Positions 1 through 51,398 of a stretch of DNA of 51,398 nucleotides are shown here, one piece after another. The notes beneath the pieces were generated by a model, which saw only the letters and a program-made list of their open reading frames with translations, was not told the DNA's origin and made no database searches. Positions within the stretch are counted from its first letter, which is position 1; every line of letters starts with the position of its first letter. This stretch comes from Spirochaetaceae bacterium (lineage in GTDB: Bacteria > Spirochaetota > Spirochaetia > DSM-27196 > PWMO01), in NCBI GenBank assembly GCA_007693325.1, contig REDW01000043.1, forward strand, positions 1-51,398. Direction: 5' to 3'. The translations under genes were made by a program, and so were the position numbers.

Positions 1-2
1 CG

Positions 3-143
3 GCGGCCTACCTGCAGAGCCCGGAGTTCTTCGAGTTTTACCGCAGCATGCAGTCGTACCGCGACACAATGCCGCGTTTCCGCAAGACGCTTACCACCGA
101 TATCGATTACTTCCGCTACCTCTACAACGAGGCCGGAAACTGA
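3..143 (+). CDS. hflC: HflC-like band-7 protein, C-terminal fragment
   Basis: Only the last 46 residues and the stop lie in the window; the gene enters from the left edge. The tail reads SPEFFEFYRSMQSYRD and ends in DIDYFRYLYNEAGN. It matches the end of HflC, where a 'DPDFF.F.RSL.AY' stretch is followed by 'SDFFRY'. HflC is a membrane-anchored SPFH/band-7 protein that with HflK forms a cage around the FtsH protease and modulates its activity. The upstream hflK cannot be seen. The next gene is convergent, starting its stop codon 80 nt away. The identification rests on a short tail, so it is good but not certain. Confidence 0.7.
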   Translation, partial: AAYLQSPEFFEFYRSMQSYRDTMPRFRKTLTTDIDYFRYLYNEAGN

Positions 144-222
144 TTGCCCCAGTCTGAGCCGCCCTTGGCGCACCGCTGCCGGCCCCGTGCGGCGGCCGCG
201 CGCCGGCGGCTTGTTTGAATTA

Positions 223-1863
223 CTATCCGGCGCGCCGCTTGCGCGCCAGCTCTTCCAGACTGTCGATCTCGCCGGCCAGACCGCTGAAGCGCTCCGCTTG
301 ACGCAGACCAAGGTCTCGTGCGCATCCGCACAACGCTTCAAACTGTGTACGATACTTCCTGTGCGCCAGCTTACGCAGACAGCGCAACAAGTGTGCAACC
401 GCGGCGCGTGCGTCACGCCCGCATAGCGCGTTATCGCTCTCTGAAGTCTGGCCCAGTAACTGCAGCAGGAGCTCAGCCTCTTCGGCGTGATCAACGCAGA
501 CCGCGTTCTGCAGCTGTTGCAACAACTGCTGCAGCGCAGCGCCATCGCAGTTGTCCAATTGCTCCGAGAGCCCGTGGCTGCTGAGGCGGTACAGCGGGTC
601 AAAGTGCAACACAACCGGCCGGCCGGCGGCATCAAAGCAGGCACTGCGGCTACCGGCCACCTGCCGCAGCCGTGCCGGAGCAAACGTCCGGCCGGACAAC
701 TCGGCGATACCGCGGCGCGCCAGGAATCCGGCTATGTCTGTGCGCCTACCGCTGCGCTTTTGGCGGCGCACAATCAACACAAACTCGTGATTACCGCTAC
801 GCCGGGTCAGGCTCTGCCGTCCGCCGCGATAGCGGACGTAGTCGGTAGCGTCTATTTCGACGTGACCGTGGCGGCTGCAGATCTCGATCAGCTGCGGCAA
901 TTCGATGATACCCTGCGCGTTGTAGCTGAGGACCAAGCGCGGCGTATCCAGCGAGTCCAGCAGCCGCTCGAACTCAGCCGCCGCGCCACGACGGGAACAA
1001 TAGGCCGAACGCGTCTGCACCCAGTCCGCGCGAATTCCGGCTTTGACGCGCAACGAGCCGTCTGCCAGGCGCTGCTGATCGACCGGCGGGCAATCCCAAC
1101 GCGCAATTGTGTTGAGCATAAAGTAGTTACTGCCGTACTGGTGCTGGTTGTAGGGCGGGTCGAGGTAGACCAGGTCATAGCTGCCGCTGCAGTCCGCGGC
1201 GTCTCGCATTGAGGCGCTGCAGCGCTGTTCCCGGTCGATCAGTAGCGGCTGCTGCAGCTGCATCGGGTTCAGAATGCGCCGCAGCGCATCGCCGCCGTGA
1301 CCACCAAATCCCTTGTGGTAGGCCTTGAAGACTCCGGAAGTGTTCGCGTGTGTAGCCGCCTGGTAGAGCAGCGCTGCAATCAGCAGCGCACGCTGCAGCT
1401 CACGTTCCAGGATGCCGCTGTCAGCGGGGTAGCGATCCTCGATTGCGGAGCGCACGCGATCGATGAACTCGGCGTTCTCGTGAGTGTAGAACAGGCGTTC
1501 GCGGCGATAGTCGGCCGAACGGCTGCACCTGGGCGCGTAGTGGCGACTGATGTAGGCCGTAGTCGGCGCACCGTGCAGCGAGTTGAGCTCCCCGATTACC
1601 GCACCGAGTCCGCCCTCTGCGGCAAAGAGCCGGTCAGCCTGCTGCGCGTCTGCCGTCACAAACGCCCGATTCAGAACATAGGCGTAATACTCCCAGTCAT
1701 TTGCGTGCACCGCAAATCCCATCCACCTGGCCAGCCGCGCAACCGAGCCGCTGCCGGCAAACGGGTCCAGAAACGTCCGCACCGCACGCTCGTGATGCAG
1801 GCGGCTGAACACGCGTTGCAGAAACGGCAGCAACGCGCGCTTGTTGCCGATGTAGGCTATCAA
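223..1863 (-). CDS. D12-class DNA adenine-N6 methyltransferase with long C-terminal extension
   Basis: A 546-residue SAM-dependent DNA methyltransferase, likely modifying adenine N6. The N-terminus MIAYIGNKR fits the 'YIGSKR' opening of the D12 (Dam/DpnM) family. The SAM-binding motif I is DPFAGSGS near residues 33-40 and the catalytic motif IV is DPPYN near 235. The start codon is TTG, chosen because the family motif begins at residue 2. Most D12 enzymes are about 260-330 residues, so roughly the last 190 residues, rich in Leu, Gln and Cys, are an extra domain I do not recognise. No restriction endonuclease gene lies beside it, so it looks like an orphan methylase with a regulatory or replication-timing role, or a fusion of unknown purpose. 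The target sequence cannot be predicted. Confidence 0.85.
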   Translation of the reverse strand: MIAYIGNKRALLPFLQRVFSRLHHERAVRTFLDPFAGSGSVARLARWMGFAVHANDWEYYAYVLNRAFVTADAQQADRLFAAEGGLGAVIGELNSLHGAPTTAYISRHYAPRCSRSADYRRERLFYTHENAEFIDRVRSAIEDRYPADSGILERELQRALLIAALLYQAATHANTSGVFKAYHKGFGGHGGDALRRILNPMQLQQPLLIDREQRCSASMRDAADCSGSYDLVYLDPPYNQHQYGSNYFMLNTIARWDCPPVDQQRLADGSLRVKAGIRADWVQTRSAYCSRRGAAAEFERLLDSLDTPRLVLSYNAQGIIELPQLIEICSRHGHVEIDATDYVRYRGGRQSLTRRSGNHEFVLIVRRQKRSGRRTDIAGFLARRGIAELSGRTFAPARLRQVAGSRSACFDAAGRPVVLHFDPLYRLSSHGLSEQLDNCDGAALQQLLQQLQNAVCVDHAEEAELLLQLLGQTSESDNALCGRDARAAVAHLLRCLRKLAHRKYRTQFEALCGCARDLGLRQAERFSGLAGEIDSLEELARKRRAG

Positions 1864-1911
1864 CTGGCGGCTCAGATAGGGATGTTGTTCAGCCGGTAGT
1901 GTGTCTATCGC

Positions 1912-1946
1912 TTGCAGAATGCTCTCCGTGTTGTTACTATCTGGCC
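1912..1946 (+). promoter_or_regulatory. sigma70-like promoter of murE, very short leader
   Basis: TTGCAG (1912-1917), a 17-nt spacer and TACTAT (1935-1940) form a good sigma70-type promoter. The murE ATG is at 1947, only 6 nt after the -10 box, so transcription would begin at or next to the start codon. No Shine-Dalgarno sequence precedes the ATG. Confidence 0.6.
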
Positions 1947-3497
1947 ATGCCGCAAATTGCGTTATCGCGCATTATCGAAGGGGTCGAGCACCAGCGCATT
2001 CGCAACCACCGCGACACGCCTGTCAGCGGCATCTGCTACGATTCGCGCCGCGTCCAGCCGGGCGACCTCTTCGTTGCCGTGCCGGGAGACCACACCGACG
2101 GTCATCGCTTTGTGGAGCAAGCCGCAGCGCACGGCGCCGCCGCAATTATACATTCTTCGCCGCTGACGCTCTACCCCAAAGGGGTTGTCTGCATCCAAGT
2201 CAGCAACAGCCGCGTGGCCATGGCGCAGGCGGCAACGCTGTTCTACCGCACCCCGGCTGATTCACTTTCCCTGATCGGAGTCACCGGAACCGACGGTAAA
2301 AGTACCACAGCGTATTTCACCTATCAGCTGCTGAATCAGCTCGGCAGACGCTGCGGGTTCCTCTCTACGGTGGCCATCGACAGCGGCGCCGGACTGGAGA
2401 AGAATCGTCTGCGTCAGTCTACCCCCGAGAGCCCCGAGATACAGCGCAATCTGGCCTCTATGCGCGACGCCGGATACCGCTTCGCGGTTATCGAAGCCAC
2501 TTCGCACGGACTTTCGCGGCGCACCGCGCGGCTGTTGGGTCTGCGCTTTGAAGCGGCGCTGTTCACCAACATCTCGCACGAACACCTGGAATTTCACGGA
2601 AGCTTTGAACGCTACCGCGATGACAAGACCAACCTCTTCGCTGCGCTGAGCGACAACCGGGACAGTTTCGGCGTGGTCAATGCCGATGATGCCAACCACC
2701 ACTGCTTTGAACGCGCTACCGCGCGGCCGGTCTATCGCTACGCTATCGACAGATCTGATGTAGACCTGCAGGCGATTGCCTGCCGCTACAGCAGCGAGTA
2801 CAGCGACTGCGAGTTTGCCGATCATGCTGCCGGCACTAAGACAGCGGTCAGGATTGCCGCCCCGGCGCGCTTCAACATTGAGAACGCGCTGGCAGCCGTT
2901 CTCTGCGTTTCACGGCTGCTTCAGCTGCCGATAGCTGAGCTGGCGAGCGCTATCAGGACACTGCAGCCGGTGGCTGGTCGCATGGCTCCGGTTGCCGGTA
3001 CGCAGCCGTTCAGCGTTATCGTAGATTATGCACACAGCCCGGGTTCGTTCGAAAAGGTGTTTCCGATCTTTCGCTCGCACACAAGAGGTAGACTGATCGC
3101 CGTATTCGGTTCAGCCGGTGAACGCGATGTTCAGAAGCGCCCGCTGCAGGGTGCCATAGCGGCGCGTTACTGCGATATCATGGTGCTTGCAGATGAAGAT
3201 CCGCGCGGAGAAGATCCGCTTACGATCCTGCGCCAGATTGCCGACGGTGCACTGAAACAGAACCCTGCCCTGCGCGAGGGCCAATCGCTGCTCCTGATCC
3301 CCGACCGCCGCGAGGCGATTCAAAACGCGCTGGAACTGGCCGGCCCCGAAGACACCGTGGTTATGCTGGGCAAGGGCCATGAAGGCAGCATCATCTATCA
3401 CGATGGCGCCATCGATTGGGATGAGCGCAGCGTGGCCGAAGAAGCGCTCAGGTCACTCGGTTACACCGTGGGCGCCAAGGAAACCTCACCATGCTGA
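1947..3497 (+). CDS. murE: UDP-N-acetylmuramoyl-tripeptide synthetase MurE, non-DAP type
   Basis: A 516-residue Mur ligase that adds the third, diamino acid residue to UDP-MurNAc-L-Ala-D-Glu in the cytoplasm. It shows the ATP loop GTDGKSTT near residue 113, TPESPE in the substrate region, a lysine expected to be carbamylated in YRDDKTNLF, and the C-terminal Mur ligase domain. The selectivity motif that reads DNPR in meso-DAP-adding MurE is EDPR here (DEDPRGEDP, near 415-423), so another diamino acid is likely. L-ornithine is the known choice in Treponema and Spirochaeta, so it is my inference. The ATG at 1947 is chosen over upstream GTG codons because those overlap the promoter. It overlaps ddl by 7 nt, forming a peptidoglycan precursor operon. 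Confidence 0.93.
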   Translation: MPQIALSRIIEGVEHQRIRNHRDTPVSGICYDSRRVQPGDLFVAVPGDHTDGHRFVEQAAAHGAAAIIHSSPLTLYPKGVVCIQVSNSRVAMAQAATLFYRTPADSLSLIGVTGTDGKSTTAYFTYQLLNQLGRRCGFLSTVAIDSGAGLEKNRLRQSTPESPEIQRNLASMRDAGYRFAVIEATSHGLSRRTARLLGLRFEAALFTNISHEHLEFHGSFERYRDDKTNLFAALSDNRDSFGVVNADDANHHCFERATARPVYRYAIDRSDVDLQAIACRYSSEYSDCEFADHAAGTKTAVRIAAPARFNIENALAAVLCVSRLLQLPIAELASAIRTLQPVAGRMAPVAGTQPFSVIVDYAHSPGSFEKVFPIFRSHTRGRLIAVFGSAGERDVQKRPLQGAIAARYCDIMVLADEDPRGEDPLTILRQIADGALKQNPALREGQSLLLIPDRREAIQNALELAGPEDTVVMLGKGHEGSIIYHDGAIDWDERSVAEEALRSLGYTVGAKETSPC

Positions 3498-4600
3498 CAA
3501 TTGCGCTGCTCTACGGCGGACGCTCGGGTGAACACGAAGTCTCACTGCAGTCGGTACGCTCGGTCATTCGTTACCTCGATCTCAAGCGCCTGCGGCCGCT
3601 TCTGATCGGTATCGACAAGCGCGGCCGCTGGTATCTGCAGCCCGATGATCTCTTCCAGAAGGTACGGCAGTCCGACGTCTCGCTTTCGGTAGTCAGAGAC
3701 CAGTCCAGACTGATAGCCGTGCACCCGGCAGCCGGATTATCGGTCAACGGAGCATTCCTGCCGGTCGATCTGGTCTTCCCGGTGCTTCATGGCACGTTTG
3801 GCGAAGACGGCACCGTCCAGGGACTGCTCGAGATCGCCAACCTGCCGTACGTTGGTGCCGGGGTGCTCGGTAGCGCGGTGGGTATGGATAAGGAAATCAG
3901 TAAGCGTGTCTGGCAGTCGGCGGGGCTCCCGGTAACGCCCTACATCAGCGTACATCGGGCAACCCTCGCAGACCTTTCGGACCCGACGCTTGCCGCATTG
4001 AGCCTGCAGGCTCTGGATCGATTAGGCTATCCGCTGTTTGTCAAGCCGGCTCGCGCAGGTTCCTCGGTAGGAGTATCGTGCGTAGAAGATCAGCAGCAGT
4101 TTGGCGACGCAATCAGGCTTGCGCTGAAGTTCGATAACAAGCTGCTGCTGGAACCGGCCATATCCGGTCAGGAAATCGAGTGCTCGGTTGTGGGGAACGC
4201 ATCGCTGACCGCCTACGCCCCCGGTGAGATCATCCCTTCTCACCGCTTCTACGACTACGACGCAAAGTACCGCGACCCCGACGGTGCTGTCCTCCAGATA
4301 CCGGCACGGCTCAGCGACCACGAGTCGGCCGAGATCCGGCGCATCGCCACGGCTGCGCACCAGGCGATCGGCGTAGAAGGCATGTCACGGGTGGACTTCC
4401 TGATTTCCGATCCCGAGCGGAGCATCTACCTCAACGAGATCAACACGATACCCGGGTTCACGCAGATCAGCATGTTCCCGCGCATGTGCGAGGCCGCTGG
4501 TGTAGCGTACCCCACTCTGCTGAACACACTGATCGAACTCGGCGAGCTGCGCTACCGCGAGGAACAGTCGCTTTCATTTGATTACTCGGCGATGCAATAG
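3491..4600 (+). CDS. ddl: D-alanine--D-alanine ligase
   Basis: A 369-residue ATP-grasp ligase that joins two D-alanines for the end of the peptidoglycan stem peptide. The N-terminal GEHEVSLQS motif, HGTFGEDGTVQG, the ATP-grasp core and the C-terminal EINTIPGFT are diagnostic of Ddl. The length fits the longer Ddl-A type (about 360 residues). Its ATG lies inside the end of murE (ATGCTGA, 7-nt overlap), so translation is probably coupled. It acts just after MurE and before MurF. The following nitroreductase gene is convergent, with a 14-nt gap and no obvious terminator. Confidence 0.95.
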   Translation: MLTIALLYGGRSGEHEVSLQSVRSVIRYLDLKRLRPLLIGIDKRGRWYLQPDDLFQKVRQSDVSLSVVRDQSRLIAVHPAAGLSVNGAFLPVDLVFPVLHGTFGEDGTVQGLLEIANLPYVGAGVLGSAVGMDKEISKRVWQSAGLPVTPYISVHRATLADLSDPTLAALSLQALDRLGYPLFVKPARAGSSVGVSCVEDQQQFGDAIRLALKFDNKLLLEPAISGQEIECSVVGNASLTAYAPGEIIPSHRFYDYDAKYRDPDGAVLQIPARLSDHESAEIRRIATAAHQAIGVEGMSRVDFLISDPERSIYLNEINTIPGFTQISMFPRMCEAAGVAYPTLLNTLIELGELRYREEQSLSFDYSAMQ

Positions 4601-4614
4601 GAACTCAGCGGCAC

Positions 4615-5124
4615 TTACCAGTGGTCATACGAAACCATCCGGCTGAGCGGGAATCTTTGTGCACGCTCGAGCCGTTCGTTGGGGTACCCGACGGTCAACA
4701 GCATCACCACGCGCATCGAATACGGCACGCTCAACAGCACCCGGACCTCGGTCTCGTCAAACGTGGTAACCGCGCAGCTTGCGAGGCCTTCGTGGGTAGC
4801 CTGCAGCATCATGAACGATGCCGCAATTCCCAGATCAACCGGATAGGATAACTGCCCGTTGGGCATTTTGTAGTCCACGTTGGTTGTGCACAGTGCAATG
4901 ATAACCGGCGCCTGCCCGACGTGTTCCTGATTGAAACAGGCGACCTGCAAGCGTGCCCGCAGATCAGGATTGCGTACCACGATGAAGCGCCACGCCTGCC
5001 GATTCTTGGCAGACGGTGCCAGACGGGCGGCTTCGAGAATCCGGTCTATCTGCTGCTTCTCGAGAGGTTGGTCGGTGTACGCGCGTACGCTTACCCGTTT
5101 CTCAATTTCGGGAAGAATATCCAC
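4615..5124 (-). CDS. Nitroreductase-family FMN oxidoreductase
   Basis: A 169-residue nitroreductase-fold protein expected to bind FMN as a dimer and to reduce nitro compounds, quinones or similar substrates with NAD(P)H; the real substrate is unknown. The FMN-binding N-terminal motif is KRVSVRAY, followed by APSAKNRQAWRFIVV, both typical of the family. The GTG at 5124 is preferred because GGAGG (5130-5134 on this strand) sits 5 nt before it. An ATG 24 nt upstream (5148) would place that ribosome site inside the gene. The gene is divergent from the M28-like gene, whose promoter lies between them. Confidence 0.85.
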   Translation of the reverse strand: MDILPEIEKRVSVRAYTDQPLEKQQIDRILEAARLAPSAKNRQAWRFIVVRNPDLRARLQVACFNQEHVGQAPVIIALCTTNVDYKMPNGQLSYPVDLGIAASFMMLQATHEGLASCAVTTFDETEVRVLLSVPYSMRVVMLLTVGYPNERLERAQRFPLSRMVSYDHW

Positions 5125-5149
5125 CGGAACCTCCTTCTGCGGTGTCATA

Positions 5150-5188
5150 TTGACTAATACGAAGCCTTTTCCCTATCCTGAGCCACGC
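5150..5188 (+). promoter_or_regulatory. sigma70-like promoter of the M28-like gene, short leader
   Basis: TTGACT (5150-5155), an 18-nt spacer and TATCCT (5174-5179) precede the ATG at 5189 by only 9 nt. No Shine-Dalgarno site is present, so the mRNA probably has a leader of 0-3 nt. Confidence 0.55.
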
Positions 5189-7414
5189 ATGAAACTGCTG
5201 ACCGCAGCAATCCTGATTATCATATCAAGTAACATAGTCTTCGCACAGCCCCTCGAGCCGCGTCACTCTGGTCAGCCAACCGATCTGGTCGAGACCTGGC
5301 ACCAGATCCAGGCGCTCTACCCTCGTCATGAAGCAAGCGCCGGTGAAGCGGCAACGCGCGAGCTGATCATTGATCGGCTCCAACGGCTGGGCATCTCCTT
5401 CAACGAACGTACCTTGGCAAGTCTCGACAACGCGCACTCGTTTTCACGCAGCATAGAAGCCACAATCACCGGTGAACGCCGCGATCATCTGATTATCGCG
5501 GTGCCGCTGAACCACCGCTACGGCGCCGCACGCGCAGCCGACGGCTCGGTCGGCCTGGCGCTGGCGCTGGAACTGGCCGCACAACTGAAAGATAACCCTC
5601 CACCGTTGACGGTGACGCTGCTGTTCCTGGGGGCCGAGCGCGAGCCGCTTCAGAGTTATCCACTGGGAAGCCGTCACTTCTTGTCCAATTGGGTGGCCGA
5701 CCGCCCGACAGCGCTCGTCTATCTCGACCTGCAACAGCCCGGCGACAAGGTCATCCTGGATAGCGCTGCCGGCGCGGTGGTTGCGCCTTCCTGGTTACTG
5801 CAGGGGATCAGTACGGCGCTGGCGGAGTCCAGAGTTACTTTTGACGCCCAACCTGTCGGCAGTCAGATCCAGCGTATCGGTCTGTCGCGGCAACCGGCAC
5901 AGATCGCGCCTTACCTGGAGGCTGGCGTACCCGCGGTTGGCATCCGCAGCAGTGCGGCAGAAAATGGACCCCACGAGGCGGTCACGCTCCAGCCGGCCGA
6001 ATCCTTGCTTGACGGTCTGACCGGCTTCATAGACAGCTTTGCCGGCGGACTGCCGCTGGGATGGGACCGCCACTACGTGTTCTTTCAGGCCGGAAACTCA
6101 CTGTTGATTGCCGGTGAGCAGCACTACCTCCTGATCTTTCTGGCGCTGATTGCCACGACTCTGTTCTACACGGTAGCGTTTCGCCGTCGTTTCGAGCGCT
6201 ACGCGCGAACCGTGCTGCGCAATCTGTGGAGCATTCCGGCGATCTTTGCACTGCTTTTTGTGCTCTTGCTGGTGGCAACCGCGGTCATCGAGAGCTTTCT
6301 TGACTTTCGTAGCTACCCTGCGTTGTGGCACCATCGGCCGCTGCTCTTCTTTGTCCTCAAGATCTCAATCGCGTTCTTCCTCTTTGCGCTGTCGATGCTG
6401 CCTCTGCGCCGCAGCCTGCTGGCATCAACAAGCAGCTTCTATTCTGCATCCGCAATTACGGTTCTGTTCATCGGCATTGCTACCCTCGCAGTAGTCCACA
6501 TTTCGCTGACGTACTATTTCCTTTGGGCATTCTTATGGGCTTTTCTCTTTGCGGTTCTACCGACCCGCCCGCTGAAGGGCATCTGTCTGATACTTGCACC
6601 GCTGCCACTGGTCCACACCGCATACGTAGTCTACACCACCGGTGAGCTCAATGCCTCACGAGTATTTCTGCTCTCGCCGATCGGCGGCAACCTGCTGCTG
6701 GCGCTGATCTCACTGCCGTTCCTGCTGATGCTGCTGCGACTCGACTTTCTGGTCCGACATCCGCGCGTCGGCCGACGCAGTTTTGTGCTTCAGCTGAGCG
6801 CATCATTGGCCGCGCTCACAGTTGCACTACTGGCAGTTGTACTGTACCAGTACCAGCCCTACTCTGAACGTTCGCCACAGCCTTTGACGCTGCACGAAAC
6901 CATCGACCTGGTCAGCAACAGCCGTACTATCGATGTACGCAGCATCGGCCCTCCACTGGAGAGACTACCGCTGACCGTTGGTAGCGAGCAGTTCATCTGG
7001 AACGGCTCGGCAGTCCAGCTTCCCTTGCATCAGCAAGCGCCGCTGAGCGTAACGCAGCAGCGCGCCTCATTCCTGGAGCGTAACCGGCTGCAATTCATCG
7101 TCTCCAGTCAGATTGAGCTCTACACGATAGCAGCGCAGATTGTCTCAGACGCGCCGATCCTGCTGTACGATGCAAATTTTCCGGTCTCGCTGGACGGCGG
7201 TCTCGAGCGCGCGTCACTACGTGTGGGTGTGCTGCCGCCGGACCCCTTGACGATAGACATCACGCTGCCCGAGACCTCACGCGGAGAGATGCTGTTGCGC
7301 GCAACCAGCCGACGCCTCAGCCAGCCGGTCACGGTTTCGCGGCCCGATGTACGAATCGAAGCAACCGAGCTGACCGTACGCTTGCAGGCCGATCTGCAGC
7401 AGGAACAGCCATGA
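5189..7414 (+). CDS. Membrane-anchored M28-like protein with degenerate metal site
   Basis: A 741-residue exported and membrane protein. A signal peptide (about residues 1-22, ending NIVFA) leads an extracytoplasmic domain resembling M28 zinc aminopeptidases (about 30-290). A block of about eight membrane segments follows (about 310-540), then a C-terminal periplasmic beta-rich domain of about 180 residues. In the M28 domain the usual GAHxDS reads AVPLNH and the paired Glu-Glu reads ER in FLGAEREP. An Asp in AADGSVG and one in VYLDL remain. At least three metal or catalytic positions seem lost, so it may be a non-enzymatic relative or have altered chemistry. The ATG at 5189 is chosen for its signal peptide; longer readings overlap the nitroreductase. 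It overlaps dinB by ATGA. Confidence 0.7.
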   Translation: MKLLTAAILIIISSNIVFAQPLEPRHSGQPTDLVETWHQIQALYPRHEASAGEAATRELIIDRLQRLGISFNERTLASLDNAHSFSRSIEATITGERRDHLIIAVPLNHRYGAARAADGSVGLALALELAAQLKDNPPPLTVTLLFLGAEREPLQSYPLGSRHFLSNWVADRPTALVYLDLQQPGDKVILDSAAGAVVAPSWLLQGISTALAESRVTFDAQPVGSQIQRIGLSRQPAQIAPYLEAGVPAVGIRSSAAENGPHEAVTLQPAESLLDGLTGFIDSFAGGLPLGWDRHYVFFQAGNSLLIAGEQHYLLIFLALIATTLFYTVAFRRRFERYARTVLRNLWSIPAIFALLFVLLLVATAVIESFLDFRSYPALWHHRPLLFFVLKISIAFFLFALSMLPLRRSLLASTSSFYSASAITVLFIGIATLAVVHISLTYYFLWAFLWAFLFAVLPTRPLKGICLILAPLPLVHTAYVVYTTGELNASRVFLLSPIGGNLLLALISLPFLLMLLRLDFLVRHPRVGRRSFVLQLSASLAALTVALLAVVLYQYQPYSERSPQPLTLHETIDLVSNSRTIDVRSIGPPLERLPLTVGSEQFIWNGSAVQLPLHQQAPLSVTQQRASFLERNRLQFIVSSQIELYTIAAQIVSDAPILLYDANFPVSLDGGLERASLRVGVLPPDPLTIDITLPETSRGEMLLRATSRRLSQPVTVSRPDVRIEATELTVRLQADLQQEQP

Positions 7415-8643
7415 GCGGCGCTGTTGACTCGGTGTTTTTTCACGTTGATCTTGACGCGTTCTACGCTTCGGTTGAACAACTCGATAACCCCGGGTACCGC
7501 GGCAAACCGGTGATTGTCGGGGCGCATCCGGATCGACGTGGTGTTGTTGCCGCGTGTTCCTACGAGGCTCGGCGCTACGGGGTCCATTCTGCAATGCCTG
7601 CGGCACACGCCTATCGCCGCTGCCCACACGCTATCTTTGTACCGGTGCGCATGGCGCGCTACCGTGAGTTGTCACAACAGGTGATGGCAGTGTTTGCCGA
7701 TTTCACGCCCAACCTGCAACAGATCAGCGTAGACGAAGCGTTTCTGGATCTTAGCGGTACGCGCAGGCTTTTTGGTTCGCCGTACCAGACCGCCGTGCGG
7801 CTCAAGCAGCAGGTGCGCACACAGACCGGATTGACAGTAACGGTGGGCGTAGCGGCCAGCCGCTATATTGCAAAGCTGGCGTCGGCATGCAGTAAGCCGG
7901 ATGGACTCTACGTGGTGGAACCCGGCCAGGAAGACCGGTTCGTCCTCACAATCAAACTCAGCGATCTGTGGGGCATCGGGAACAAGACACTGGCGCGCCT
8001 CGAAGCGCTGGGTATCGATTCGGTTGCCGCTCTGCGCAACGCCGAGCTGCCGTTTCTGCGCGGCCACTTCGGCGAATCAACCGGTAACTACCTGCACCAG
8101 GTCAGCCGTGGCATCGATCCTGGAATCTACAGCTTTGAAGCGCGCTCGCACTCGGTCAGCAGCGAGACTACCTTTGAGATCGACGTCAGCGACCGCCGGC
8201 TGGTCGAACGCACGTTGCTGGAGCTGGCCGAGCACGTGATGTTTCGCCTGCACGAGACCCGCTGCAGCGCTGCAACGGTAACCATCAAGGTCCGCGAAAG
8301 CGATTTCCAGACCCACAGCGCCCAGCGCGGCCTCAAGCACAAACTGTCGTCGGTTGACGAACTCTACGGCGTGGCGTGCGCACTGCTCAGTAAGCGCTGG
8401 GACGGTCACAAGCCGCTGCGGCTGATCGGATTGGGAGTCAGCGGTGTCGAACGCATCCGCAGCGGTGAGACGCAGGAAAACCTGTTCACCGATGAAACCG
8501 AGGACAAGCGGCGCAAGGTGGAACAGGCGCTGCTGGAGCTGCGTCGTAAACGCCCCGACTCGGTAGCGGTAACCAGGGCGCGGCTGCTGCCGGACGCCGG
8601 TCAATCCAGACAGCAGCGTTCCAGACACCGGCCGGAGAGCTGA
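7411..8643 (+). CDS. dinB: DNA polymerase IV
   Basis: A 410-residue Y-family translesion polymerase that copies damaged templates at low fidelity. The palm carries DLDAFYASVEQ near residue 11 and the catalytic SVDEAFLDLSG near 104-114. Helix-hairpin-helix and little-finger domains follow. The last 40 or so residues are basic and lack an evident beta-clamp motif ending in LF; ENLFTDE near 357 could serve as a clamp-binding site. The ATG overlaps the stop of the M28-like gene (ATGA), so the two are probably co-translated, with no obvious functional link. The next gene is convergent, 7 nt away. Confidence 0.95.
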   Translation: MSGAVDSVFFHVDLDAFYASVEQLDNPGYRGKPVIVGAHPDRRGVVAACSYEARRYGVHSAMPAAHAYRRCPHAIFVPVRMARYRELSQQVMAVFADFTPNLQQISVDEAFLDLSGTRRLFGSPYQTAVRLKQQVRTQTGLTVTVGVAASRYIAKLASACSKPDGLYVVEPGQEDRFVLTIKLSDLWGIGNKTLARLEALGIDSVAALRNAELPFLRGHFGESTGNYLHQVSRGIDPGIYSFEARSHSVSSETTFEIDVSDRRLVERTLLELAEHVMFRLHETRCSAATVTIKVRESDFQTHSAQRGLKHKLSSVDELYGVACALLSKRWDGHKPLRLIGLGVSGVERIRSGETQENLFTDETEDKRRKVEQALLELRRKRPDSVAVTRARLLPDAGQSRQQRSRHRPES

Positions 8644-8650
8644 GACAAGC

Positions 8651-9145
8651 CTAAGCAACCGGCGCAATCTCGCGCACCAGCTCGGCACTCGCCGCTGCCA
8701 ACCGCTGCAGAACTGCCCGGTCGTGATCGCTGAAAGCCTCACGCTGGTGTGAATCAATATCGAGTTCGCCGATCACCAATCCCTGGTGAAAGACCGGCAC
8801 CACAATTTCGGATTTGACGTGGACGCTGCACGACAGGTAGTTTGTCTCGGCGCTTACGTCCTGAACCACCACGGTACGCTGCTGGTCGGCGGCCTGTCCG
8901 CATACGCCCTGCCCAAACGCGATCCGCAGATGCTCGGTCGGCTCGCCGGCAAACGGACCCAGCACCAGCGTTTGCTCACCGGGAACGGTGAGGTAAAACC
9001 CCACCCAGTCGTAGGAGGCAACGTGCTGCCGCAGATAATCGCACATGCGGTGCAGCCGCGCTCCCGCCGAGCCGTCTTCGTGCAGAATCGCGCACGCGTC
9101 TTGATAGAGCGTGTGCCGTTGCGCTGCGGTCATTGTTTCCAGCAT
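8651..9145 (-). CDS. msrC: GAF-domain free methionine-(R)-sulfoxide reductase
   Basis: A 164-residue single GAF-domain protein of the fRMsr (YebR) type, which reduces free methionine-R-sulfoxide with thioredoxin. Family marks seen are DWVGFYL, GQGVCGQA carrying one cysteine, a second cysteine in NYLSC, SEIVVP, and GELDIDS near the end. The third cysteine found between these in E. coli is missing, which still leaves a cysteine pair. It complements the peptide-bound MsrB encoded at 47367-47768. The start at 9145 is likely; ATG four codons later is an alternative. The gene is divergent from dapL. Confidence 0.85.
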   Translation of the reverse strand: MLETMTAAQRHTLYQDACAILHEDGSAGARLHRMCDYLRQHVASYDWVGFYLTVPGEQTLVLGPFAGEPTEHLRIAFGQGVCGQAADQQRTVVVQDVSAETNYLSCSVHVKSEIVVPVFHQGLVIGELDIDSHQREAFSDHDRAVLQRLAAASAELVREIAPVA

Positions 9146-9150
9146 AGCTC

Positions 9151-9201
9151 TTGATGTTCTCCTGCCTTGTCTCTAAGATGCCTCCACAAGGAAACAGTCC
9201 T
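9151..9201 (+). promoter_or_regulatory. dapL promoter and ribosome site
   Basis: TTGATG (9151-9156), a 17-nt spacer and TAAGAT (9174-9179) predict a start near 9186. AAGGA (9188-9192) then lies 9 nt before the dapL ATG at 9202. This is a conventional promoter and Shine-Dalgarno layout, unlike the short-leader genes nearby. Confidence 0.55.
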
Positions 9202-10428
9202 ATGATACAGATAAATGAACACTACACCAAGCTGCAGTCTTCCTACCTGTTTGTCGAGATTGCGCGGAGAGTCGAGGCGTTTCAGCAGCAGAATCCCGGC
9301 CGGGAGGTTATCAAGCTCGGTATTGGTGATGTTACGCGCGCGTTAACGCCGTCGGTTGTTCAGGCATTTCACAGTGCAATCGACGAGATGGCCAGTGACC
9401 AGAGTTTCCGCGGCTACGGCCCCGAACAGGGATACGCTTTTCTGCGTGAGGCAATAGTCGCAAGCGATTACGCACCGCGCGGTCTTGCTATCGGGGCCGA
9501 TGATGTCTTTGTCTCCGACGGTGCCAAATGCGATACCGGCAACATCCAGGAACTCTTTGATAGCGCCATAACTGTTGCCGTACCCGACCCGGTCTATCCG
9601 GTCTACGTTGATACAAACGTCATGGCGGGGCGCAGTGGAGCGTGGGACCGGGGACGATATCAGGGACTCGTCTATCTCGAGGCAACGCCGCGCAACGGCT
9701 TTGTACCCTCGCCTCCCGCCGGCCCGGTTGACTTGATCTATCTCTGTTTTCCCAATAACCCGACCGGCGTGGTTGCAACCACCGATCAGCTCGCGCGCTG
9801 GGTGGAATACGCACGCAGCAACAAAGCCCTGATTCTGTTCGATGCGGCTTACGTAGAGTTCATCCGTGACCCGAATATCCCGCATTCCATCTACGAAATC
9901 CCGGGAGCCGACGAGGTGGCAATCGAGTTCCGCAGTTTTTCCAAGACCGCCGGATTCACCGGAACCCGCTGCGCCTATACCGTAGTGCCCGCGAAGTGCA
10001 CCGCCTACCGCGCCGATGGCTCACCACACAGCGTGCGTGATCTCTGGAGCCGCCGCCAGAGTACCAAGTTCAACGGGGTATCCTACCCGGTACAGCGCGC
10101 GGCCGCCGCGGCGTGCAGCCGGCACGGCAGACACGAAATCCGGCAGCTCTCGGACTACTACCTGGAGAACGCACGCATTATTCTTGAGGCAATGCGGCTG
10201 ATAGGCTACAGCTGCAGCGGCGGTCAGGATGCACCCTATATCTGGGTGGACGCCAAAGGCGCCGGTTCCTGGGATCTGTTCGAACTGCTGCTGCACAAAG
10301 CCGGCGTAGTAACTACGCCCGGTAGCGGGTTTGGCCGCTGCGGAGAAGGGTTTATCAGGATAAGCGCTTTCAATCATCGTGAGAAGGTAGAAACCGCGGT
10401 GGAGAAGATCACCTCGGCGTTGCGCTGA
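9202..10428 (+). CDS. dapL: LL-diaminopimelate aminotransferase
   Basis: A 408-residue class I/II PLP aminotransferase of the DapL type. It converts tetrahydrodipicolinate directly to LL-diaminopimelate in lysine synthesis, skipping the succinylase or acetylase steps. The N-terminus INEHYTKLQSSYLF, KLGIGDVTR, RGYGPEQGY, SDGAKCDTGN and the PLP-lysine region SFSKTAGFTGTRC are characteristic of DapL. The usual length is about 410. The ATG at 9202 follows AAGGA; an in-frame ATG 51 nt upstream overlaps the promoter and adds no family sequence. Spirochaetes such as Leptospira are known to use DapL. Here its DAP probably serves lysine, because MurE does not look DAP-specific. Confidence 0.93.
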   Translation: MIQINEHYTKLQSSYLFVEIARRVEAFQQQNPGREVIKLGIGDVTRALTPSVVQAFHSAIDEMASDQSFRGYGPEQGYAFLREAIVASDYAPRGLAIGADDVFVSDGAKCDTGNIQELFDSAITVAVPDPVYPVYVDTNVMAGRSGAWDRGRYQGLVYLEATPRNGFVPSPPAGPVDLIYLCFPNNPTGVVATTDQLARWVEYARSNKALILFDAAYVEFIRDPNIPHSIYEIPGADEVAIEFRSFSKTAGFTGTRCAYTVVPAKCTAYRADGSPHSVRDLWSRRQSTKFNGVSYPVQRAAAAACSRHGRHEIRQLSDYYLENARIILEAMRLIGYSCSGGQDAPYIWVDAKGAGSWDLFELLLHKAGVVTTPGSGFGRCGEGFIRISAFNHREKVETAVEKITSALR

Positions 10429-10455
10429 AGCAGTGGCGCCTGATCGACAACAGAT

Positions 10456-11268
10456 TCAGAACAGGTGCCCCATCTTGCTCTTCTTGGTCTGCATGTAGAA
10501 TTCGTTATGCGGATTGGTGGTAATCTTCAGCGGTATTCGGCGCGTTACGATACAGCCGGCGGCGGTCAGCTTCTCGATCTTGTCCGGATTGTTGGTAAGC
10601 AGCGCCACCGACTCTATCCCCAGCAGCTCCAGGATCTGTGCGCCAACACCGTAATCGCGCGCTTCTGCGGGATAGCCGAGGAACTCGTTGGCCTCTACCG
10701 TATCGAGTCCGAGATCCTGAAGGTGGTAGGCCTTGATCTTGTTCAGCAATCCAATGCCGCGACCTTCCTGACGCAGATATACAACCGCGCCACATTGCTG
10801 GTCGGCCACGTAGCGTACGGCAGCCTCAAGTTGGTCACGGCAGTCACAGCGCAGCGATCCCCAGACGTCGCCGGTGTGGCACTCTGAATGCAGACGCACC
10901 GGGCAATCGATTGCGCCGTGGACGTCTCCGCGCACAATCGCGGTGTGTTCGGCTCCGCTGCCGGCTTCATGGAAACCGTATAGCGTAAAATCCCCGTAGC
11001 GTGTCGGCAGATCTACGCTGGCAACCAGCTGCACCGAGTGGCCGTCATCGGGCGGCGTTCCATCTTCGGCAGCCTTGAAGTACGCCTCCTCAGGCACGTA
11101 CGATGGTACAGCCAGAAGCTTGTTCTCCAATCTCTGCCGTTCGATCAGCGAGTGACCGTTGAGCTTCCTGGACTGCTTGTGCGGGGCGAGACCGTTGACC
11201 TCGATCAGCGGTGAATTGGTGGATAAACCAGCGTGACCACCACGGGAATCCCCGCGAGCCTTATTCAT
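10456..11268 (-). CDS. ribA: GTP cyclohydrolase II with N-terminal extension
   Basis: A 270-residue protein that opens GTP to 2,5-diamino-6-ribosylamino-4-pyrimidinone phosphate, the first step of riboflavin synthesis. The zinc site is C-x10-C-x-C (HSECHTGDVWGSLRCDCRDQ), followed by RQEGRGIGL and the nucleotide-binding TNNPDKI. Classical RibA is about 200 residues. The first 70 or so residues here form an extra segment that is not a RibB domain and that I do not recognise. The ATG at 11268 is chosen because GGAGG lies 5 nt before it; a start 10 codons upstream would bypass it. It diverges from the ribD reductase gene, so two flavin genes share one control region. No FMN riboswitch fits in the short leader. 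Confidence 0.93.
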   Translation of the reverse strand: MNKARGDSRGGHAGLSTNSPLIEVNGLAPHKQSRKLNGHSLIERQRLENKLLAVPSYVPEEAYFKAAEDGTPPDDGHSVQLVASVDLPTRYGDFTLYGFHEAGSGAEHTAIVRGDVHGAIDCPVRLHSECHTGDVWGSLRCDCRDQLEAAVRYVADQQCGAVVYLRQEGRGIGLLNKIKAYHLQDLGLDTVEANEFLGYPAEARDYGVGAQILELLGIESVALLTNNPDKIEKLTAAGCIVTRRIPLKITTNPHNEFYMQTKKSKMGHLF

Positions 11269-11312
11269 TGCGTCCTCCAGGGTAAACAACGCGCGCAAGG
11301 CGCATGCTTGGG

Positions 11313-11341
11313 AATTTAGTAAGGAATGACCGCGGTGTCAA
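11313..11341 (-). promoter_or_regulatory. ribA promoter
   Basis: On the minus strand TTGACA (11341-11336), a 17-nt spacer and TAAATT (11318-11313) form a sigma70-type promoter. The predicted leader is about 38 nt and carries GGAGG before the ribA ATG. Confidence 0.5.
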
Positions 11342-11368
11342 CGCATTCCGTCCGCCCTGTGCTTCGCG

Positions 11369-11409
11369 TTGTATTGTCGGATGCATATGCTGTAGACTGC
11401 GGCACAGGT
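11369..11409 (+). promoter_or_regulatory. ribD-reductase promoter, short leader
   Basis: TTGTAT (11369-11374), an 18-nt spacer and TAGACT (11393-11398) lie 11 nt before the ATG at 11410. The leader would be about 4 nt, with only a weak AGG near the start. Confidence 0.45.
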
Positions 11410-12084
11410 ATGATTGATCGTCCGACTGTTGTAGTGAGCTTTGCCCAGAGTCTCGACGGACGGATTGCCACCAGAAACGGCGACTCGCGCTGGATTTCCG
11501 GCAGCGAGACTCTGACCCTGGCGCACGAGCTCCGGCGCGATAACGACGCTATACTGGTGGGTATCGGTACCGTCTTGCGCGACGATCCCGAATTGTCGTG
11601 CCGCCTGGCACAAGAACACTTTTCACCACTACGGATTGTGCTCGATTCCCGGCTGCGGCTGCCCGAAGCATCGCGCATAGTACAGACTGCAACGCGTTTT
11701 CGCACGATCGTGGCAACTCTGAGCGATAGCACGCGCGAGCAGCGCGACCGTCTCAGAAATCACAATATCACAGTGGTCGACTTTGCTGCAGACCAGAGCG
11801 GAAGTGGAGTAGACCTGCAGCAACTGCTGCAGTGGCTCGCGTCGCAGGGTATCCAATCGCTGTTTGTTGAAGGAGGCAGCAGCGTGATTACCTCGTTTGT
11901 GAGACAGCGCCTGGTAGACAGACTGCTGCTGGTCATTGCGCCGATGCTTATCGGCGATGGCACACCGGCTATCGGGGATCTCGGAACCGAGGCTCTGGCG
12001 GGCGCCATCCGGCTGACGCCCCGCCAACCGCGGCAGCTCGGGCGGGACCTGGTATGGGAGTTGGAGTTCCCTCCAACGGCATGA
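11410..12084 (+). CDS. ribD: Stand-alone RibD-type pyrimidine reductase
   Basis: A 224-residue protein equal to the C-terminal reductase half of RibD/RibG, which uses NADPH to reduce 5-amino-6-(5-phosphoribosylamino)uracil. Motifs are SFAQSLDGRIA at the N-terminus, AILVGIGTVLRDDPELSCR, and FVEGGSSVITSF near residue 158. The zinc deaminase half is absent, so the deamination step must be encoded elsewhere. The ATG at 11410 is chosen over an upstream ATG at 11326 because the domain starts directly after it and the promoter lies between. It is divergent from ribA and overlaps the FkbM gene by ATGA. The symbol is used for the reductase domain only. Confidence 0.85.
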   Translation: MIDRPTVVVSFAQSLDGRIATRNGDSRWISGSETLTLAHELRRDNDAILVGIGTVLRDDPELSCRLAQEHFSPLRIVLDSRLRLPEASRIVQTATRFRTIVATLSDSTREQRDRLRNHNITVVDFAADQSGSGVDLQQLLQWLASQGIQSLFVEGGSSVITSFVRQRLVDRLLLVIAPMLIGDGTPAIGDLGTEALAGAIRLTPRQPRQLGRDLVWELEFPPTA

Positions 12085-12878
12085 GCGGGCTGCTCGGTCT
12101 GCTGCGGTCGTTGGTGGTGTACTACGCGATCCCGTGGCGTTGGTCGCGCATGCGTCGCTTCTACCGCCACTTCATCAACAGCGGCGACCTGAGCTTCGAC
12201 ATCGGCTCGCACGTAGGCAATCGCATCCACACCTGGCTCTCGCTGGGCGCGCGCGTTGTAGCGGTTGAGCCGCAACCGTCGTGCGCCGCGCTGCTGCGGG
12301 CTTTCTACGCACGCAATCAACGCGTCACACTGGTGCAGGCTGCCGTTTCAGATTCCGGTGGACACCGCGTACTGCACGTGTCACGCCGCCACCCGACCCT
12401 GGCAACCGTCTCGGCCCGCTGGGTCCAACGAGCCGCCGATACACCGGGGTTCAGCCACGTTGAATGGGATTCTACTGTTCGAGTTCCGTCTCTGACCCTC
12501 GATCAGCTGATCGAACGCCACGGACAACCGGCGTTCATCAAGGTTGACGTAGAAGGCCACGAGGACCGGGTAGTCGCGTCACTGTCCAGGCCGGTCCGTG
12601 CGCTTTCCTTCGAGTACCTGCCGGCCGATCTGACGGTTGCGCTGGCGTGCATCGATCATCTGGAATCACTGGCCGAGTATCGCTACAATCTCTCGGCCGC
12701 TGAATCGATGCGGCTGCAGTTTAACAACTGGCTCGACGCGCAAACGCTCCGGCGCCACCTGAGCTCGCTTGGCGCTGGCACGCTATCGGGTGACGTCTAC
12801 GCCCGAATTCACTCCAGCTCGGGATTATCGGTGCAGAACGCCACAAACTCTTCAAAAGTGCGTCGCAGCTCGGGGTAG
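12081..12878 (+). CDS. FkbM-family SAM methyltransferase
   Basis: A 265-residue class I methyltransferase of the FkbM type. The SAM loop is FDIGSHVGNRIHTWLS and the strand with its acidic end is VVAVEPQPSC. VKVDVEGHED (here IKVDVEGHED) is the FkbM hallmark. Such enzymes often O-methylate sugars or polyketides; the substrate here is unknown. The start codon overlaps the ribD stop (ATGA). Its last 70 nt overlap the 3' end of the convergent hybrid kinase gene, so the final 22 residues are encoded antisense to the kinase C-terminus. Confidence 0.8.
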   Translation: MSGLLGLLRSLVVYYAIPWRWSRMRRFYRHFINSGDLSFDIGSHVGNRIHTWLSLGARVVAVEPQPSCAALLRAFYARNQRVTLVQAAVSDSGGHRVLHVSRRHPTLATVSARWVQRAADTPGFSHVEWDSTVRVPSLTLDQLIERHGQPAFIKVDVEGHEDRVVASLSRPVRALSFEYLPADLTVALACIDHLESLAEYRYNLSAAESMRLQFNNWLDAQTLRRHLSSLGAGTLSGDVYARIHSSSGLSVQNATNSSKVRRSSG

Positions 12879-15214
12879 AGTTCCCGGGCGGCTCGAGGCT
12901 GCTGCTCACGCGCCGCCTCTTCAACGGCTGACGCAGCATTGCCCAGCGCCATGACGCTCAAATTCCACGCGCCGCCCTTGATTGCATGTGCCTCAAAGCG
13001 CAGGGTCTCGTAGTCGGTCTGCTCGGCGGCCCGCTCCATGACCGGCAGGCGGTCCTCAACCTTGGCAATAAACGCTTTGACCACTCGCGCTACCACGTCG
13101 CGCTTACCCATGAACGAGTCTACAGCAGAGTCGATATCAAAGATTGGCGCAGCCGGCACGGACTCAGCGTCCGACGGCTCATCCAGCGGCATCAGTTCAG
13201 CCGGCTCATCGTTGTCCGCCTTGCCGGTCTGTACCCACTTGTCGAGTACCGGAAAGACATCCCTGGCCTTGAATGGCTTGGGCAGAAAATCGTTCATCCC
13301 GACTGCCAGACATTTCTCGGCCTCTCCTTTGAGCGCGCTGGCGGTTACCGCGATGATCGGTACGCTAATGCCAAGCTCTCGGATTCGCTGCGTCGCTTCG
13401 TAGCCGTTCATTTCCGGCATCTGAACATCCATGAAGATCAGGTCAATCGGCTCCGTCCGGGCCTGGTCCACCGCCTCACGACCGTTGGCGGCAACTATGG
13501 TCTTGTAACCGCGTTTCTCCAGGATCGCCTTGAAGAGCTGCTGATTGACGAAATGATCCTCGGCCACCAGAATTGTGGTGGCCCCGGCGTGATGCGAGCT
13601 GCTCGGCGCCTGGACATCCGCCGCATCCGCCGCACCCTCCTCTTCGGGAGAACCAAGGTCAATGTCGCTGGCCGTAACGCTCTGCAGCGCATCGAAGAGT
13701 TCCTGCCGGCGTATCGGCTTGGTCACATAGGCGTTGAACCACTTGAGCAGTTTCATTTTCGCTTCGCCGGCCATACGCCCGGCCGGACTGAGCAACACCA
13801 GTCTGGTTGAGTTTATGCTCTTGTCGGCGTTGATTTCGCTGGCGAGCTGCCAACCGTCCATCCCGTGCATCAGCAGATCGATCAGCGCAACATCAAACGG
13901 CGTTCCCTGAACGGCAGCGCGCTGCAGCATTTCCAGGCCCTGCTTTCCGTTGCGGGCTTCGTGCACCTCTGCACCCCACGACTCAAGATAGCTTCGCAAC
14001 ACCGTTCGTGACAGATCGTTGTCATCAACAATCAGAACGCTGATGGAATCCGGCAGTTTCTGCGGATGCACCCGGTCAACCGGCTGCTGCAACGGAAACG
14101 GAATAGTAAACCAGAAGGTTGAGCCCTTATTCTGCTGGCTCTTTACGCCGATCTTGCCGTCCATCAGTTGCACCAGGTTACGCGATATGGAAAGGCCAAG
14201 CCCGGTCCCGCCGAAGCGACGCGTGGTTGATGAATCTACCTGTGAAAACGCAGTGAAAAGTGCCGATAGTTTGGTCTCGGGGATGCCGATGCCGGAGTCA
14301 ATCACTTCAAACATAATTACCACGCTGTCGTTATCCTGGCGTAGCGGAGTAACCCGCAGATAGACGTGGCCCTTGGCGGTGAACTTGACGGCGTTGTTGA
14401 ACAGATTGACGATGATCTGGCGCAGCCTGGCAGGATCTCCCTTGATGACTCGCGGCAGTCGCGGGTCGAGATAGAGCAGAGCTTCGAGTCCTTTCTTGTG
14501 AGCCTCGAGGCTCACGAGATCCACCGCTTCTTCGGTCATCTCGGACAGCTCAAACTCAATCACTTCCAGCGACAGTTTTCCCGCTTCGATCTTGGAGAAG
14601 TCCAGTATATCGTTGATCAGATTGAGCAACACTTCCGCCGAGAAACGGATCTGCTGCGCATATTCACGCTGCTCTTCATCAAGGCCGGTGTCCAGGATCA
14701 GCTCGGTCATACCGGTGATAGTGTGCAGCGGAGTTCTGATCTCGTGACTCATGTTGGCAAGGAAGGCTGACTTGGTTCTTGTGGCGCGCTCGGCCAGTTC
14801 CTTTTCCTGCTTGAGCCTGTCCTCACCGCTCTTCTGTTCGGTGATATCCTCGAGTACCGCGAACACAAATGGTGAGTGCTGCTGTGAAACTACGTAGGTC
14901 ACGTCCATGCGGCACCACGCCTCGCCGCCGCCGGCGCTATGGTAGCGCAGGTTGGCCCGAAAATGGTTGTCGCCATCGGTAGACAGACTGTCAAGCAGAC
15001 GCTGAAAGCGGTCCGCATCCTCGGCAACCACAAACGACTGCAGCCGTTCGCCTTTGAGTTCGCTCTCAAAGCGGCCAAACATCGTTTCGACTAACCGGTT
15101 GGTGTGAATAATCCGCACGGTAGTATCGAGCACCAGCATGCCGACTGGTGAGTGCTCGAAGATTACCTGAAACTGCCGGCCAAGCGGAGATAACGACACG
15201 GGCGCCGCCTGCAT
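12809..15214 (-). CDS. Soluble hybrid histidine kinase PAS-HisKA-HATPase-REC-REC-HPt
   Basis: An 801-residue phosphorelay kinase with no membrane segment. It has a PAS domain (about 10-125), the phosphorylated histidine in NMSHEIRTP (about 157), and the ATP site with NLFNNAVKF and FGGTGLGLSIS. REC1 starts at VLIVDDND (about 390, Asp in ALIDLLMHG near 445) and REC2 at ILVAEDHFVNQQ (about 545, Asp in FMDVQMPEMNG near 591). The C-terminal HPt domain has its histidine in HAIKGG near 742. The layout resembles BarA/ArcB-like kinases but is cytoplasmic. It is coupled to the upstream regulator gene through a TGATG stop/start junction. Signal and output are unknown. Confidence 0.9.
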   Translation of the reverse strand: MQAAPVSLSPLGRQFQVIFEHSPVGMLVLDTTVRIIHTNRLVETMFGRFESELKGERLQSFVVAEDADRFQRLLDSLSTDGDNHFRANLRYHSAGGGEAWCRMDVTYVVSQQHSPFVFAVLEDITEQKSGEDRLKQEKELAERATRTKSAFLANMSHEIRTPLHTITGMTELILDTGLDEEQREYAQQIRFSAEVLLNLINDILDFSKIEAGKLSLEVIEFELSEMTEEAVDLVSLEAHKKGLEALLYLDPRLPRVIKGDPARLRQIIVNLFNNAVKFTAKGHVYLRVTPLRQDNDSVVIMFEVIDSGIGIPETKLSALFTAFSQVDSSTTRRFGGTGLGLSISRNLVQLMDGKIGVKSQQNKGSTFWFTIPFPLQQPVDRVHPQKLPDSISVLIVDDNDLSRTVLRSYLESWGAEVHEARNGKQGLEMLQRAAVQGTPFDVALIDLLMHGMDGWQLASEINADKSINSTRLVLLSPAGRMAGEAKMKLLKWFNAYVTKPIRRQELFDALQSVTASDIDLGSPEEEGAADAADVQAPSSSHHAGATTILVAEDHFVNQQLFKAILEKRGYKTIVAANGREAVDQARTEPIDLIFMDVQMPEMNGYEATQRIRELGISVPIIAVTASALKGEAEKCLAVGMNDFLPKPFKARDVFPVLDKWVQTGKADNDEPAELMPLDEPSDAESVPAAPIFDIDSAVDSFMGKRDVVARVVKAFIAKVEDRLPVMERAAEQTDYETLRFEAHAIKGGAWNLSVMALGNAASAVEEAAREQQPRAARELYPELRRTFEEFVAFCTDNPELE

Positions 15215-16467
15215 CAGAAGTTCATTTTGAGTATTTCGGTGGCCTTCTTACGGACCGCCTGCGGCTTCAACGGCTTGATCATGTAGCTCTTGACGCCCAG
15301 CTTGAGCGCGCGCACCACCGTCTCCTGCTGCGACAGCGCTGACAGTACGATCACCGGCAGGTCCTTGCGCCGCTTGGTCAAATCGCTGAGAACCTGGAAA
15401 CCGTCCATCTCGGGCATCATCAGGTCCAGGAAGATGAGATCTGCGGTTTCCGCGACAGGATCGCTGACAAACTCGCGTCCGTTGCCAAACGGCTTGATTG
15501 AAAACTGCGTATCGGAAAACGCTGTCTTGATCAGCTCCTGAATCACAAGGTCATCATCAACCACGGCTATGGTGAGGTTTTCGTCGAGTTCGTGCAGGTC
15601 AAACTGCTGTGCCTTCTCGGACTCGAACTTCATGTCGATCGACTCGCCGCGATCCTTCTTGGGAGCCTGTACCTGCAGAAATTCCTGTTGCGCGGTTTTT
15701 TGCGACGGATCGATATAGTTGCCGGTCTTCCTGCCGAGCAGTCCGCTCATCGCCTGCTCCAGGTTGTTGCTGACCCCGATTTCTGCCATCTCTTCACGCC
15801 CGGCGACGTACTGGGCAACAAACTCCGAATTGGTCAGAATCCTGACGTTGCGCGGTTTGGCGTACTGAAGGATGGTGTTGAGCAACACGCCCAGCTTGAT
15901 GGAGTCTGCCGAGGTGATATCCACGCTTGACATCATCACCAGCACTTTGACCAGCGACAGGTCGTAGAGATCCAGCAGCTCCTTGATCTTGTAGCGCAAC
16001 AGTTCGATCTTCTCTTTGTTCAGTCCCTGGGCCACTTCGACAAATACTATGTCATCGTTGACGTGCGCCTCCACAATACAGGGGGAGTTGTCCATGTCCA
16101 CCTGGACCCCCAGGCTCTCGGAGACGGCCCTGAGCAGTGCATCTACGCGCACCGGCTTAGTGAAGAACTTCTTGACGCCGAAGCGCGCCACCTGCAGCAG
16201 TTTCTCGCGGTCAACCTTGGCCGAAGCCATGATCACCGCTATGCCTGCGGTATTGGGGTCCTGGCGCAGCTTCTCGAGCACCTCGAGCGAACTGCTTCTG
16301 GACAGGTAATAGTCCATGATGACCAATTCGGGCATCAACTGGCGAATCTTGACCGAGGCATCCAGCCCGTTGACCGCAACAGAGACCTCAAACCCGTACT
16401 CGATCAGCTTCTTGGTGAGAAAATCACGGAAGAGCGCGGACTCATCAACAACGAGAATCTTTTTCAT
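15214..16467 (-). CDS. Two-receiver response regulator with central STAS-like region
   Basis: A 417-residue protein. REC1 (about 1-120) starts MKKILVVDESALF with the phospho-Asp in IMDYYL near 51. A central region (about 135-265) runs from DDIVFVEVAQGLNKEK to VRILTNSEFVAQYV. REC2 (about 296-415) has the Asp in FLDLMMPEMDG near 345. The middle alternates strands and helices and has MSSVDITSADSIKLGVLL, resembling a STAS/anti-sigma antagonist fold, though I would not rule out another fold. There is no DNA-binding domain. The ATG at 16467 is chosen because REC1 begins there, although the open frame extends further upstream. It is the first gene of a two-gene operon with the hybrid kinase. Confidence 0.82.
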   Translation of the reverse strand: MKKILVVDESALFRDFLTKKLIEYGFEVSVAVNGLDASVKIRQLMPELVIMDYYLSRSSSLEVLEKLRQDPNTAGIAVIMASAKVDREKLLQVARFGVKKFFTKPVRVDALLRAVSESLGVQVDMDNSPCIVEAHVNDDIVFVEVAQGLNKEKIELLRYKIKELLDLYDLSLVKVLVMMSSVDITSADSIKLGVLLNTILQYAKPRNVRILTNSEFVAQYVAGREEMAEIGVSNNLEQAMSGLLGRKTGNYIDPSQKTAQQEFLQVQAPKKDRGESIDMKFESEKAQQFDLHELDENLTIAVVDDDLVIQELIKTAFSDTQFSIKPFGNGREFVSDPVAETADLIFLDLMMPEMDGFQVLSDLTKRRKDLPVIVLSALSQQETVVRALKLGVKSYMIKPLKPQAVRKKATEILKMNF

Positions 16468-16491
16468 TGGCCTGTTGCTCCTCCCTTTGAC

Positions 16492-16520
16492 GTTATAAGG
16501 GTAATCGTTTGATTTTGCAA
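16492..16520 (-). promoter_or_regulatory. Promoter of the regulator-kinase operon
   Basis: On the minus strand TTGCAA (16520-16515), a 17-nt spacer and TATAAC (16497-16492) lie upstream of the regulator ATG at 16467. The predicted leader is about 18 nt and holds GGGAGGAG, placed rather far (12 nt) from the ATG. Confidence 0.55.
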
Positions 16521-16532
16521 GCAAGCCGCGCG

Positions 16533-16570
16533 TTGACACGTGCAGAGGCCGGCGGATAGTATTGCCGACA
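16533..16570 (+). promoter_or_regulatory. Phosphohexomutase promoter, very short leader
   Basis: A perfect TTGACA (16533-16538), an 18-nt spacer and TAGTAT (16557-16562) lie 8 nt before the ATG at 16571. No Shine-Dalgarno site is seen. It is back to back with the regulator-operon promoter, with 12 nt between their -35 boxes. Confidence 0.6.
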
Positions 16571-18475
16571 ATGGCAGCCATATACGAGCCGGTATCCGGA
16601 CGCTCACTGGGAGACCCAGATCAGCCGCAGCCTCCCGCGGCCACCACCGTTGATCCAGATGCCCTCGAACGCGCCCTGGATAGCTATATTCTGTCTGTTT
16701 CCGGCTGGCGCAATGTATTTGCTGACAATGAAGACGCCGACACGCGCCATATCGGTGATGCAGACGCGGTACTGATGGCAGTTGCCGGCCGCACGGTTGC
16801 AGAATTGCTGCGTGAGCGCTCGACACGCTTTCCGCCGTGCATTGCGCTCGGGCTCGACAGCCGCCCGACCGGACCGGCAATCGGCGATGTTCTGATGCGT
16901 TCGCTCCTGGCGTACGACATAGTCGTACGCTATCTCTACGTGGCTGCGGCACCGGAGATCATGGCCTATACCAAGATGACCGCCGAGATTGAAGGGTTTG
17001 TCTACGTGACCGCGAGCCATAATCCGATCGGCCACAACGGTCTCAAGATCGGCCTGGGTAATGGAGCGGTACTCGAACGCGACCGCGCCCTGGCGTTGAT
17101 CGATCGCTTCAGGAGTAACGCTGCAGACGCCGCGTACGTCCGCGAGACCGTCGACGCCACGCGCGCGCTGGCTGCCGCGCGGATCCACCACAATCACCTT
17201 TCGTTCGCACGCTGGAAACAACAATCGCTGCAGACGTACGCCGCGTTTGTTCGCACCGTGGTCAGCGGCAGCAGCGAGCGCACATCGGAATTGCTGCGGC
17301 ACCTCAGCGGCGCGGTACAGTCGGCCGGCGCAGGGGTGGTGGTCGACTTCAACGGAAGTGCGCGCAGTTGCTCGATCGACCGGCTGATGCTGCGCGAGCT
17401 GGGATTCAAGTTCTTTTCCATCAACGACAGCGCCGGGTATATTGCTCACACTATCATTCCCGAGGGCGATGCGCTGCTGCCGTGCATGGAGCTGCTCGAA
17501 GACAAGCGCTTACAGGATCCCGGCTACCAGGCTGGTTACGTGCCCGATAACGACGGCGACCGCGGCAGTCTGGTGGTGTACTTTCCCCGACGCAAACGTG
17601 TGATTCCGTTGCCGGCCCAGCAGGGATTTGCGCTGGCGGTAGTGGCCGAACTGGCCTGGCGCCGGCTGCTGCTTGCCGACAGCGCTGCGGCTGCCGAGCC
17701 GCTGGCCGTGGTGGCCAACGACGCAACCTCGTTACGGCTGGAGGAAATCGCCGCGGCGTTTGGCGCGCGTGTGTTCCGCGCCGAGGTCGGCGAAGCCAAC
17801 GTTGTCAGCCTGGCACAGCTGGTACGAACCCAGGGCTACGTTGTCCCAATACTGGGTGAGGGCTCCAACGGGGGCACGATCATTCATCCGTCCACGGTAC
17901 GTGACCCGCTGACCGCGCTGGGATCACTGGCCAAGCTGCTGTACGCGCGCAACTTCGAGTCCGTGGAGGACCTTTTTTCGTTCTGGTGCAGCGCTGCCGA
18001 CTGCCGCTACGCCTATCGCCCCGACTACACAATCGAAGATGTAATCGGCACCCTGCCAGCATACCAGACCACCGCAACTACCGACGGCAACGCCGTGATG
18101 AGAATCCACACCACCGATCACGCGCTGTTGAAACGCAACTACGAGCAGGAGTTTCAGAAGCAGTGGCAGAAGGTGCGCAGTGAGCTGCAGGCGCGCTTCG
18201 GCATAGTTACCGCCGAGCAGATCAACTACGAAGGAATCGAGGCGCGTCACGGGTTCGGCCCCGATTTTCGAACCGGGACACAACGCGGCGGACTCAAGAT
18301 GCTGTTCCGGGACCGTGATCAGCAGGAAGTGGGCTTTGTGTGGATGCGCGGCTCGGGCACCGAGCCGGTTTTCCGCGTACTGGCCGACATTCGCTCGAGC
18401 GACCCCGCCGACCAGCTCTGGCTGCTGAACTGGCACCGCTCGATTATCGAGGCTGCCGATCATCGGCCGGGCTGA
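16571..18475 (+). CDS. Alpha-D-phosphohexomutase (phosphoglucomutase/phosphomannomutase family)
   Basis: A 634-residue phosphohexomutase that interconverts sugar 1- and 6-phosphates. The catalytic phosphoserine loop is YVTASHNPIGHNGLK (about 146), the metal loop is DNDGDRG (about 325), and the phosphate-binding loop is RGSGTEPVFR (about 593). It is about 50-170 residues longer than typical PGM/PMM proteins, with insertions between domains. The sugar specificity (glucose, mannose or glucosamine) cannot be told from sequence alone. The ATG at 16571 is preferred to a TTG 9 nt upstream, which is inside the -10 box. The mutY gene is convergent. Confidence 0.88.
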   Translation: MAAIYEPVSGRSLGDPDQPQPPAATTVDPDALERALDSYILSVSGWRNVFADNEDADTRHIGDADAVLMAVAGRTVAELLRERSTRFPPCIALGLDSRPTGPAIGDVLMRSLLAYDIVVRYLYVAAAPEIMAYTKMTAEIEGFVYVTASHNPIGHNGLKIGLGNGAVLERDRALALIDRFRSNAADAAYVRETVDATRALAAARIHHNHLSFARWKQQSLQTYAAFVRTVVSGSSERTSELLRHLSGAVQSAGAGVVVDFNGSARSCSIDRLMLRELGFKFFSINDSAGYIAHTIIPEGDALLPCMELLEDKRLQDPGYQAGYVPDNDGDRGSLVVYFPRRKRVIPLPAQQGFALAVVAELAWRRLLLADSAAAAEPLAVVANDATSLRLEEIAAAFGARVFRAEVGEANVVSLAQLVRTQGYVVPILGEGSNGGTIIHPSTVRDPLTALGSLAKLLYARNFESVEDLFSFWCSAADCRYAYRPDYTIEDVIGTLPAYQTTATTDGNAVMRIHTTDHALLKRNYEQEFQKQWQKVRSELQARFGIVTAEQINYEGIEARHGFGPDFRTGTQRGGLKMLFRDRDQQEVGFVWMRGSGTEPVFRVLADIRSSDPADQLWLLNWHRSIIEAADHRPG

Positions 18476-18493
18476 GGCCGACGCGCGGCTATC

Positions 18494-19321
18494 TCAACGC
18501 AGGTAGTAGTGCGCCTGCTCGGCGGCCAGAAAACCCTCGTTTTCGAGATCCGAAAGCACCGACTCGAGGCTGCCGGCGTGCTGCTCGCCCACCGCAGCCG
18601 CGATATCGGCCAGCGCCAGGGGCTCGCCGCTGACCAGCAGGCGCAGGATAGCTCCGCGCAACTGGCGCCGCGAGCCTTCAAAGCCCGGCTGACGGCTGTA
18701 GTGTGCGCTGCGGCGATTGGGGTTGCTCCCGCGTGCTTTCAGCGTTGCGCCGTAGTCCATCAGCGCAAAGTACCATTGTCGCGGGTCACTGCGGTCGAGG
18801 GTCTGTTCAACCAGCGGCAGGAGCTGGGCATCGGACACTTTGTAGCGCCCGGCAAAGAAGAAATGGATGAATACACGGCGAATGTTTGTCTCGATAAAGA
18901 CTACCGGCATGCCAAATGCAAAGGCGCAGATTGCACCGGCGGTGTTGCGGCCGATTCCCGGTAACGTTGCAAGCAGTTGCTGGTCGGCCGGCAGGCCGCC
19001 GGCAAACCGCGAGACTACCTCACCTGCGGCCTGATGCAGGAAGCGCGCGCGACGGTTGTAGCCGAGCCCCTGCCACTGCTGCACCACGTCGGCCAAACGC
19101 GCCACAGCCAGCTCGTGCCACGAGGGAAAGCGCTGCAGAAAGCCTCCGTACTTCTGACGTACCCGCGCAACCTGGGTCTGCTGCAGCATTACCTCTGAGA
19201 CAAAGATATGGTACGGATCAGCGGTCTCGCGCCACGGCATTAAACGGCGGTGGTGCTGATAGTAGTCCCAGATGCTGCTGCGAAACTCTTGCAGCTGCAC
19301 AGCGGTTGGCCGGGGTGTCAC
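18494..19321 (-). CDS. mutY: MutY-like adenine glycosylase lacking the iron-sulfur cluster
   Basis: A 275-residue HhH-GPD DNA glycosylase. MPWRETADPYHIFVSEVMLQ with catalytic Glu (about 43) and LPGIGRNTAGAI (helix-hairpin-helix) match MutY, which removes adenine opposite 8-oxoguanine. Two departures are visible. The catalytic Asp position reads Glu in FIETNIRRV (about 140), and the four cysteines that bind [4Fe-4S] are absent from the region after MDYGATLKARGSNPN. The MutT-like 8-oxoG recognition domain is also absent; a short winged-helix-like tail replaces it. It belongs to the clusterless MutY/Nth-like branch, so exact specificity is uncertain. The GTG start overlaps the trpS stop (GTGA). 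Confidence 0.78.
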   Translation of the reverse strand: MTPRPTAVQLQEFRSSIWDYYQHHRRLMPWRETADPYHIFVSEVMLQQTQVARVRQKYGGFLQRFPSWHELAVARLADVVQQWQGLGYNRRARFLHQAAGEVVSRFAGGLPADQQLLATLPGIGRNTAGAICAFAFGMPVVFIETNIRRVFIHFFFAGRYKVSDAQLLPLVEQTLDRSDPRQWYFALMDYGATLKARGSNPNRRSAHYSRQPGFEGSRRQLRGAILRLLVSGEPLALADIAAAVGEQHAGSLESVLSDLENEGFLAAEQAHYYLR

Positions 19322-20385
19322 TGGGCTACTGCTTTCTCCCGCTTCTTGCGTGCATCCTCGGCCTTGCGGCTGATTCGATTCCAGACGCCGGTCAGGCCCA
19401 TCGCCTTGCGCGCTTCAAGTAGCGTCTCTCGCGCCTGCTCGCGCATCTTGAGCGTTCCTTCGTAGATTACTTCGTCCACAAAGCCACGCTGCGCTTCAAA
19501 TCGGGAACGCTGTTCACGGATCGGGTCGAGAAAGGCGTTGAGCGCCGCAGCAAGTTTCTGCTTGACCTCGACATCGCCCACCGTACCGTGGCGGTAGCGT
19601 TGTTTCAGTTCGGCAACCTGCTCTCGATCGGGATTGAACACATCGTGATAGACGAATACCGGATTGCCCTCCACAGTGCCCGGTATGTCGGCACGGATGC
19701 GGTTGGGGTCGGTGTACATGCTCATTACCTGTTTCTGCACGCTTGTCTGGTCATCCGAGAGCAGAATAGTATTGTTCAATGACTTGGACATCTTGGCGTT
19801 GCCGTCGGTGCCAACCAGCGTCGGCACGTCACCCACCAGAACGTCGGGAATCGGGAACACCTCGCCGTAGAGGTTATTGAAGCGTCGCGCGATCTCGCGG
19901 GTCAGCTCGACGTGAGCTTCGTTATCCTTGCCCACAGGCACTATGTGCGCCCGTGGCAGCAGAATATCGGCTGACTGCAGCACCGGATAGCCCAGCAGGC
20001 CAAACGGCATCTCGGCAAGGTTGGCGCTGTCCTTCATATCTTTGAGGCTCGGCAAGCGCTGCAGCCGCGGCACCGTGACCAGCATCTCGAAGAACAGGTT
20101 GAGTTCGTAGGTTTCGTGCACCGCTGACTGCAGAAAGATCACAGAACGTTGCGGATCGATTCCGCACGCCAGGTAGTCCAGCACCATCTGGCGCGCGTTT
20201 TCCGAAATTGCCTCGATGTCGGCCTTGCCGGGCCTGGTAGTGAGCATGTGCAGGTCGGCTATCAGGAAGTAACACTGGTATTTGTGCTGCAGTTTGAGCC
20301 GGTTGGCAATCGACCCTGCGTAGTGCCCGAGGTGAAGCCTGCCCGTAGGACGATCACCGGTCAGTAGACGTTGTTGATGCTGCAT
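19318..20385 (-). CDS. trpS: Tryptophanyl-tRNA synthetase
   Basis: A 355-residue class I aminoacyl-tRNA synthetase that charges tRNA-Trp. The HIGH-equivalent is GRLHLGHYAGS and the KMSKS loop is NAKMSKSLNN. EMPFGLLGYPVLQSADILL and VGKDNEAHVELTREIA are conserved TrpRS blocks. The length is slightly above the usual 330-340 through a basic C-terminal tail. It begins 32 nt inside the end of the AI-2E-type gene in another frame, and its end overlaps mutY, forming a tight three-gene unit. I see no T-box leader, which fits a position inside an operon. Confidence 0.96.
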   Translation of the reverse strand: MQHQQRLLTGDRPTGRLHLGHYAGSIANRLKLQHKYQCYFLIADLHMLTTRPGKADIEAISENARQMVLDYLACGIDPQRSVIFLQSAVHETYELNLFFEMLVTVPRLQRLPSLKDMKDSANLAEMPFGLLGYPVLQSADILLPRAHIVPVGKDNEAHVELTREIARRFNNLYGEVFPIPDVLVGDVPTLVGTDGNAKMSKSLNNTILLSDDQTSVQKQVMSMYTDPNRIRADIPGTVEGNPVFVYHDVFNPDREQVAELKQRYRHGTVGDVEVKQKLAAALNAFLDPIREQRSRFEAQRGFVDEVIYEGTLKMREQARETLLEARKAMGLTGVWNRISRKAEDARKKREKAVAQ

Positions 20386-21457
20386 GCTGTGCGTGTGCTC
20401 CTGTAGCGGGGGTACTTCTGGACTGCTTCTTCCTGCGTTTACGATAGCTACCGGTGCCCATCATAATACCGAAGGCCTCCATACCCGGAATGTTCTCAAA
20501 CGCTATCTTGATTGCCACGGTCATCGGTACGGCCAGAAACATGCCCATGATGCCCCACAGCCAGCCCCAGACCAGCAGCGACAACAGTATTACCACCGGA
20601 CTCAGATTGAGACTGTCACCGAGCAGTTTGGGATCGATGATATTACCGATGATGAGCTGCGTAATCGACATCGCTGCCACGGTGACGATTACGTTGTTCC
20701 ATTCCGGTGCAAACTGAACCAGCGCGAATACCCCGCTGAGCAGCGTTATCAGAATCGAACCGATGCTGGGAATGAAGTTGAACAGGAACGTAAGGATCGC
20801 CCAGATAACCGGGAAATCAACACCGATGATCGAGAACGAAACGAAAATGATCGCCCCGGTCAGACTGCTTACCAGGAGCTTGACGCTCAGGTAGCGCCCG
20901 ATCTGAGCATTGATGTGGGCAAAGATGATCACAATCTTGCGTGTGGTGTGACCCTGGAAAGCCTGCAGCATCTTGAAGTGCAGGTAGGGCTTCTCCATAA
21001 GCAGAAACAGCAGAAACACCAGCACCAGCAGCAGTCCACTGGCAAAGGCCATGAAGCTGCCGGATATCGCGACCACCAGGCTGCCAACGGTTCGGTTTAT
21101 GTTGAACTCGCTCAGCATGTAGTCCGGCAGGTTGAAGCGTTCAATCAGATCCTGTATCAGACCGGTCAGTCGACGTTGGTAGAGCGGAAACTCGCGTAGC
21201 AGCGACTGCGTACTGCTGTAGACAACGAAGCCGATCAGAAAGCCGAAGGTCAGGAAGATAGCCAGTACCGAGAGAATCGCCAGCAGGCGTGGAACCTTGT
21301 GCCTGGTGAGAAACGTAACCACCGGAGAGAATACAAAAGAAAGCAGCAGCGCGAGCACCAGCGGCAGGAAGATGCTGCCGGTCAACCGCAGAACGCTTGC
21401 CACTGCCACCACTACTAATACAGCCAAGAGTGCTGAGTTTACCCGCTGGTTATCCAT
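20354..21457 (-). CDS. AI-2E family transporter (PerM/YdiK-like)
   Basis: A 367-residue inner-membrane protein with about eight hydrophobic segments and the family pattern of two N-terminal helices, a long amphipathic stretch, then more helices. The conserved region GVDFPVIWAILTFLFNFIPS is typical of AI-2E/PerM proteins. IGNIIDPKLLGDSLNLSPVV is a second family block. Members export autoinducer-2 or act as Na+(Li+)/H+ antiporters; which applies here is unknown. The C-terminal 35 residues are polar and basic, and the last 32 nt overlap trpS. Confidence 0.85.
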   Translation of the reverse strand: MDNQRVNSALLAVLVVVAVASVLRLTGSIFLPLVLALLLSFVFSPVVTFLTRHKVPRLLAILSVLAIFLTFGFLIGFVVYSSTQSLLREFPLYQRRLTGLIQDLIERFNLPDYMLSEFNINRTVGSLVVAISGSFMAFASGLLLVLVFLLFLLMEKPYLHFKMLQAFQGHTTRKIVIIFAHINAQIGRYLSVKLLVSSLTGAIIFVSFSIIGVDFPVIWAILTFLFNFIPSIGSILITLLSGVFALVQFAPEWNNVIVTVAAMSITQLIIGNIIDPKLLGDSLNLSPVVILLSLLVWGWLWGIMGMFLAVPMTVAIKIAFENIPGMEAFGIMMGTGSYRKRRKKQSRSTPATGAHAQHAASTTSTDR

Positions 21458-21493
21458 CTGAAGTAGACTCTATCAGAATAGTACCGGGCTGGG

Positions 21494-21520
21494 GAACCCT
21501 GGCGAACAACGCCGGGGCTC
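21494..21520 (-). terminator. Hairpin between the SDR and AI-2E genes
   Basis: GAACCCTGGCG (21494-21504) and CGCCGGGGCTC (21510-21520) can pair as an 11-bp stem with one mismatch and one wobble around a 5-nt loop. It lies just after the SDR stop on the minus strand. No U-tract follows, so it may be a transcript-end stabilising hairpin rather than a full intrinsic terminator. Confidence 0.4.
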
Positions 21521-21525
21521 AGGCA

Positions 21526-22256
21526 TCATTTCCACGGCTCACTGGAGCGGCGTCGCAATTCGATCTCGTCTACGAGTGCGTTACCGCGCGCCAGCGCCAC
21601 AAATATAACCGCCTCGGCAACGTCTTCGGGTTGCATCAGCTCTGAAGCATCGATATCCGGGCGCATCTCGCTGATCATCGGGGTGGCAACGCCGCCTGGA
21701 GAGACCAGATGGACGCGCACGCCGAGCTGCTGCAGCTCTTTGGCCAGCACGCGGGTCAGGCCGAGCAGCGCGTGCTTTGAAGCGGTGTAGGCGCCCTGGC
21801 CTGCGTAGCCCTTGTGCGCCACAACCGAGCCGATATTGACGATAACGGCGTCATCGGACTGTTGCAGCAGCTCGAGTGCCAGCGAGCTGAGCAGCAGCGG
21901 CGCGCGCGCGTTGACCGCCATTTGAAGATCCCACTGCTCGACGCTGGTCCGGCACAGCGCCCCGGGCAACGCAATTCCGGCGTTGTTGACCAGAACGTCG
22001 AGCCGGTTGTAGGCGGCGCGCAGCGCAGCGATAACCCGCGCCGGCGCAGCGGGGTCGGCAAGATCGGCACACACGGTCTCGGCCACCACGTCAAAACGCT
22101 GCCGCAGCTCTTCTGCAACCTCGTCCAGGCGGTCCTGTGAGCGCCCGGTGAGCATCAGCGATGCGCCTCGGGCGGCAAACGCCGCAGCTATCGCAGTCCC
22201 GATTCCACCGCTGGCGCCACTGACCAGCACTACTCGCCCCTGCATTGTGCGCTGCA

Positions 22257-22257
<1 letters not shown>
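21526..22257 (-). CDS. Short-chain dehydrogenase/reductase
   Basis: A 243-residue classical SDR using NAD(P)(H). The Rossmann motif is VSGASGGIGTAIA, with NNAG at LVNNAGIA, the catalytic Ser in NIGSVVAHKG, and the Tyr/Lys pair in YTASKHALLG, followed by VSPGGVATPM. GRSQDR after the second strand hints at NADP(H) preference. The substrate is unknown. The start at 22257 shares one base with the stop of the upstream lipoamide-dehydrogenase relic (TGATG), so its translation probably depends on that small ORF being read. Confidence 0.9.
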
Positions 22258-22496
<239 letters not shown>

Positions 22497-22581
22497 CTAC
22501 TGTACCGATTCGGCGCCATTTTTCAAGCCGCCGGCAGCACTAAGATGACTGTTTCCGTAATAATTAACCGCGGATGGCGGG

Positions 22582-22679
22582 TTTTGACTATACTTTTGAC
22601 CGCCAACTTAGTATAATCCGGCGTAGGATAATAGAGTATCTATATATAGATAAAACTTAGTCGTCTTGAGGGAGGCGCC
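22582..22679 (+). promoter_or_regulatory. Control region of the Rnf/Nqr operon
   Basis: This stretch has two TTTTGAC copies 12 nt apart (22582-22588, 22594-22600) and a consensus TATAAT (22612-22617). A second -10-like box, GATAAT, is at 22627-22632, and a perfect 16-bp palindrome of TATCTATA and its complement spans 22637-22652. GAGGGAGG (22668-22675) is a strong ribosome site for the GTG at 22680. The -35/-10 pairing is not clean: TTGACT to TAGTAT (22609-22614) gives a 19-nt spacer, and TTGACC to TATAAT gives only 10. Regulated or activator-dependent transcription is therefore plausible. Confidence 0.5.
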
Positions 22680-23654
22680 GTGTTAAAAGACGTGTTTATT
22701 AAACAGCCGATCATGCGCAGAGTGGTTTACTCGCTGATCCCGATTTATCTGTTCTCCCTCTATATGTACGGATGGAGATTGATTGCCCTGTCAGCGGTGG
22801 TGTTTCCCCTCGGCATACTCACCGAGTATCTGATGGAGAAATCGCGCGGCAAGAAGGTCAGCGAAGCGGTGCTGGTTACCTGCACGCTCTTTGTCCTGAT
22901 TGTCCCGCCTGCAATTCCGCTGTGGATAGCGGCAATCGGGATCGTCTTCGGTGTCTTCTTCGGCAAAGAGGTCTATGGCGGTTTTGGCCGCAACATCTTC
23001 AACCCCGCGATATCGGGCCGAATCTTTGTGTGGATCAGCTTCCCGTCGCTTTTCGCCTACGGATTCATGGTTCCCGGAGGCTTTGGTACTGCCGGCGAGG
23101 CCGGCGTAGACGCGCTGTCGGCGGCGAGCCCGCTGGCGATGCTGGCCAACGGCAGCAGGCCGGAGTTGCTCGACACACTGCTGGGTTTCACCGGCGGCTC
23201 GATGGGTGAAACCTCGGCGGTGCTGATTATCCTGGCCGGCATATACCTGGTGGCTACCAAAACCGCGCAGTGGCGTCTGATTGTCTCTACCCTGCTGGGC
23301 GCCGGAGCCCTGATGAGCGCGTTCTACTACAGCGGCTTGACACCCAACTATCCGCCCGAATACGGCATGCTCTCGGGAAGCATTCTGTTTGTGTCGGTAT
23401 TCATGTCCACCGATCCGGTCAGCGCACCCAACAACCCGCGCGCGCAGTGGGTCTACGGCCTGCTGATCGGCACAATCAGCGTTACCATCCGCAACCTCGG
23501 CCAATTTCCCGAAGGCACCAGCTTCGGCATCCTGATGGGTAACGTCTTTGCCTCACTGCTTGACGAGATAATCCCCAAGCCCGCCAAGAAGAAGAGGTCC
23601 AAACAGAATGTCCCGACCGGCACGCAAACCGGCGCAAAGGGGGGAACGGCGTGA
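22680..23654 (+). CDS. rnfD: RnfD/NqrB-type membrane subunit
   Basis: A 324-residue polytopic membrane subunit of an ion-translocating redox pump. KEVYGGFGRNIFNPAISGR is a signature of the NqrB/RnfD family, and FMSTDPVSAP is a second one. The length fits RnfD (about 320-350) better than NqrB (about 410). The site for covalent FMN attachment, D-x-x-(S/T)-G-A-T in relatives, reads DALSAAS (144-150), so the acceptor would be Ser150 rather than Thr. The GTG start follows GAGGGAGG. It is the first gene of a six-gene operon and overlaps rnfG by GTGA. RnfC and RnfB genes, which normally precede RnfD, are absent here. Confidence 0.9.
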   Translation: MLKDVFIKQPIMRRVVYSLIPIYLFSLYMYGWRLIALSAVVFPLGILTEYLMEKSRGKKVSEAVLVTCTLFVLIVPPAIPLWIAAIGIVFGVFFGKEVYGGFGRNIFNPAISGRIFVWISFPSLFAYGFMVPGGFGTAGEAGVDALSAASPLAMLANGSRPELLDTLLGFTGGSMGETSAVLIILAGIYLVATKTAQWRLIVSTLLGAGALMSAFYYSGLTPNYPPEYGMLSGSILFVSVFMSTDPVSAPNNPRAQWVYGLLIGTISVTIRNLGQFPEGTSFGILMGNVFASLLDEIIPKPAKKKRSKQNVPTGTQTGAKGGTA

Positions 23655-24250
23655 ACAAACAGAGTCTGCCCTATACGGTTGTTTTTTCTTTCATCGTCTG
23701 TTTTGCGTTTGTCTTTCTGCTCTCGCTGACCCATCAGGCTACCCGCGAACAGGTACAGCTTAACCAGCAGTTACGCCTGCAACGGTCGGTACTCAGCGCG
23801 CTGGCCATTGACTACCAGGACGACCAGGAAGTGCTGCGGCTGTTCGATGACATCGAAACCGTTGAGCGCGACGGCATGACGCTCTACCGCATAGACCGAG
23901 ACGACGAGGTGCTCTACGCCAGAATTTTTGCCGGCAGCGGTGTATGGGGCACCATCAACGGCGTGGTAGGAGTAGACCAGGATATCAGCCGCACCGTCGC
24001 ACTGGAAATCATCGATCACAACGAGACTCCGGGGCTGGGAGGCCGCGTTGATGAGCCGGAGTTCAAACGGCAGTTCCTTGACAAACCGCTTGACGACGGA
24101 AAGATCGATGTCGTACGGGAGGGAGACACCGAAGGGGTCGACGGCCGTATCGACGCAATTACCGGGGCAACCGGTACATCCAAGGCAATAGAAACTATTC
24201 TGAACCGTGAGTTTGAACGTCTGCGAGACGCCCTGAGAGGTGAGGTATGA
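23651..24250 (+). CDS. rnfG: RnfG/NqrC-type flavoprotein subunit
   Basis: A 199-residue subunit with one N-terminal membrane helix (about 8-28) and an extracytoplasmic FMN-binding domain. ApbE-type flavin transferase is expected to attach FMN covalently to Thr174 in DAITGAT (168-174), which fits the D-x-x-(S/T)-G-A-T rule exactly. ETPGLGGRVDEPEFKRQF is the other conserved block. It relays electrons between membrane-embedded cofactors and the outer face. GTG start with GTGA overlap of rnfD. In T. pallidum the RnfG homologue is known to be flavinylated; here that is inferred from the motif. Confidence 0.92.
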   Translation: MNKQSLPYTVVFSFIVCFAFVFLLSLTHQATREQVQLNQQLRLQRSVLSALAIDYQDDQEVLRLFDDIETVERDGMTLYRIDRDDEVLYARIFAGSGVWGTINGVVGVDQDISRTVALEIIDHNETPGLGGRVDEPEFKRQFLDKPLDDGKIDVVREGDTEGVDGRIDAITGATGTSKAIETILNREFERLRDALRGEV

Positions 24251-24876
24251 GCGATAGCGCAAAACAACCCGGACAGATCCTCAAGCAGAACATGTGGACC
24301 GCAAATCCGATCTTCATGCAGATTCTCGGTATCTGCTCCGCGCTGGCAGTCACCAATCTGCTCTCCAACACCATGATCATGACGCTCGGGGTTGTTTTTG
24401 TAACCGGGATGTCCAATCTTACCGTTGCCATCATCAAGAACCTGATCCCGCGCAAGGTGCGCATGGTGGTGCAAACTCTGATCATCGCGTTCTACGTGAT
24501 TATTGTTGACATCGTGTTGCGCGCTTATCTGCCCGAGATCAGCCGCAACCTCGGTCCCTACGTTGGGCTGATCATCACCAACTGTATCATCATGGGGCGC
24601 GCCGAGGCGTTTGCCCAGAGCAATCCGCCGCTGCTGTCACTGTGGGACGGTATCACTTCTGGCATGGGGTACATGGGAGTGCTGCTTTCAATCGCGCTCG
24701 TACGTGAACTGCTGGGCTTCGGCGCGCTGTTTGGCTTCCAGGTTCTGCCGGAAGGATTCGAGCCCTGGATCATCATGGTGATGCCGCCGAGCGCGTTCTT
24801 CCTGATTGGCGTCATCACCTGGGGCGGCAAGTACCTGATGCATCGTCAAGGCGAACCCGTCCTGGAAGGAGAGTAA
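24247..24876 (+). CDS. rnfE: RnfE/NqrD-type membrane subunit
   Basis: A 209-residue membrane protein with about six helices, homologous to NqrD and RnfE. The two half-membrane cysteines that help bind the intramembrane iron-sulfur centre with the sister subunit are present: Cys30 in LGICSALAVTN and Cys113 in TNCIIMGRAEAFA. The extra residues at both ends relative to NqrE are typical. It pairs with the next gene product in inverted topology to form the central channel of the pump. The start overlaps rnfG by ATGA. Confidence 0.93.
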   Translation: MSDSAKQPGQILKQNMWTANPIFMQILGICSALAVTNLLSNTMIMTLGVVFVTGMSNLTVAIIKNLIPRKVRMVVQTLIIAFYVIIVDIVLRAYLPEISRNLGPYVGLIITNCIIMGRAEAFAQSNPPLLSLWDGITSGMGYMGVLLSIALVRELLGFGALFGFQVLPEGFEPWIIMVMPPSAFFLIGVITWGGKYLMHRQGEPVLEGE

Positions 24877-24879
24877 GAT

Positions 24880-25473
24880 ATGGCACCCGATATACCGATG
24901 TTTTCGCTCTTTTTTGCGTCAATCTTCACCAGTAACATCCTGTTGGCAAACTTCCTGGGGATGTGTTCGTTTATTGCGATTTCCAAAGATATCAGTTCTT
25001 CCAACGGTCTCGGCATGGCAGTGGTGGTGGTACTCACGTTCACCGCGTCGATCAACTGGCTTGTACTGAACTACGTTCTCATTCCACTGGATCTGGTCTA
25101 TCTGCGGTTCATCATTTTCATCATCGTAATTGCCTCGGTGGTGCAGATGCTGGAGATGATCATCGACCGCGTGTCGCAGACCCTCTACCTGAACCTGGGT
25201 ATCTTCCTGCCGTTGATCACCGTTAACTGTGCCATTCTTGGTGTTTCACTGTTCATGGAGATCCGGCAGTACAGCTTCCTGCAGACTGCCGTATTCGGCC
25301 TGGGGTCCGGACTCGGGTGGTGGCTGGCGATCATGGCTCTGGCGGCTATCCGCAAGAAAACCGAGAAGTCCAAGGTGCCCGCCGGACTGCAGGGCGCCGG
25401 ACTGACCTTTATCACCATCGGGTTCATGGCAATGGCGTTTATCGGCTTCACCGGCCTGCTTCAGGTCCAATAG
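24880..25473 (+). CDS. rnfA: RnfA/NqrE-type membrane subunit
   Basis: A 197-residue, six-helix membrane protein, paralogue of the preceding subunit. FTSNILLANFLGMCSF with Cys29 and ITVNCAILGVSLFM with Cys117 carry the remaining two ligands of the intramembrane iron-sulfur site. The C-terminal GAGLTFITIGFMAMAFIGF block is typical of NqrE/RnfA. GGAGAGT precedes the ATG by a few bases, and only 3 nt separate it from the rnfE stop. The sequence fits both NqrE and RnfA, so the name follows rnfD and rnfG. Confidence 0.93.
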   Translation: MAPDIPMFSLFFASIFTSNILLANFLGMCSFIAISKDISSSNGLGMAVVVVLTFTASINWLVLNYVLIPLDLVYLRFIIFIIVIASVVQMLEMIIDRVSQTLYLNLGIFLPLITVNCAILGVSLFMEIRQYSFLQTAVFGLGSGLGWWLAIMALAAIRKKTEKSKVPAGLQGAGLTFITIGFMAMAFIGFTGLLQVQ

Positions 25474-25502
25474 GCAGACGCACAGAAGGAAGGAGTTACA
25501 CA

Positions 25503-26627
25503 TTGGACTTAGCGTTTCTGATCGCCCCACTGGCAATCGCAAGCCTCAGTGCAGCGTTCGCCGCACTGGTCTCGGTCACCGACAGGATCGTCAACAACTA
25601 CGGCGAAGTCGTGATCGACGTCAACAACGGCTCCAAGAAACTGGACGTTACCGGCGGCGCCAACATGCTGGTAACCCTGGCCGAGAGTCAGATCTTTATT
25701 CCTTCGGCGTGCGGCGGCCGCGGCAGCTGCGGCGAATGCAAGGTCAAAGTCAACTCCGACATTGGTCCGCATCTGCCGACCGAAATCCCCTACCTCACCA
25801 GAGAACAGATCGATGACAACGTACGCCTCTCGTGCCAGGTGAAGATCAAGGGCGACGTTGATATCCAGATCCCCGAATATCTGTTCAAGATCAAGCAGTA
25901 TACCGGAACCGTCGAGAGAATCCGCGATGTCACCCACGATATCAAGGAAGTTTACTTCAAGCTCGACGAAGGCCAGACGGTGGACTTCCGTGCCGGCCAG
26001 TACGGCCAGATTGAGACACCGCCGTACGCCAAGGTCAAAGAACGCACGCAACGCGCTTACTCGATGTCGTCCAAACCCAGTGACAGCAACCATGTTGAGT
26101 TTCTGGTCCGCCTGGTACCCGGCGGCATAGTCACCACCTACGTCCACGAGCACCTCAAAGAGGGCGAGAAGATGAAGATCATCGCTCCGTTCGGCGAGTT
26201 CTACGTTCGCGACACCGATGCTACAATGATCTGTGTGGCCGGCGGATCGGGCATGGCGCCGTTCAAGTCGATCTTTTATGACTTCATCGAGAAGGACAAG
26301 ATGGCGGAGCGCGACATCTGGTATTTCTTTGGCGCGCGTACCAGGAAGGACCTGTTCTACCTGGACGAAATGCAGAAAATTCAGGACGAACACGAACGCT
26401 TTCACTTTGTGGCCGCGCTTTCAGAACCCCAACCCGAGGACGATTGGCAAGGAGAAACCGGTCTGATCACCGATGTCCTCGACAAGTACCTCAAGAGCAA
26501 GATTCCCACCGACGCACCAAAAGAGGGCTACCTGTGCGGCAGTCCGGGTATGTTGGATGCGTGTATGGATGTCATGCGCTCAAACGATATGAGCGACGAT
26601 AAGATCTATTTCGACAAGTTTGCCTAA
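25503..26627 (+). CDS. nqrF: NqrF-type NADH dehydrogenase subunit
   Basis: A 374-residue electron-input subunit with an N-terminal membrane anchor (about 3-25), a plant-type [2Fe-2S] domain, an FAD domain and an NADH domain. The cluster cysteines are residues 70, 76, 79 and 111 (ACGGRGSCGEC, then LSCQV), the same numbers as in Vibrio cholerae NqrF. This supports the TTG start at 25503, which also follows AAGGAAGGAGT. FAD and NADH motifs are RAYSMSSKPSD and GGSGMAPFKSI. V. cholerae NqrF is about 408 residues, so this copy is slightly short in the reductase part. It replaces RnfB/RnfC as the cytoplasmic module of this pump; no nqrA is present. Confidence 0.93.
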   Translation: MDLAFLIAPLAIASLSAAFAALVSVTDRIVNNYGEVVIDVNNGSKKLDVTGGANMLVTLAESQIFIPSACGGRGSCGECKVKVNSDIGPHLPTEIPYLTREQIDDNVRLSCQVKIKGDVDIQIPEYLFKIKQYTGTVERIRDVTHDIKEVYFKLDEGQTVDFRAGQYGQIETPPYAKVKERTQRAYSMSSKPSDSNHVEFLVRLVPGGIVTTYVHEHLKEGEKMKIIAPFGEFYVRDTDATMICVAGGSGMAPFKSIFYDFIEKDKMAERDIWYFFGARTRKDLFYLDEMQKIQDEHERFHFVAALSEPQPEDDWQGETGLITDVLDKYLKSKIPTDAPKEGYLCGSPGMLDACMDVMRSNDMSDDKIYFDKFA

Positions 26628-26640
26628 ACGAGGTGCCGTT

Positions 26641-27105
26641 ATGAAGATGTCCCCGGAATTCACCAAAGCGCAGGCCAATATGCAGCCCGGCGAGATCACC
26701 GCGGACGGGTTCCTCGGCGACGATGCGCGACCGATCGTTGACATCATTGCCGACGACGAAGCCGAAATGGAGGCTATTGGTGTTGGTTTTGAACAGGCGG
26801 CAGCGCGCATGCGGCATCTGATGGCCGAGGGCCGCAAGGGCTTGGAGGAACCTGTGACCGTTGACAACCAGTGGATTGTGCGTGTCAGCGAGGCGCGCGG
26901 CTTTCTTCCGTCCCCGTTCGAAGACGGGATATTCCGCAAAGTCAACGCCGAGGTCGAGCTGGCTCCCGGCGGCAAACCCAGCGGCGAAAGGATTCTCTAC
27001 TCCGAGCTCGGCCTGCACCTGTTCGAGAAGTACCACTTCATGCAGGGTAAGGGAGCGCCGTTTCGTATCGAGCCGGCGCAATTGAAGAGAGTTCTCAAAC
27101 TGTAG
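26641..27105 (+). CDS. Unrecognised small soluble protein, last gene of the Rnf/Nqr operon
   Basis: A 154-residue protein that I do not recognise. It has no signal peptide, membrane segment or cysteine. It begins MKMSPEFTKAQANMQPGEI, has an acidic stretch IADDEAEMEAIG, two conserved-looking segments (DNQWIVRVSEARGFLPSPFE; ILYSELGLHLFEKYHFMQ) and ends basic. GAGGT sits 6 nt before its ATG and 13 nt separate it from nqrF, so it is almost certainly co-transcribed with the pump. That position suggests an assembly factor, regulator or extra cytoplasmic subunit, but nothing in the sequence proves it. Confidence 0.8.
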   Translation: MKMSPEFTKAQANMQPGEITADGFLGDDARPIVDIIADDEAEMEAIGVGFEQAAARMRHLMAEGRKGLEEPVTVDNQWIVRVSEARGFLPSPFEDGIFRKVNAEVELAPGGKPSGERILYSELGLHLFEKYHFMQGKGAPFRIEPAQLKRVLKL

Positions 27106-27174
27106 CTTTACTTTCTCATATTGAAACGTTAGTCTCTCGGTATCTTACATACGATCCAGTCTTGCGGTGGGAGA

Positions 27175-29262
27175 ATGAGCGGCGAACGCATACTGATTGT
27201 CGAGGATGAGCGCATAATCGCCATCGACCTGCAGCGACGGCTCGAGAACTACGGCTATCGCGTAGCGGCTATTGCGTCGACCGCGGCTGAAGCAATCGAA
27301 CGCGCCTGTGAATTGCACCCCGACATTATCCTGATGGACATCATGCTGTCCGGAGATGGGGATGGCATAGACGCAGCCCAGACGATCCGTGACTCATCGG
27401 GGATACCGGTGATTTTCCTGACCGCCTACGCCGATGAACGCACCCTCGAACGCGCCAAAGCCGCTGAGCCCTTCGGATATTTGCTCAAGCCGTTTAAGGA
27501 GCGCGAGCTCTACACCACGATCGACATGGCGCTGCACAAGAGCCGGCTGCACATGGAAGTCCGGCGCCACGAGCGTTGGCTCTCCTCGATCCTGAACAGC
27601 GTTGCCGACGCCATCATCGCCAGCGATGGTGAAGATACCATCCAGTTCATGAATCCGGTTGCTGAAAGCCTCACCGGCTGGACCGAGAAGGACGCCAAGG
27701 GCCTGGCGCTGGCCGACATCTTTCAGATTTTTGACCTGCATTCGGGACTGCGGATCCAGCTGCCCTCTTCGGCCGGCAGCCATGACAGCGACAACGCCGT
27801 CTTCTTTGATGACGCCTACCTGCACAACAAGCAGGGCGCGCGAATCCAGGTAGACGGCACTATCGCGTCAATCCGCGGCCCCGGCAATCATCCGCGGCAT
27901 CATTTTGACGGCCGTACGATCGCTTTCCGTGATGTCACCGATCTGAAGAAGATGTCCGACATCATTGTCTATCAGGCCAGCCACGACATTCTGACCGGCC
28001 TTATCAATCGCGACGAGTTCTTTGCTCACCTGGAAGAGACAGTCCGCACCAGCCGCGACGATGGTCGCCATCACGCGTTCATCTACGTTGATCTGGATCA
28101 GTTCAAGGTGGTCAACGACGTCTGTGGGCACCTGGCCGGTGACGAGCTGTTGCGCCAGATTGGGGGCGCTCTGCTGGAGAACGTGCACCGCGAGCACTAC
28201 ATAGGACGCCTCGGCGGTGATGAGTACGGCGTGGTGCTGGTTGACACCAACCTGCAACAGGCACAACAGGTTGCCCACCAGCTGCGTGAGGTGCTCAACC
28301 GTAAGTTCATCTGGCAGCACAACACGTTCAACATCACCGCCAGTATCGGTGTTGTACCGGTTTCATCGCACAACAGTGATATCTATACCGTACTTGCTGC
28401 CGCTGACGACGCCTGCTACCTGGCAAAAGAAGAGGGCGGCAACGCGGTCAAGGTCTACGAGACCGCCGACTACACGTTTCTCAAGCGCCGCGGCGAGATG
28501 CAGTGGATAAGCCGCCTGACGCGTGCACTGGAAGAAGACCGTTTTGTGCTCTACGCCCAGCCGATCCATCCGCTGGCGAGCAACCTGGGACTGAAACAGG
28601 AGATCCTGATCCGCCTGATCGATGATGACGGCTCGATGGTGAGCCCAGGTGATTTCATACCGGCCGCCGAGCGCTACAACCTGATGCCGTCTGTTGACCG
28701 TTGGGTGATCAACTCCGTGCTGCGCCATCTGCGCTCGGCGGGTCCGCTGCCGCAGCAACTCGACTCGGCACTGCTGGCCATCAACATATCGGGCGCGTCG
28801 GTCAAAGACGAAGCGTTTCTGGATTTTGTGACGCGAGCATTCCGCGAGGCCGATGTCGATCCCGCTCTGTTCTGCTTTGAGGTTACCGAGACCACCGCCA
28901 TCGAGAGTCTTTCGCGGGCTGTCGGCTTCATGAACCGTCTGCGCAAGATTGGCGTCTCGTTTGCCCTCGATGACTTTGGCAACGGGTTTACCTCGTTTGC
29001 ATACCTGAAGAACCTGCCGGTAGACTATCTCAAGATCGATGGTTCCTTTGTACGCGACGTTGATACCGACCCTATAAGCCTCGCAATGGTGGAGGCAATC
29101 AACAACATCGGACACGTCATGGGCATGAAGACAATTGCCGAATTTGTGACCTCTAATTCGGTCAAACAGCAGCTGGCCGGGATCGGCGTGGATTATGTTC
29201 AAGGCTACGAGATCGCCCGCCCGGCCCCGCTGGATCAGATCGTATTGTTTGCAGCGCAATAA
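27175..29262 (+). CDS. REC-PAS-GGDEF-EAL cyclic-di-GMP protein
   Basis: A 695-residue signalling protein. REC (about 1-120) has phospho-Asp in ILMDIMLSGDGDG near 62. A PAS domain (about 130-260) is followed by GGDEF with GGDEY at about 347-351, and EAL (about 430-690). The EAL motif reads EIL, but INISG, FEVTET, DDFG, LKIDG, TIAEF and YVQG are all present, so phosphodiesterase activity is likely. GGDEY is near consensus, so cyclase activity is possible. It makes or breaks cyclic-di-GMP in response to a phosphorelay. GGGAG precedes the ATG. A weak promoter (TTGAAA at 27121) may serve it separately from the pump operon. Confidence 0.9.
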   Translation: MSGERILIVEDERIIAIDLQRRLENYGYRVAAIASTAAEAIERACELHPDIILMDIMLSGDGDGIDAAQTIRDSSGIPVIFLTAYADERTLERAKAAEPFGYLLKPFKERELYTTIDMALHKSRLHMEVRRHERWLSSILNSVADAIIASDGEDTIQFMNPVAESLTGWTEKDAKGLALADIFQIFDLHSGLRIQLPSSAGSHDSDNAVFFDDAYLHNKQGARIQVDGTIASIRGPGNHPRHHFDGRTIAFRDVTDLKKMSDIIVYQASHDILTGLINRDEFFAHLEETVRTSRDDGRHHAFIYVDLDQFKVVNDVCGHLAGDELLRQIGGALLENVHREHYIGRLGGDEYGVVLVDTNLQQAQQVAHQLREVLNRKFIWQHNTFNITASIGVVPVSSHNSDIYTVLAAADDACYLAKEEGGNAVKVYETADYTFLKRRGEMQWISRLTRALEEDRFVLYAQPIHPLASNLGLKQEILIRLIDDDGSMVSPGDFIPAAERYNLMPSVDRWVINSVLRHLRSAGPLPQQLDSALLAINISGASVKDEAFLDFVTRAFREADVDPALFCFEVTETTAIESLSRAVGFMNRLRKIGVSFALDDFGNGFTSFAYLKNLPVDYLKIDGSFVRDVDTDPISLAMVEAINNIGHVMGMKTIAEFVTSNSVKQQLAGIGVDYVQGYEIARPAPLDQIVLFAAQ

Positions 29263-29308
29263 CCCGGATCACAGGGGCCCGAATCGGCTTTGGGCGGAGA
29301 AATCATCA

Positions 29309-29740
29309 GTGAAACGCTTTCTGATTACCTCGGTACTGCTGACCTCGCTATTTGTTTCCGATCTGACCGCCGATACGCTATGGCAGGCTGCGGTGGAACT
29401 CTTTGCTCAGAACCGCAGCGTCTACGCCACGCGGATCCAGACCGACAGCGCGGAGTACGACGGTCGTGGCAATCGCCGCTTCAGCAGGCAGACCGAAATT
29501 CAGGTATCATCCGATGCGCGCGGAATAGCACAATCGCGTCTGGTCTGGCTGCGCGAAGACGGCCGCGAGTTGCCGCCCAACGACGCGATCACCTCGGCCA
29601 GTGACGCAGTAACTCCCGATTCCGCTGATCCCTACGCCGAGGGTGGATTTCTGTTCATCAGGCGCCGGATTGAGATCACGATGCTGTTCCTTGACCATAC
29701 CAGCAGCGGCGATCAACCGACAGGAGAGATCAAGCGGTGA
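29309..29740 (+). CDS. Small exported protein of unknown function upstream of aroK
   Basis: A 143-residue protein with a clear signal peptide (about 1-21, VLLTSLFVSDLTADT) and no lipobox cysteine, so it is probably periplasmic. The mature part starts LWQAAVELFAQNRSVYATR and looks beta-rich; it recalls the start of LolA-like lipoprotein-binding folds but the match is too weak to claim. GTG start with GGAG 9 nt upstream; longer readings run into the EAL gene. It overlaps aroK by GTGA, so a secreted protein is translationally coupled to shikimate kinase. Confidence 0.75.
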   Translation: MKRFLITSVLLTSLFVSDLTADTLWQAAVELFAQNRSVYATRIQTDSAEYDGRGNRRFSRQTEIQVSSDARGIAQSRLVWLREDGRELPPNDAITSASDAVTPDSADPYAEGGFLFIRRRIEITMLFLDHTSSGDQPTGEIKR

Positions 29741-30291
29741 ATATCGAGGCACCGAGGGTCTATATTATGGGTATCAAGCACAGCGGCAAGAGTACGATCG
29801 GCGCAATGCTCGCGCGTCACGTGGGTGGCGCGTTCATTGATCTCGATGACGTCATCCTGCAGCGCTTCTCAAGCAACCGGCGCGGGCTTCTTACCAGCGT
29901 ACGCGAAGTCTACCGTACGCTGGGCCCACAGGGCTTTGCACAGATCGAAGCCGAAGCCGCTCGGCAAGTCAGCGCCTATCCGGTACAACACAAAGGCGTA
30001 CAGATTGTAGCGCTCGGCGGCGGCACCATTGAAAACCAGCGCGCAATGAACTGCTTGAACGCAAGCGGCGTTTTTCTGTATCTTGTGCAGCAGGAGCAGG
30101 TCCTCTATCGGCGCATTATCCAGGGCGGAGTACCGCCTTTTCTGGACTCCGCCGATCCAGAGGCGTCGTTCCATGAGCTTTTCCTGCGCCGCGACGCGCT
30201 CTATCGGCAGCGTGCCGATTGTGTTGTGGATATCAGTAACAAGAATCTGGCCGAGAGTCTTACGGCCGTCATTCAGTCATTGGAGAGGTAG
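29737..30291 (+). CDS. aroK: Shikimate kinase
   Basis: A 184-residue P-loop kinase that phosphorylates shikimate in aromatic amino-acid synthesis. The Walker A loop is GIKHSGKST (about 11-19), the Mg/shikimate Asp pair is in IDLDD, and the shikimate loop is ALGGGTI. The lid region includes QGGVPPFL. The family marker REVYRTLGPQGFAQIE replaces the usual RE..FR..E. It is followed at 4 nt by aroC, which acts two steps later, so the two form an aromatic-pathway operon with the exported protein upstream. Confidence 0.88.
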   Translation: MNIEAPRVYIMGIKHSGKSTIGAMLARHVGGAFIDLDDVILQRFSSNRRGLLTSVREVYRTLGPQGFAQIEAEAARQVSAYPVQHKGVQIVALGGGTIENQRAMNCLNASGVFLYLVQQEQVLYRRIIQGGVPPFLDSADPEASFHELFLRRDALYRQRADCVVDISNKNLAESLTAVIQSLER

Positions 30292-30295
30292 CACC

Positions 30296-31351
30296 ATGCC
30301 AGGCAGCAGCTTTGGACACTCCTTCCGCATAACCACCTTCGGAGAGTCGCACGGCGGTGCGGTCGGGGTAGTAGTTGACGGTGTCACGCCCGGCCTTGAG
30401 ATCTCAAGCGAAGAAATCCAGTTGCAACTCGATCGCCGCAAACCAGGACAGTCTTTCATAACCACACCGCGCAGCGAGCCCGATACGGTAAGCATTCTGT
30501 CGGGGATCTTTGAGGGCAAGGCAACCGGCACTCCGATGATGTTGATCCTGTACAACTCGGATGCCGAACCGTCGGCCTACAACGCCATAAGAGACCTCTT
30601 CCGACCCGGTCACGCAGACTACACGTACCTGCGCAAGTACGGCATCCGCGACTGGCGCGGCAGCGGCCGCGCTTCGGGGCGCGAGACCTCCGGACGTGTT
30701 GCCGCCGGTGCGGTGGCACGCAAGCTGCTGCAGCGCCGCGGTGTTTCGGTCCTGGCGTATACCGTCAAGGCAGGCGGCATTGCGTGCCAGCAATTTGATG
30801 CGAGTGTTATCGAGCACAACCCATTGCGCGCCTGCGACCCGCTGGCGGCGCAGCAAATGCTTGAGTACATCACGCGGCTCAAGGAAGACAACGACAGCGT
30901 CGGCGGTATTGTTGAATGTCGTATCAACGGCCTCGAAGCCGGCCTGGGAGAGCCTGTCTTCGATAAGCTGGACGCCGAAATAGCCCACGCAATGCTTTCG
31001 GTCGGGTCGGTGAAAGGTATCGAATTCGGGGCCGGTTTCAAGGTCGCCGACATGACCGGCAGCCAGCACAATGACCAGATGGGAAGCGCGGGGTTCCTGA
31101 CCAACAACGCCGGCGGTATCATCGGCGGCATCTCAACCGGTGAGGAGATTGTGTTCCGTGTGGCGGTGAAACCTACCTCGTCAATCGCCAAACCGCAGCG
31201 CACGGTGAGCGTAAGCGGTGAAGAGACGGTGATCAGTACTGAAGGCCGTCACGACGCGTGCATATGCCCGCGGATCGTACCGGTTGTGGAAGCAATGGCC
31301 TGCCTCGTGCTCGAAGATCACTACAAGAGGCAGGCCGCATTACTTGCGTAG
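30296..31351 (+). CDS. aroC: Chorismate synthase
   Basis: A 351-residue FMN-dependent lyase that makes chorismate from EPSP, the last step of the shared aromatic pathway. The N-terminus SFGHSFRITTFGESHGGAVG and DWRGSGRASGRETSGRVAAG are chorismate synthase signatures. The C-terminal RHDACICPRIVPVVEAM matches the third signature. The ATG at 30296 fits the family start; GGAGAGG lies just upstream and overlaps the end of aroK. Reduced FMN is required though not consumed, which suits a flavin-rich anaerobe. The rubredoxin gene is convergent. Confidence 0.96.
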   Translation: MPGSSFGHSFRITTFGESHGGAVGVVVDGVTPGLEISSEEIQLQLDRRKPGQSFITTPRSEPDTVSILSGIFEGKATGTPMMLILYNSDAEPSAYNAIRDLFRPGHADYTYLRKYGIRDWRGSGRASGRETSGRVAAGAVARKLLQRRGVSVLAYTVKAGGIACQQFDASVIEHNPLRACDPLAAQQMLEYITRLKEDNDSVGGIVECRINGLEAGLGEPVFDKLDAEIAHAMLSVGSVKGIEFGAGFKVADMTGSQHNDQMGSAGFLTNNAGGIIGGISTGEEIVFRVAVKPTSSIAKPQRTVSVSGEETVISTEGRHDACICPRIVPVVEAMACLVLEDHYKRQAALLA

Positions 31352-31359
31352 CAGCGGGC

Positions 31360-31521
31360 TCAGTCCTCGAGCGAGAAGTCTTCTTTGCCCGCACCGCACA
31401 TCGGACATACCCAGTCCTCGGGAAGCGCTTCAAAGCTGGTGCCGGCTTCGATGCCGTTATCCGGATCACCCTCTTCGGGATCGTAGATGTAGCCGCACAC
31501 GTCGCATACGTATTTCTGCAT
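31360..31521 (-). CDS. Rubredoxin
   Basis: A 53-residue single-iron electron carrier. Two C-x2-C pairs ([10 protein letters not shown] and [13 protein letters not shown]) bind one iron. The length and the EEGDPDNGI and LPEDW segments are classic rubredoxin. It may feed oxygen or superoxide reductases, or other partners not visible here. AAGGAG precedes the ATG by 6 nt; a longer open frame upstream adds no family sequence. It is monocistronic between aroC (convergent) and the EIIA gene. Confidence 0.96.
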
Positions 31522-31679
31522 GTCTTGCTCCTTGTCACTGCGTAGGTTTAAGCGTGTCGGGTATTGATACCACACTATAGTCGATTGCTCAACCAATACT
31601 GACTGTTGCCAAAATTGTTTTTTTCAGGGGCGTTTTGAAGCAGCAGAACCGCGGAGGCTGTGCGCTGGTTCAGAGCTGG

Positions 31680-32123
31680 TCACCCGGTCAACAATTCGAA
31701 AAGCTCTGCCGAATCCCTGGCGGCTACGACCTTCTCACGCGCTTTCTTGTCCTTGAGTAAACGGCTGACCTCGGCCAGAAACTTCATATGCGGTCCGGTC
31801 TGACCTTTGGGCGATAACGTCATGATAAAAATGTGCGCCGGCTTATGATCGATGCTCTCAAAATCGATCTTGCGGTCGCTGACCGCCACACACGCAATCA
31901 TCTCATCAACGGCATCGGTCTTGGCGTGCGGGATCGCTATGCCTTGTTCAAGTCCGGTTGACATGCGTTGCTCGTTGGCCAGAATATCTTGCAGCGCCTG
32001 CCGCCGATCCTTGACCTTACCCGTGCTGCACAGCATATCGAGTAGCGCATCAATGACTTCCTGCTTGTTGCGCACGCTGAGTCCGACCGTCACCAGATCC
32101 TGGCTTAACGCTTCTTTCAACAT
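31680..32123 (-). CDS. ptsN: PTS EIIA (PtsN/fructose-type)
   Basis: A 147-residue EIIA domain of the fructose/nitrogen PTS family. His66 in GIAIPHAKTD is the expected phosphoryl acceptor, and FIMTLSPKGQTGPHMKFLAE is the family block after it. No EIIB or EIIC genes lie nearby, so it probably has a regulatory role like EIIA-Ntr. The ATG at 32123 (MLKEALSQDLV) is chosen because the domain starts there and a consensus promoter sits directly before it; a longer reading from 32228 would run through that promoter. Divergent from the LtaS-like gene. Confidence 0.88.
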   Translation of the reverse strand: MLKEALSQDLVTVGLSVRNKQEVIDALLDMLCSTGKVKDRRQALQDILANEQRMSTGLEQGIAIPHAKTDAVDEMIACVAVSDRKIDFESIDHKPAHIFIMTLSPKGQTGPHMKFLAEVSRLLKDKKAREKVVAARDSAELFELLTG

Positions 32124-32161
32124 AATGAAAGGAGGATAGGACCGAAGTGCACGGTTGTCAA
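32124..32161 (-). promoter_or_regulatory. EIIA promoter, near leaderless
   Basis: On the minus strand a perfect TTGACA (32161-32156), a 17-nt spacer and TATCCT (32138-32133) lie 9 nt before the ATG at 32123. The intervening bases are pyrimidine-rich and contain no Shine-Dalgarno site. Confidence 0.6.
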
Positions 32162-32201
32162 CCGGAGGCTTCATTCGCGCTGGCCGAGGTCTTGCAGGAT
32201 A

Positions 32202-32210
32202 TGATATGCT
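32202..32210 (+). promoter_or_regulatory. Extended -10 element before the LtaS-like gene
   Basis: TGATATGCT (32202-32210) fits the TGnTATnnT extended -10 pattern. No good -35 box is seen. The predicted leader would be about 29 nt without a Shine-Dalgarno site, so this is a tentative call. Confidence 0.3.
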
Positions 32211-32245
32211 GAACTCGGTCACGCGCATGTAACCGGTGCTTTATC

Positions 32246-34123
32246 ATGAGAAATATTCAGAGATCCACAAACCGAACAATGCTGTTTTTCGCCTCATTCC
32301 TGGCTGGATTGCTGGTCAAGTACAATATCATGCTGGTGCATATCTTCAGCGCGCGTGCCTGGCCGATGATAGCATCGCGGAATATCGTCATTGTCGTCGT
32401 GGCAATCTGCTTCATTCTTCCGCTGCTCAGGCTGCGTCCGGCGCGTCTGGCCTTGTTGCTGACTTCGCTGCTGATCAGCGTGGCGTTCATGGCCAACCTG
32501 TGGTACAACCGCTATTTTGGCAACTTCCTCAGCATCAGCGAGATGACCACCGGCGAGGGCTACGATCCGACGGCTGTGGTGCTGCGCCACATCATGCGCC
32601 CCACGGATCTGCTCTTTCTGATGGATCTGCTGATCATGGGGCTGACCGTTGGGCGCCGGAAGGACCCCGCCATCCACTCGCAACACTACCGTGTGTTCAG
32701 TCGGCTGACGCGAACCAGCGCGCGTGTTATAGCGCTGCTCAGCGTGGCGTTGATTGTGGTTACGCAGATTTTTGTCGGCAACCTGCGTCGCGGAGGATTG
32801 ACACCGGCGGAACTCTATCGCGAGAGCAGTGCCGGATTTGTGGCGGTGTACGGGCTGGTACCGCTTTACGCAGCCGAGTTCTTTCTCGATCACCGCGCCG
32901 ACCCAAAGCCCGAAACGCTGGTGCGTGAGCAGCCGCAACCGCCACCAATGCCTGCAACGCGCGCGCTTGACGGTGAGGCACTGGTTGCAGCTGATACAAA
33001 CGTGGTTGTTATCCAGGTGGAATCGCTGGACAAGAAGCTCATCGACTACCGTTATCTCGGTCGCGAAGTTACGCCATTTGTAAACTCGCTCAAGCAGGAC
33101 AGCCTCTACGCTAACAACTTCTACGCACAGCACGTAAATGGGAGCTTTGATGCCGATTTTTCGCTGTTGACCGGACTCTACCCGGTCAACCGTCACTATT
33201 CGTTCCGTGAGAACGACATGAGCCGCTTCGACTCGCTTGTGGCTATCCTCAATGACGCCGGATACCGTACCATCGCGCTGCACGGTAACGATGCCGAGTT
33301 CTTCTACCGTCACCGCGCCTATCCCGAACTCGGTTTTGACCGCTTCTACGCCAGACCGGACTTCTCGCAGTCGCGCAAACGCTTCCATGTCGAGGGGGCG
33401 TACCTGGGAATCAATGACTGGGATTTTCTGTATCAATCACTGGATTATCTCGAACAGGCGGAGCAGCCATTCTTTGCCTACCTTATCACGGTTACCAGTC
33501 ACACCCCGTTCACCTTCTACCCGCCGCAATTCGCGCAGCCGCAATTTGAGCAACTCAACAGCCCGTTGGTGCGCGACTTCTTCAACTCGATCTATTTTGT
33601 TGACCAGGCGCTGCAGATGTTCTTTGGCGAGCTGGAGCTGCGCGGACTGGCAGAGAACACCCTGTTTGTGATCTACTCTGACCACGAAGCGGCTATCGAT
33701 ACCGCGGAGTATTCATCGAGTATTGGTTTCGCGGTTGACCGCAACCTGAAGCAACCCGAACACATTCCGCTGCTCATCCTGCATCCGGACATCGAGCCGG
33801 GAACAATCGAGAAGACCGGTAGCATTACCGATCTGGCCCCGACTATCCTGGACATTCTGGGCTTCACCGAAGTACCCGAAAGTTTCTCGGGCAGCTCGCT
33901 GCTGCAACCAGGCTATGAACCGGTCCTCTTCATCCACGAGCTTCCCCAGATCCTCTACCGTGATCAGTTGTACGTGGCCGAACTTGGAGAACTGGAAAAA
34001 GTTGGTTATGTTGAAGGCAGGCAGGCTGCCATTGAGGTCCCGCCCGACAAGCAGCAGCGGACGCTGGACACTATCCGCTATCTACGGGAATTGATGCTGG
34101 TAACGCGGCGCAGCGGCGGCTGA
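32246..34123 (+). CDS. LtaS-like phosphoglycerol transferase (sulfatase fold)
   Basis: A 625-residue membrane enzyme: about five N-terminal membrane segments (10-190), then an extracytoplasmic sulfatase-fold domain (about 250-600). Metal and catalytic positions align with LtaS: Glu259 in VIQVESLD, and Asp479-His480 in IYSDHEA. The nucleophile position, Thr300 in S. aureus LtaS, is Ser300 here in NGSFDADF. Relatives move glycerol phosphate from phosphatidylglycerol to teichoic acids, glucans or glycolipids. Treponema species are known to make lipoteichoic-acid-like glycolipids, so such a role is plausible. The next gene, a glycerophosphodiesterase 17 nt downstream, supports a glycerol-phosphate theme. 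Confidence 0.85.
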   Translation: MRNIQRSTNRTMLFFASFLAGLLVKYNIMLVHIFSARAWPMIASRNIVIVVVAICFILPLLRLRPARLALLLTSLLISVAFMANLWYNRYFGNFLSISEMTTGEGYDPTAVVLRHIMRPTDLLFLMDLLIMGLTVGRRKDPAIHSQHYRVFSRLTRTSARVIALLSVALIVVTQIFVGNLRRGGLTPAELYRESSAGFVAVYGLVPLYAAEFFLDHRADPKPETLVREQPQPPPMPATRALDGEALVAADTNVVVIQVESLDKKLIDYRYLGREVTPFVNSLKQDSLYANNFYAQHVNGSFDADFSLLTGLYPVNRHYSFRENDMSRFDSLVAILNDAGYRTIALHGNDAEFFYRHRAYPELGFDRFYARPDFSQSRKRFHVEGAYLGINDWDFLYQSLDYLEQAEQPFFAYLITVTSHTPFTFYPPQFAQPQFEQLNSPLVRDFFNSIYFVDQALQMFFGELELRGLAENTLFVIYSDHEAAIDTAEYSSSIGFAVDRNLKQPEHIPLLILHPDIEPGTIEKTGSITDLAPTILDILGFTEVPESFSGSSLLQPGYEPVLFIHELPQILYRDQLYVAELGELEKVGYVEGRQAAIEVPPDKQQRTLDTIRYLRELMLVTRRSGG

Positions 34124-34140
34124 TCGGGTACCACCGACCA

Positions 34141-35169
34141 ATGAAACTGATAATCACAATAGCAGCAGTTCTCAGCGCTCTGGTGATGTTCTTCTATGGA
34201 GCGTATTACATCATCAATCCAGACACGCGCGCACCCCAGATTCTGGACCAGCTTTCAATTCCACACCCTGCGGTAATAGCTCACCGCGGCGCTTCAGTTG
34301 TGGCACCCGAGTCTACTACGCCGGCGTATGAGATTGCAGTGCGGCTCGGTTCGGACTATCTCGAAGCCGACGTGCAGCGCAGCGCCGACGGAGAGCTGAT
34401 TATCTTCCACGACTCCGATCTCAGGCGCACCTCAAACGTTAGCGAGCTTTTCCCGCGGCGACAGCACGACCCGGTCGGAAGTTTTACGCTGGCGGAGCTG
34501 AGAACGCTGGACTACGGCAGCTGGTTCAATCGGGCGTTTCCGCTGCAGGCACGACCGGAATACGAGGGGCTCGAGATCCTGACGCTGTGCGAGCTGATCG
34601 CTATAGCCGAATCCGGCGAGCATACCACCGGGCTCATACTCGAGAGCAAGCACCCTGAGCGATACCCCGGCATCGAGCAGCAGATCATCGACACGCTGCT
34701 GGCCGAAGGCTGGCTGAAGCAAACCGAGAGCGGCCGGGTATTTGATAGAGCCTCGGCCGGCAAAGCCGAACATACGCGTACCATCTTCTTCTCTTTCTCT
34801 CCAGCAAGTCTTCGCCGCTTCCAGGAGATCGCGCCGGAGATACCACGGCTATTGCTGATCAACGACACCATGATAACGCACCTGCGCTGGAGAAGCTGGC
34901 TGGAGGTTGCTGAACCGATAGCGCACGGGTTGGGCCTCAAGGGGTTCATGGCGTGGCCGTGGTACATCGCGGCAGCACACGAAAAACAGATGTTCGTCCT
35001 GCCGTATACCATCAATTACCTGTGGCAGATCAGAGTCCTGGCACAGTTCCAGGCAAGCGGATTCATAACCGACCGACCCGAGCTCGTGCTTGGCTTCCTG
35101 CAGCGGCTCCCGCAGCAACCGAATTCAGCGCCTGTTCGCGATGCGATTATCCCGGCAACACCTCGCTGA
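34141..35169 (+). CDS. Glycerophosphodiester phosphodiesterase
   Basis: A 342-residue GDPD of TIM-barrel type with an N-terminal hydrophobic anchor or signal (about 1-22), so it probably acts in the periplasm. AHRGASVVAPEST carries the catalytic His48, followed by EADVQ and the second catalytic His in IFHDSDLRRTSN near 91. It cleaves glycerophosphodiesters to glycerol 3-phosphate and an alcohol. It is probably co-transcribed with the LtaS-like gene and could recycle or trim glycerol-phosphate polymers. Confidence 0.9.
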   Translation: MKLIITIAAVLSALVMFFYGAYYIINPDTRAPQILDQLSIPHPAVIAHRGASVVAPESTTPAYEIAVRLGSDYLEADVQRSADGELIIFHDSDLRRTSNVSELFPRRQHDPVGSFTLAELRTLDYGSWFNRAFPLQARPEYEGLEILTLCELIAIAESGEHTTGLILESKHPERYPGIEQQIIDTLLAEGWLKQTESGRVFDRASAGKAEHTRTIFFSFSPASLRRFQEIAPEIPRLLLINDTMITHLRWRSWLEVAEPIAHGLGLKGFMAWPWYIAAAHEKQMFVLPYTINYLWQIRVLAQFQASGFITDRPELVLGFLQRLPQQPNSAPVRDAIIPATPR

Positions 35170-35193
35170 CCAGTTCCTACAGCCTTCAATACC

Positions 35194-35213
35194 TGCTATA
35201 TTTGCGCAGGCTT
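35194..35213 (+). promoter_or_regulatory. Extended -10 promoter of the antiporter operon
   Basis: TGCTATATT (35194-35202) is an extended -10 box. A weak -35 (TTCCTA) lies 17 nt further up. The ATG of the first antiporter gene follows 11 nt after the box, giving a predicted leader of about 4 nt. Confidence 0.45.
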
Positions 35214-35705
35214 ATGAGACGTCTGTTGCATCATATCAGCATGATGGCCGTATTCGCGGTTGTCTGGATCATCCTGGAAGAGCAATTCTCACTGACAACG
35301 GTAGCAGTTGGCTCCCTGATCGGGCTGCTGACCATGATTGTAACCAACCGCTACGTTCTGCGGGCCGACTACGAGTCCGACTACCGGCTTGGACTGTGGG
35401 TTGGCGTCAAATACGTGGTTTCGCTGATTATCCAGATCTACGTCGCTGGCATTCAGGCGCTGATCAAGGTGCTGCGCGGCCAGGTTCATGTGGGCATCGT
35501 AGACGTTCACACCACCCTCGAGAGTGACTTTCACATTGCGCTGTTGGCCAATTCGATCACGCTCACTCCCGGCACGGTAACACTCGAGCGCAACGGTAAC
35601 TACCTCAAGGTCATCTGGATCGATTGTGTGACCACCGACCCCGAAGTAGCGGGGCCTATGATCAAGCAGAACTTCGAGCGCATGATATCGGGAGGCAAAT
35701 CGTGA
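35214..35705 (+). CDS. mrpE: Na+/H+ antiporter subunit E (MrpE/MbhA type)
   Basis: A 163-residue membrane protein, first of the antiporter operon. Hydrophobic segments fill residues 1-80, and the family block VHTTLESDFHIALLANSITL with LTPGTVTLE is present. The C-terminus is cytosolic. MrpE/MbhA subunits stabilise the small-subunit end of multisubunit cation/proton antiporters. The ATG at 35214 lies directly after an extended -10 box. It overlaps the next gene by GTGA. Confidence 0.9.
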   Translation: MRRLLHHISMMAVFAVVWIILEEQFSLTTVAVGSLIGLLTMIVTNRYVLRADYESDYRLGLWVGVKYVVSLIIQIYVAGIQALIKVLRGQVHVGIVDVHTTLESDFHIALLANSITLTPGTVTLERNGNYLKVIWIDCVTTDPEVAGPMIKQNFERMISGGKS

Positions 35706-35959
35706 GTTTCTACGACGCGGTGCTGCTGGCGCTGGCACTGCTTACCATCGGCGGGATCATCCGCGTGGTGGTGGGCCCGACTATCTGGGATCGTCTGCTG
35801 GGGCTCAATCTCATTTCCTCCAAGATCATCATGGCGATCATTGTCTTTGCGCTGATGATTCAGCGCACATTCCTGCTCGATATCGCTATAGTCTACGCTC
35901 TGCTCGGTTTCATCGGCAGTGTGCTGATAGCGCGATTCATAGAACGGAAGGGCGAATGA
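35702..35959 (+). CDS. mrpF: Na+/H+ antiporter subunit F (MrpF/MbhB type)
   Basis: An 85-residue protein with three membrane helices. IIRVVVGPTIWDRLLGLNLI is the MrpF signature (R-x-x-x-G-P-x-x-x-D-R), followed by FLLDIAIVYALLGFIG. GTG start overlaps mrpE by GTGA, and the end overlaps mrpG by ATGA. It is one of the small subunits thought to line the sodium path in Mrp and Mbh complexes. Confidence 0.92.
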   Translation: MSFYDAVLLALALLTIGGIIRVVVGPTIWDRLLGLNLISSKIIMAIIVFALMIQRTFLLDIAIVYALLGFIGSVLIARFIERKGE

Positions 35960-36273
35960 TGGCTCAGGCAGCACACCTGATCGGTCAGATTCTGATCGGA
36001 ATTGGCCTGGTATTCATGGCATTCGGCATCTACAGTGTATTGCGATTCAGAGATTTCTACTCACGCGTGGTGATCACGGCCAAGGTGGATACCGTCGGCT
36101 TTCTGACCCTGATCTTCGGTGCCATGCTGATTGAGGGGTTCAGCTACTTCACGCTGAAGCTTGCACTGATTGTGGTCTTCGAGCTGCTGACCAGTCCAAT
36201 CTCCACTCACTCGATTGCGCACTCGGCCTACGCCAGCGGCTACAAGATCAGAAAGGACGTTCGAATTGATTGA
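35956..36273 (+). CDS. mrpG: Na+/H+ antiporter subunit G (MrpG/MbhC type)
   Basis: A 105-residue protein with three membrane helices. FGIYSVLRFRDFYSRVVIT and AKVDTVGFLTLI followed by LTSPISTHSIAHSAY are MrpG/PhaG signatures. It starts with ATGATG overlapping the mrpF stop. Its own stop overlaps the TTG start of the next gene by 8 nt. Confidence 0.92.
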   Translation: MMAQAAHLIGQILIGIGLVFMAFGIYSVLRFRDFYSRVVITAKVDTVGFLTLIFGAMLIEGFSYFTLKLALIVVFELLTSPISTHSIAHSAYASGYKIRKDVRID

Positions 36274-36829
36274 GGCAATTCTTCTGCTGCTGTTGATTCT
36301 GCTGGCGATCGTTGCGGTTGAGACTCAGATCCTGCGCATGGCGGTGGTGTTCCTCGGAATTTTTTCGCTGTTGCTCTCGTTTCTCTACCTGTACTACGGC
36401 GCGCCGGACGTCGCTATTGCCGAAGCGGTTATGGCAAGCGGTCTGGTGACGCTGCTCTACCTGACAGCGCTCAAACGCTACCGGGTCTACAACATCTGTT
36501 TCACCAACCAGATGTTTCGCGAGGTCGATGATCGATACATCGTAGAGGGTACGCGCCGCGGGCAACTGCTGCACGAAGTCGAACAGTTCTGCATTTCCAA
36601 AGAACTCGAACCGCAGATTGTCTTCACACCCGAAGACCTCGAGACACTGATGGGAACGCGCAAGTATGACCTCATCATCCGCCAGGAAGGCGATCAGCTG
36701 ACAATTTACGGCAGTCAGGAGAACTACTTTGTCGATGAACTCGAGATGCTGTTGATCCTGCGTTACCAGGACCTGAATACCAGGTTCATGCGCTACGCTG
36801 AAGACGGCAGCTTTGTGGAGGAGTCCTGA
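36266..36829 (+). CDS. MbhD-type (MrpA C-terminal, DUF4040) subunit fused to a soluble domain
   Basis: A 187-residue protein. The first 75 or so residues are three membrane helices with YLYYGAPDVAIAEAVMASGL, the DUF4040 signature found in MbhD and near the C-terminus of MrpA. The remaining 110 residues are soluble and acidic, running from YNICFTNQMFREVDDRYI through IVFTPEDLETLMGTRKYD to the end. I do not recognise this part; typical MbhD proteins are about 90-100 residues and lack it. The TTG start at 36266 follows AAGGAC. GGAGGAG at its end serves the next gene. Confidence 0.8.
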   Translation: MIEAILLLLLILLAIVAVETQILRMAVVFLGIFSLLLSFLYLYYGAPDVAIAEAVMASGLVTLLYLTALKRYRVYNICFTNQMFREVDDRYIVEGTRRGQLLHEVEQFCISKELEPQIVFTPEDLETLMGTRKYDLIIRQEGDQLTIYGSQENYFVDELEMLLILRYQDLNTRFMRYAEDGSFVEES

Positions 36830-37090
36830 ATGCGGCAGGTAGCGCTCACCGTTTTTGTGGTTCTCCTGATGGGATTGGTACTCTTCATCGCCAACGGCCA
36901 CCGAGAGATACTGGATAACGAAGTATCGGCCTACTACCTGCAGAATTTCACCAGCGATACCGGTGCCGGCAACGCAGTGGCGGCCATCTATTTAAACTAC
37001 CGCATGTACGACACCATCTTTGAGGCGCTGATCCTGATCACCAGCATCATCGGCATGCTGCACTTCTTCAAAGCCGGAGGCAACAAGTGA
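36830..37090 (+). CDS. MbhE-type antiporter subunit (MrpA extreme C-terminus)
   Basis: An 86-residue protein with two membrane helices (about 5-22 and 62-80) separated by a polar loop with NGHREILDNEVSAYYLQN. NAVAAIYLNYRMYDTIFEAL is the conserved block (N-x-V-x-x-I-x-x-x-Y-R-x-x-D-T) seen in MbhE and in the last part of MrpA. The ATG directly follows the previous stop, with GGAGGAG upstream. It overlaps mrpB by GTGA. Confidence 0.85.
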   Translation: MRQVALTVFVVLLMGLVLFIANGHREILDNEVSAYYLQNFTSDTGAGNAVAAIYLNYRMYDTIFEALILITSIIGMLHFFKAGGNK

Positions 37091-37473
37091 AGCAGAAAGC
37101 ATCGATTGTTTCGAGCATCACCGGTTTGCTCTATCCGTTCATCATCGTGTTCGGAATCTACGTTATCCTCAACGGTCACGACACACCCGGCGGCGGCTTT
37201 CAGGGCGGTGCAATCCTGGCGGTGCTGTTTATTGGACGCTACATTGTAGCCCATACCGATGACTTCAATATTGGGCGTGCTCACAATACCGAGAAGGCGC
37301 TGCTGGTCGTGCTCATCCTGGTTCCGGTTGTCTTTGTCTTCGGCTCGCTCAGCCGCCGGTTCCCGCAGTACAACCAGGTCTATCTGGTGTTCATGAACCT
37401 GCTTATCGGCTTCAAGGTGGCTCTGGGACTGACGGTTGTCGTGTTTCGTTACGCGTTCTACGAGGATCGATGA
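37087..37473 (+). CDS. mrpB: Na+/H+ antiporter subunit B (MrpB/MbhF type)
   Basis: A 128-residue membrane protein with about four helices. LYPFIIVFGIYVILNGHDTP and GGGFQGGAILA carry the family signature (G-H-x-x-P-G-G-G-F-Q-G-G). The C-terminal half LMNLLIGFKVALGLTVVV-like segment (MNLLIGFKVALG) is also typical. GTG start with GTGA overlap of the previous gene. The next gene begins 2 nt after its stop. Confidence 0.93.
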   Translation: MKQKASIVSSITGLLYPFIIVFGIYVILNGHDTPGGGFQGGAILAVLFIGRYIVAHTDDFNIGRAHNTEKALLVVLILVPVVFVFGSLSRRFPQYNQVYLVFMNLLIGFKVALGLTVVVFRYAFYEDR

Positions 37474-37474
37474 C

Positions 37475-37822
37475 GTGCAGTACATAACCGCACAGAACGT
37501 CAGCCTGGTGCTGTTCTTCATTGGACTATACGGGGTGCTGGTCAAGCGCAACATCATCAAGACGATTGTCTCGGTCAATATTATGGACTTTGGTGCAATC
37601 CTGTTCCTGATAACAGTTAACTATAAGCCGGGAAGCATCCCGCCGATTGGCAGCACCGAAATTGAGCGAATGGCCGATCCGTTGCCGCAGGCGCTGATGA
37701 TCACTGCGATTGTGATTGGCATTTCGGTCACCGCCGTCAGTTTGACTATCTTCATCAGTCTCTTCCGCAAGCACGGAACCGCTGACTGGGAGAACGTCAT
37801 CAAGCGGATACAGAAACGATGA
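37475..37822 (+). CDS. mrpC: Na+/H+ antiporter subunit C (MrpC/MbhG, NuoK-like)
   Basis: A 115-residue, three-helix subunit homologous to NuoK. VLFFIGLYGVLVKRNIIKTI and ADPLPQALMITAIVIGISVT are MrpC/NuoK signatures. GTG start at 37475 follows GAGGA. It overlaps the next gene by ATGA. In complex I the equivalent subunit carries conserved glutamates in the proton path; the usual glutamate of helix 2 is not obvious here, as is common in MrpC. Confidence 0.92.
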   Translation: MQYITAQNVSLVLFFIGLYGVLVKRNIIKTIVSVNIMDFGAILFLITVNYKPGSIPPIGSTEIERMADPLPQALMITAIVIGISVTAVSLTIFISLFRKHGTADWENVIKRIQKR

Positions 37823-39492
37823 TACCGCTCTACGCTCTGGTTATTTTGCCGGTCCTGGCCGCAACCGCCGGGTACTTCCTGCCGCGCTCGATCTATAAGC
37901 ACGTTCTGATTCTAGTCCAACTGGTACACCTGCTGATGGTTGTGCTGGTCTTCATCGAGGTAAGGACCGGCGGTGTAATACGCCACTACGTCGGCGGTTG
38001 GAGCGACGGCATCGGTATCGCCCTGGTAGCCGATACGCTTTCGATAACCATGGTACTGCTCGCCTCGCTGTTGTTCCTGTTGCTGTTCCTGTTCAACTAC
38101 GGCAAGCGCTATATGGACAATATCTTTCAGTTCCTGTTCATCCTGCTGCAGGGCGTCAGCATTGGCGTCTTCCTGGCCGGCGACCTCTTCCACGTCTACG
38201 TACTGATCGAGCTGACAACAATCACCATCAGTATTCTGATAATGTACAAGCGCGACAAACAGGCGCTGTATGACGGCCTGCTCTACATCCTGCTGAACCT
38301 CTTCGGCGTGACGTTCTTTCTGCTGGGAGTAGGATTCATTTACAAGACTTTCGGTGTGCTCGACATGGCGCTGATAGCCGAACGAATCCAGCTGCTCGAT
38401 GACACCCGCGGCCTGGCGCTACCGTACGCGCTGCTGCTTTCGGCCATCGGCCTGAAGGCCGCTATCCTGCCGCTGTTCAGCTGGTTGCCGAGCGCGCACG
38501 GGGCGCTGACCGCGCCCTCGGCGGTATCCGCGGTGCTGTCTGGCTTGCAGGTCAAAGTCGGTATCTTCCTCTTTCTGCGCGTGCAGTGGGTCTTCTCGGG
38601 CGTCTTTGAGACAACCGGTTTCTTCTTTGTTGTGGCGCTGCTGACCGCGGTTGCCGGCTTCACAATTGCTCTGGTGCACCACGACGTGAAGCTGATCCTG
38701 GCCTTCTCCACGGTTTCGCAGATCGGCCTGATCATGATGGGCCTCAACGCCGGCACCGAGGTTGCGTACTTCGGCAGCGTATTCCACATCATCAACCACG
38801 CGCTGTTCAAGGCGCTGTTGTTCATCACCGCCGGAGTCATAACCCACGCGGTTGGCACGCGCGACATCACCCGCATCAGAAACATTGCGCCCAAAGCTCC
38901 GCTGTTCGCCGTTGCAACGCTGCTCGCAATGCTGGGCATCACCGGGGGGCCGTTTTTCAACGGCAGCGTCTCCAAGTACCTGATCCAGGCGGGTCTTGCC
39001 GGACAGCCTGGAGAAGTCCTGATTTACATCGTGAATCTCGGCACAATCATGGTCTTTGTCAAGTACGCCCAGATGTACCTGCCGCGCCGTAATCCGGCGG
39101 CGTCGCAGCAAGCCGCGGATGAGGGGGTCGGAGACGTTGTGGTAGAGACCGAGCCCCACGGTGCAGAACAACCGATACCGGGCCGAGCGTTTGCGATGAA
39201 GGCCGTTGCACTGCTTATCGGAGCGGTCTGCCTGGCCGCCGGCGTCCTGGCTGCCCCGTTGATGCGGCTGCTGTTTGACCACGACCTGCCGGTCTCGGGA
39301 GCGTTCTACCTTGAGAAGACGCTTATCTATGTTGTTACCCTGGCAATTGGCATTGCGCTGTACTACGGCGTGGTGCACCGCAGCCGCTTCCTGGTTGCCG
39401 TACGCGAGTATCGATTCACGTTCAACACCATCTGTCTACTCTACACTGGCTTCTTTGCTTCGTTACTCTGCTACACCTATATCTTTGCCTGA
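37819..39492 (+). CDS. mrpD: Na+/H+ antiporter subunit D (MrpD/MbhH, NuoL/M/N-like)
   Basis: A 557-residue, roughly 14-helix ion-translocating subunit, the only large one in this operon. Glu131 in YVLIELTTI and Lys213 in AIGLKAAILP match the functionally essential Glu137 and Lys219 of MrpD. LPSAHGALTAPSAVSAVLSG and HHDVKLILAFSTVSQIG are family signatures. A hydrophilic insertion near residues 420-455 (RNPAASQQAADEGVG onward) lengthens it beyond the usual 490-500. No MrpA N-terminal NuoL-like subunit is encoded, so the complex would have a single large subunit as in Mbh. The operon appears to end here. Confidence 0.93.
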   Translation: MIPLYALVILPVLAATAGYFLPRSIYKHVLILVQLVHLLMVVLVFIEVRTGGVIRHYVGGWSDGIGIALVADTLSITMVLLASLLFLLLFLFNYGKRYMDNIFQFLFILLQGVSIGVFLAGDLFHVYVLIELTTITISILIMYKRDKQALYDGLLYILLNLFGVTFFLLGVGFIYKTFGVLDMALIAERIQLLDDTRGLALPYALLLSAIGLKAAILPLFSWLPSAHGALTAPSAVSAVLSGLQVKVGIFLFLRVQWVFSGVFETTGFFFVVALLTAVAGFTIALVHHDVKLILAFSTVSQIGLIMMGLNAGTEVAYFGSVFHIINHALFKALLFITAGVITHAVGTRDITRIRNIAPKAPLFAVATLLAMLGITGGPFFNGSVSKYLIQAGLAGQPGEVLIYIVNLGTIMVFVKYAQMYLPRRNPAASQQAADEGVGDVVVETEPHGAEQPIPGRAFAMKAVALLIGAVCLAAGVLAAPLMRLLFDHDLPVSGAFYLEKTLIYVVTLAIGIALYYGVVHRSRFLVAVREYRFTFNTICLLYTGFFASLLCYTYIFA

Positions 39493-39493
39493 C

Positions 39494-39522
39494 TTGAAGG
39501 ATCGAAACTCGCGCCCTATACA
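39494..39522 (+). promoter_or_regulatory. Promoter of the 137-residue membrane protein gene
   Basis: TTGAAG (39494-39499), a 17-nt spacer and TATACA (39517-39522) follow the antiporter operon directly. The predicted leader is about 22 nt before the ATG at 39552. This suggests that the next gene is transcribed separately. Confidence 0.5.
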
Positions 39523-39551
39523 TTGTGCGCGCTTCAGGCTATGCTCGGGTT

Positions 39552-39965
39552 ATGGACTTCTTTGAATCGCAGCTGATCTCGCAGTTTGTTGCCGACAACT
39601 TCTACTGGCTTTTTCTGGGAATACTGGTGCTTAATCTTACCCAGCGCAAACACCAGAAGACCGCGCAGAAGAAGAGGCTGGCCACCCTCTACCTGGCGGT
39701 AGCTGCACTGGTTCTCTATTCTGCGGGGCAACTGGTACTCAACTACGAGGTGGGCGACATCTATCTCCTGCTGGTGCTGGTTATCGTAGTGGGCGTGATC
39801 ATGCGCTTCCGTGACCGCGTGTTTCCCTTTACCCTGCGCTGCGTTGAATCGGGTAAACGGCTCGATATGCACACCATTCTCTACCGCGATTCCAACACGC
39901 TGCCGGAGTTCGATGAGCGCGAGCCCGAACCTGAGCCCGAACCCGAGCAAGACTCCCAGCCCTAA
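39552..39965 (+). CDS. Small membrane protein with EP-repeat tail, unknown function
   Basis: A 137-residue protein with about three membrane helices (residues 17-31, 45-64, 70-88) and a cytosolic tail that ends in alternating Glu-Pro (EREPEPEPEPEQDSQP). I do not recognise it. It follows the antiporter operon but seems to have its own promoter, and it does not resemble MbhI, the next gene in true Mbh operons. Its end overlaps the convergent DUF5668-like gene by 4 nt. Confidence 0.65.
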   Translation: MDFFESQLISQFVADNFYWLFLGILVLNLTQRKHQKTAQKKRLATLYLAVAALVLYSAGQLVLNYEVGDIYLLLVLVIVVGVIMRFRDRVFPFTLRCVESGKRLDMHTILYRDSNTLPEFDEREPEPEPEPEQDSQP

Positions 39966-40477
39966 CGGCGCACCAGGTGCAACACGATCAAGATGGCACC
40001 TGCCACCACAAACAGCGCCGGCCACCACAGCGCCACAAACTGAATGAAGTCCACACCGGCAATGCCAAGGCTGAAAACCAGGAATACCAGTGACAGCAGT
40101 GCAATCGCGCAGGCTGGAATAATCAGCGCCACCCGGTGAATAGGTGCTTTCTGCATCGCGTAGCCAAACAATGACAGCCCGGCGATAGTCATGAAGACCG
40201 GCCAGATCCGCGCCAGGGCAAAGCGCGTCAATACGGTGTTCATAAGCAGCACCAACGTTCCGCCCAGCGTGAGGAAGAAGCCGGAAAACACATACGATTC
40301 GCGTGCGTTGCGGAAGAAGACCGCGTACAGCATGCCCAGACCCGTAAGTATCAGCAAGACCGGCCAGAAGATCCCTGCAGCCGGCAAGTATCCGAACGTT
40401 CCCAGCAGCAGTAACGCACCGACGATGATCGATGCACACCCAAAGACAAGCAGCTTATTCTGTAATCCGTTCAGCAT
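39962..40477 (-). CDS. LiaF/DUF5668-like membrane protein
   Basis: A 171-residue protein of about six closely packed membrane helices with very short loops. Repeated FWPVLLILTGLGMLYAV, RIWPVFMTIAGLSLFGYA and LWWPALFVVAGAILIVLHLV segments resemble the 'WPhhhI..G' repeats of LiaF-type transmembrane (DUF5668) proteins. The C-terminal cell-wall-active domain of LiaF is absent. The function is unknown; relatives act in envelope-stress sensing. A good promoter lies upstream, sharing bases with the divergent lipoprotein promoter. Confidence 0.7.
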   Translation of the reverse strand: MLNGLQNKLLVFGCASIIVGALLLLGTFGYLPAAGIFWPVLLILTGLGMLYAVFFRNARESYVFSGFFLTLGGTLVLLMNTVLTRFALARIWPVFMTIAGLSLFGYAMQKAPIHRVALIIPACAIALLSLVFLVFSLGIAGVDFIQFVALWWPALFVVAGAILIVLHLVRR

Positions 40478-40491
40478 CCTGGCTCCGCGGC

Positions 40492-40521
40492 ATTATAACA
40501 GTTTGCCCGGAGGCTTGCCAA
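40492..40521 (-). promoter_or_regulatory. Promoter of the DUF5668-like gene
   Basis: On the minus strand TTGGCA (40521-40516), an 18-nt spacer and a perfect TATAAT (40497-40492) lie 14 nt before the ATG at 40477. The -35 box shares five bases with the -35 box of the divergent lipoprotein promoter. Confidence 0.6.
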
Positions 40522-40553
40522 CTCGCGCCGTGCGCGTTACACTCTACAGCAGT
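40515..40553 (+). promoter_or_regulatory. Lipoprotein gene promoter, short leader
   Basis: TTGCCA (40515-40520), a 17-nt spacer and TACACT (40538-40543) lie 10 nt before the ATG at 40554. No ribosome site is present. The -35 box overlaps that of the opposite promoter. Confidence 0.55.
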
Positions 40554-41600
40554 ATGCGTAGAACTCAGCGATTGACGTCCGTGTTCTTGACGGCGTTACT
40601 GTTGGTTGTGCTTCTGATATCGTGTGGCGGTGACAGCGACTACTACATCGTCGGTTCGTCCGAACAGCAGCAGGAGCTCCGCGAGCTGTTTCAGATCCTG
40701 GACAAGAACGGCGATGACGCTTCGGCGCGCGTAATCCCGCTCGAACATATTGCCGGGCATCTGCTGGAAGCGGGTTATCCTGAACGCATGCGGGTATTTC
40801 TGACGTCGCATGTTGAGACCAATCCCGAAGACCCGTACAACGCCTACTATCTGCTGCTGGTGGCACGTAACTACAATTCCGATGAAATGGCGCAGCATTA
40901 CTACCAACGCATTCTTGCCAACTACTCCGACTTGAGTGTTCGCGGCAAGTCGGTACACTTCAGCGCGTTGACCGAACTGTTACGCCTGACCGAGCAGCCG
41001 TCGGTTCGCATCCACTACTACCAGGATCTGCTCGATCGCTTTCGTGACAAAATCGACGTAGGGTCGACGTACTACTACATGGCCAAGACTCATGAAGAAC
41101 TCGGCGAATGGGATCAGGCATTTGCCGCGTATCGGCGCTTTCTCAATTACCCGGAAACGCGCATACTCGGCTCCCCCGAAGCGCATCGCCACGTCTACGA
41201 CCGTGTCAGTTTCTACGACAGCTCGCGTGACTGGACCATGGAGAGTCTCGAGTCGCTGGTGAGTACGCTGAAGAGTGCTATCTGGCGCCAGGACCTGCGC
41301 ACGCTGCTGCGCCACAAAGCAGACGAAAACTTCTTTGCGATGTCCTGGGAACAGGAAGAATACGATAGCAACAGCCAGATCGCGTTCAATCTGGGATCGT
41401 TCCTGCTGCGCTCGCGGGTGCGCTACGCTGAAGACCTCGAGATGAACTCCAACGCGCGCGAAGCCTACCTGCGGACCTGGGGCTGGTCACACCGCATTCG
41501 GACCTGGTATCTCTACTTCAGGCGGGTGGATTTCCCCGCAGATCCTGAGATTCACGGAAACTGGGAGTGGGCCGGGATATATTTCGGCGAGGCAATGTAA
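40554..41600 (+). CDS. Exported lipoprotein with TPR-like helical repeats
   Basis: A 348-residue lipoprotein. A basic start (MRRTQR), hydrophobic core and lipobox LLIS-C place the lipid-modified cysteine near residue 24. The mature part is alpha-helical. The segment RIHYYQDLLDRFRDKIDVGS and following TYYYMAKTHEELGEWDQAFA match tetratricopeptide repeats. The C-terminal 130 residues are Trp/Tyr-rich and unassigned. Probably a periplasm-facing scaffold; spirochaetes have many such lipoproteins. The ATG at 40554 is chosen because it gives the signal peptide and lies just after the promoter; a far longer upstream reading is spurious. Confidence 0.8.
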   Translation: MRRTQRLTSVFLTALLLVVLLISCGGDSDYYIVGSSEQQQELRELFQILDKNGDDASARVIPLEHIAGHLLEAGYPERMRVFLTSHVETNPEDPYNAYYLLLVARNYNSDEMAQHYYQRILANYSDLSVRGKSVHFSALTELLRLTEQPSVRIHYYQDLLDRFRDKIDVGSTYYYMAKTHEELGEWDQAFAAYRRFLNYPETRILGSPEAHRHVYDRVSFYDSSRDWTMESLESLVSTLKSAIWRQDLRTLLRHKADENFFAMSWEQEEYDSNSQIAFNLGSFLLRSRVRYAEDLEMNSNAREAYLRTWGWSHRIRTWYLYFRRVDFPADPEIHGNWEWAGIYFGEAM

Positions 41601-41642
41601 CACCGGAACCCGTTCACGCCGATAGTGTAGACTGAGACGCCA

Positions 41643-42542
41643 ATGGTATCGTGCGTGCACACAAGACCCACAGCACCACTGCTCCTGATTCTCATCTTGC
41701 TGCACCTGCCGGCTGTAAGCCTGTTTGCAGAACGTGACAGCTGGCAGGTGGAGCGCTACGTCAACTGGAGTGAAGCAGCGCTCTACGTCACTGTAACCGC
41801 GCCGCTGCCCACTTCGGGACGCAATCTTCCGGCTGCCGAGCACGCCGTGCGGCGCGAGATAGAACAGGAGATAGCGCGGCTTTTTCATACTGCACTGCAG
41901 CAGCTACGGGTTGACTCATCAACGCTGGTTTCAATGCACGCCGAACAGCATCCCGAGACCGCAGCAGCACTGCTATCCGCGGTCAGTGAACCACGCATGA
42001 TTGGCGTTCGACGCAGCAGCGATATGCGCAGCGTCGAGGTCGACTACCGGGTTGAGCTTTTCCCTACCATTGTGCAAACGCTCGTCACGCATACGGAACC
42101 CCGGCCACTGCCACGAGTGGCAAGCTGGGTACCGACGCGTCGCTACAGCGGTGTTCTGATCTTTGCCCGCGGCGAACTGCCGGTCCACGGAGAACACGTT
42201 GCAGCCGAGCTGCAGCCCGCGCTGCTGCCGGTTGTCTATGACTCCAACCTCAGGCGCGTCCTTAGCCACGAAATGCTGGCCGGGGATACCGCACGCAGCC
42301 GCGGCGTAGTCCGCTACGTGAGCGACATAGAAGACCCGCTGGTAGTGGAAGTTGCCGGGCCCGATCCACTGCGGATCACCGCGTCCGGCGTATTCGGCCG
42401 CCACCGCAGCGACATCATGATTCCCGCATCAGCCGCCGACCTGCTGCTCTACGGGGAACACAACAGTGCGCTGCTACGGCAAGCCCGCATCGTGGTAATT
42501 ATCTCCGAAGCACGCATCGAAGAACGCCAAACACCAGATTGA
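41643..42542 (+). CDS. Exported protein of unknown function
   Basis: A 299-residue protein with a signal peptide (about 1-30, LLILILLHLPAVSLFA then ER), so probably periplasmic or outer-membrane associated. I do not recognise the family. It is rich in short beta-type segments, with YSGVLIFARGELPVHGEHVA and ARIVVIISEARIEERQ near the end. A -10-like TAGACT (41628-41633) lies 9 nt before the ATG, but no good -35 box is seen. It is flanked by two lipoprotein genes on the same strand, suggesting a shared envelope role. Confidence 0.7.
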   Translation: MVSCVHTRPTAPLLLILILLHLPAVSLFAERDSWQVERYVNWSEAALYVTVTAPLPTSGRNLPAAEHAVRREIEQEIARLFHTALQQLRVDSSTLVSMHAEQHPETAAALLSAVSEPRMIGVRRSSDMRSVEVDYRVELFPTIVQTLVTHTEPRPLPRVASWVPTRRYSGVLIFARGELPVHGEHVAAELQPALLPVVYDSNLRRVLSHEMLAGDTARSRGVVRYVSDIEDPLVVEVAGPDPLRITASGVFGRHRSDIMIPASAADLLLYGEHNSALLRQARIVVIISEARIEERQTPD

Positions 42543-42581
42543 CTCTGGCGCTTCAATATGCTCAAATTTGATCTACTAACT

Positions 42582-43889
42582 ATGAAGCAACCGAAGACCA
42601 GGCTGTACATATTCTACGCCGTGCTGGTGCTGGCTCTGTTTGCCGGCTGCGGCAGTCGCGAAGCAGGCTACGGAGTCATCCTGTGGCCCGATAGCGAGGC
42701 TCTCGAAGCCGGGCAGATCGTCCCGATAACCGAAATTTCCACTATTCGCTCCAGCTACATTCTCCGGCTGCCCGATGAGAGCGCCTACCAGCTGCCGCAG
42801 TGGCGCGTACAGTTCTTTGAATCGCGCAGTCAAGCTGATGAATTCGTCCAGAGCTACCAGGAGGTTGCCGATCTCTACGTTCGCTCCGAGCGCAGAGCGC
42901 TGCCGGTACGCGAGCAACTCGACCGCAGCTCGCGTACCATCTACCGGCTGCGCTTCGGCGAGGAGACTAAGGTCATTGAACGCAGCGCTGAACCGCACGA
43001 TGAGAGCGGATTGGTGGCTCACTGGTACCGAGTCCTGACCGAGGACGGAACCAGCGGCTGGGTGTTCGGCTACTACCTTACGGTGTTTTCCGACAGCGGA
43101 GATCCTGCCCCGGTTGCCTCCGAGGACATCCAGGACCCGGTGGTGCGTACATTGCTGGAGAACGTGTGGCGTCCCAGCTCGTACGCACAGATGATTCGGA
43201 ACAACACGATTGACCTCAGCCGCTTGAGAGCGGAACACGGACTGTTCCCGAACCCCGATGAGAACCGCCTCAGGCTGGTACTGCCGGATCGTAGAGTAGA
43301 TTTTGAGTACAGTGAGATAACGCGCAGCTCGGCGCGCCAGTACGCTGCTGTGGGCAGCTCGCTGCAGATCTCGCTGCGCAGTGAGTCCGCGATCACTATC
43401 CAGTATATCTATGAGAACCAGACCGAGTCGGTTGACCTCGAGATCATCGAGCAGGATATCGAAGAACTGCGCATAGACGAAATCGAGCGGCGCAATCAAC
43501 TGCTGGCAGCGCTACTGGAGCACGGCAACCTGTGGCAGAGCTCGGCCTACGGTACTATCGCTCTAGAGCACGATGGCAGATTCGGCTGGTCGGGATATGG
43601 CAGCCTGGTTCCAACCGTAATACCTCGTGGCGCGGGGAACAGCGGTTCACTCGAGTTTGCTGTCTTCCTGGGACCACAGCTGCGAGGAGCGTTTGACGGC
43701 GTAATATCGTTCCGCTTTGACGGCCTGCAGCAGCCGGTACACTTCCTCTACAACCAGCTCGATAATGGAATCCGCCTGACGCACCTGCCGCAGCAGAACG
43801 TCACGCGTAACGTTGCCTCGTCTGCCGGAGCCTCAGCAATTGTGGCGTTCTTCAGAACCTCGCACACAGAAGATCCGGCAGCGGACTAG
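42582..43889 (+). CDS. Lipoprotein with bacterial SH3 domain
   Basis: A 435-residue lipoprotein (443 if started at the ATG at 42558). MKQPKTRLYIF leads a hydrophobic core and the lipobox LFAG-C, with the lipidated Cys near 24. Residues about 95-165 form an SH3b-like module: SERRALPVREQLDRSS, then VIERSAE, HWYRVLTEDGTSGWVFGYYL. SH3b domains often bind cell-wall peptides. The C-terminal 250 residues are unassigned. The later ATG is preferred because it gives a cleaner n-region. The ABC-F gene follows after 15 nt. Confidence 0.78.
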   Translation: MKQPKTRLYIFYAVLVLALFAGCGSREAGYGVILWPDSEALEAGQIVPITEISTIRSSYILRLPDESAYQLPQWRVQFFESRSQADEFVQSYQEVADLYVRSERRALPVREQLDRSSRTIYRLRFGEETKVIERSAEPHDESGLVAHWYRVLTEDGTSGWVFGYYLTVFSDSGDPAPVASEDIQDPVVRTLLENVWRPSSYAQMIRNNTIDLSRLRAEHGLFPNPDENRLRLVLPDRRVDFEYSEITRSSARQYAAVGSSLQISLRSESAITIQYIYENQTESVDLEIIEQDIEELRIDEIERRNQLLAALLEHGNLWQSSAYGTIALEHDGRFGWSGYGSLVPTVIPRGAGNSGSLEFAVFLGPQLRGAFDGVISFRFDGLQQPVHFLYNQLDNGIRLTHLPQQNVTRNVASSAGASAIVAFFRTSHTEDPAAD

Positions 43890-43904
43890 TCAGCAGCATC
43901 TGCT

Positions 43905-45890
43905 ATGACGGTAGCAAGCCTTGCATCGGTTGGCGTTTCCTACGCTGACCACGATGTACTTTCCAACATCAACCTGAACCTGGATGACAACTGCCGTATA
44001 GCGCTGACCGGCGCCAACGGCAGCGGCAAGACCACGCTGCTGCGTCTGATCGCCGGCCGCAGCAGCCCAGATGTTGGCACGGTCACCCGTACCAAAGGCT
44101 GCGAAGTGGGTTATCTGCCGCAGTCGGGGCTGGTGCATCGCGATCGCTGCCTCTACGATGAAGCCGAGCTGGCGTTTGCCCCGCTGCACGACGCGGTTGC
44201 ACAGCAGCAGCGCATCGCCGACGAGATTGCCCTTACTGAAGCGGGCCCGCAACAGACCAGACTGCTCGAGAAGCTGCACGCACTGCAGGAGAGAATTGAA
44301 CACGCCAACTACTACCAACGCCAGGCCAGCATTGATCTGGTGTTGACCGGACTGGGGTTTGCGCGCGAGGATTTCAGCCGCGACGTGAGCCAGTTTTCCT
44401 CGGGCTGGCAGATGCGCATCGCTCTGGCAAAGGTACTGCTGGCGCAACCGGACCTGCTGCTGCTGGACGAACCGACCAACTACCTCGACCTGGAGGCACG
44501 CGAGTGGCTGGAGAGCTTCCTGCTCAACTACGCCGGTGGCTTTGTGCTGGTGTCTCACGATCGGCACTTCCTCGATACCACCGTATCCGAAGTGCTGGAG
44601 CTGTTCCTCGGCGAGATCAAACGCTTCCGCGGTAACTACTCGCGCTACGAAGCACTGCGCAGCAAGGAACTTGCCGACCTCAAGAAGCGCTTCGAGCAGC
44701 AGCAGCTCGAGATTGCACGCACCGAGGACTTCATTCGGCGCTTCCGCTATAACGCCTCCAAGGCGCAGATGGTGCAGAGTCGCATCAAGCAGCTGGAGAA
44801 GCTCCAGCGTATCGAGATACCGGACTCGATGAAGCATATCCATTTCTCGTTCCCCAAGCCCAGGCGCAGCGGCGATAAGGTGCTGACGCTCGAAGCGGTC
44901 AGCCGCAGCTACGGCGATACCCCGGTTCTCAGCAACGTGTCATTGACTATCCAGCGCGGTAACAAGGTTGCGGTTGTGGGACCCAACGGCGCCGGCAAAT
45001 CGACGCTGCTGCGCATTGTTGCCTCGGTTGACCGCGGCTATCAGGGCAGTCTGCGCTACGGCAGCAACGTTGCGCTGAGCTATTTCAGCGAGGAACAGAG
45101 CCTGCAGATGGATCCGGATGCCAGCGTTGTTCAGACTATTGAAGCTGCCGCCGATTCGGCGCTGCTGCCGCGCGTACGCGATCTGCTCGGCGCCTTTCTG
45201 TTTCGCGGTAACGATATTCATAAACCGGTTGGTGTGCTCAGCGGCGGCGAGACCAGCCGTGTCAGCCTGTTGCGCATGCTGGTACGCCCGGCCAATCTAC
45301 TGGTTCTCGACGAGCCCACCAACCACCTCGACATGTTTTCCAAGGATGTACTGCTCGATGCCCTCTGCAGCTACGAGGGTACGGTCGTGTTTGTGTCTCA
45401 TGACCGACACTTCCTGGACGGACTGGCCGACCGCGTTGTAGAAATAGCCCGCCCGGCCAGACAGCAGTTCTCGGTTGTGACTGACTATCCTGGCGACTAC
45501 GCCTACTACCGCCACCGCACCAGCCGCCCGGACGATTCGCCGCAGGATTCCGATGCCCATGTCGCCGGGAAGACGCCTGCGCAGCAGGCCGACGCCGAGG
45601 AGCAACCCAACCCGAGCAGCAACCGGCAGCATCAGCAGCGCAAAGCACGCAGAAACCGCCTGCGGGTCATGGAACGCGAGGAGCTGCAGCTCATGCAGCA
45701 GATCGAGACCACCGAGCAGCGCCACAGCGATATCGAGCAGCAGATGGCGCTGCCGCAGAGCTATCGCGATGGCGAGCGGATGCAGGAGCTGCAGCGCCAG
45801 CTCCAAGAGGTGCGCGGCGAACAGCAGCGGCTGTCGGCGCTGTGGGAAGAGCTCGAGAGCGACCGCGCCGCGATGGAGAGTCAACAGTGA
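43905..45890 (+). CDS. ABC-F family ATPase
   Basis: A 661-residue cytoplasmic protein with two ATPase domains and no membrane segment. Walker A loops are TGANGSGKTT (about 35) and GPNGAGKST (about 358), and signature motifs are FSSGWQM and LSGGETS. Walker B regions are LLLDEPTNYLD (about 187) and LVLDEPTNHLD (about 467). The linker between domains, rich in basic residues, and a C-terminal coiled coil (about 565-655) resemble Uup/YheS. ABC-F proteins act at the ribosome E site or in ribosome rescue and, in some lineages, protect against antibiotics; the exact role here is not determinable. It overlaps the exonuclease gene by GTGA. Confidence 0.93.
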   Translation: MTVASLASVGVSYADHDVLSNINLNLDDNCRIALTGANGSGKTTLLRLIAGRSSPDVGTVTRTKGCEVGYLPQSGLVHRDRCLYDEAELAFAPLHDAVAQQQRIADEIALTEAGPQQTRLLEKLHALQERIEHANYYQRQASIDLVLTGLGFAREDFSRDVSQFSSGWQMRIALAKVLLAQPDLLLLDEPTNYLDLEAREWLESFLLNYAGGFVLVSHDRHFLDTTVSEVLELFLGEIKRFRGNYSRYEALRSKELADLKKRFEQQQLEIARTEDFIRRFRYNASKAQMVQSRIKQLEKLQRIEIPDSMKHIHFSFPKPRRSGDKVLTLEAVSRSYGDTPVLSNVSLTIQRGNKVAVVGPNGAGKSTLLRIVASVDRGYQGSLRYGSNVALSYFSEEQSLQMDPDASVVQTIEAAADSALLPRVRDLLGAFLFRGNDIHKPVGVLSGGETSRVSLLRMLVRPANLLVLDEPTNHLDMFSKDVLLDALCSYEGTVVFVSHDRHFLDGLADRVVEIARPARQQFSVVTDYPGDYAYYRHRTSRPDDSPQDSDAHVAGKTPAQQADAEEQPNPSSNRQHQQRKARRNRLRVMEREELQLMQQIETTEQRHSDIEQQMALPQSYRDGERMQELQRQLQEVRGEQQRLSALWEELESDRAAMESQQ

Positions 45891-46672
45891 CCCGGATCAT
45901 CTCGTGGAACGTCAACGGCGTGCGTGCGGCCGCCGGCAAGGGATTGCTCGAGTTTCTGCAGCGCGAGCAACCCGACATGCTCTGCCTTCAGGAGACCAGG
46001 GCGCAGCAATCGCAGCTTAGCGAGGAGATTCTCAGCCCGGCAGGCTACCAAAGCTACTGGGCCGCCGCTCAGAAGAGAGGCTACAGCGGTGTTGCGGTGT
46101 ACAGCAGGAGCCGGCCGCTTTCGGTAGACGTCATGAACCAGCCGCGTTTTGACAGCGAGGGCCGTGTACTGCTGCTCGAATACCCGGAGTTTGTTCTGAT
46201 TAGCGCCTACTTTCCCAACAGTCAGGACGGCGGCAAACGCTTGCAGTACAAGCTGGACTTTGCCGAATCCATGCAAGCACTCTGTGACAGCGTTGTGGCC
46301 GGTGGACGCCACCTGGTCTTATGCGGCGACTACAACATAGCCCACAAGCCCATCGATCTCGAACATCCGGCTGCCAACGAGCATAACGCCGGCTATCTCC
46401 CCGAAGAACGCGCCTGGATGGACCGCTTCACCGCTTCCGGCTATGTGGACACCTTTCGTCTCCTGCATCCCGAACCCCGGCGCTACAGCTGGTGGTCGTA
46501 CCGCTACAACGCCCGGCAGAACAACGTGGGATGGCGTATCGACTATCACTGCGTAGACGCCGCGCTGCGGCCATCCGTACACGACGCAGATATCCTCCAC
46601 AACGTCTACGGCTCGGATCACTGTCCGGTCAGCATCAGCCTGGATCTGCAGCCACTTGACGCAAAAAGCTAA
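45887..46672 (+). CDS. xthA: Exonuclease III-type AP endonuclease
   Basis: A 261-residue ExoIII/APE1-family enzyme that cuts at abasic sites in base excision repair. ISWNVNGVRAA carries the metal-binding Asn, LCLQETRAQ the Glu, and CGDYNIAHKPIDL the Asp/Asn pair. WRIDYHCV and the final YGSDHCPVSI hold the catalytic Asp-His. GTG start overlaps the ABC-F stop (GTGA). With MutY encoded at 18494 it provides two steps of oxidative-damage repair. Confidence 0.95.
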   Translation: MTRIISWNVNGVRAAAGKGLLEFLQREQPDMLCLQETRAQQSQLSEEILSPAGYQSYWAAAQKRGYSGVAVYSRSRPLSVDVMNQPRFDSEGRVLLLEYPEFVLISAYFPNSQDGGKRLQYKLDFAESMQALCDSVVAGGRHLVLCGDYNIAHKPIDLEHPAANEHNAGYLPEERAWMDRFTASGYVDTFRLLHPEPRRYSWWSYRYNARQNNVGWRIDYHCVDAALRPSVHDADILHNVYGSDHCPVSISLDLQPLDAKS

Positions 46673-46683
46673 CCTTTTGCGTC
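46658..46683. promoter_or_regulatory. Perfect 9-bp inverted repeat over the exonuclease stop codon
   Basis: GACGCAAAA (46658-46666) and TTTTGCGTC (46675-46683) form a perfect stem with an 8-nt loop around the TAA of the exonuclease gene. ATTCTTTAG follows. It could be a weak terminator for the exonuclease operon or an operator for the downstream Lon-N gene, whose ATG is 28 nt away. Confidence 0.4.
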
Positions 46684-46710
46684 ATTCTTTAGTATGTTTG
46701 GCGTGGAAGT

Positions 46711-47361
46711 ATGGAGCAAAATGCAGATCAATTAGCGCTGTTTCCGCTTGGATTGGTGCTTCTACCGTCGGCGCCGCTGCCGTTGCACATATTCGAGCAG
46801 CGCTATCGGCTGATGATTACCCAGTGCATCGAACACGGTACGCCGTTTGGCGTAGTCTACGCGGGGCACGAAAGCACGCAGACCATCGGATGCACGGCAC
46901 GAATCGAACGCGTGATCAAGCGCTACGAAAACGGCACAATGGACATTCTCTGCGTTGGCGAGCATCGTTTCCGCACCCGCGCCACGCACAGCTCCTCCGA
47001 GCCGTGGATCAGCGCTGCAGTCGATTTCTTTGAAGATCGCGACCTGGACCGGCGCGACGAACTGGCACAGCTGGCACGCGATGCGGTCAAACAGCTGGAG
47101 CTGTACGCCGCTGTTGTTGGGGGTAGCATCGAGCGCGAGGCGCTACTCGAGCTCAGCCCGCAGCAGCTCTCGTTTGTCACCGCCGCCTCGTCGATGTTCT
47201 CACTGGAACAGCGGCAGCAGCTGCTGGAGCTGCAGTCAGCCGTAAAGCGGCTTACGATTGTGCGACAGACGCTGGCCGGCGCGGTTGCCCGCCGTCGCAT
47301 GGCGCGTGCGGCGCAGCGGGTCATCGGCAAGCATGAGAACATCGACCACCTGCTGAACTGA
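46711..47361 (+). CDS. Stand-alone Lon N-terminal substrate-binding domain protein
   Basis: A 216-residue protein that matches the N-terminal (PUA-like) domain of Lon protease, without the AAA+ or protease parts. LALFPLGLVLLPSAPLPLHI and FEQRYRLMI are the family start, followed by TIGCTARIERVI and ILCVGEHRFR. The second half is helical, as in the free-standing Lon-N proteins found widely. A chaperone- or adaptor-like role is assumed for the family but is not proven. Confidence 0.88.
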   Translation: MEQNADQLALFPLGLVLLPSAPLPLHIFEQRYRLMITQCIEHGTPFGVVYAGHESTQTIGCTARIERVIKRYENGTMDILCVGEHRFRTRATHSSSEPWISAAVDFFEDRDLDRRDELAQLARDAVKQLELYAAVVGGSIEREALLELSPQQLSFVTAASSMFSLEQRQQLLELQSAVKRLTIVRQTLAGAVARRRMARAAQRVIGKHENIDHLLN

Positions 47362-47366
47362 GTCTG

Positions 47367-47768
47367 TCACGCCGATTCGAACTGCAGTGCCACCGAATTG
47401 ATACAGTAGCGCAGCCCCGTTGGTGCCGGGCCGTCCGAAAACACGTGCCCCAGGTGGGCATCACAGCGCGAGCAGACTACTTCGGTGCGCTGCATCGCCA
47501 GGCTTGAGTCCGCGTGCTCCTCAACGGCATCGCCGTTACAGGCGCGGGTGAAGCTCGGCCACCCCGAACCGGATTCAAACTTGTCATCGGAGCGAAACAG
47601 CGGCGCGCCGCAGCAGACGCAGCGGTAGATCCCGTTAGCGCTGTTGTGGTAATACTCGCCGCTGAACGGCCGTTCGGTGCCTTTCTTGCGCGTAACCCGG
47701 TACTGCGCCTCGCTCAGTTGAGCGCGCCATTCCTGATCGGATTTGCTGATCTTATTGCTCTTGGCCAT
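47367..47768 (-). CDS. msrB: Peptide methionine-(R)-S-oxide reductase MsrB
   Basis: A 133-residue reductase that repairs methionine-R-sulfoxide in proteins with thioredoxin. Zinc is held by two C-x2-C pairs ([11 protein letters not shown] and [12 protein letters not shown]). The catalytic cysteine is in RYCINSVAL near the end, and SGSGWPSF is conserved. The ATG at 47768 is chosen with AAGGA 6 nt upstream; a longer frame from 47840 adds nonfamily residues. No MsrA lies next to it. Convergent with the Lon-N gene, 5 nt between stops. Confidence 0.95.
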
Positions 47769-47918
47769 CTGCCTTCCTTTGCACGGTGATACTATCCCAA
47801 GCTTTCCCCCAATATACCAACATAGAGCTGCTACGGACATCGAGAATTCGATCTCACGGTAGCCGACCGGTCATTTTTGGTGTAAAGTTATAGCATAGCG
47901 CAAGAGGAGACGGACCAG

Positions 47919-49052
47919 ATGGACTCGTACAAGAAGAAGATCGATCGACTCCAGGATGAAATGGAGCAGAAGCGCGCGCTGATCGCGCAAGACTACGTCG
48001 CAATTGGAAGCCATCTGCTGGCCAATGAGACCGCCAGGCTCAGCTCGAAGAAGCTCGTAGCCCAGAAGGAAGAGGTCAGCCGAATCGAGGCAGAGATCGA
48101 GGGCCACAAGCGGTATATCGAGAAGATCAATGCCATAGTCAATCGCCGGCAGCAAATCGAAAACGATATCGAGAAGCACCAGCTGGAGATTGAAGAGCTC
48201 GATCAGAGTGTGGCGCCGATGTACGAACAGATTGGCGAGCAGGCGTTCGAGGTCTACAAGCAGAACCCCTTTGTAGATCAGCAGTTTGTCGATATGTTTT
48301 CCGACCTGGTGAAGAACCAGGAGGACATTCGCGAAATCGATGAACAGCTGGACCATCTGGAAAAGGAGACCGGAGAGAAACCGTTTCTCGATCGCATGGT
48401 TGCCAAAGGCAAGATCGCCCTGCTGCGCAATCGGCGCACCACCCGCGAGCAGAATACCCCGCGGCTGATGCGCAAGGCCGGCAAGGCAGTCACCGAGAGC
48501 AACTTCGTAACCGTGGTTGACGCTCCGGATTTGACCCGGGCGCTGGAGCCCTATCACGAAGTCCATAGCCACATCGACCGGATCAGGGGTCTCATCACCG
48601 ACCTGGAAAACGAACGCGCCTCCCTCGACAGCGAACTGGCCGAACTGGAAGCCGACAAGAAGCCGCTGCGGCGGGTCTCCGACCTGGAACAACAGATAGA
48701 ATCGCTGCGGGCAACGCTCGAAAGCGTCTACCAGCAGACTGGTGACACCTACCTGACCGAGCTCAAGAAGGACGAGCAACCACCGGAGGCAGTAGCGGAA
48801 CCCGCGGCGCGAGTGCAAACGCACCAGAAAGAGATCGCGGCGCTTGAGAAACAGATCGAGCGGCTGCGTGCAGCGATAACCGTCGAAGAACTCGAAGACA
48901 AGATTTCCGGTTACCAGAAGAAAATCAGCACACTCGAAGAAAAGATCGCCGAGCAGCAGCGGATGGTTCAACAGTACCAGCAGGAGATGACCGACGCCGA
49001 AGCCGAGAAAGCTCGCCTGGAAAAGCAACGCGGACCGCTCGACAAGCTGTAG
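47919..49052 (+). CDS. Long coiled-coil protein of unknown function
   Basis: A 377-residue cytoplasmic protein that is mostly heptad-repeat coiled coil (about 1-130, 215-255 and 275-375), with a central non-coiled part (about 155-205) that is basic. It is rich in Glu, Lys, Gln and Arg and has no cysteine, signal or membrane segment. I do not recognise a family beyond coiled coil. GAGGAGA precedes the ATG by 8 nt. It is 27 nt upstream of rarA on the same strand and is probably co-transcribed, but a link to recombination is only inference. Confidence 0.75.
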   Translation: MDSYKKKIDRLQDEMEQKRALIAQDYVAIGSHLLANETARLSSKKLVAQKEEVSRIEAEIEGHKRYIEKINAIVNRRQQIENDIEKHQLEIEELDQSVAPMYEQIGEQAFEVYKQNPFVDQQFVDMFSDLVKNQEDIREIDEQLDHLEKETGEKPFLDRMVAKGKIALLRNRRTTREQNTPRLMRKAGKAVTESNFVTVVDAPDLTRALEPYHEVHSHIDRIRGLITDLENERASLDSELAELEADKKPLRRVSDLEQQIESLRATLESVYQQTGDTYLTELKKDEQPPEAVAEPAARVQTHQKEIAALEKQIERLRAAITVEELEDKISGYQKKISTLEEKIAEQQRMVQQYQQEMTDAEAEKARLEKQRGPLDKL

Positions 49053-49079
49053 CCCGGCCCCGCAGGCCGCAGACCCGAC

Positions 49080-51305
49080 GTGAACGTGGAGCGCAACAAC
49101 CTCTTCATCAACACTCCCTCCAACGAGCCGCTGGCCGCGCGCATGCGGCCGCGCACGCTCGATGAGTTCATAGGCCAGGACCACATCATGGGCCAGGGCC
49201 GTCTGCTGCGGCGCGCCATCCAGGCCGACATGCTCTCGTCGCTGATCTTCGCCGGCCCCCCAGGCACCGGCAAGACCACTCTGGCAATGGTAATCGCCAA
49301 CACAACCCGTGGCCGCTTTGCCTCGCTCAACGCCGTGCTCAGCGGTGTCAAAGAGGTTCGCGCCGAGATCGAAGCCGCGCGCGAGCAGATGGCGCTGCAC
49401 GGCAGGCGTACCATCCTGTTTGTCGATGAAGTACACCGTTGGAACAAGGCGCAGCAGGACGCGCTTCTCCCCTGGGTCGAGAACGGTACCGTTATCCTGA
49501 TTGGCGCAACCACTGAGAATCCCTTTTTCGAGGTCAATGCCGCACTGGTGTCGCGCTCGCGGATATTTCAGCTGCGGCCGCTGGACGCCGGCGAGCTTCG
49601 CCGCGTTGCCGAACAGGCGCTGGCCGATCCGGTTCGCGGCTACGGCTCGTTGCGCGTCGGCGTTGCCGAAGAAGCTATGCAGCACCTGATCTCGGTTGCC
49701 GACGGCGACGCCCGCAGTCTGCTCAACGCGTTGCAGCTCGCCGTAGAGACCAGCACAGATCATTTCCCGCCGCCGCAAGGCAGCCGGATAGAGGTCTCAC
49801 TCGAGGTAGCCGAAGAGAGCATTCAGCGCAAGGCGCTGCTGTACGACCGCGAGGGCGACTACCACTACGACACCATCAGCGCCTTCATCAAGTCGATCCG
49901 CGGCAGCGACCCTGACGCGGCACTCTACTGGATGGCGCGGATGGTGGCGGCCGGTGAAGACCCGCGCTATATCCTGCGCCGCATGCTGATATCGGCGGCT
50001 GAAGATGTCGGTCTGGCCGATCCCAACGCGCTGTTGGTTGTGGAAGCCGCCGCTCGCGCCTGGGACCGTATCGGGCTCCCCGAAGGCCAGTTCCACCTGG
50101 CGCAGGCGGCGCTCTATCTTGCCACCTGCCCCAAGTCCAACTCCTGCCTGGGCTACTTCGATGCACGTGCGGCGGTGGAACAGGAGCGTTCACGCGATGT
50201 GCCGCGGCATCTGCGCGACGCCAATCGTGACAAAGAGGGGTTTGGCCACGGCGAAGGCTATCTCTACCCGCACGCCTACCGCGACCACTGGGTCGCACAA
50301 GCCTATCTGCCGCAGGAACTGCAGGGGCGCCTCTTCTACACACCCGCGCGCCAGGGTTACGAGGCGCGAATTGCCGATGAAGTTGAACGCCGCCGTGAGC
50401 TGCAGCTGGCGCTGGCGGTTGACGAGACAGACGAGCAGGAGATCCTGACCTTCTCTCCAGCGGATAACGAGCGTGACCGCTGGCTGCGCCGCACCGCAGG
50501 CGGCCGCAGCGCGGTCCTGCAGGATGTCCGGGAGCGAGTTATCGCGGCTGCCGAGCTGCAGCGCCACAGCCGGGTGCTTGTAGCCGGTGTTGGCGCAGAC
50601 GTTCTGCTGTGGGAGGCCCTGCGTCACACACCGGAGGGGCTGGTTGGAGCCCTTGTGACAAACCACGCGCACGCCGAACGCATCGCCTACCAGGCCGAAC
50701 GTCTTGACCCGCTGCAGCGGCCACTTGTCTGCGTGGCTGATCCCGGTGCGCTGCAGCCCACCGCCGATTGCGCGCAGCGCGACAACTGGCCGGAGCAGTT
50801 TGAAGCGCTGCTGGGGCGCAACCTGCTGCAGAAGTGCAGCGACAAGACCGCGCTGCTGCGGCGGGCACGCCAACACAGCTGCGGCCGGATTGTGCTGGCC
50901 GAGACCGTGGCGTGCGCCGGAACGCGCCTGTCGCAGCTGTTTGGAGACAAACTCAGCGCCGAGCAGCGTGAGCTGCTGTGCAACGCTGAGGAGTCGGTCT
51001 TTGGTGACCGCACCAACCCCATGGTCAACTGGGACAGCGCTGATATGCAGCGCTATTTTGCTGAAGCGGGCATCGGCAACATCGGCTACGAGCAGTTCAG
51101 TCACAGCACACAGAGGGTAATACCCCAGGCCGAGCTGCAGCGCTGGATAATCGATCCGGACAGTCGGCTGGGTGCGGTGCTGCGCCAACACGCTGACGAG
51201 CGCCGGCTGCGCGAGGTAGCTGCGGCCATGCTGGCAGCCCAGCCGCCGGACGGTGTGCCGTGGCAGACCACGGTGCTGGTTATCTGGGGGTCGGCGGTCG
51301 CTTGA
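49080..51305 (+). CDS. rarA: RarA (MgsA) ATPase fused to a C-terminal domain of unknown function
   Basis: A 741-residue protein. Residues 1 to about 430 are RarA, a clamp-loader-like AAA+ ATPase acting at stalled replication forks: RMRPRTLDEFIGQDHIMGQG, Walker A FAGPPGTGKTT, Walker B ILFVDEVHR, sensor GATTENPFF, then the HGEGYLYPHAY C-terminal block. Residues about 450-741 are an extra domain; VLVAGVGADVLLWEAL looks like a Rossmann/methyltransferase-type glycine loop. RarA/unknown-domain fusions are known from cyanobacteria and some others. The start is GTG with no clear ribosome site, which suggests coupling to the upstream coiled-coil gene. Its stop overlaps the tRNA-His -35 box. Confidence 0.9.
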   Translation: MNVERNNLFINTPSNEPLAARMRPRTLDEFIGQDHIMGQGRLLRRAIQADMLSSLIFAGPPGTGKTTLAMVIANTTRGRFASLNAVLSGVKEVRAEIEAAREQMALHGRRTILFVDEVHRWNKAQQDALLPWVENGTVILIGATTENPFFEVNAALVSRSRIFQLRPLDAGELRRVAEQALADPVRGYGSLRVGVAEEAMQHLISVADGDARSLLNALQLAVETSTDHFPPPQGSRIEVSLEVAEESIQRKALLYDREGDYHYDTISAFIKSIRGSDPDAALYWMARMVAAGEDPRYILRRMLISAAEDVGLADPNALLVVEAAARAWDRIGLPEGQFHLAQAALYLATCPKSNSCLGYFDARAAVEQERSRDVPRHLRDANRDKEGFGHGEGYLYPHAYRDHWVAQAYLPQELQGRLFYTPARQGYEARIADEVERRRELQLALAVDETDEQEILTFSPADNERDRWLRRTAGGRSAVLQDVRERVIAAAELQRHSRVLVAGVGADVLLWEALRHTPEGLVGALVTNHAHAERIAYQAERLDPLQRPLVCVADPGALQPTADCAQRDNWPEQFEALLGRNLLQKCSDKTALLRRARQHSCGRIVLAETVACAGTRLSQLFGDKLSAEQRELLCNAEESVFGDRTNPMVNWDSADMQRYFAEAGIGNIGYEQFSHSTQRVIPQAELQRWIIDPDSRLGAVLRQHADERRLREVAAAMLAAQPPDGVPWQTTVLVIWGSAVA

Positions 51306-51347
51306 CAAAAACCGGCGAAATGTGGAACATTCGAGTCTGCAATTCAC
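51302..51347 (+). promoter_or_regulatory. tRNA-His promoter
   Basis: A perfect TTGACA (51302-51307) overlaps the last codon and the stop of rarA. A weak -10 (GAACAT at 51325-51330, 17-nt spacer) places transcription start about 10 nt before the tRNA. Confidence 0.4.
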
Positions 51348-51398
51348 GGTGGATGTAGTTCAATGGTAGAGCACCAGATTGTGGTTCTGGTTGTTGCG
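51348..51398 (+). tRNA. tRNA-His (GTG), 5' part, cut by the window end
   Basis: The extra 5' G typical of tRNA-His is at 51348, the acceptor strand GTGGATG follows, then T8-A9 and a D-arm (AGTTCAATGGTAGAGC). The anticodon arm CCAGATTGTGGTTCTGG has anticodon GTG. The sequence ends in the variable and T-arm region, so the 3' half is outside the window. Confidence 0.93.

Follow-up and report, generated by a model that had tools for sequence, protein, structure and literature searches.

Among Mrp cation/proton antiporters, the closest described system to the one reported here is that of P. furiosus, where Pf1147-53 (mrpEFGBB'CD) forms a stand-alone Mrp of group 3, the group without MrpA (PMC8415708). 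Its deletion made the cells more sensitive to acidification and Na+ was indicated as the coupling ion (PMC8415708); group 3 as a class predates this description. In the canonical Mrp of B. subtilis, MrpA is essential (cited in PMC8415708), and the structure of MrpA with its lateral helix has been described (PMC9568556). The MbhD/E layer lies between the H+ and Na+ modules in Mrp (PMC8415708, PMC9568556). Which subunit moves H+ and which Na+ is debated, with MrpA central to the debate.

The stretch of DNA that was analysed (the window, 51,398 nucleotides from a Spirochaetaceae bacterium) carries a cluster of eight genes at 35214-39492. Family matches confirmed the order that had been read in an earlier note on this DNA, namely MrpE, F, G, an MbhD-type piece, an MbhE-type piece, MrpB, C and D. 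The cluster and the gene that follows it are:

35214..35705, + strand: mrpE (MbhA-type), 163 aa, PF01899 (2.4e-28)
35702..35959, + strand: mrpF (MbhB-type), 85 aa, PF04066 (8.7e-18)
35956..36273, + strand: mrpG (MbhC-type), 105 aa, PF03334 (8.2e-20)
36266..36829, + strand: mbhD-like gene, ~187 aa, PF13244 (1.3e-14)
36830..37090, + strand: mbhE-like gene, 86 aa, PF20501 (8.5e-5)
37087..37473, + strand: mrpB (MbhF-type), 128 aa, PF04039 (1.1e-18)
37475..37822, + strand: mrpC (MbhG/NuoK-type), 115 aa, PF00420 (2.8e-25)
37819..39492, + strand: mrpD, 557 aa, the cluster's single large proton-channel subunit, PF00361 (1.7e-47)
39525..39965, + strand: small membrane protein of 146 aa, no Pfam or NCBIfam match

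The Pfam scores of E, F, G, MbhD, B, C and D were well above the cut-off. The mbhE-like protein reached 23 bits with PF20501, below the curated cut-off of 27; its NCBIfam matches were to the C-terminal part of MrpA and to DUF4040/MrpB models, and its place in the cluster is conserved across related loci. All open frames of the cluster are intact, and neighbouring mrp genes share a few bases or lie next to each other, as expected of a single operon. The order equals that of MbhA-H, the NuoL-like part of MrpA is absent from the cluster, and hydrogenase genes do not adjoin it, there being no NuoH-like gene beside it; on these points the first reading held. The small membrane protein, also recognised earlier as the next gene, was seen in the genus only and is probably not a cluster subunit.

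In MrpD, residues E131, K213, K246 and K331 align with E137, K219, K250 and K337 of BpMrpD, as counted by hand from an alignment with the MrpD and MbhH sequences of the PDB. H327 and K386 are conserved as well, and five of these six residues are invariant in a 14-row alignment, with K213 nearly so. MrpF has a conserved acidic residue, D30, in GPT..DR. To judge from its predicted proteins, the cluster holds one full proton path and a full E-F-G-B module; what is missing is the antiporter-like part of MrpA with its lateral helix.

Like Pf1147-53, the cluster has the order E-F-G-(D/E layer)-B-C-D with one D, no MrpA and no redox or other energy-input module, a likeness of gene content and order. 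It differs in that P. furiosus has MbhD and MbhE joined in one protein, MrpB, and the window has them as separate frames (36266-36829 and 36830-37090), in that the MbhD-like piece of the window carries a cytosolic domain of ~110 aa, and in being bacterial with many members. The fusion varies inside the clade of single-D clusters to which the window belongs and is thus a trait of Pf1147-53, not of group 3. Mbh (6cfw, and Clostridium cuniculi locus L118) has its eight membrane genes in the identical order with MbhD and MbhE split alike, but the hydrogenase module is absent here, the D of the window belongs to neither the MbhH nor the MbsH group, and MbhD is short in Mbh (78 residues in chain D of 6cfw, 87 aa in L118, against ~187 aa). 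MBS combines MbsH, MbsH' and redox subunits, whereas the cluster has one D, and the redox families PF00346, PF00146 and PF01058 are absent from its genome. The Mrp of groups 1 and 2 (Bacillus pseudofirmus 7qru, Anoxybacillus 6z16, Dietzia 7d3u) shares homologous B-G subunits and the C-terminal layer of MrpA, present here as MbhD/E, but has two proton channels instead of one; its full-length MrpA with the NuoL-like part of 14 TM helices and the lateral helix was not found in the cluster. Group 3 systems with two large subunits (mrpCD1D2EFGAB of cyanobacteria, and two further clusters of the own genome, on contigs C140 and C77) likewise lack a fused full-length MrpA and have similar small subunits, but contain two PF00361 subunits against one in the window.

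The length of the MbhD-like protein, which had been missed in the earlier note, is about twice the ~80-90 aa of MbhD. Three TM helices are followed by a hydrophilic C-terminal domain of ~110-115 aa (window 36473-36829), which is probably cytosolic because the end of TM3 is rich in K and R (positive-inside rule). The PF13244 match covers only residues 25-89 of the longer ORF, and residues 1-72 match MbhD, NuoJ and the C-terminal layer of MrpA over 72 residues with Z 9.6-11.8 and rmsd 1.5-2.1. For the extension, a Pfam search with E up to 10 gave no match; the NCBIfam PRK07377 models match the TM part only, so that no link to the extension is shown. AlphaFold (35 rows) predicted it as a mixed alpha/beta domain of five strands around four to five helices, with a pLDDT of 82.6. 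The top rows of VIA-align, with Z 5-7, were nearly all LysR effector domains or type-2 periplasmic-binding proteins, the best reaching Z 6.7, below 8, with rmsd 2.8 over 84 residues. Foldseek gave no E under 0.001, either with the full MbhD-like model or with the extension alone. The model weakly resembles one lobe of the type-2 periplasmic-binding/LysR-effector fold, an assignment that is plausible, not proven. The extension is kept across the single-D clade and is absent from four fused loci of termite-gut type (L079, L081, L083, L087) and from a sister clade with short MbhD.

A second feature missed in the earlier note lies 3 kb upstream of the cluster on the other strand:

31680..32228, - strand: PTS EIIA (PTS_EIIA_2) with the phospho-histidine motif IPHAK, PF00359 (8e-34)

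EIIA homologues were located inside the mrp cluster or within ~3.5 kb of it in ~16 of 22 spirochaete loci. In some of these, such as L042, L043, L044 and L045, the gene follows D on the same strand at ~35-105 nt, and in others, such as L054, L055 and L103, it overlaps the start of mrpE. No EIIA was found beside the cluster in about one third of the spirochaete loci, nor in Clostridia. The genome from which the window derives has seven such EIIA genes in 3.47 Mb, so that ~0.04 would be expected per 20-kb stretch by chance; HPr and EI are present. The neighbourhood makes EIIA a candidate regulator and partner of the cluster. A precedent is known in E. coli, where PtsN inhibits the K+/H+ antiporter YcgO (PMC11808508): there, as is proposed here, an EIIA-type protein acts on a cation/proton antiporter via a cytosolic domain, but YcgO is a single polypeptide of the CPA1 type, and the EIIA-Mrp contact proposed here is deduced from gene neighbourhood alone.

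A scan of GTDB species genomes located the single-D cluster in Spirochaetales, among them soda-lake spirochaetes, in Clostridia (Acetobacterium, Vallitalea, Mobilitalea), in Propionigenium and in Izimaplasma/Acholeplasma. It is present in the congeners (G001-G005) and in most of the order, often as two paralogous full copies with D proteins that are ~45-50% identical; in some genomes (L046, L049) the two copies are convergent. The earlier note had set the order apart as that of Mbh, leaving room for its being standard in stand-alone Mrp; the identity with MbhA-H stood, and its distinctness largely did not, the same order being present in Pf1147-53 (PMC8415708) and in dozens of bacterial loci. 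Ancestry was assessed on a careful 41-row tree of D, also proposed earlier, in which the PDB rows are partial sequences copied from alignments. The D of the window fell within a clade of 20 rows from single-D clusters (support 100/100), sister to the short-MbhD spirochaete group and split at 99/99 from MbhH, MbsH, Bacillus MrpD, MrpA and the other D proteins of its own genome. A quick 151-row tree agreed but showed long-branch joins, for which reason the smaller tree was preferred. The 99/99 split rules out descent of the MbhH type; the cluster therefore resembles Mbh in the order of its genes, and not through a D that descends from within MbhH.

That the cluster might be the membrane part of a redox-driven pump, be it Mbh, Mbs or one of a new kind, with its catalytic genes elsewhere in the genome, one of the two options left by the earlier note, is suggested by the gene order and by the existence of true bacterial Mbh modules of such order. 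In Clostridium cuniculi L118, which served as positive control, the identical order is flanked by NuoH-, NuoB- and NuoD-like genes, and in the sister clade with short MbhD two genomes match PF00346 on a contig other than that of the cluster. In the own genome (97.5% complete, with 3.47 Mb in 150 contigs), however, none of three redox families was found, namely PF00346 (the large subunit, NuoD/MbhL), PF00146 (NuoH/MbhM) and PF01058 (NuoB/MbhJ); control searches for these families were positive in 11 of 14 genomes. All 35 clade genomes searched (the own genome and 34 more, in sets of 20 and 14) lacked PF00346. These absences, which are not absolute in an assembly of 150 contigs, argue against a redox partner elsewhere in the genome. 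With D apart from MbhH and MbsH and no adjoining NuoH-like gene, the redox pump is already largely refuted and has become extremely unlikely. The other option, a free-standing antiporter with one large subunit, is supported by the lack of redox families and by the 11 of 16 clade genomes checked in which the cluster D is the sole PF00361 protein. These include the isolates Acetobacterium dehalogenans DSM 11527, Mobilitalea sibirica DSM 26468 and Propionigenium maris DSM 9537.

Five PF00361 proteins are encoded in the own genome, the D of the window and two pairs on contigs C140 and C77, where clusters read E-F-G-MbhD(short)-MbhE+B fused-C-D-D2. With four further proteins of this family, subunit sharing would be possible in that one organism: the complex could borrow a second large subunit, MrpA- or D2-like, and work as a normal two-channel Mrp. 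Tandem D genes, two or three in number, also follow the cluster in Alkalibacterium and a few Clostridia. But C140 and C77 are Mrp of the two-large-subunit type, each with its own complete set of small subunits, and their large subunits share no more than 27-30% identity with the D of the window. In the 11 genomes with a sole PF00361 protein, neither an MrpA nor a hydrogenase could be lent from elsewhere, and one large subunit is therefore enough; borrowing is considered very unlikely, if slightly less so than a redox pump. Since MrpA is essential in canonical Mrp and carries the lateral helix, a complex without it might also be an ion-conducting remnant, and the sensor-like cytosolic domain could fit a sensor or channel instead of a coupled antiporter. 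Against such a decayed or non-transporting complex stand the intact frames, the proton-path residues that are invariant or nearly so, the 68-78% identity within the genus with the order conserved over phyla, and the deletion phenotype of the stand-alone Mrp of P. furiosus (PMC8415708), which together make a remnant very improbable.

With mrpD but no mrpA, the order EFG-(D/E)-B-C-D and no redox module, the cluster very probably represents a free-standing group 3 Mrp cation/proton antiporter with one proton-channel subunit. It is best read as a regulated, minimal Na+/H+ antiporter that would serve pH and Na+ homeostasis. As we infer from the conserved residues, H+ would cross through the half-channels of MrpD (E131, K213, K246, H327, K331, K386), and its flow would be coupled through the MbhD/MbhE-like layer to an opposite flow of Na+, or possibly K+, in the E-F-G-B module. 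For a spirochaete of soda lakes, the likely direction is Na+ out and H+ in, which would limit the alkalinity of the cytosol. On the MbhD-like protein, the cytosolic domain would be placed where the H+ and Na+ modules meet, a position from which a sensor could gate coupling; most likely it responds to a ligand or to another protein, and the EIIA phosphocarrier, whose gene is a neighbour of the cluster in many spirochaetes, is a candidate for the latter. That these clusters form a distinct bacterial branch of Mrp, with one channel and a ligand-binding-like MbhD domain gated by a small molecule or EIIA, so that PTS phosphorylation would set Na+/H+ exchange, is a tentative and rather doubtful proposal.

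The Pf1147-53 precedent means that this kind of system, a stand-alone MrpA-less Mrp with a single D, is already known. No description of the bacterial clade, the cytosolic MbhD domain or the EIIA link was found in the literature searched, which left out most subscription papers, and to that extent these three are new. A first testable idea on the regulation of Mrp antiporters comes from the added domain and from the EIIA gene linked to the cluster. Cultured bacteria with one MrpD as their sole PF00361 protein offer a clean natural test of the role of MrpA: should antiport be catalysed by eight genes that include no MrpA, the path required for Na+ or H+ must lie in another subunit. The cluster also shows the Mrp module in the absence of a redox engine and is thereby relevant to the assembly of complex I and Mbh.

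A gene for a PTS EIIA protein lies on the opposite strand upstream of the mrp cluster, at some distance from mrpE:

31680-32228 (-), PTS EIIA gene
32246-35169, genes of the sulfatase family (LTA-synthase-like) and for glycerophosphodiester phosphodiesterase, separating EIIA from mrpE

L038, the sister locus, has EIIA immediately next to mrpE. Many spirochaetes carry an EIIA gene inside or adjoining their mrp clusters with a single large subunit, D (L042, L044, L045, L054, L055, L103). The EIIA encoded with these clusters is a possible regulator of Mrp, resembling PtsN of E. coli. Two loci each contain a convergent pair of complete paralogous single-D clusters, flanking a cupredoxin-like gene and EIIA:

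L046, 3007-14717, convergent cluster pair
L049, 1506-13695, convergent cluster pair

All five congeners have a D of the second-paralogue type. None was detected in the genome that the window comes from, where it has either been lost or falls in an assembly gap.

Two more Mrp clusters were located in this genome:

L006, 6375-11837, Mrp cluster
L007, 4243-9694, Mrp cluster

Both encode two large subunits, a short MbhD and a fused MbhE+B, with D2, the second large subunit, as the last gene; together these D2 genes make up a branch of great length.

The gene order of the window cluster recurs in Clostridium cuniculi (L118, 1942-9931) and in a relative (L133). Since group 4 hydrogenase-like genes flank the L118 cluster on both sides, it is a bacterial Mbh. 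Alkalibacterium (L069, L072, L073) has three D genes in tandem, all of the window-D clade, as if a multiplied D stood in for MrpA. In termite-gut-type Firmicutes (L079, L081, L083, L087), MbhD, MbhE and MrpB are fused into a single protein of 306-328 aa, leaving no space for the C-terminal cytosolic domain of the window's MbhD-like subunit.

About 10 kb upstream of the mrp cluster, the window probably encodes a Na+-pumping Rnf/Nqr complex:

22680-25473, NqrB/RnfD, NqrC/RnfG and NqrD/RnfE homologues, then a fourth ORF (24880-25473)
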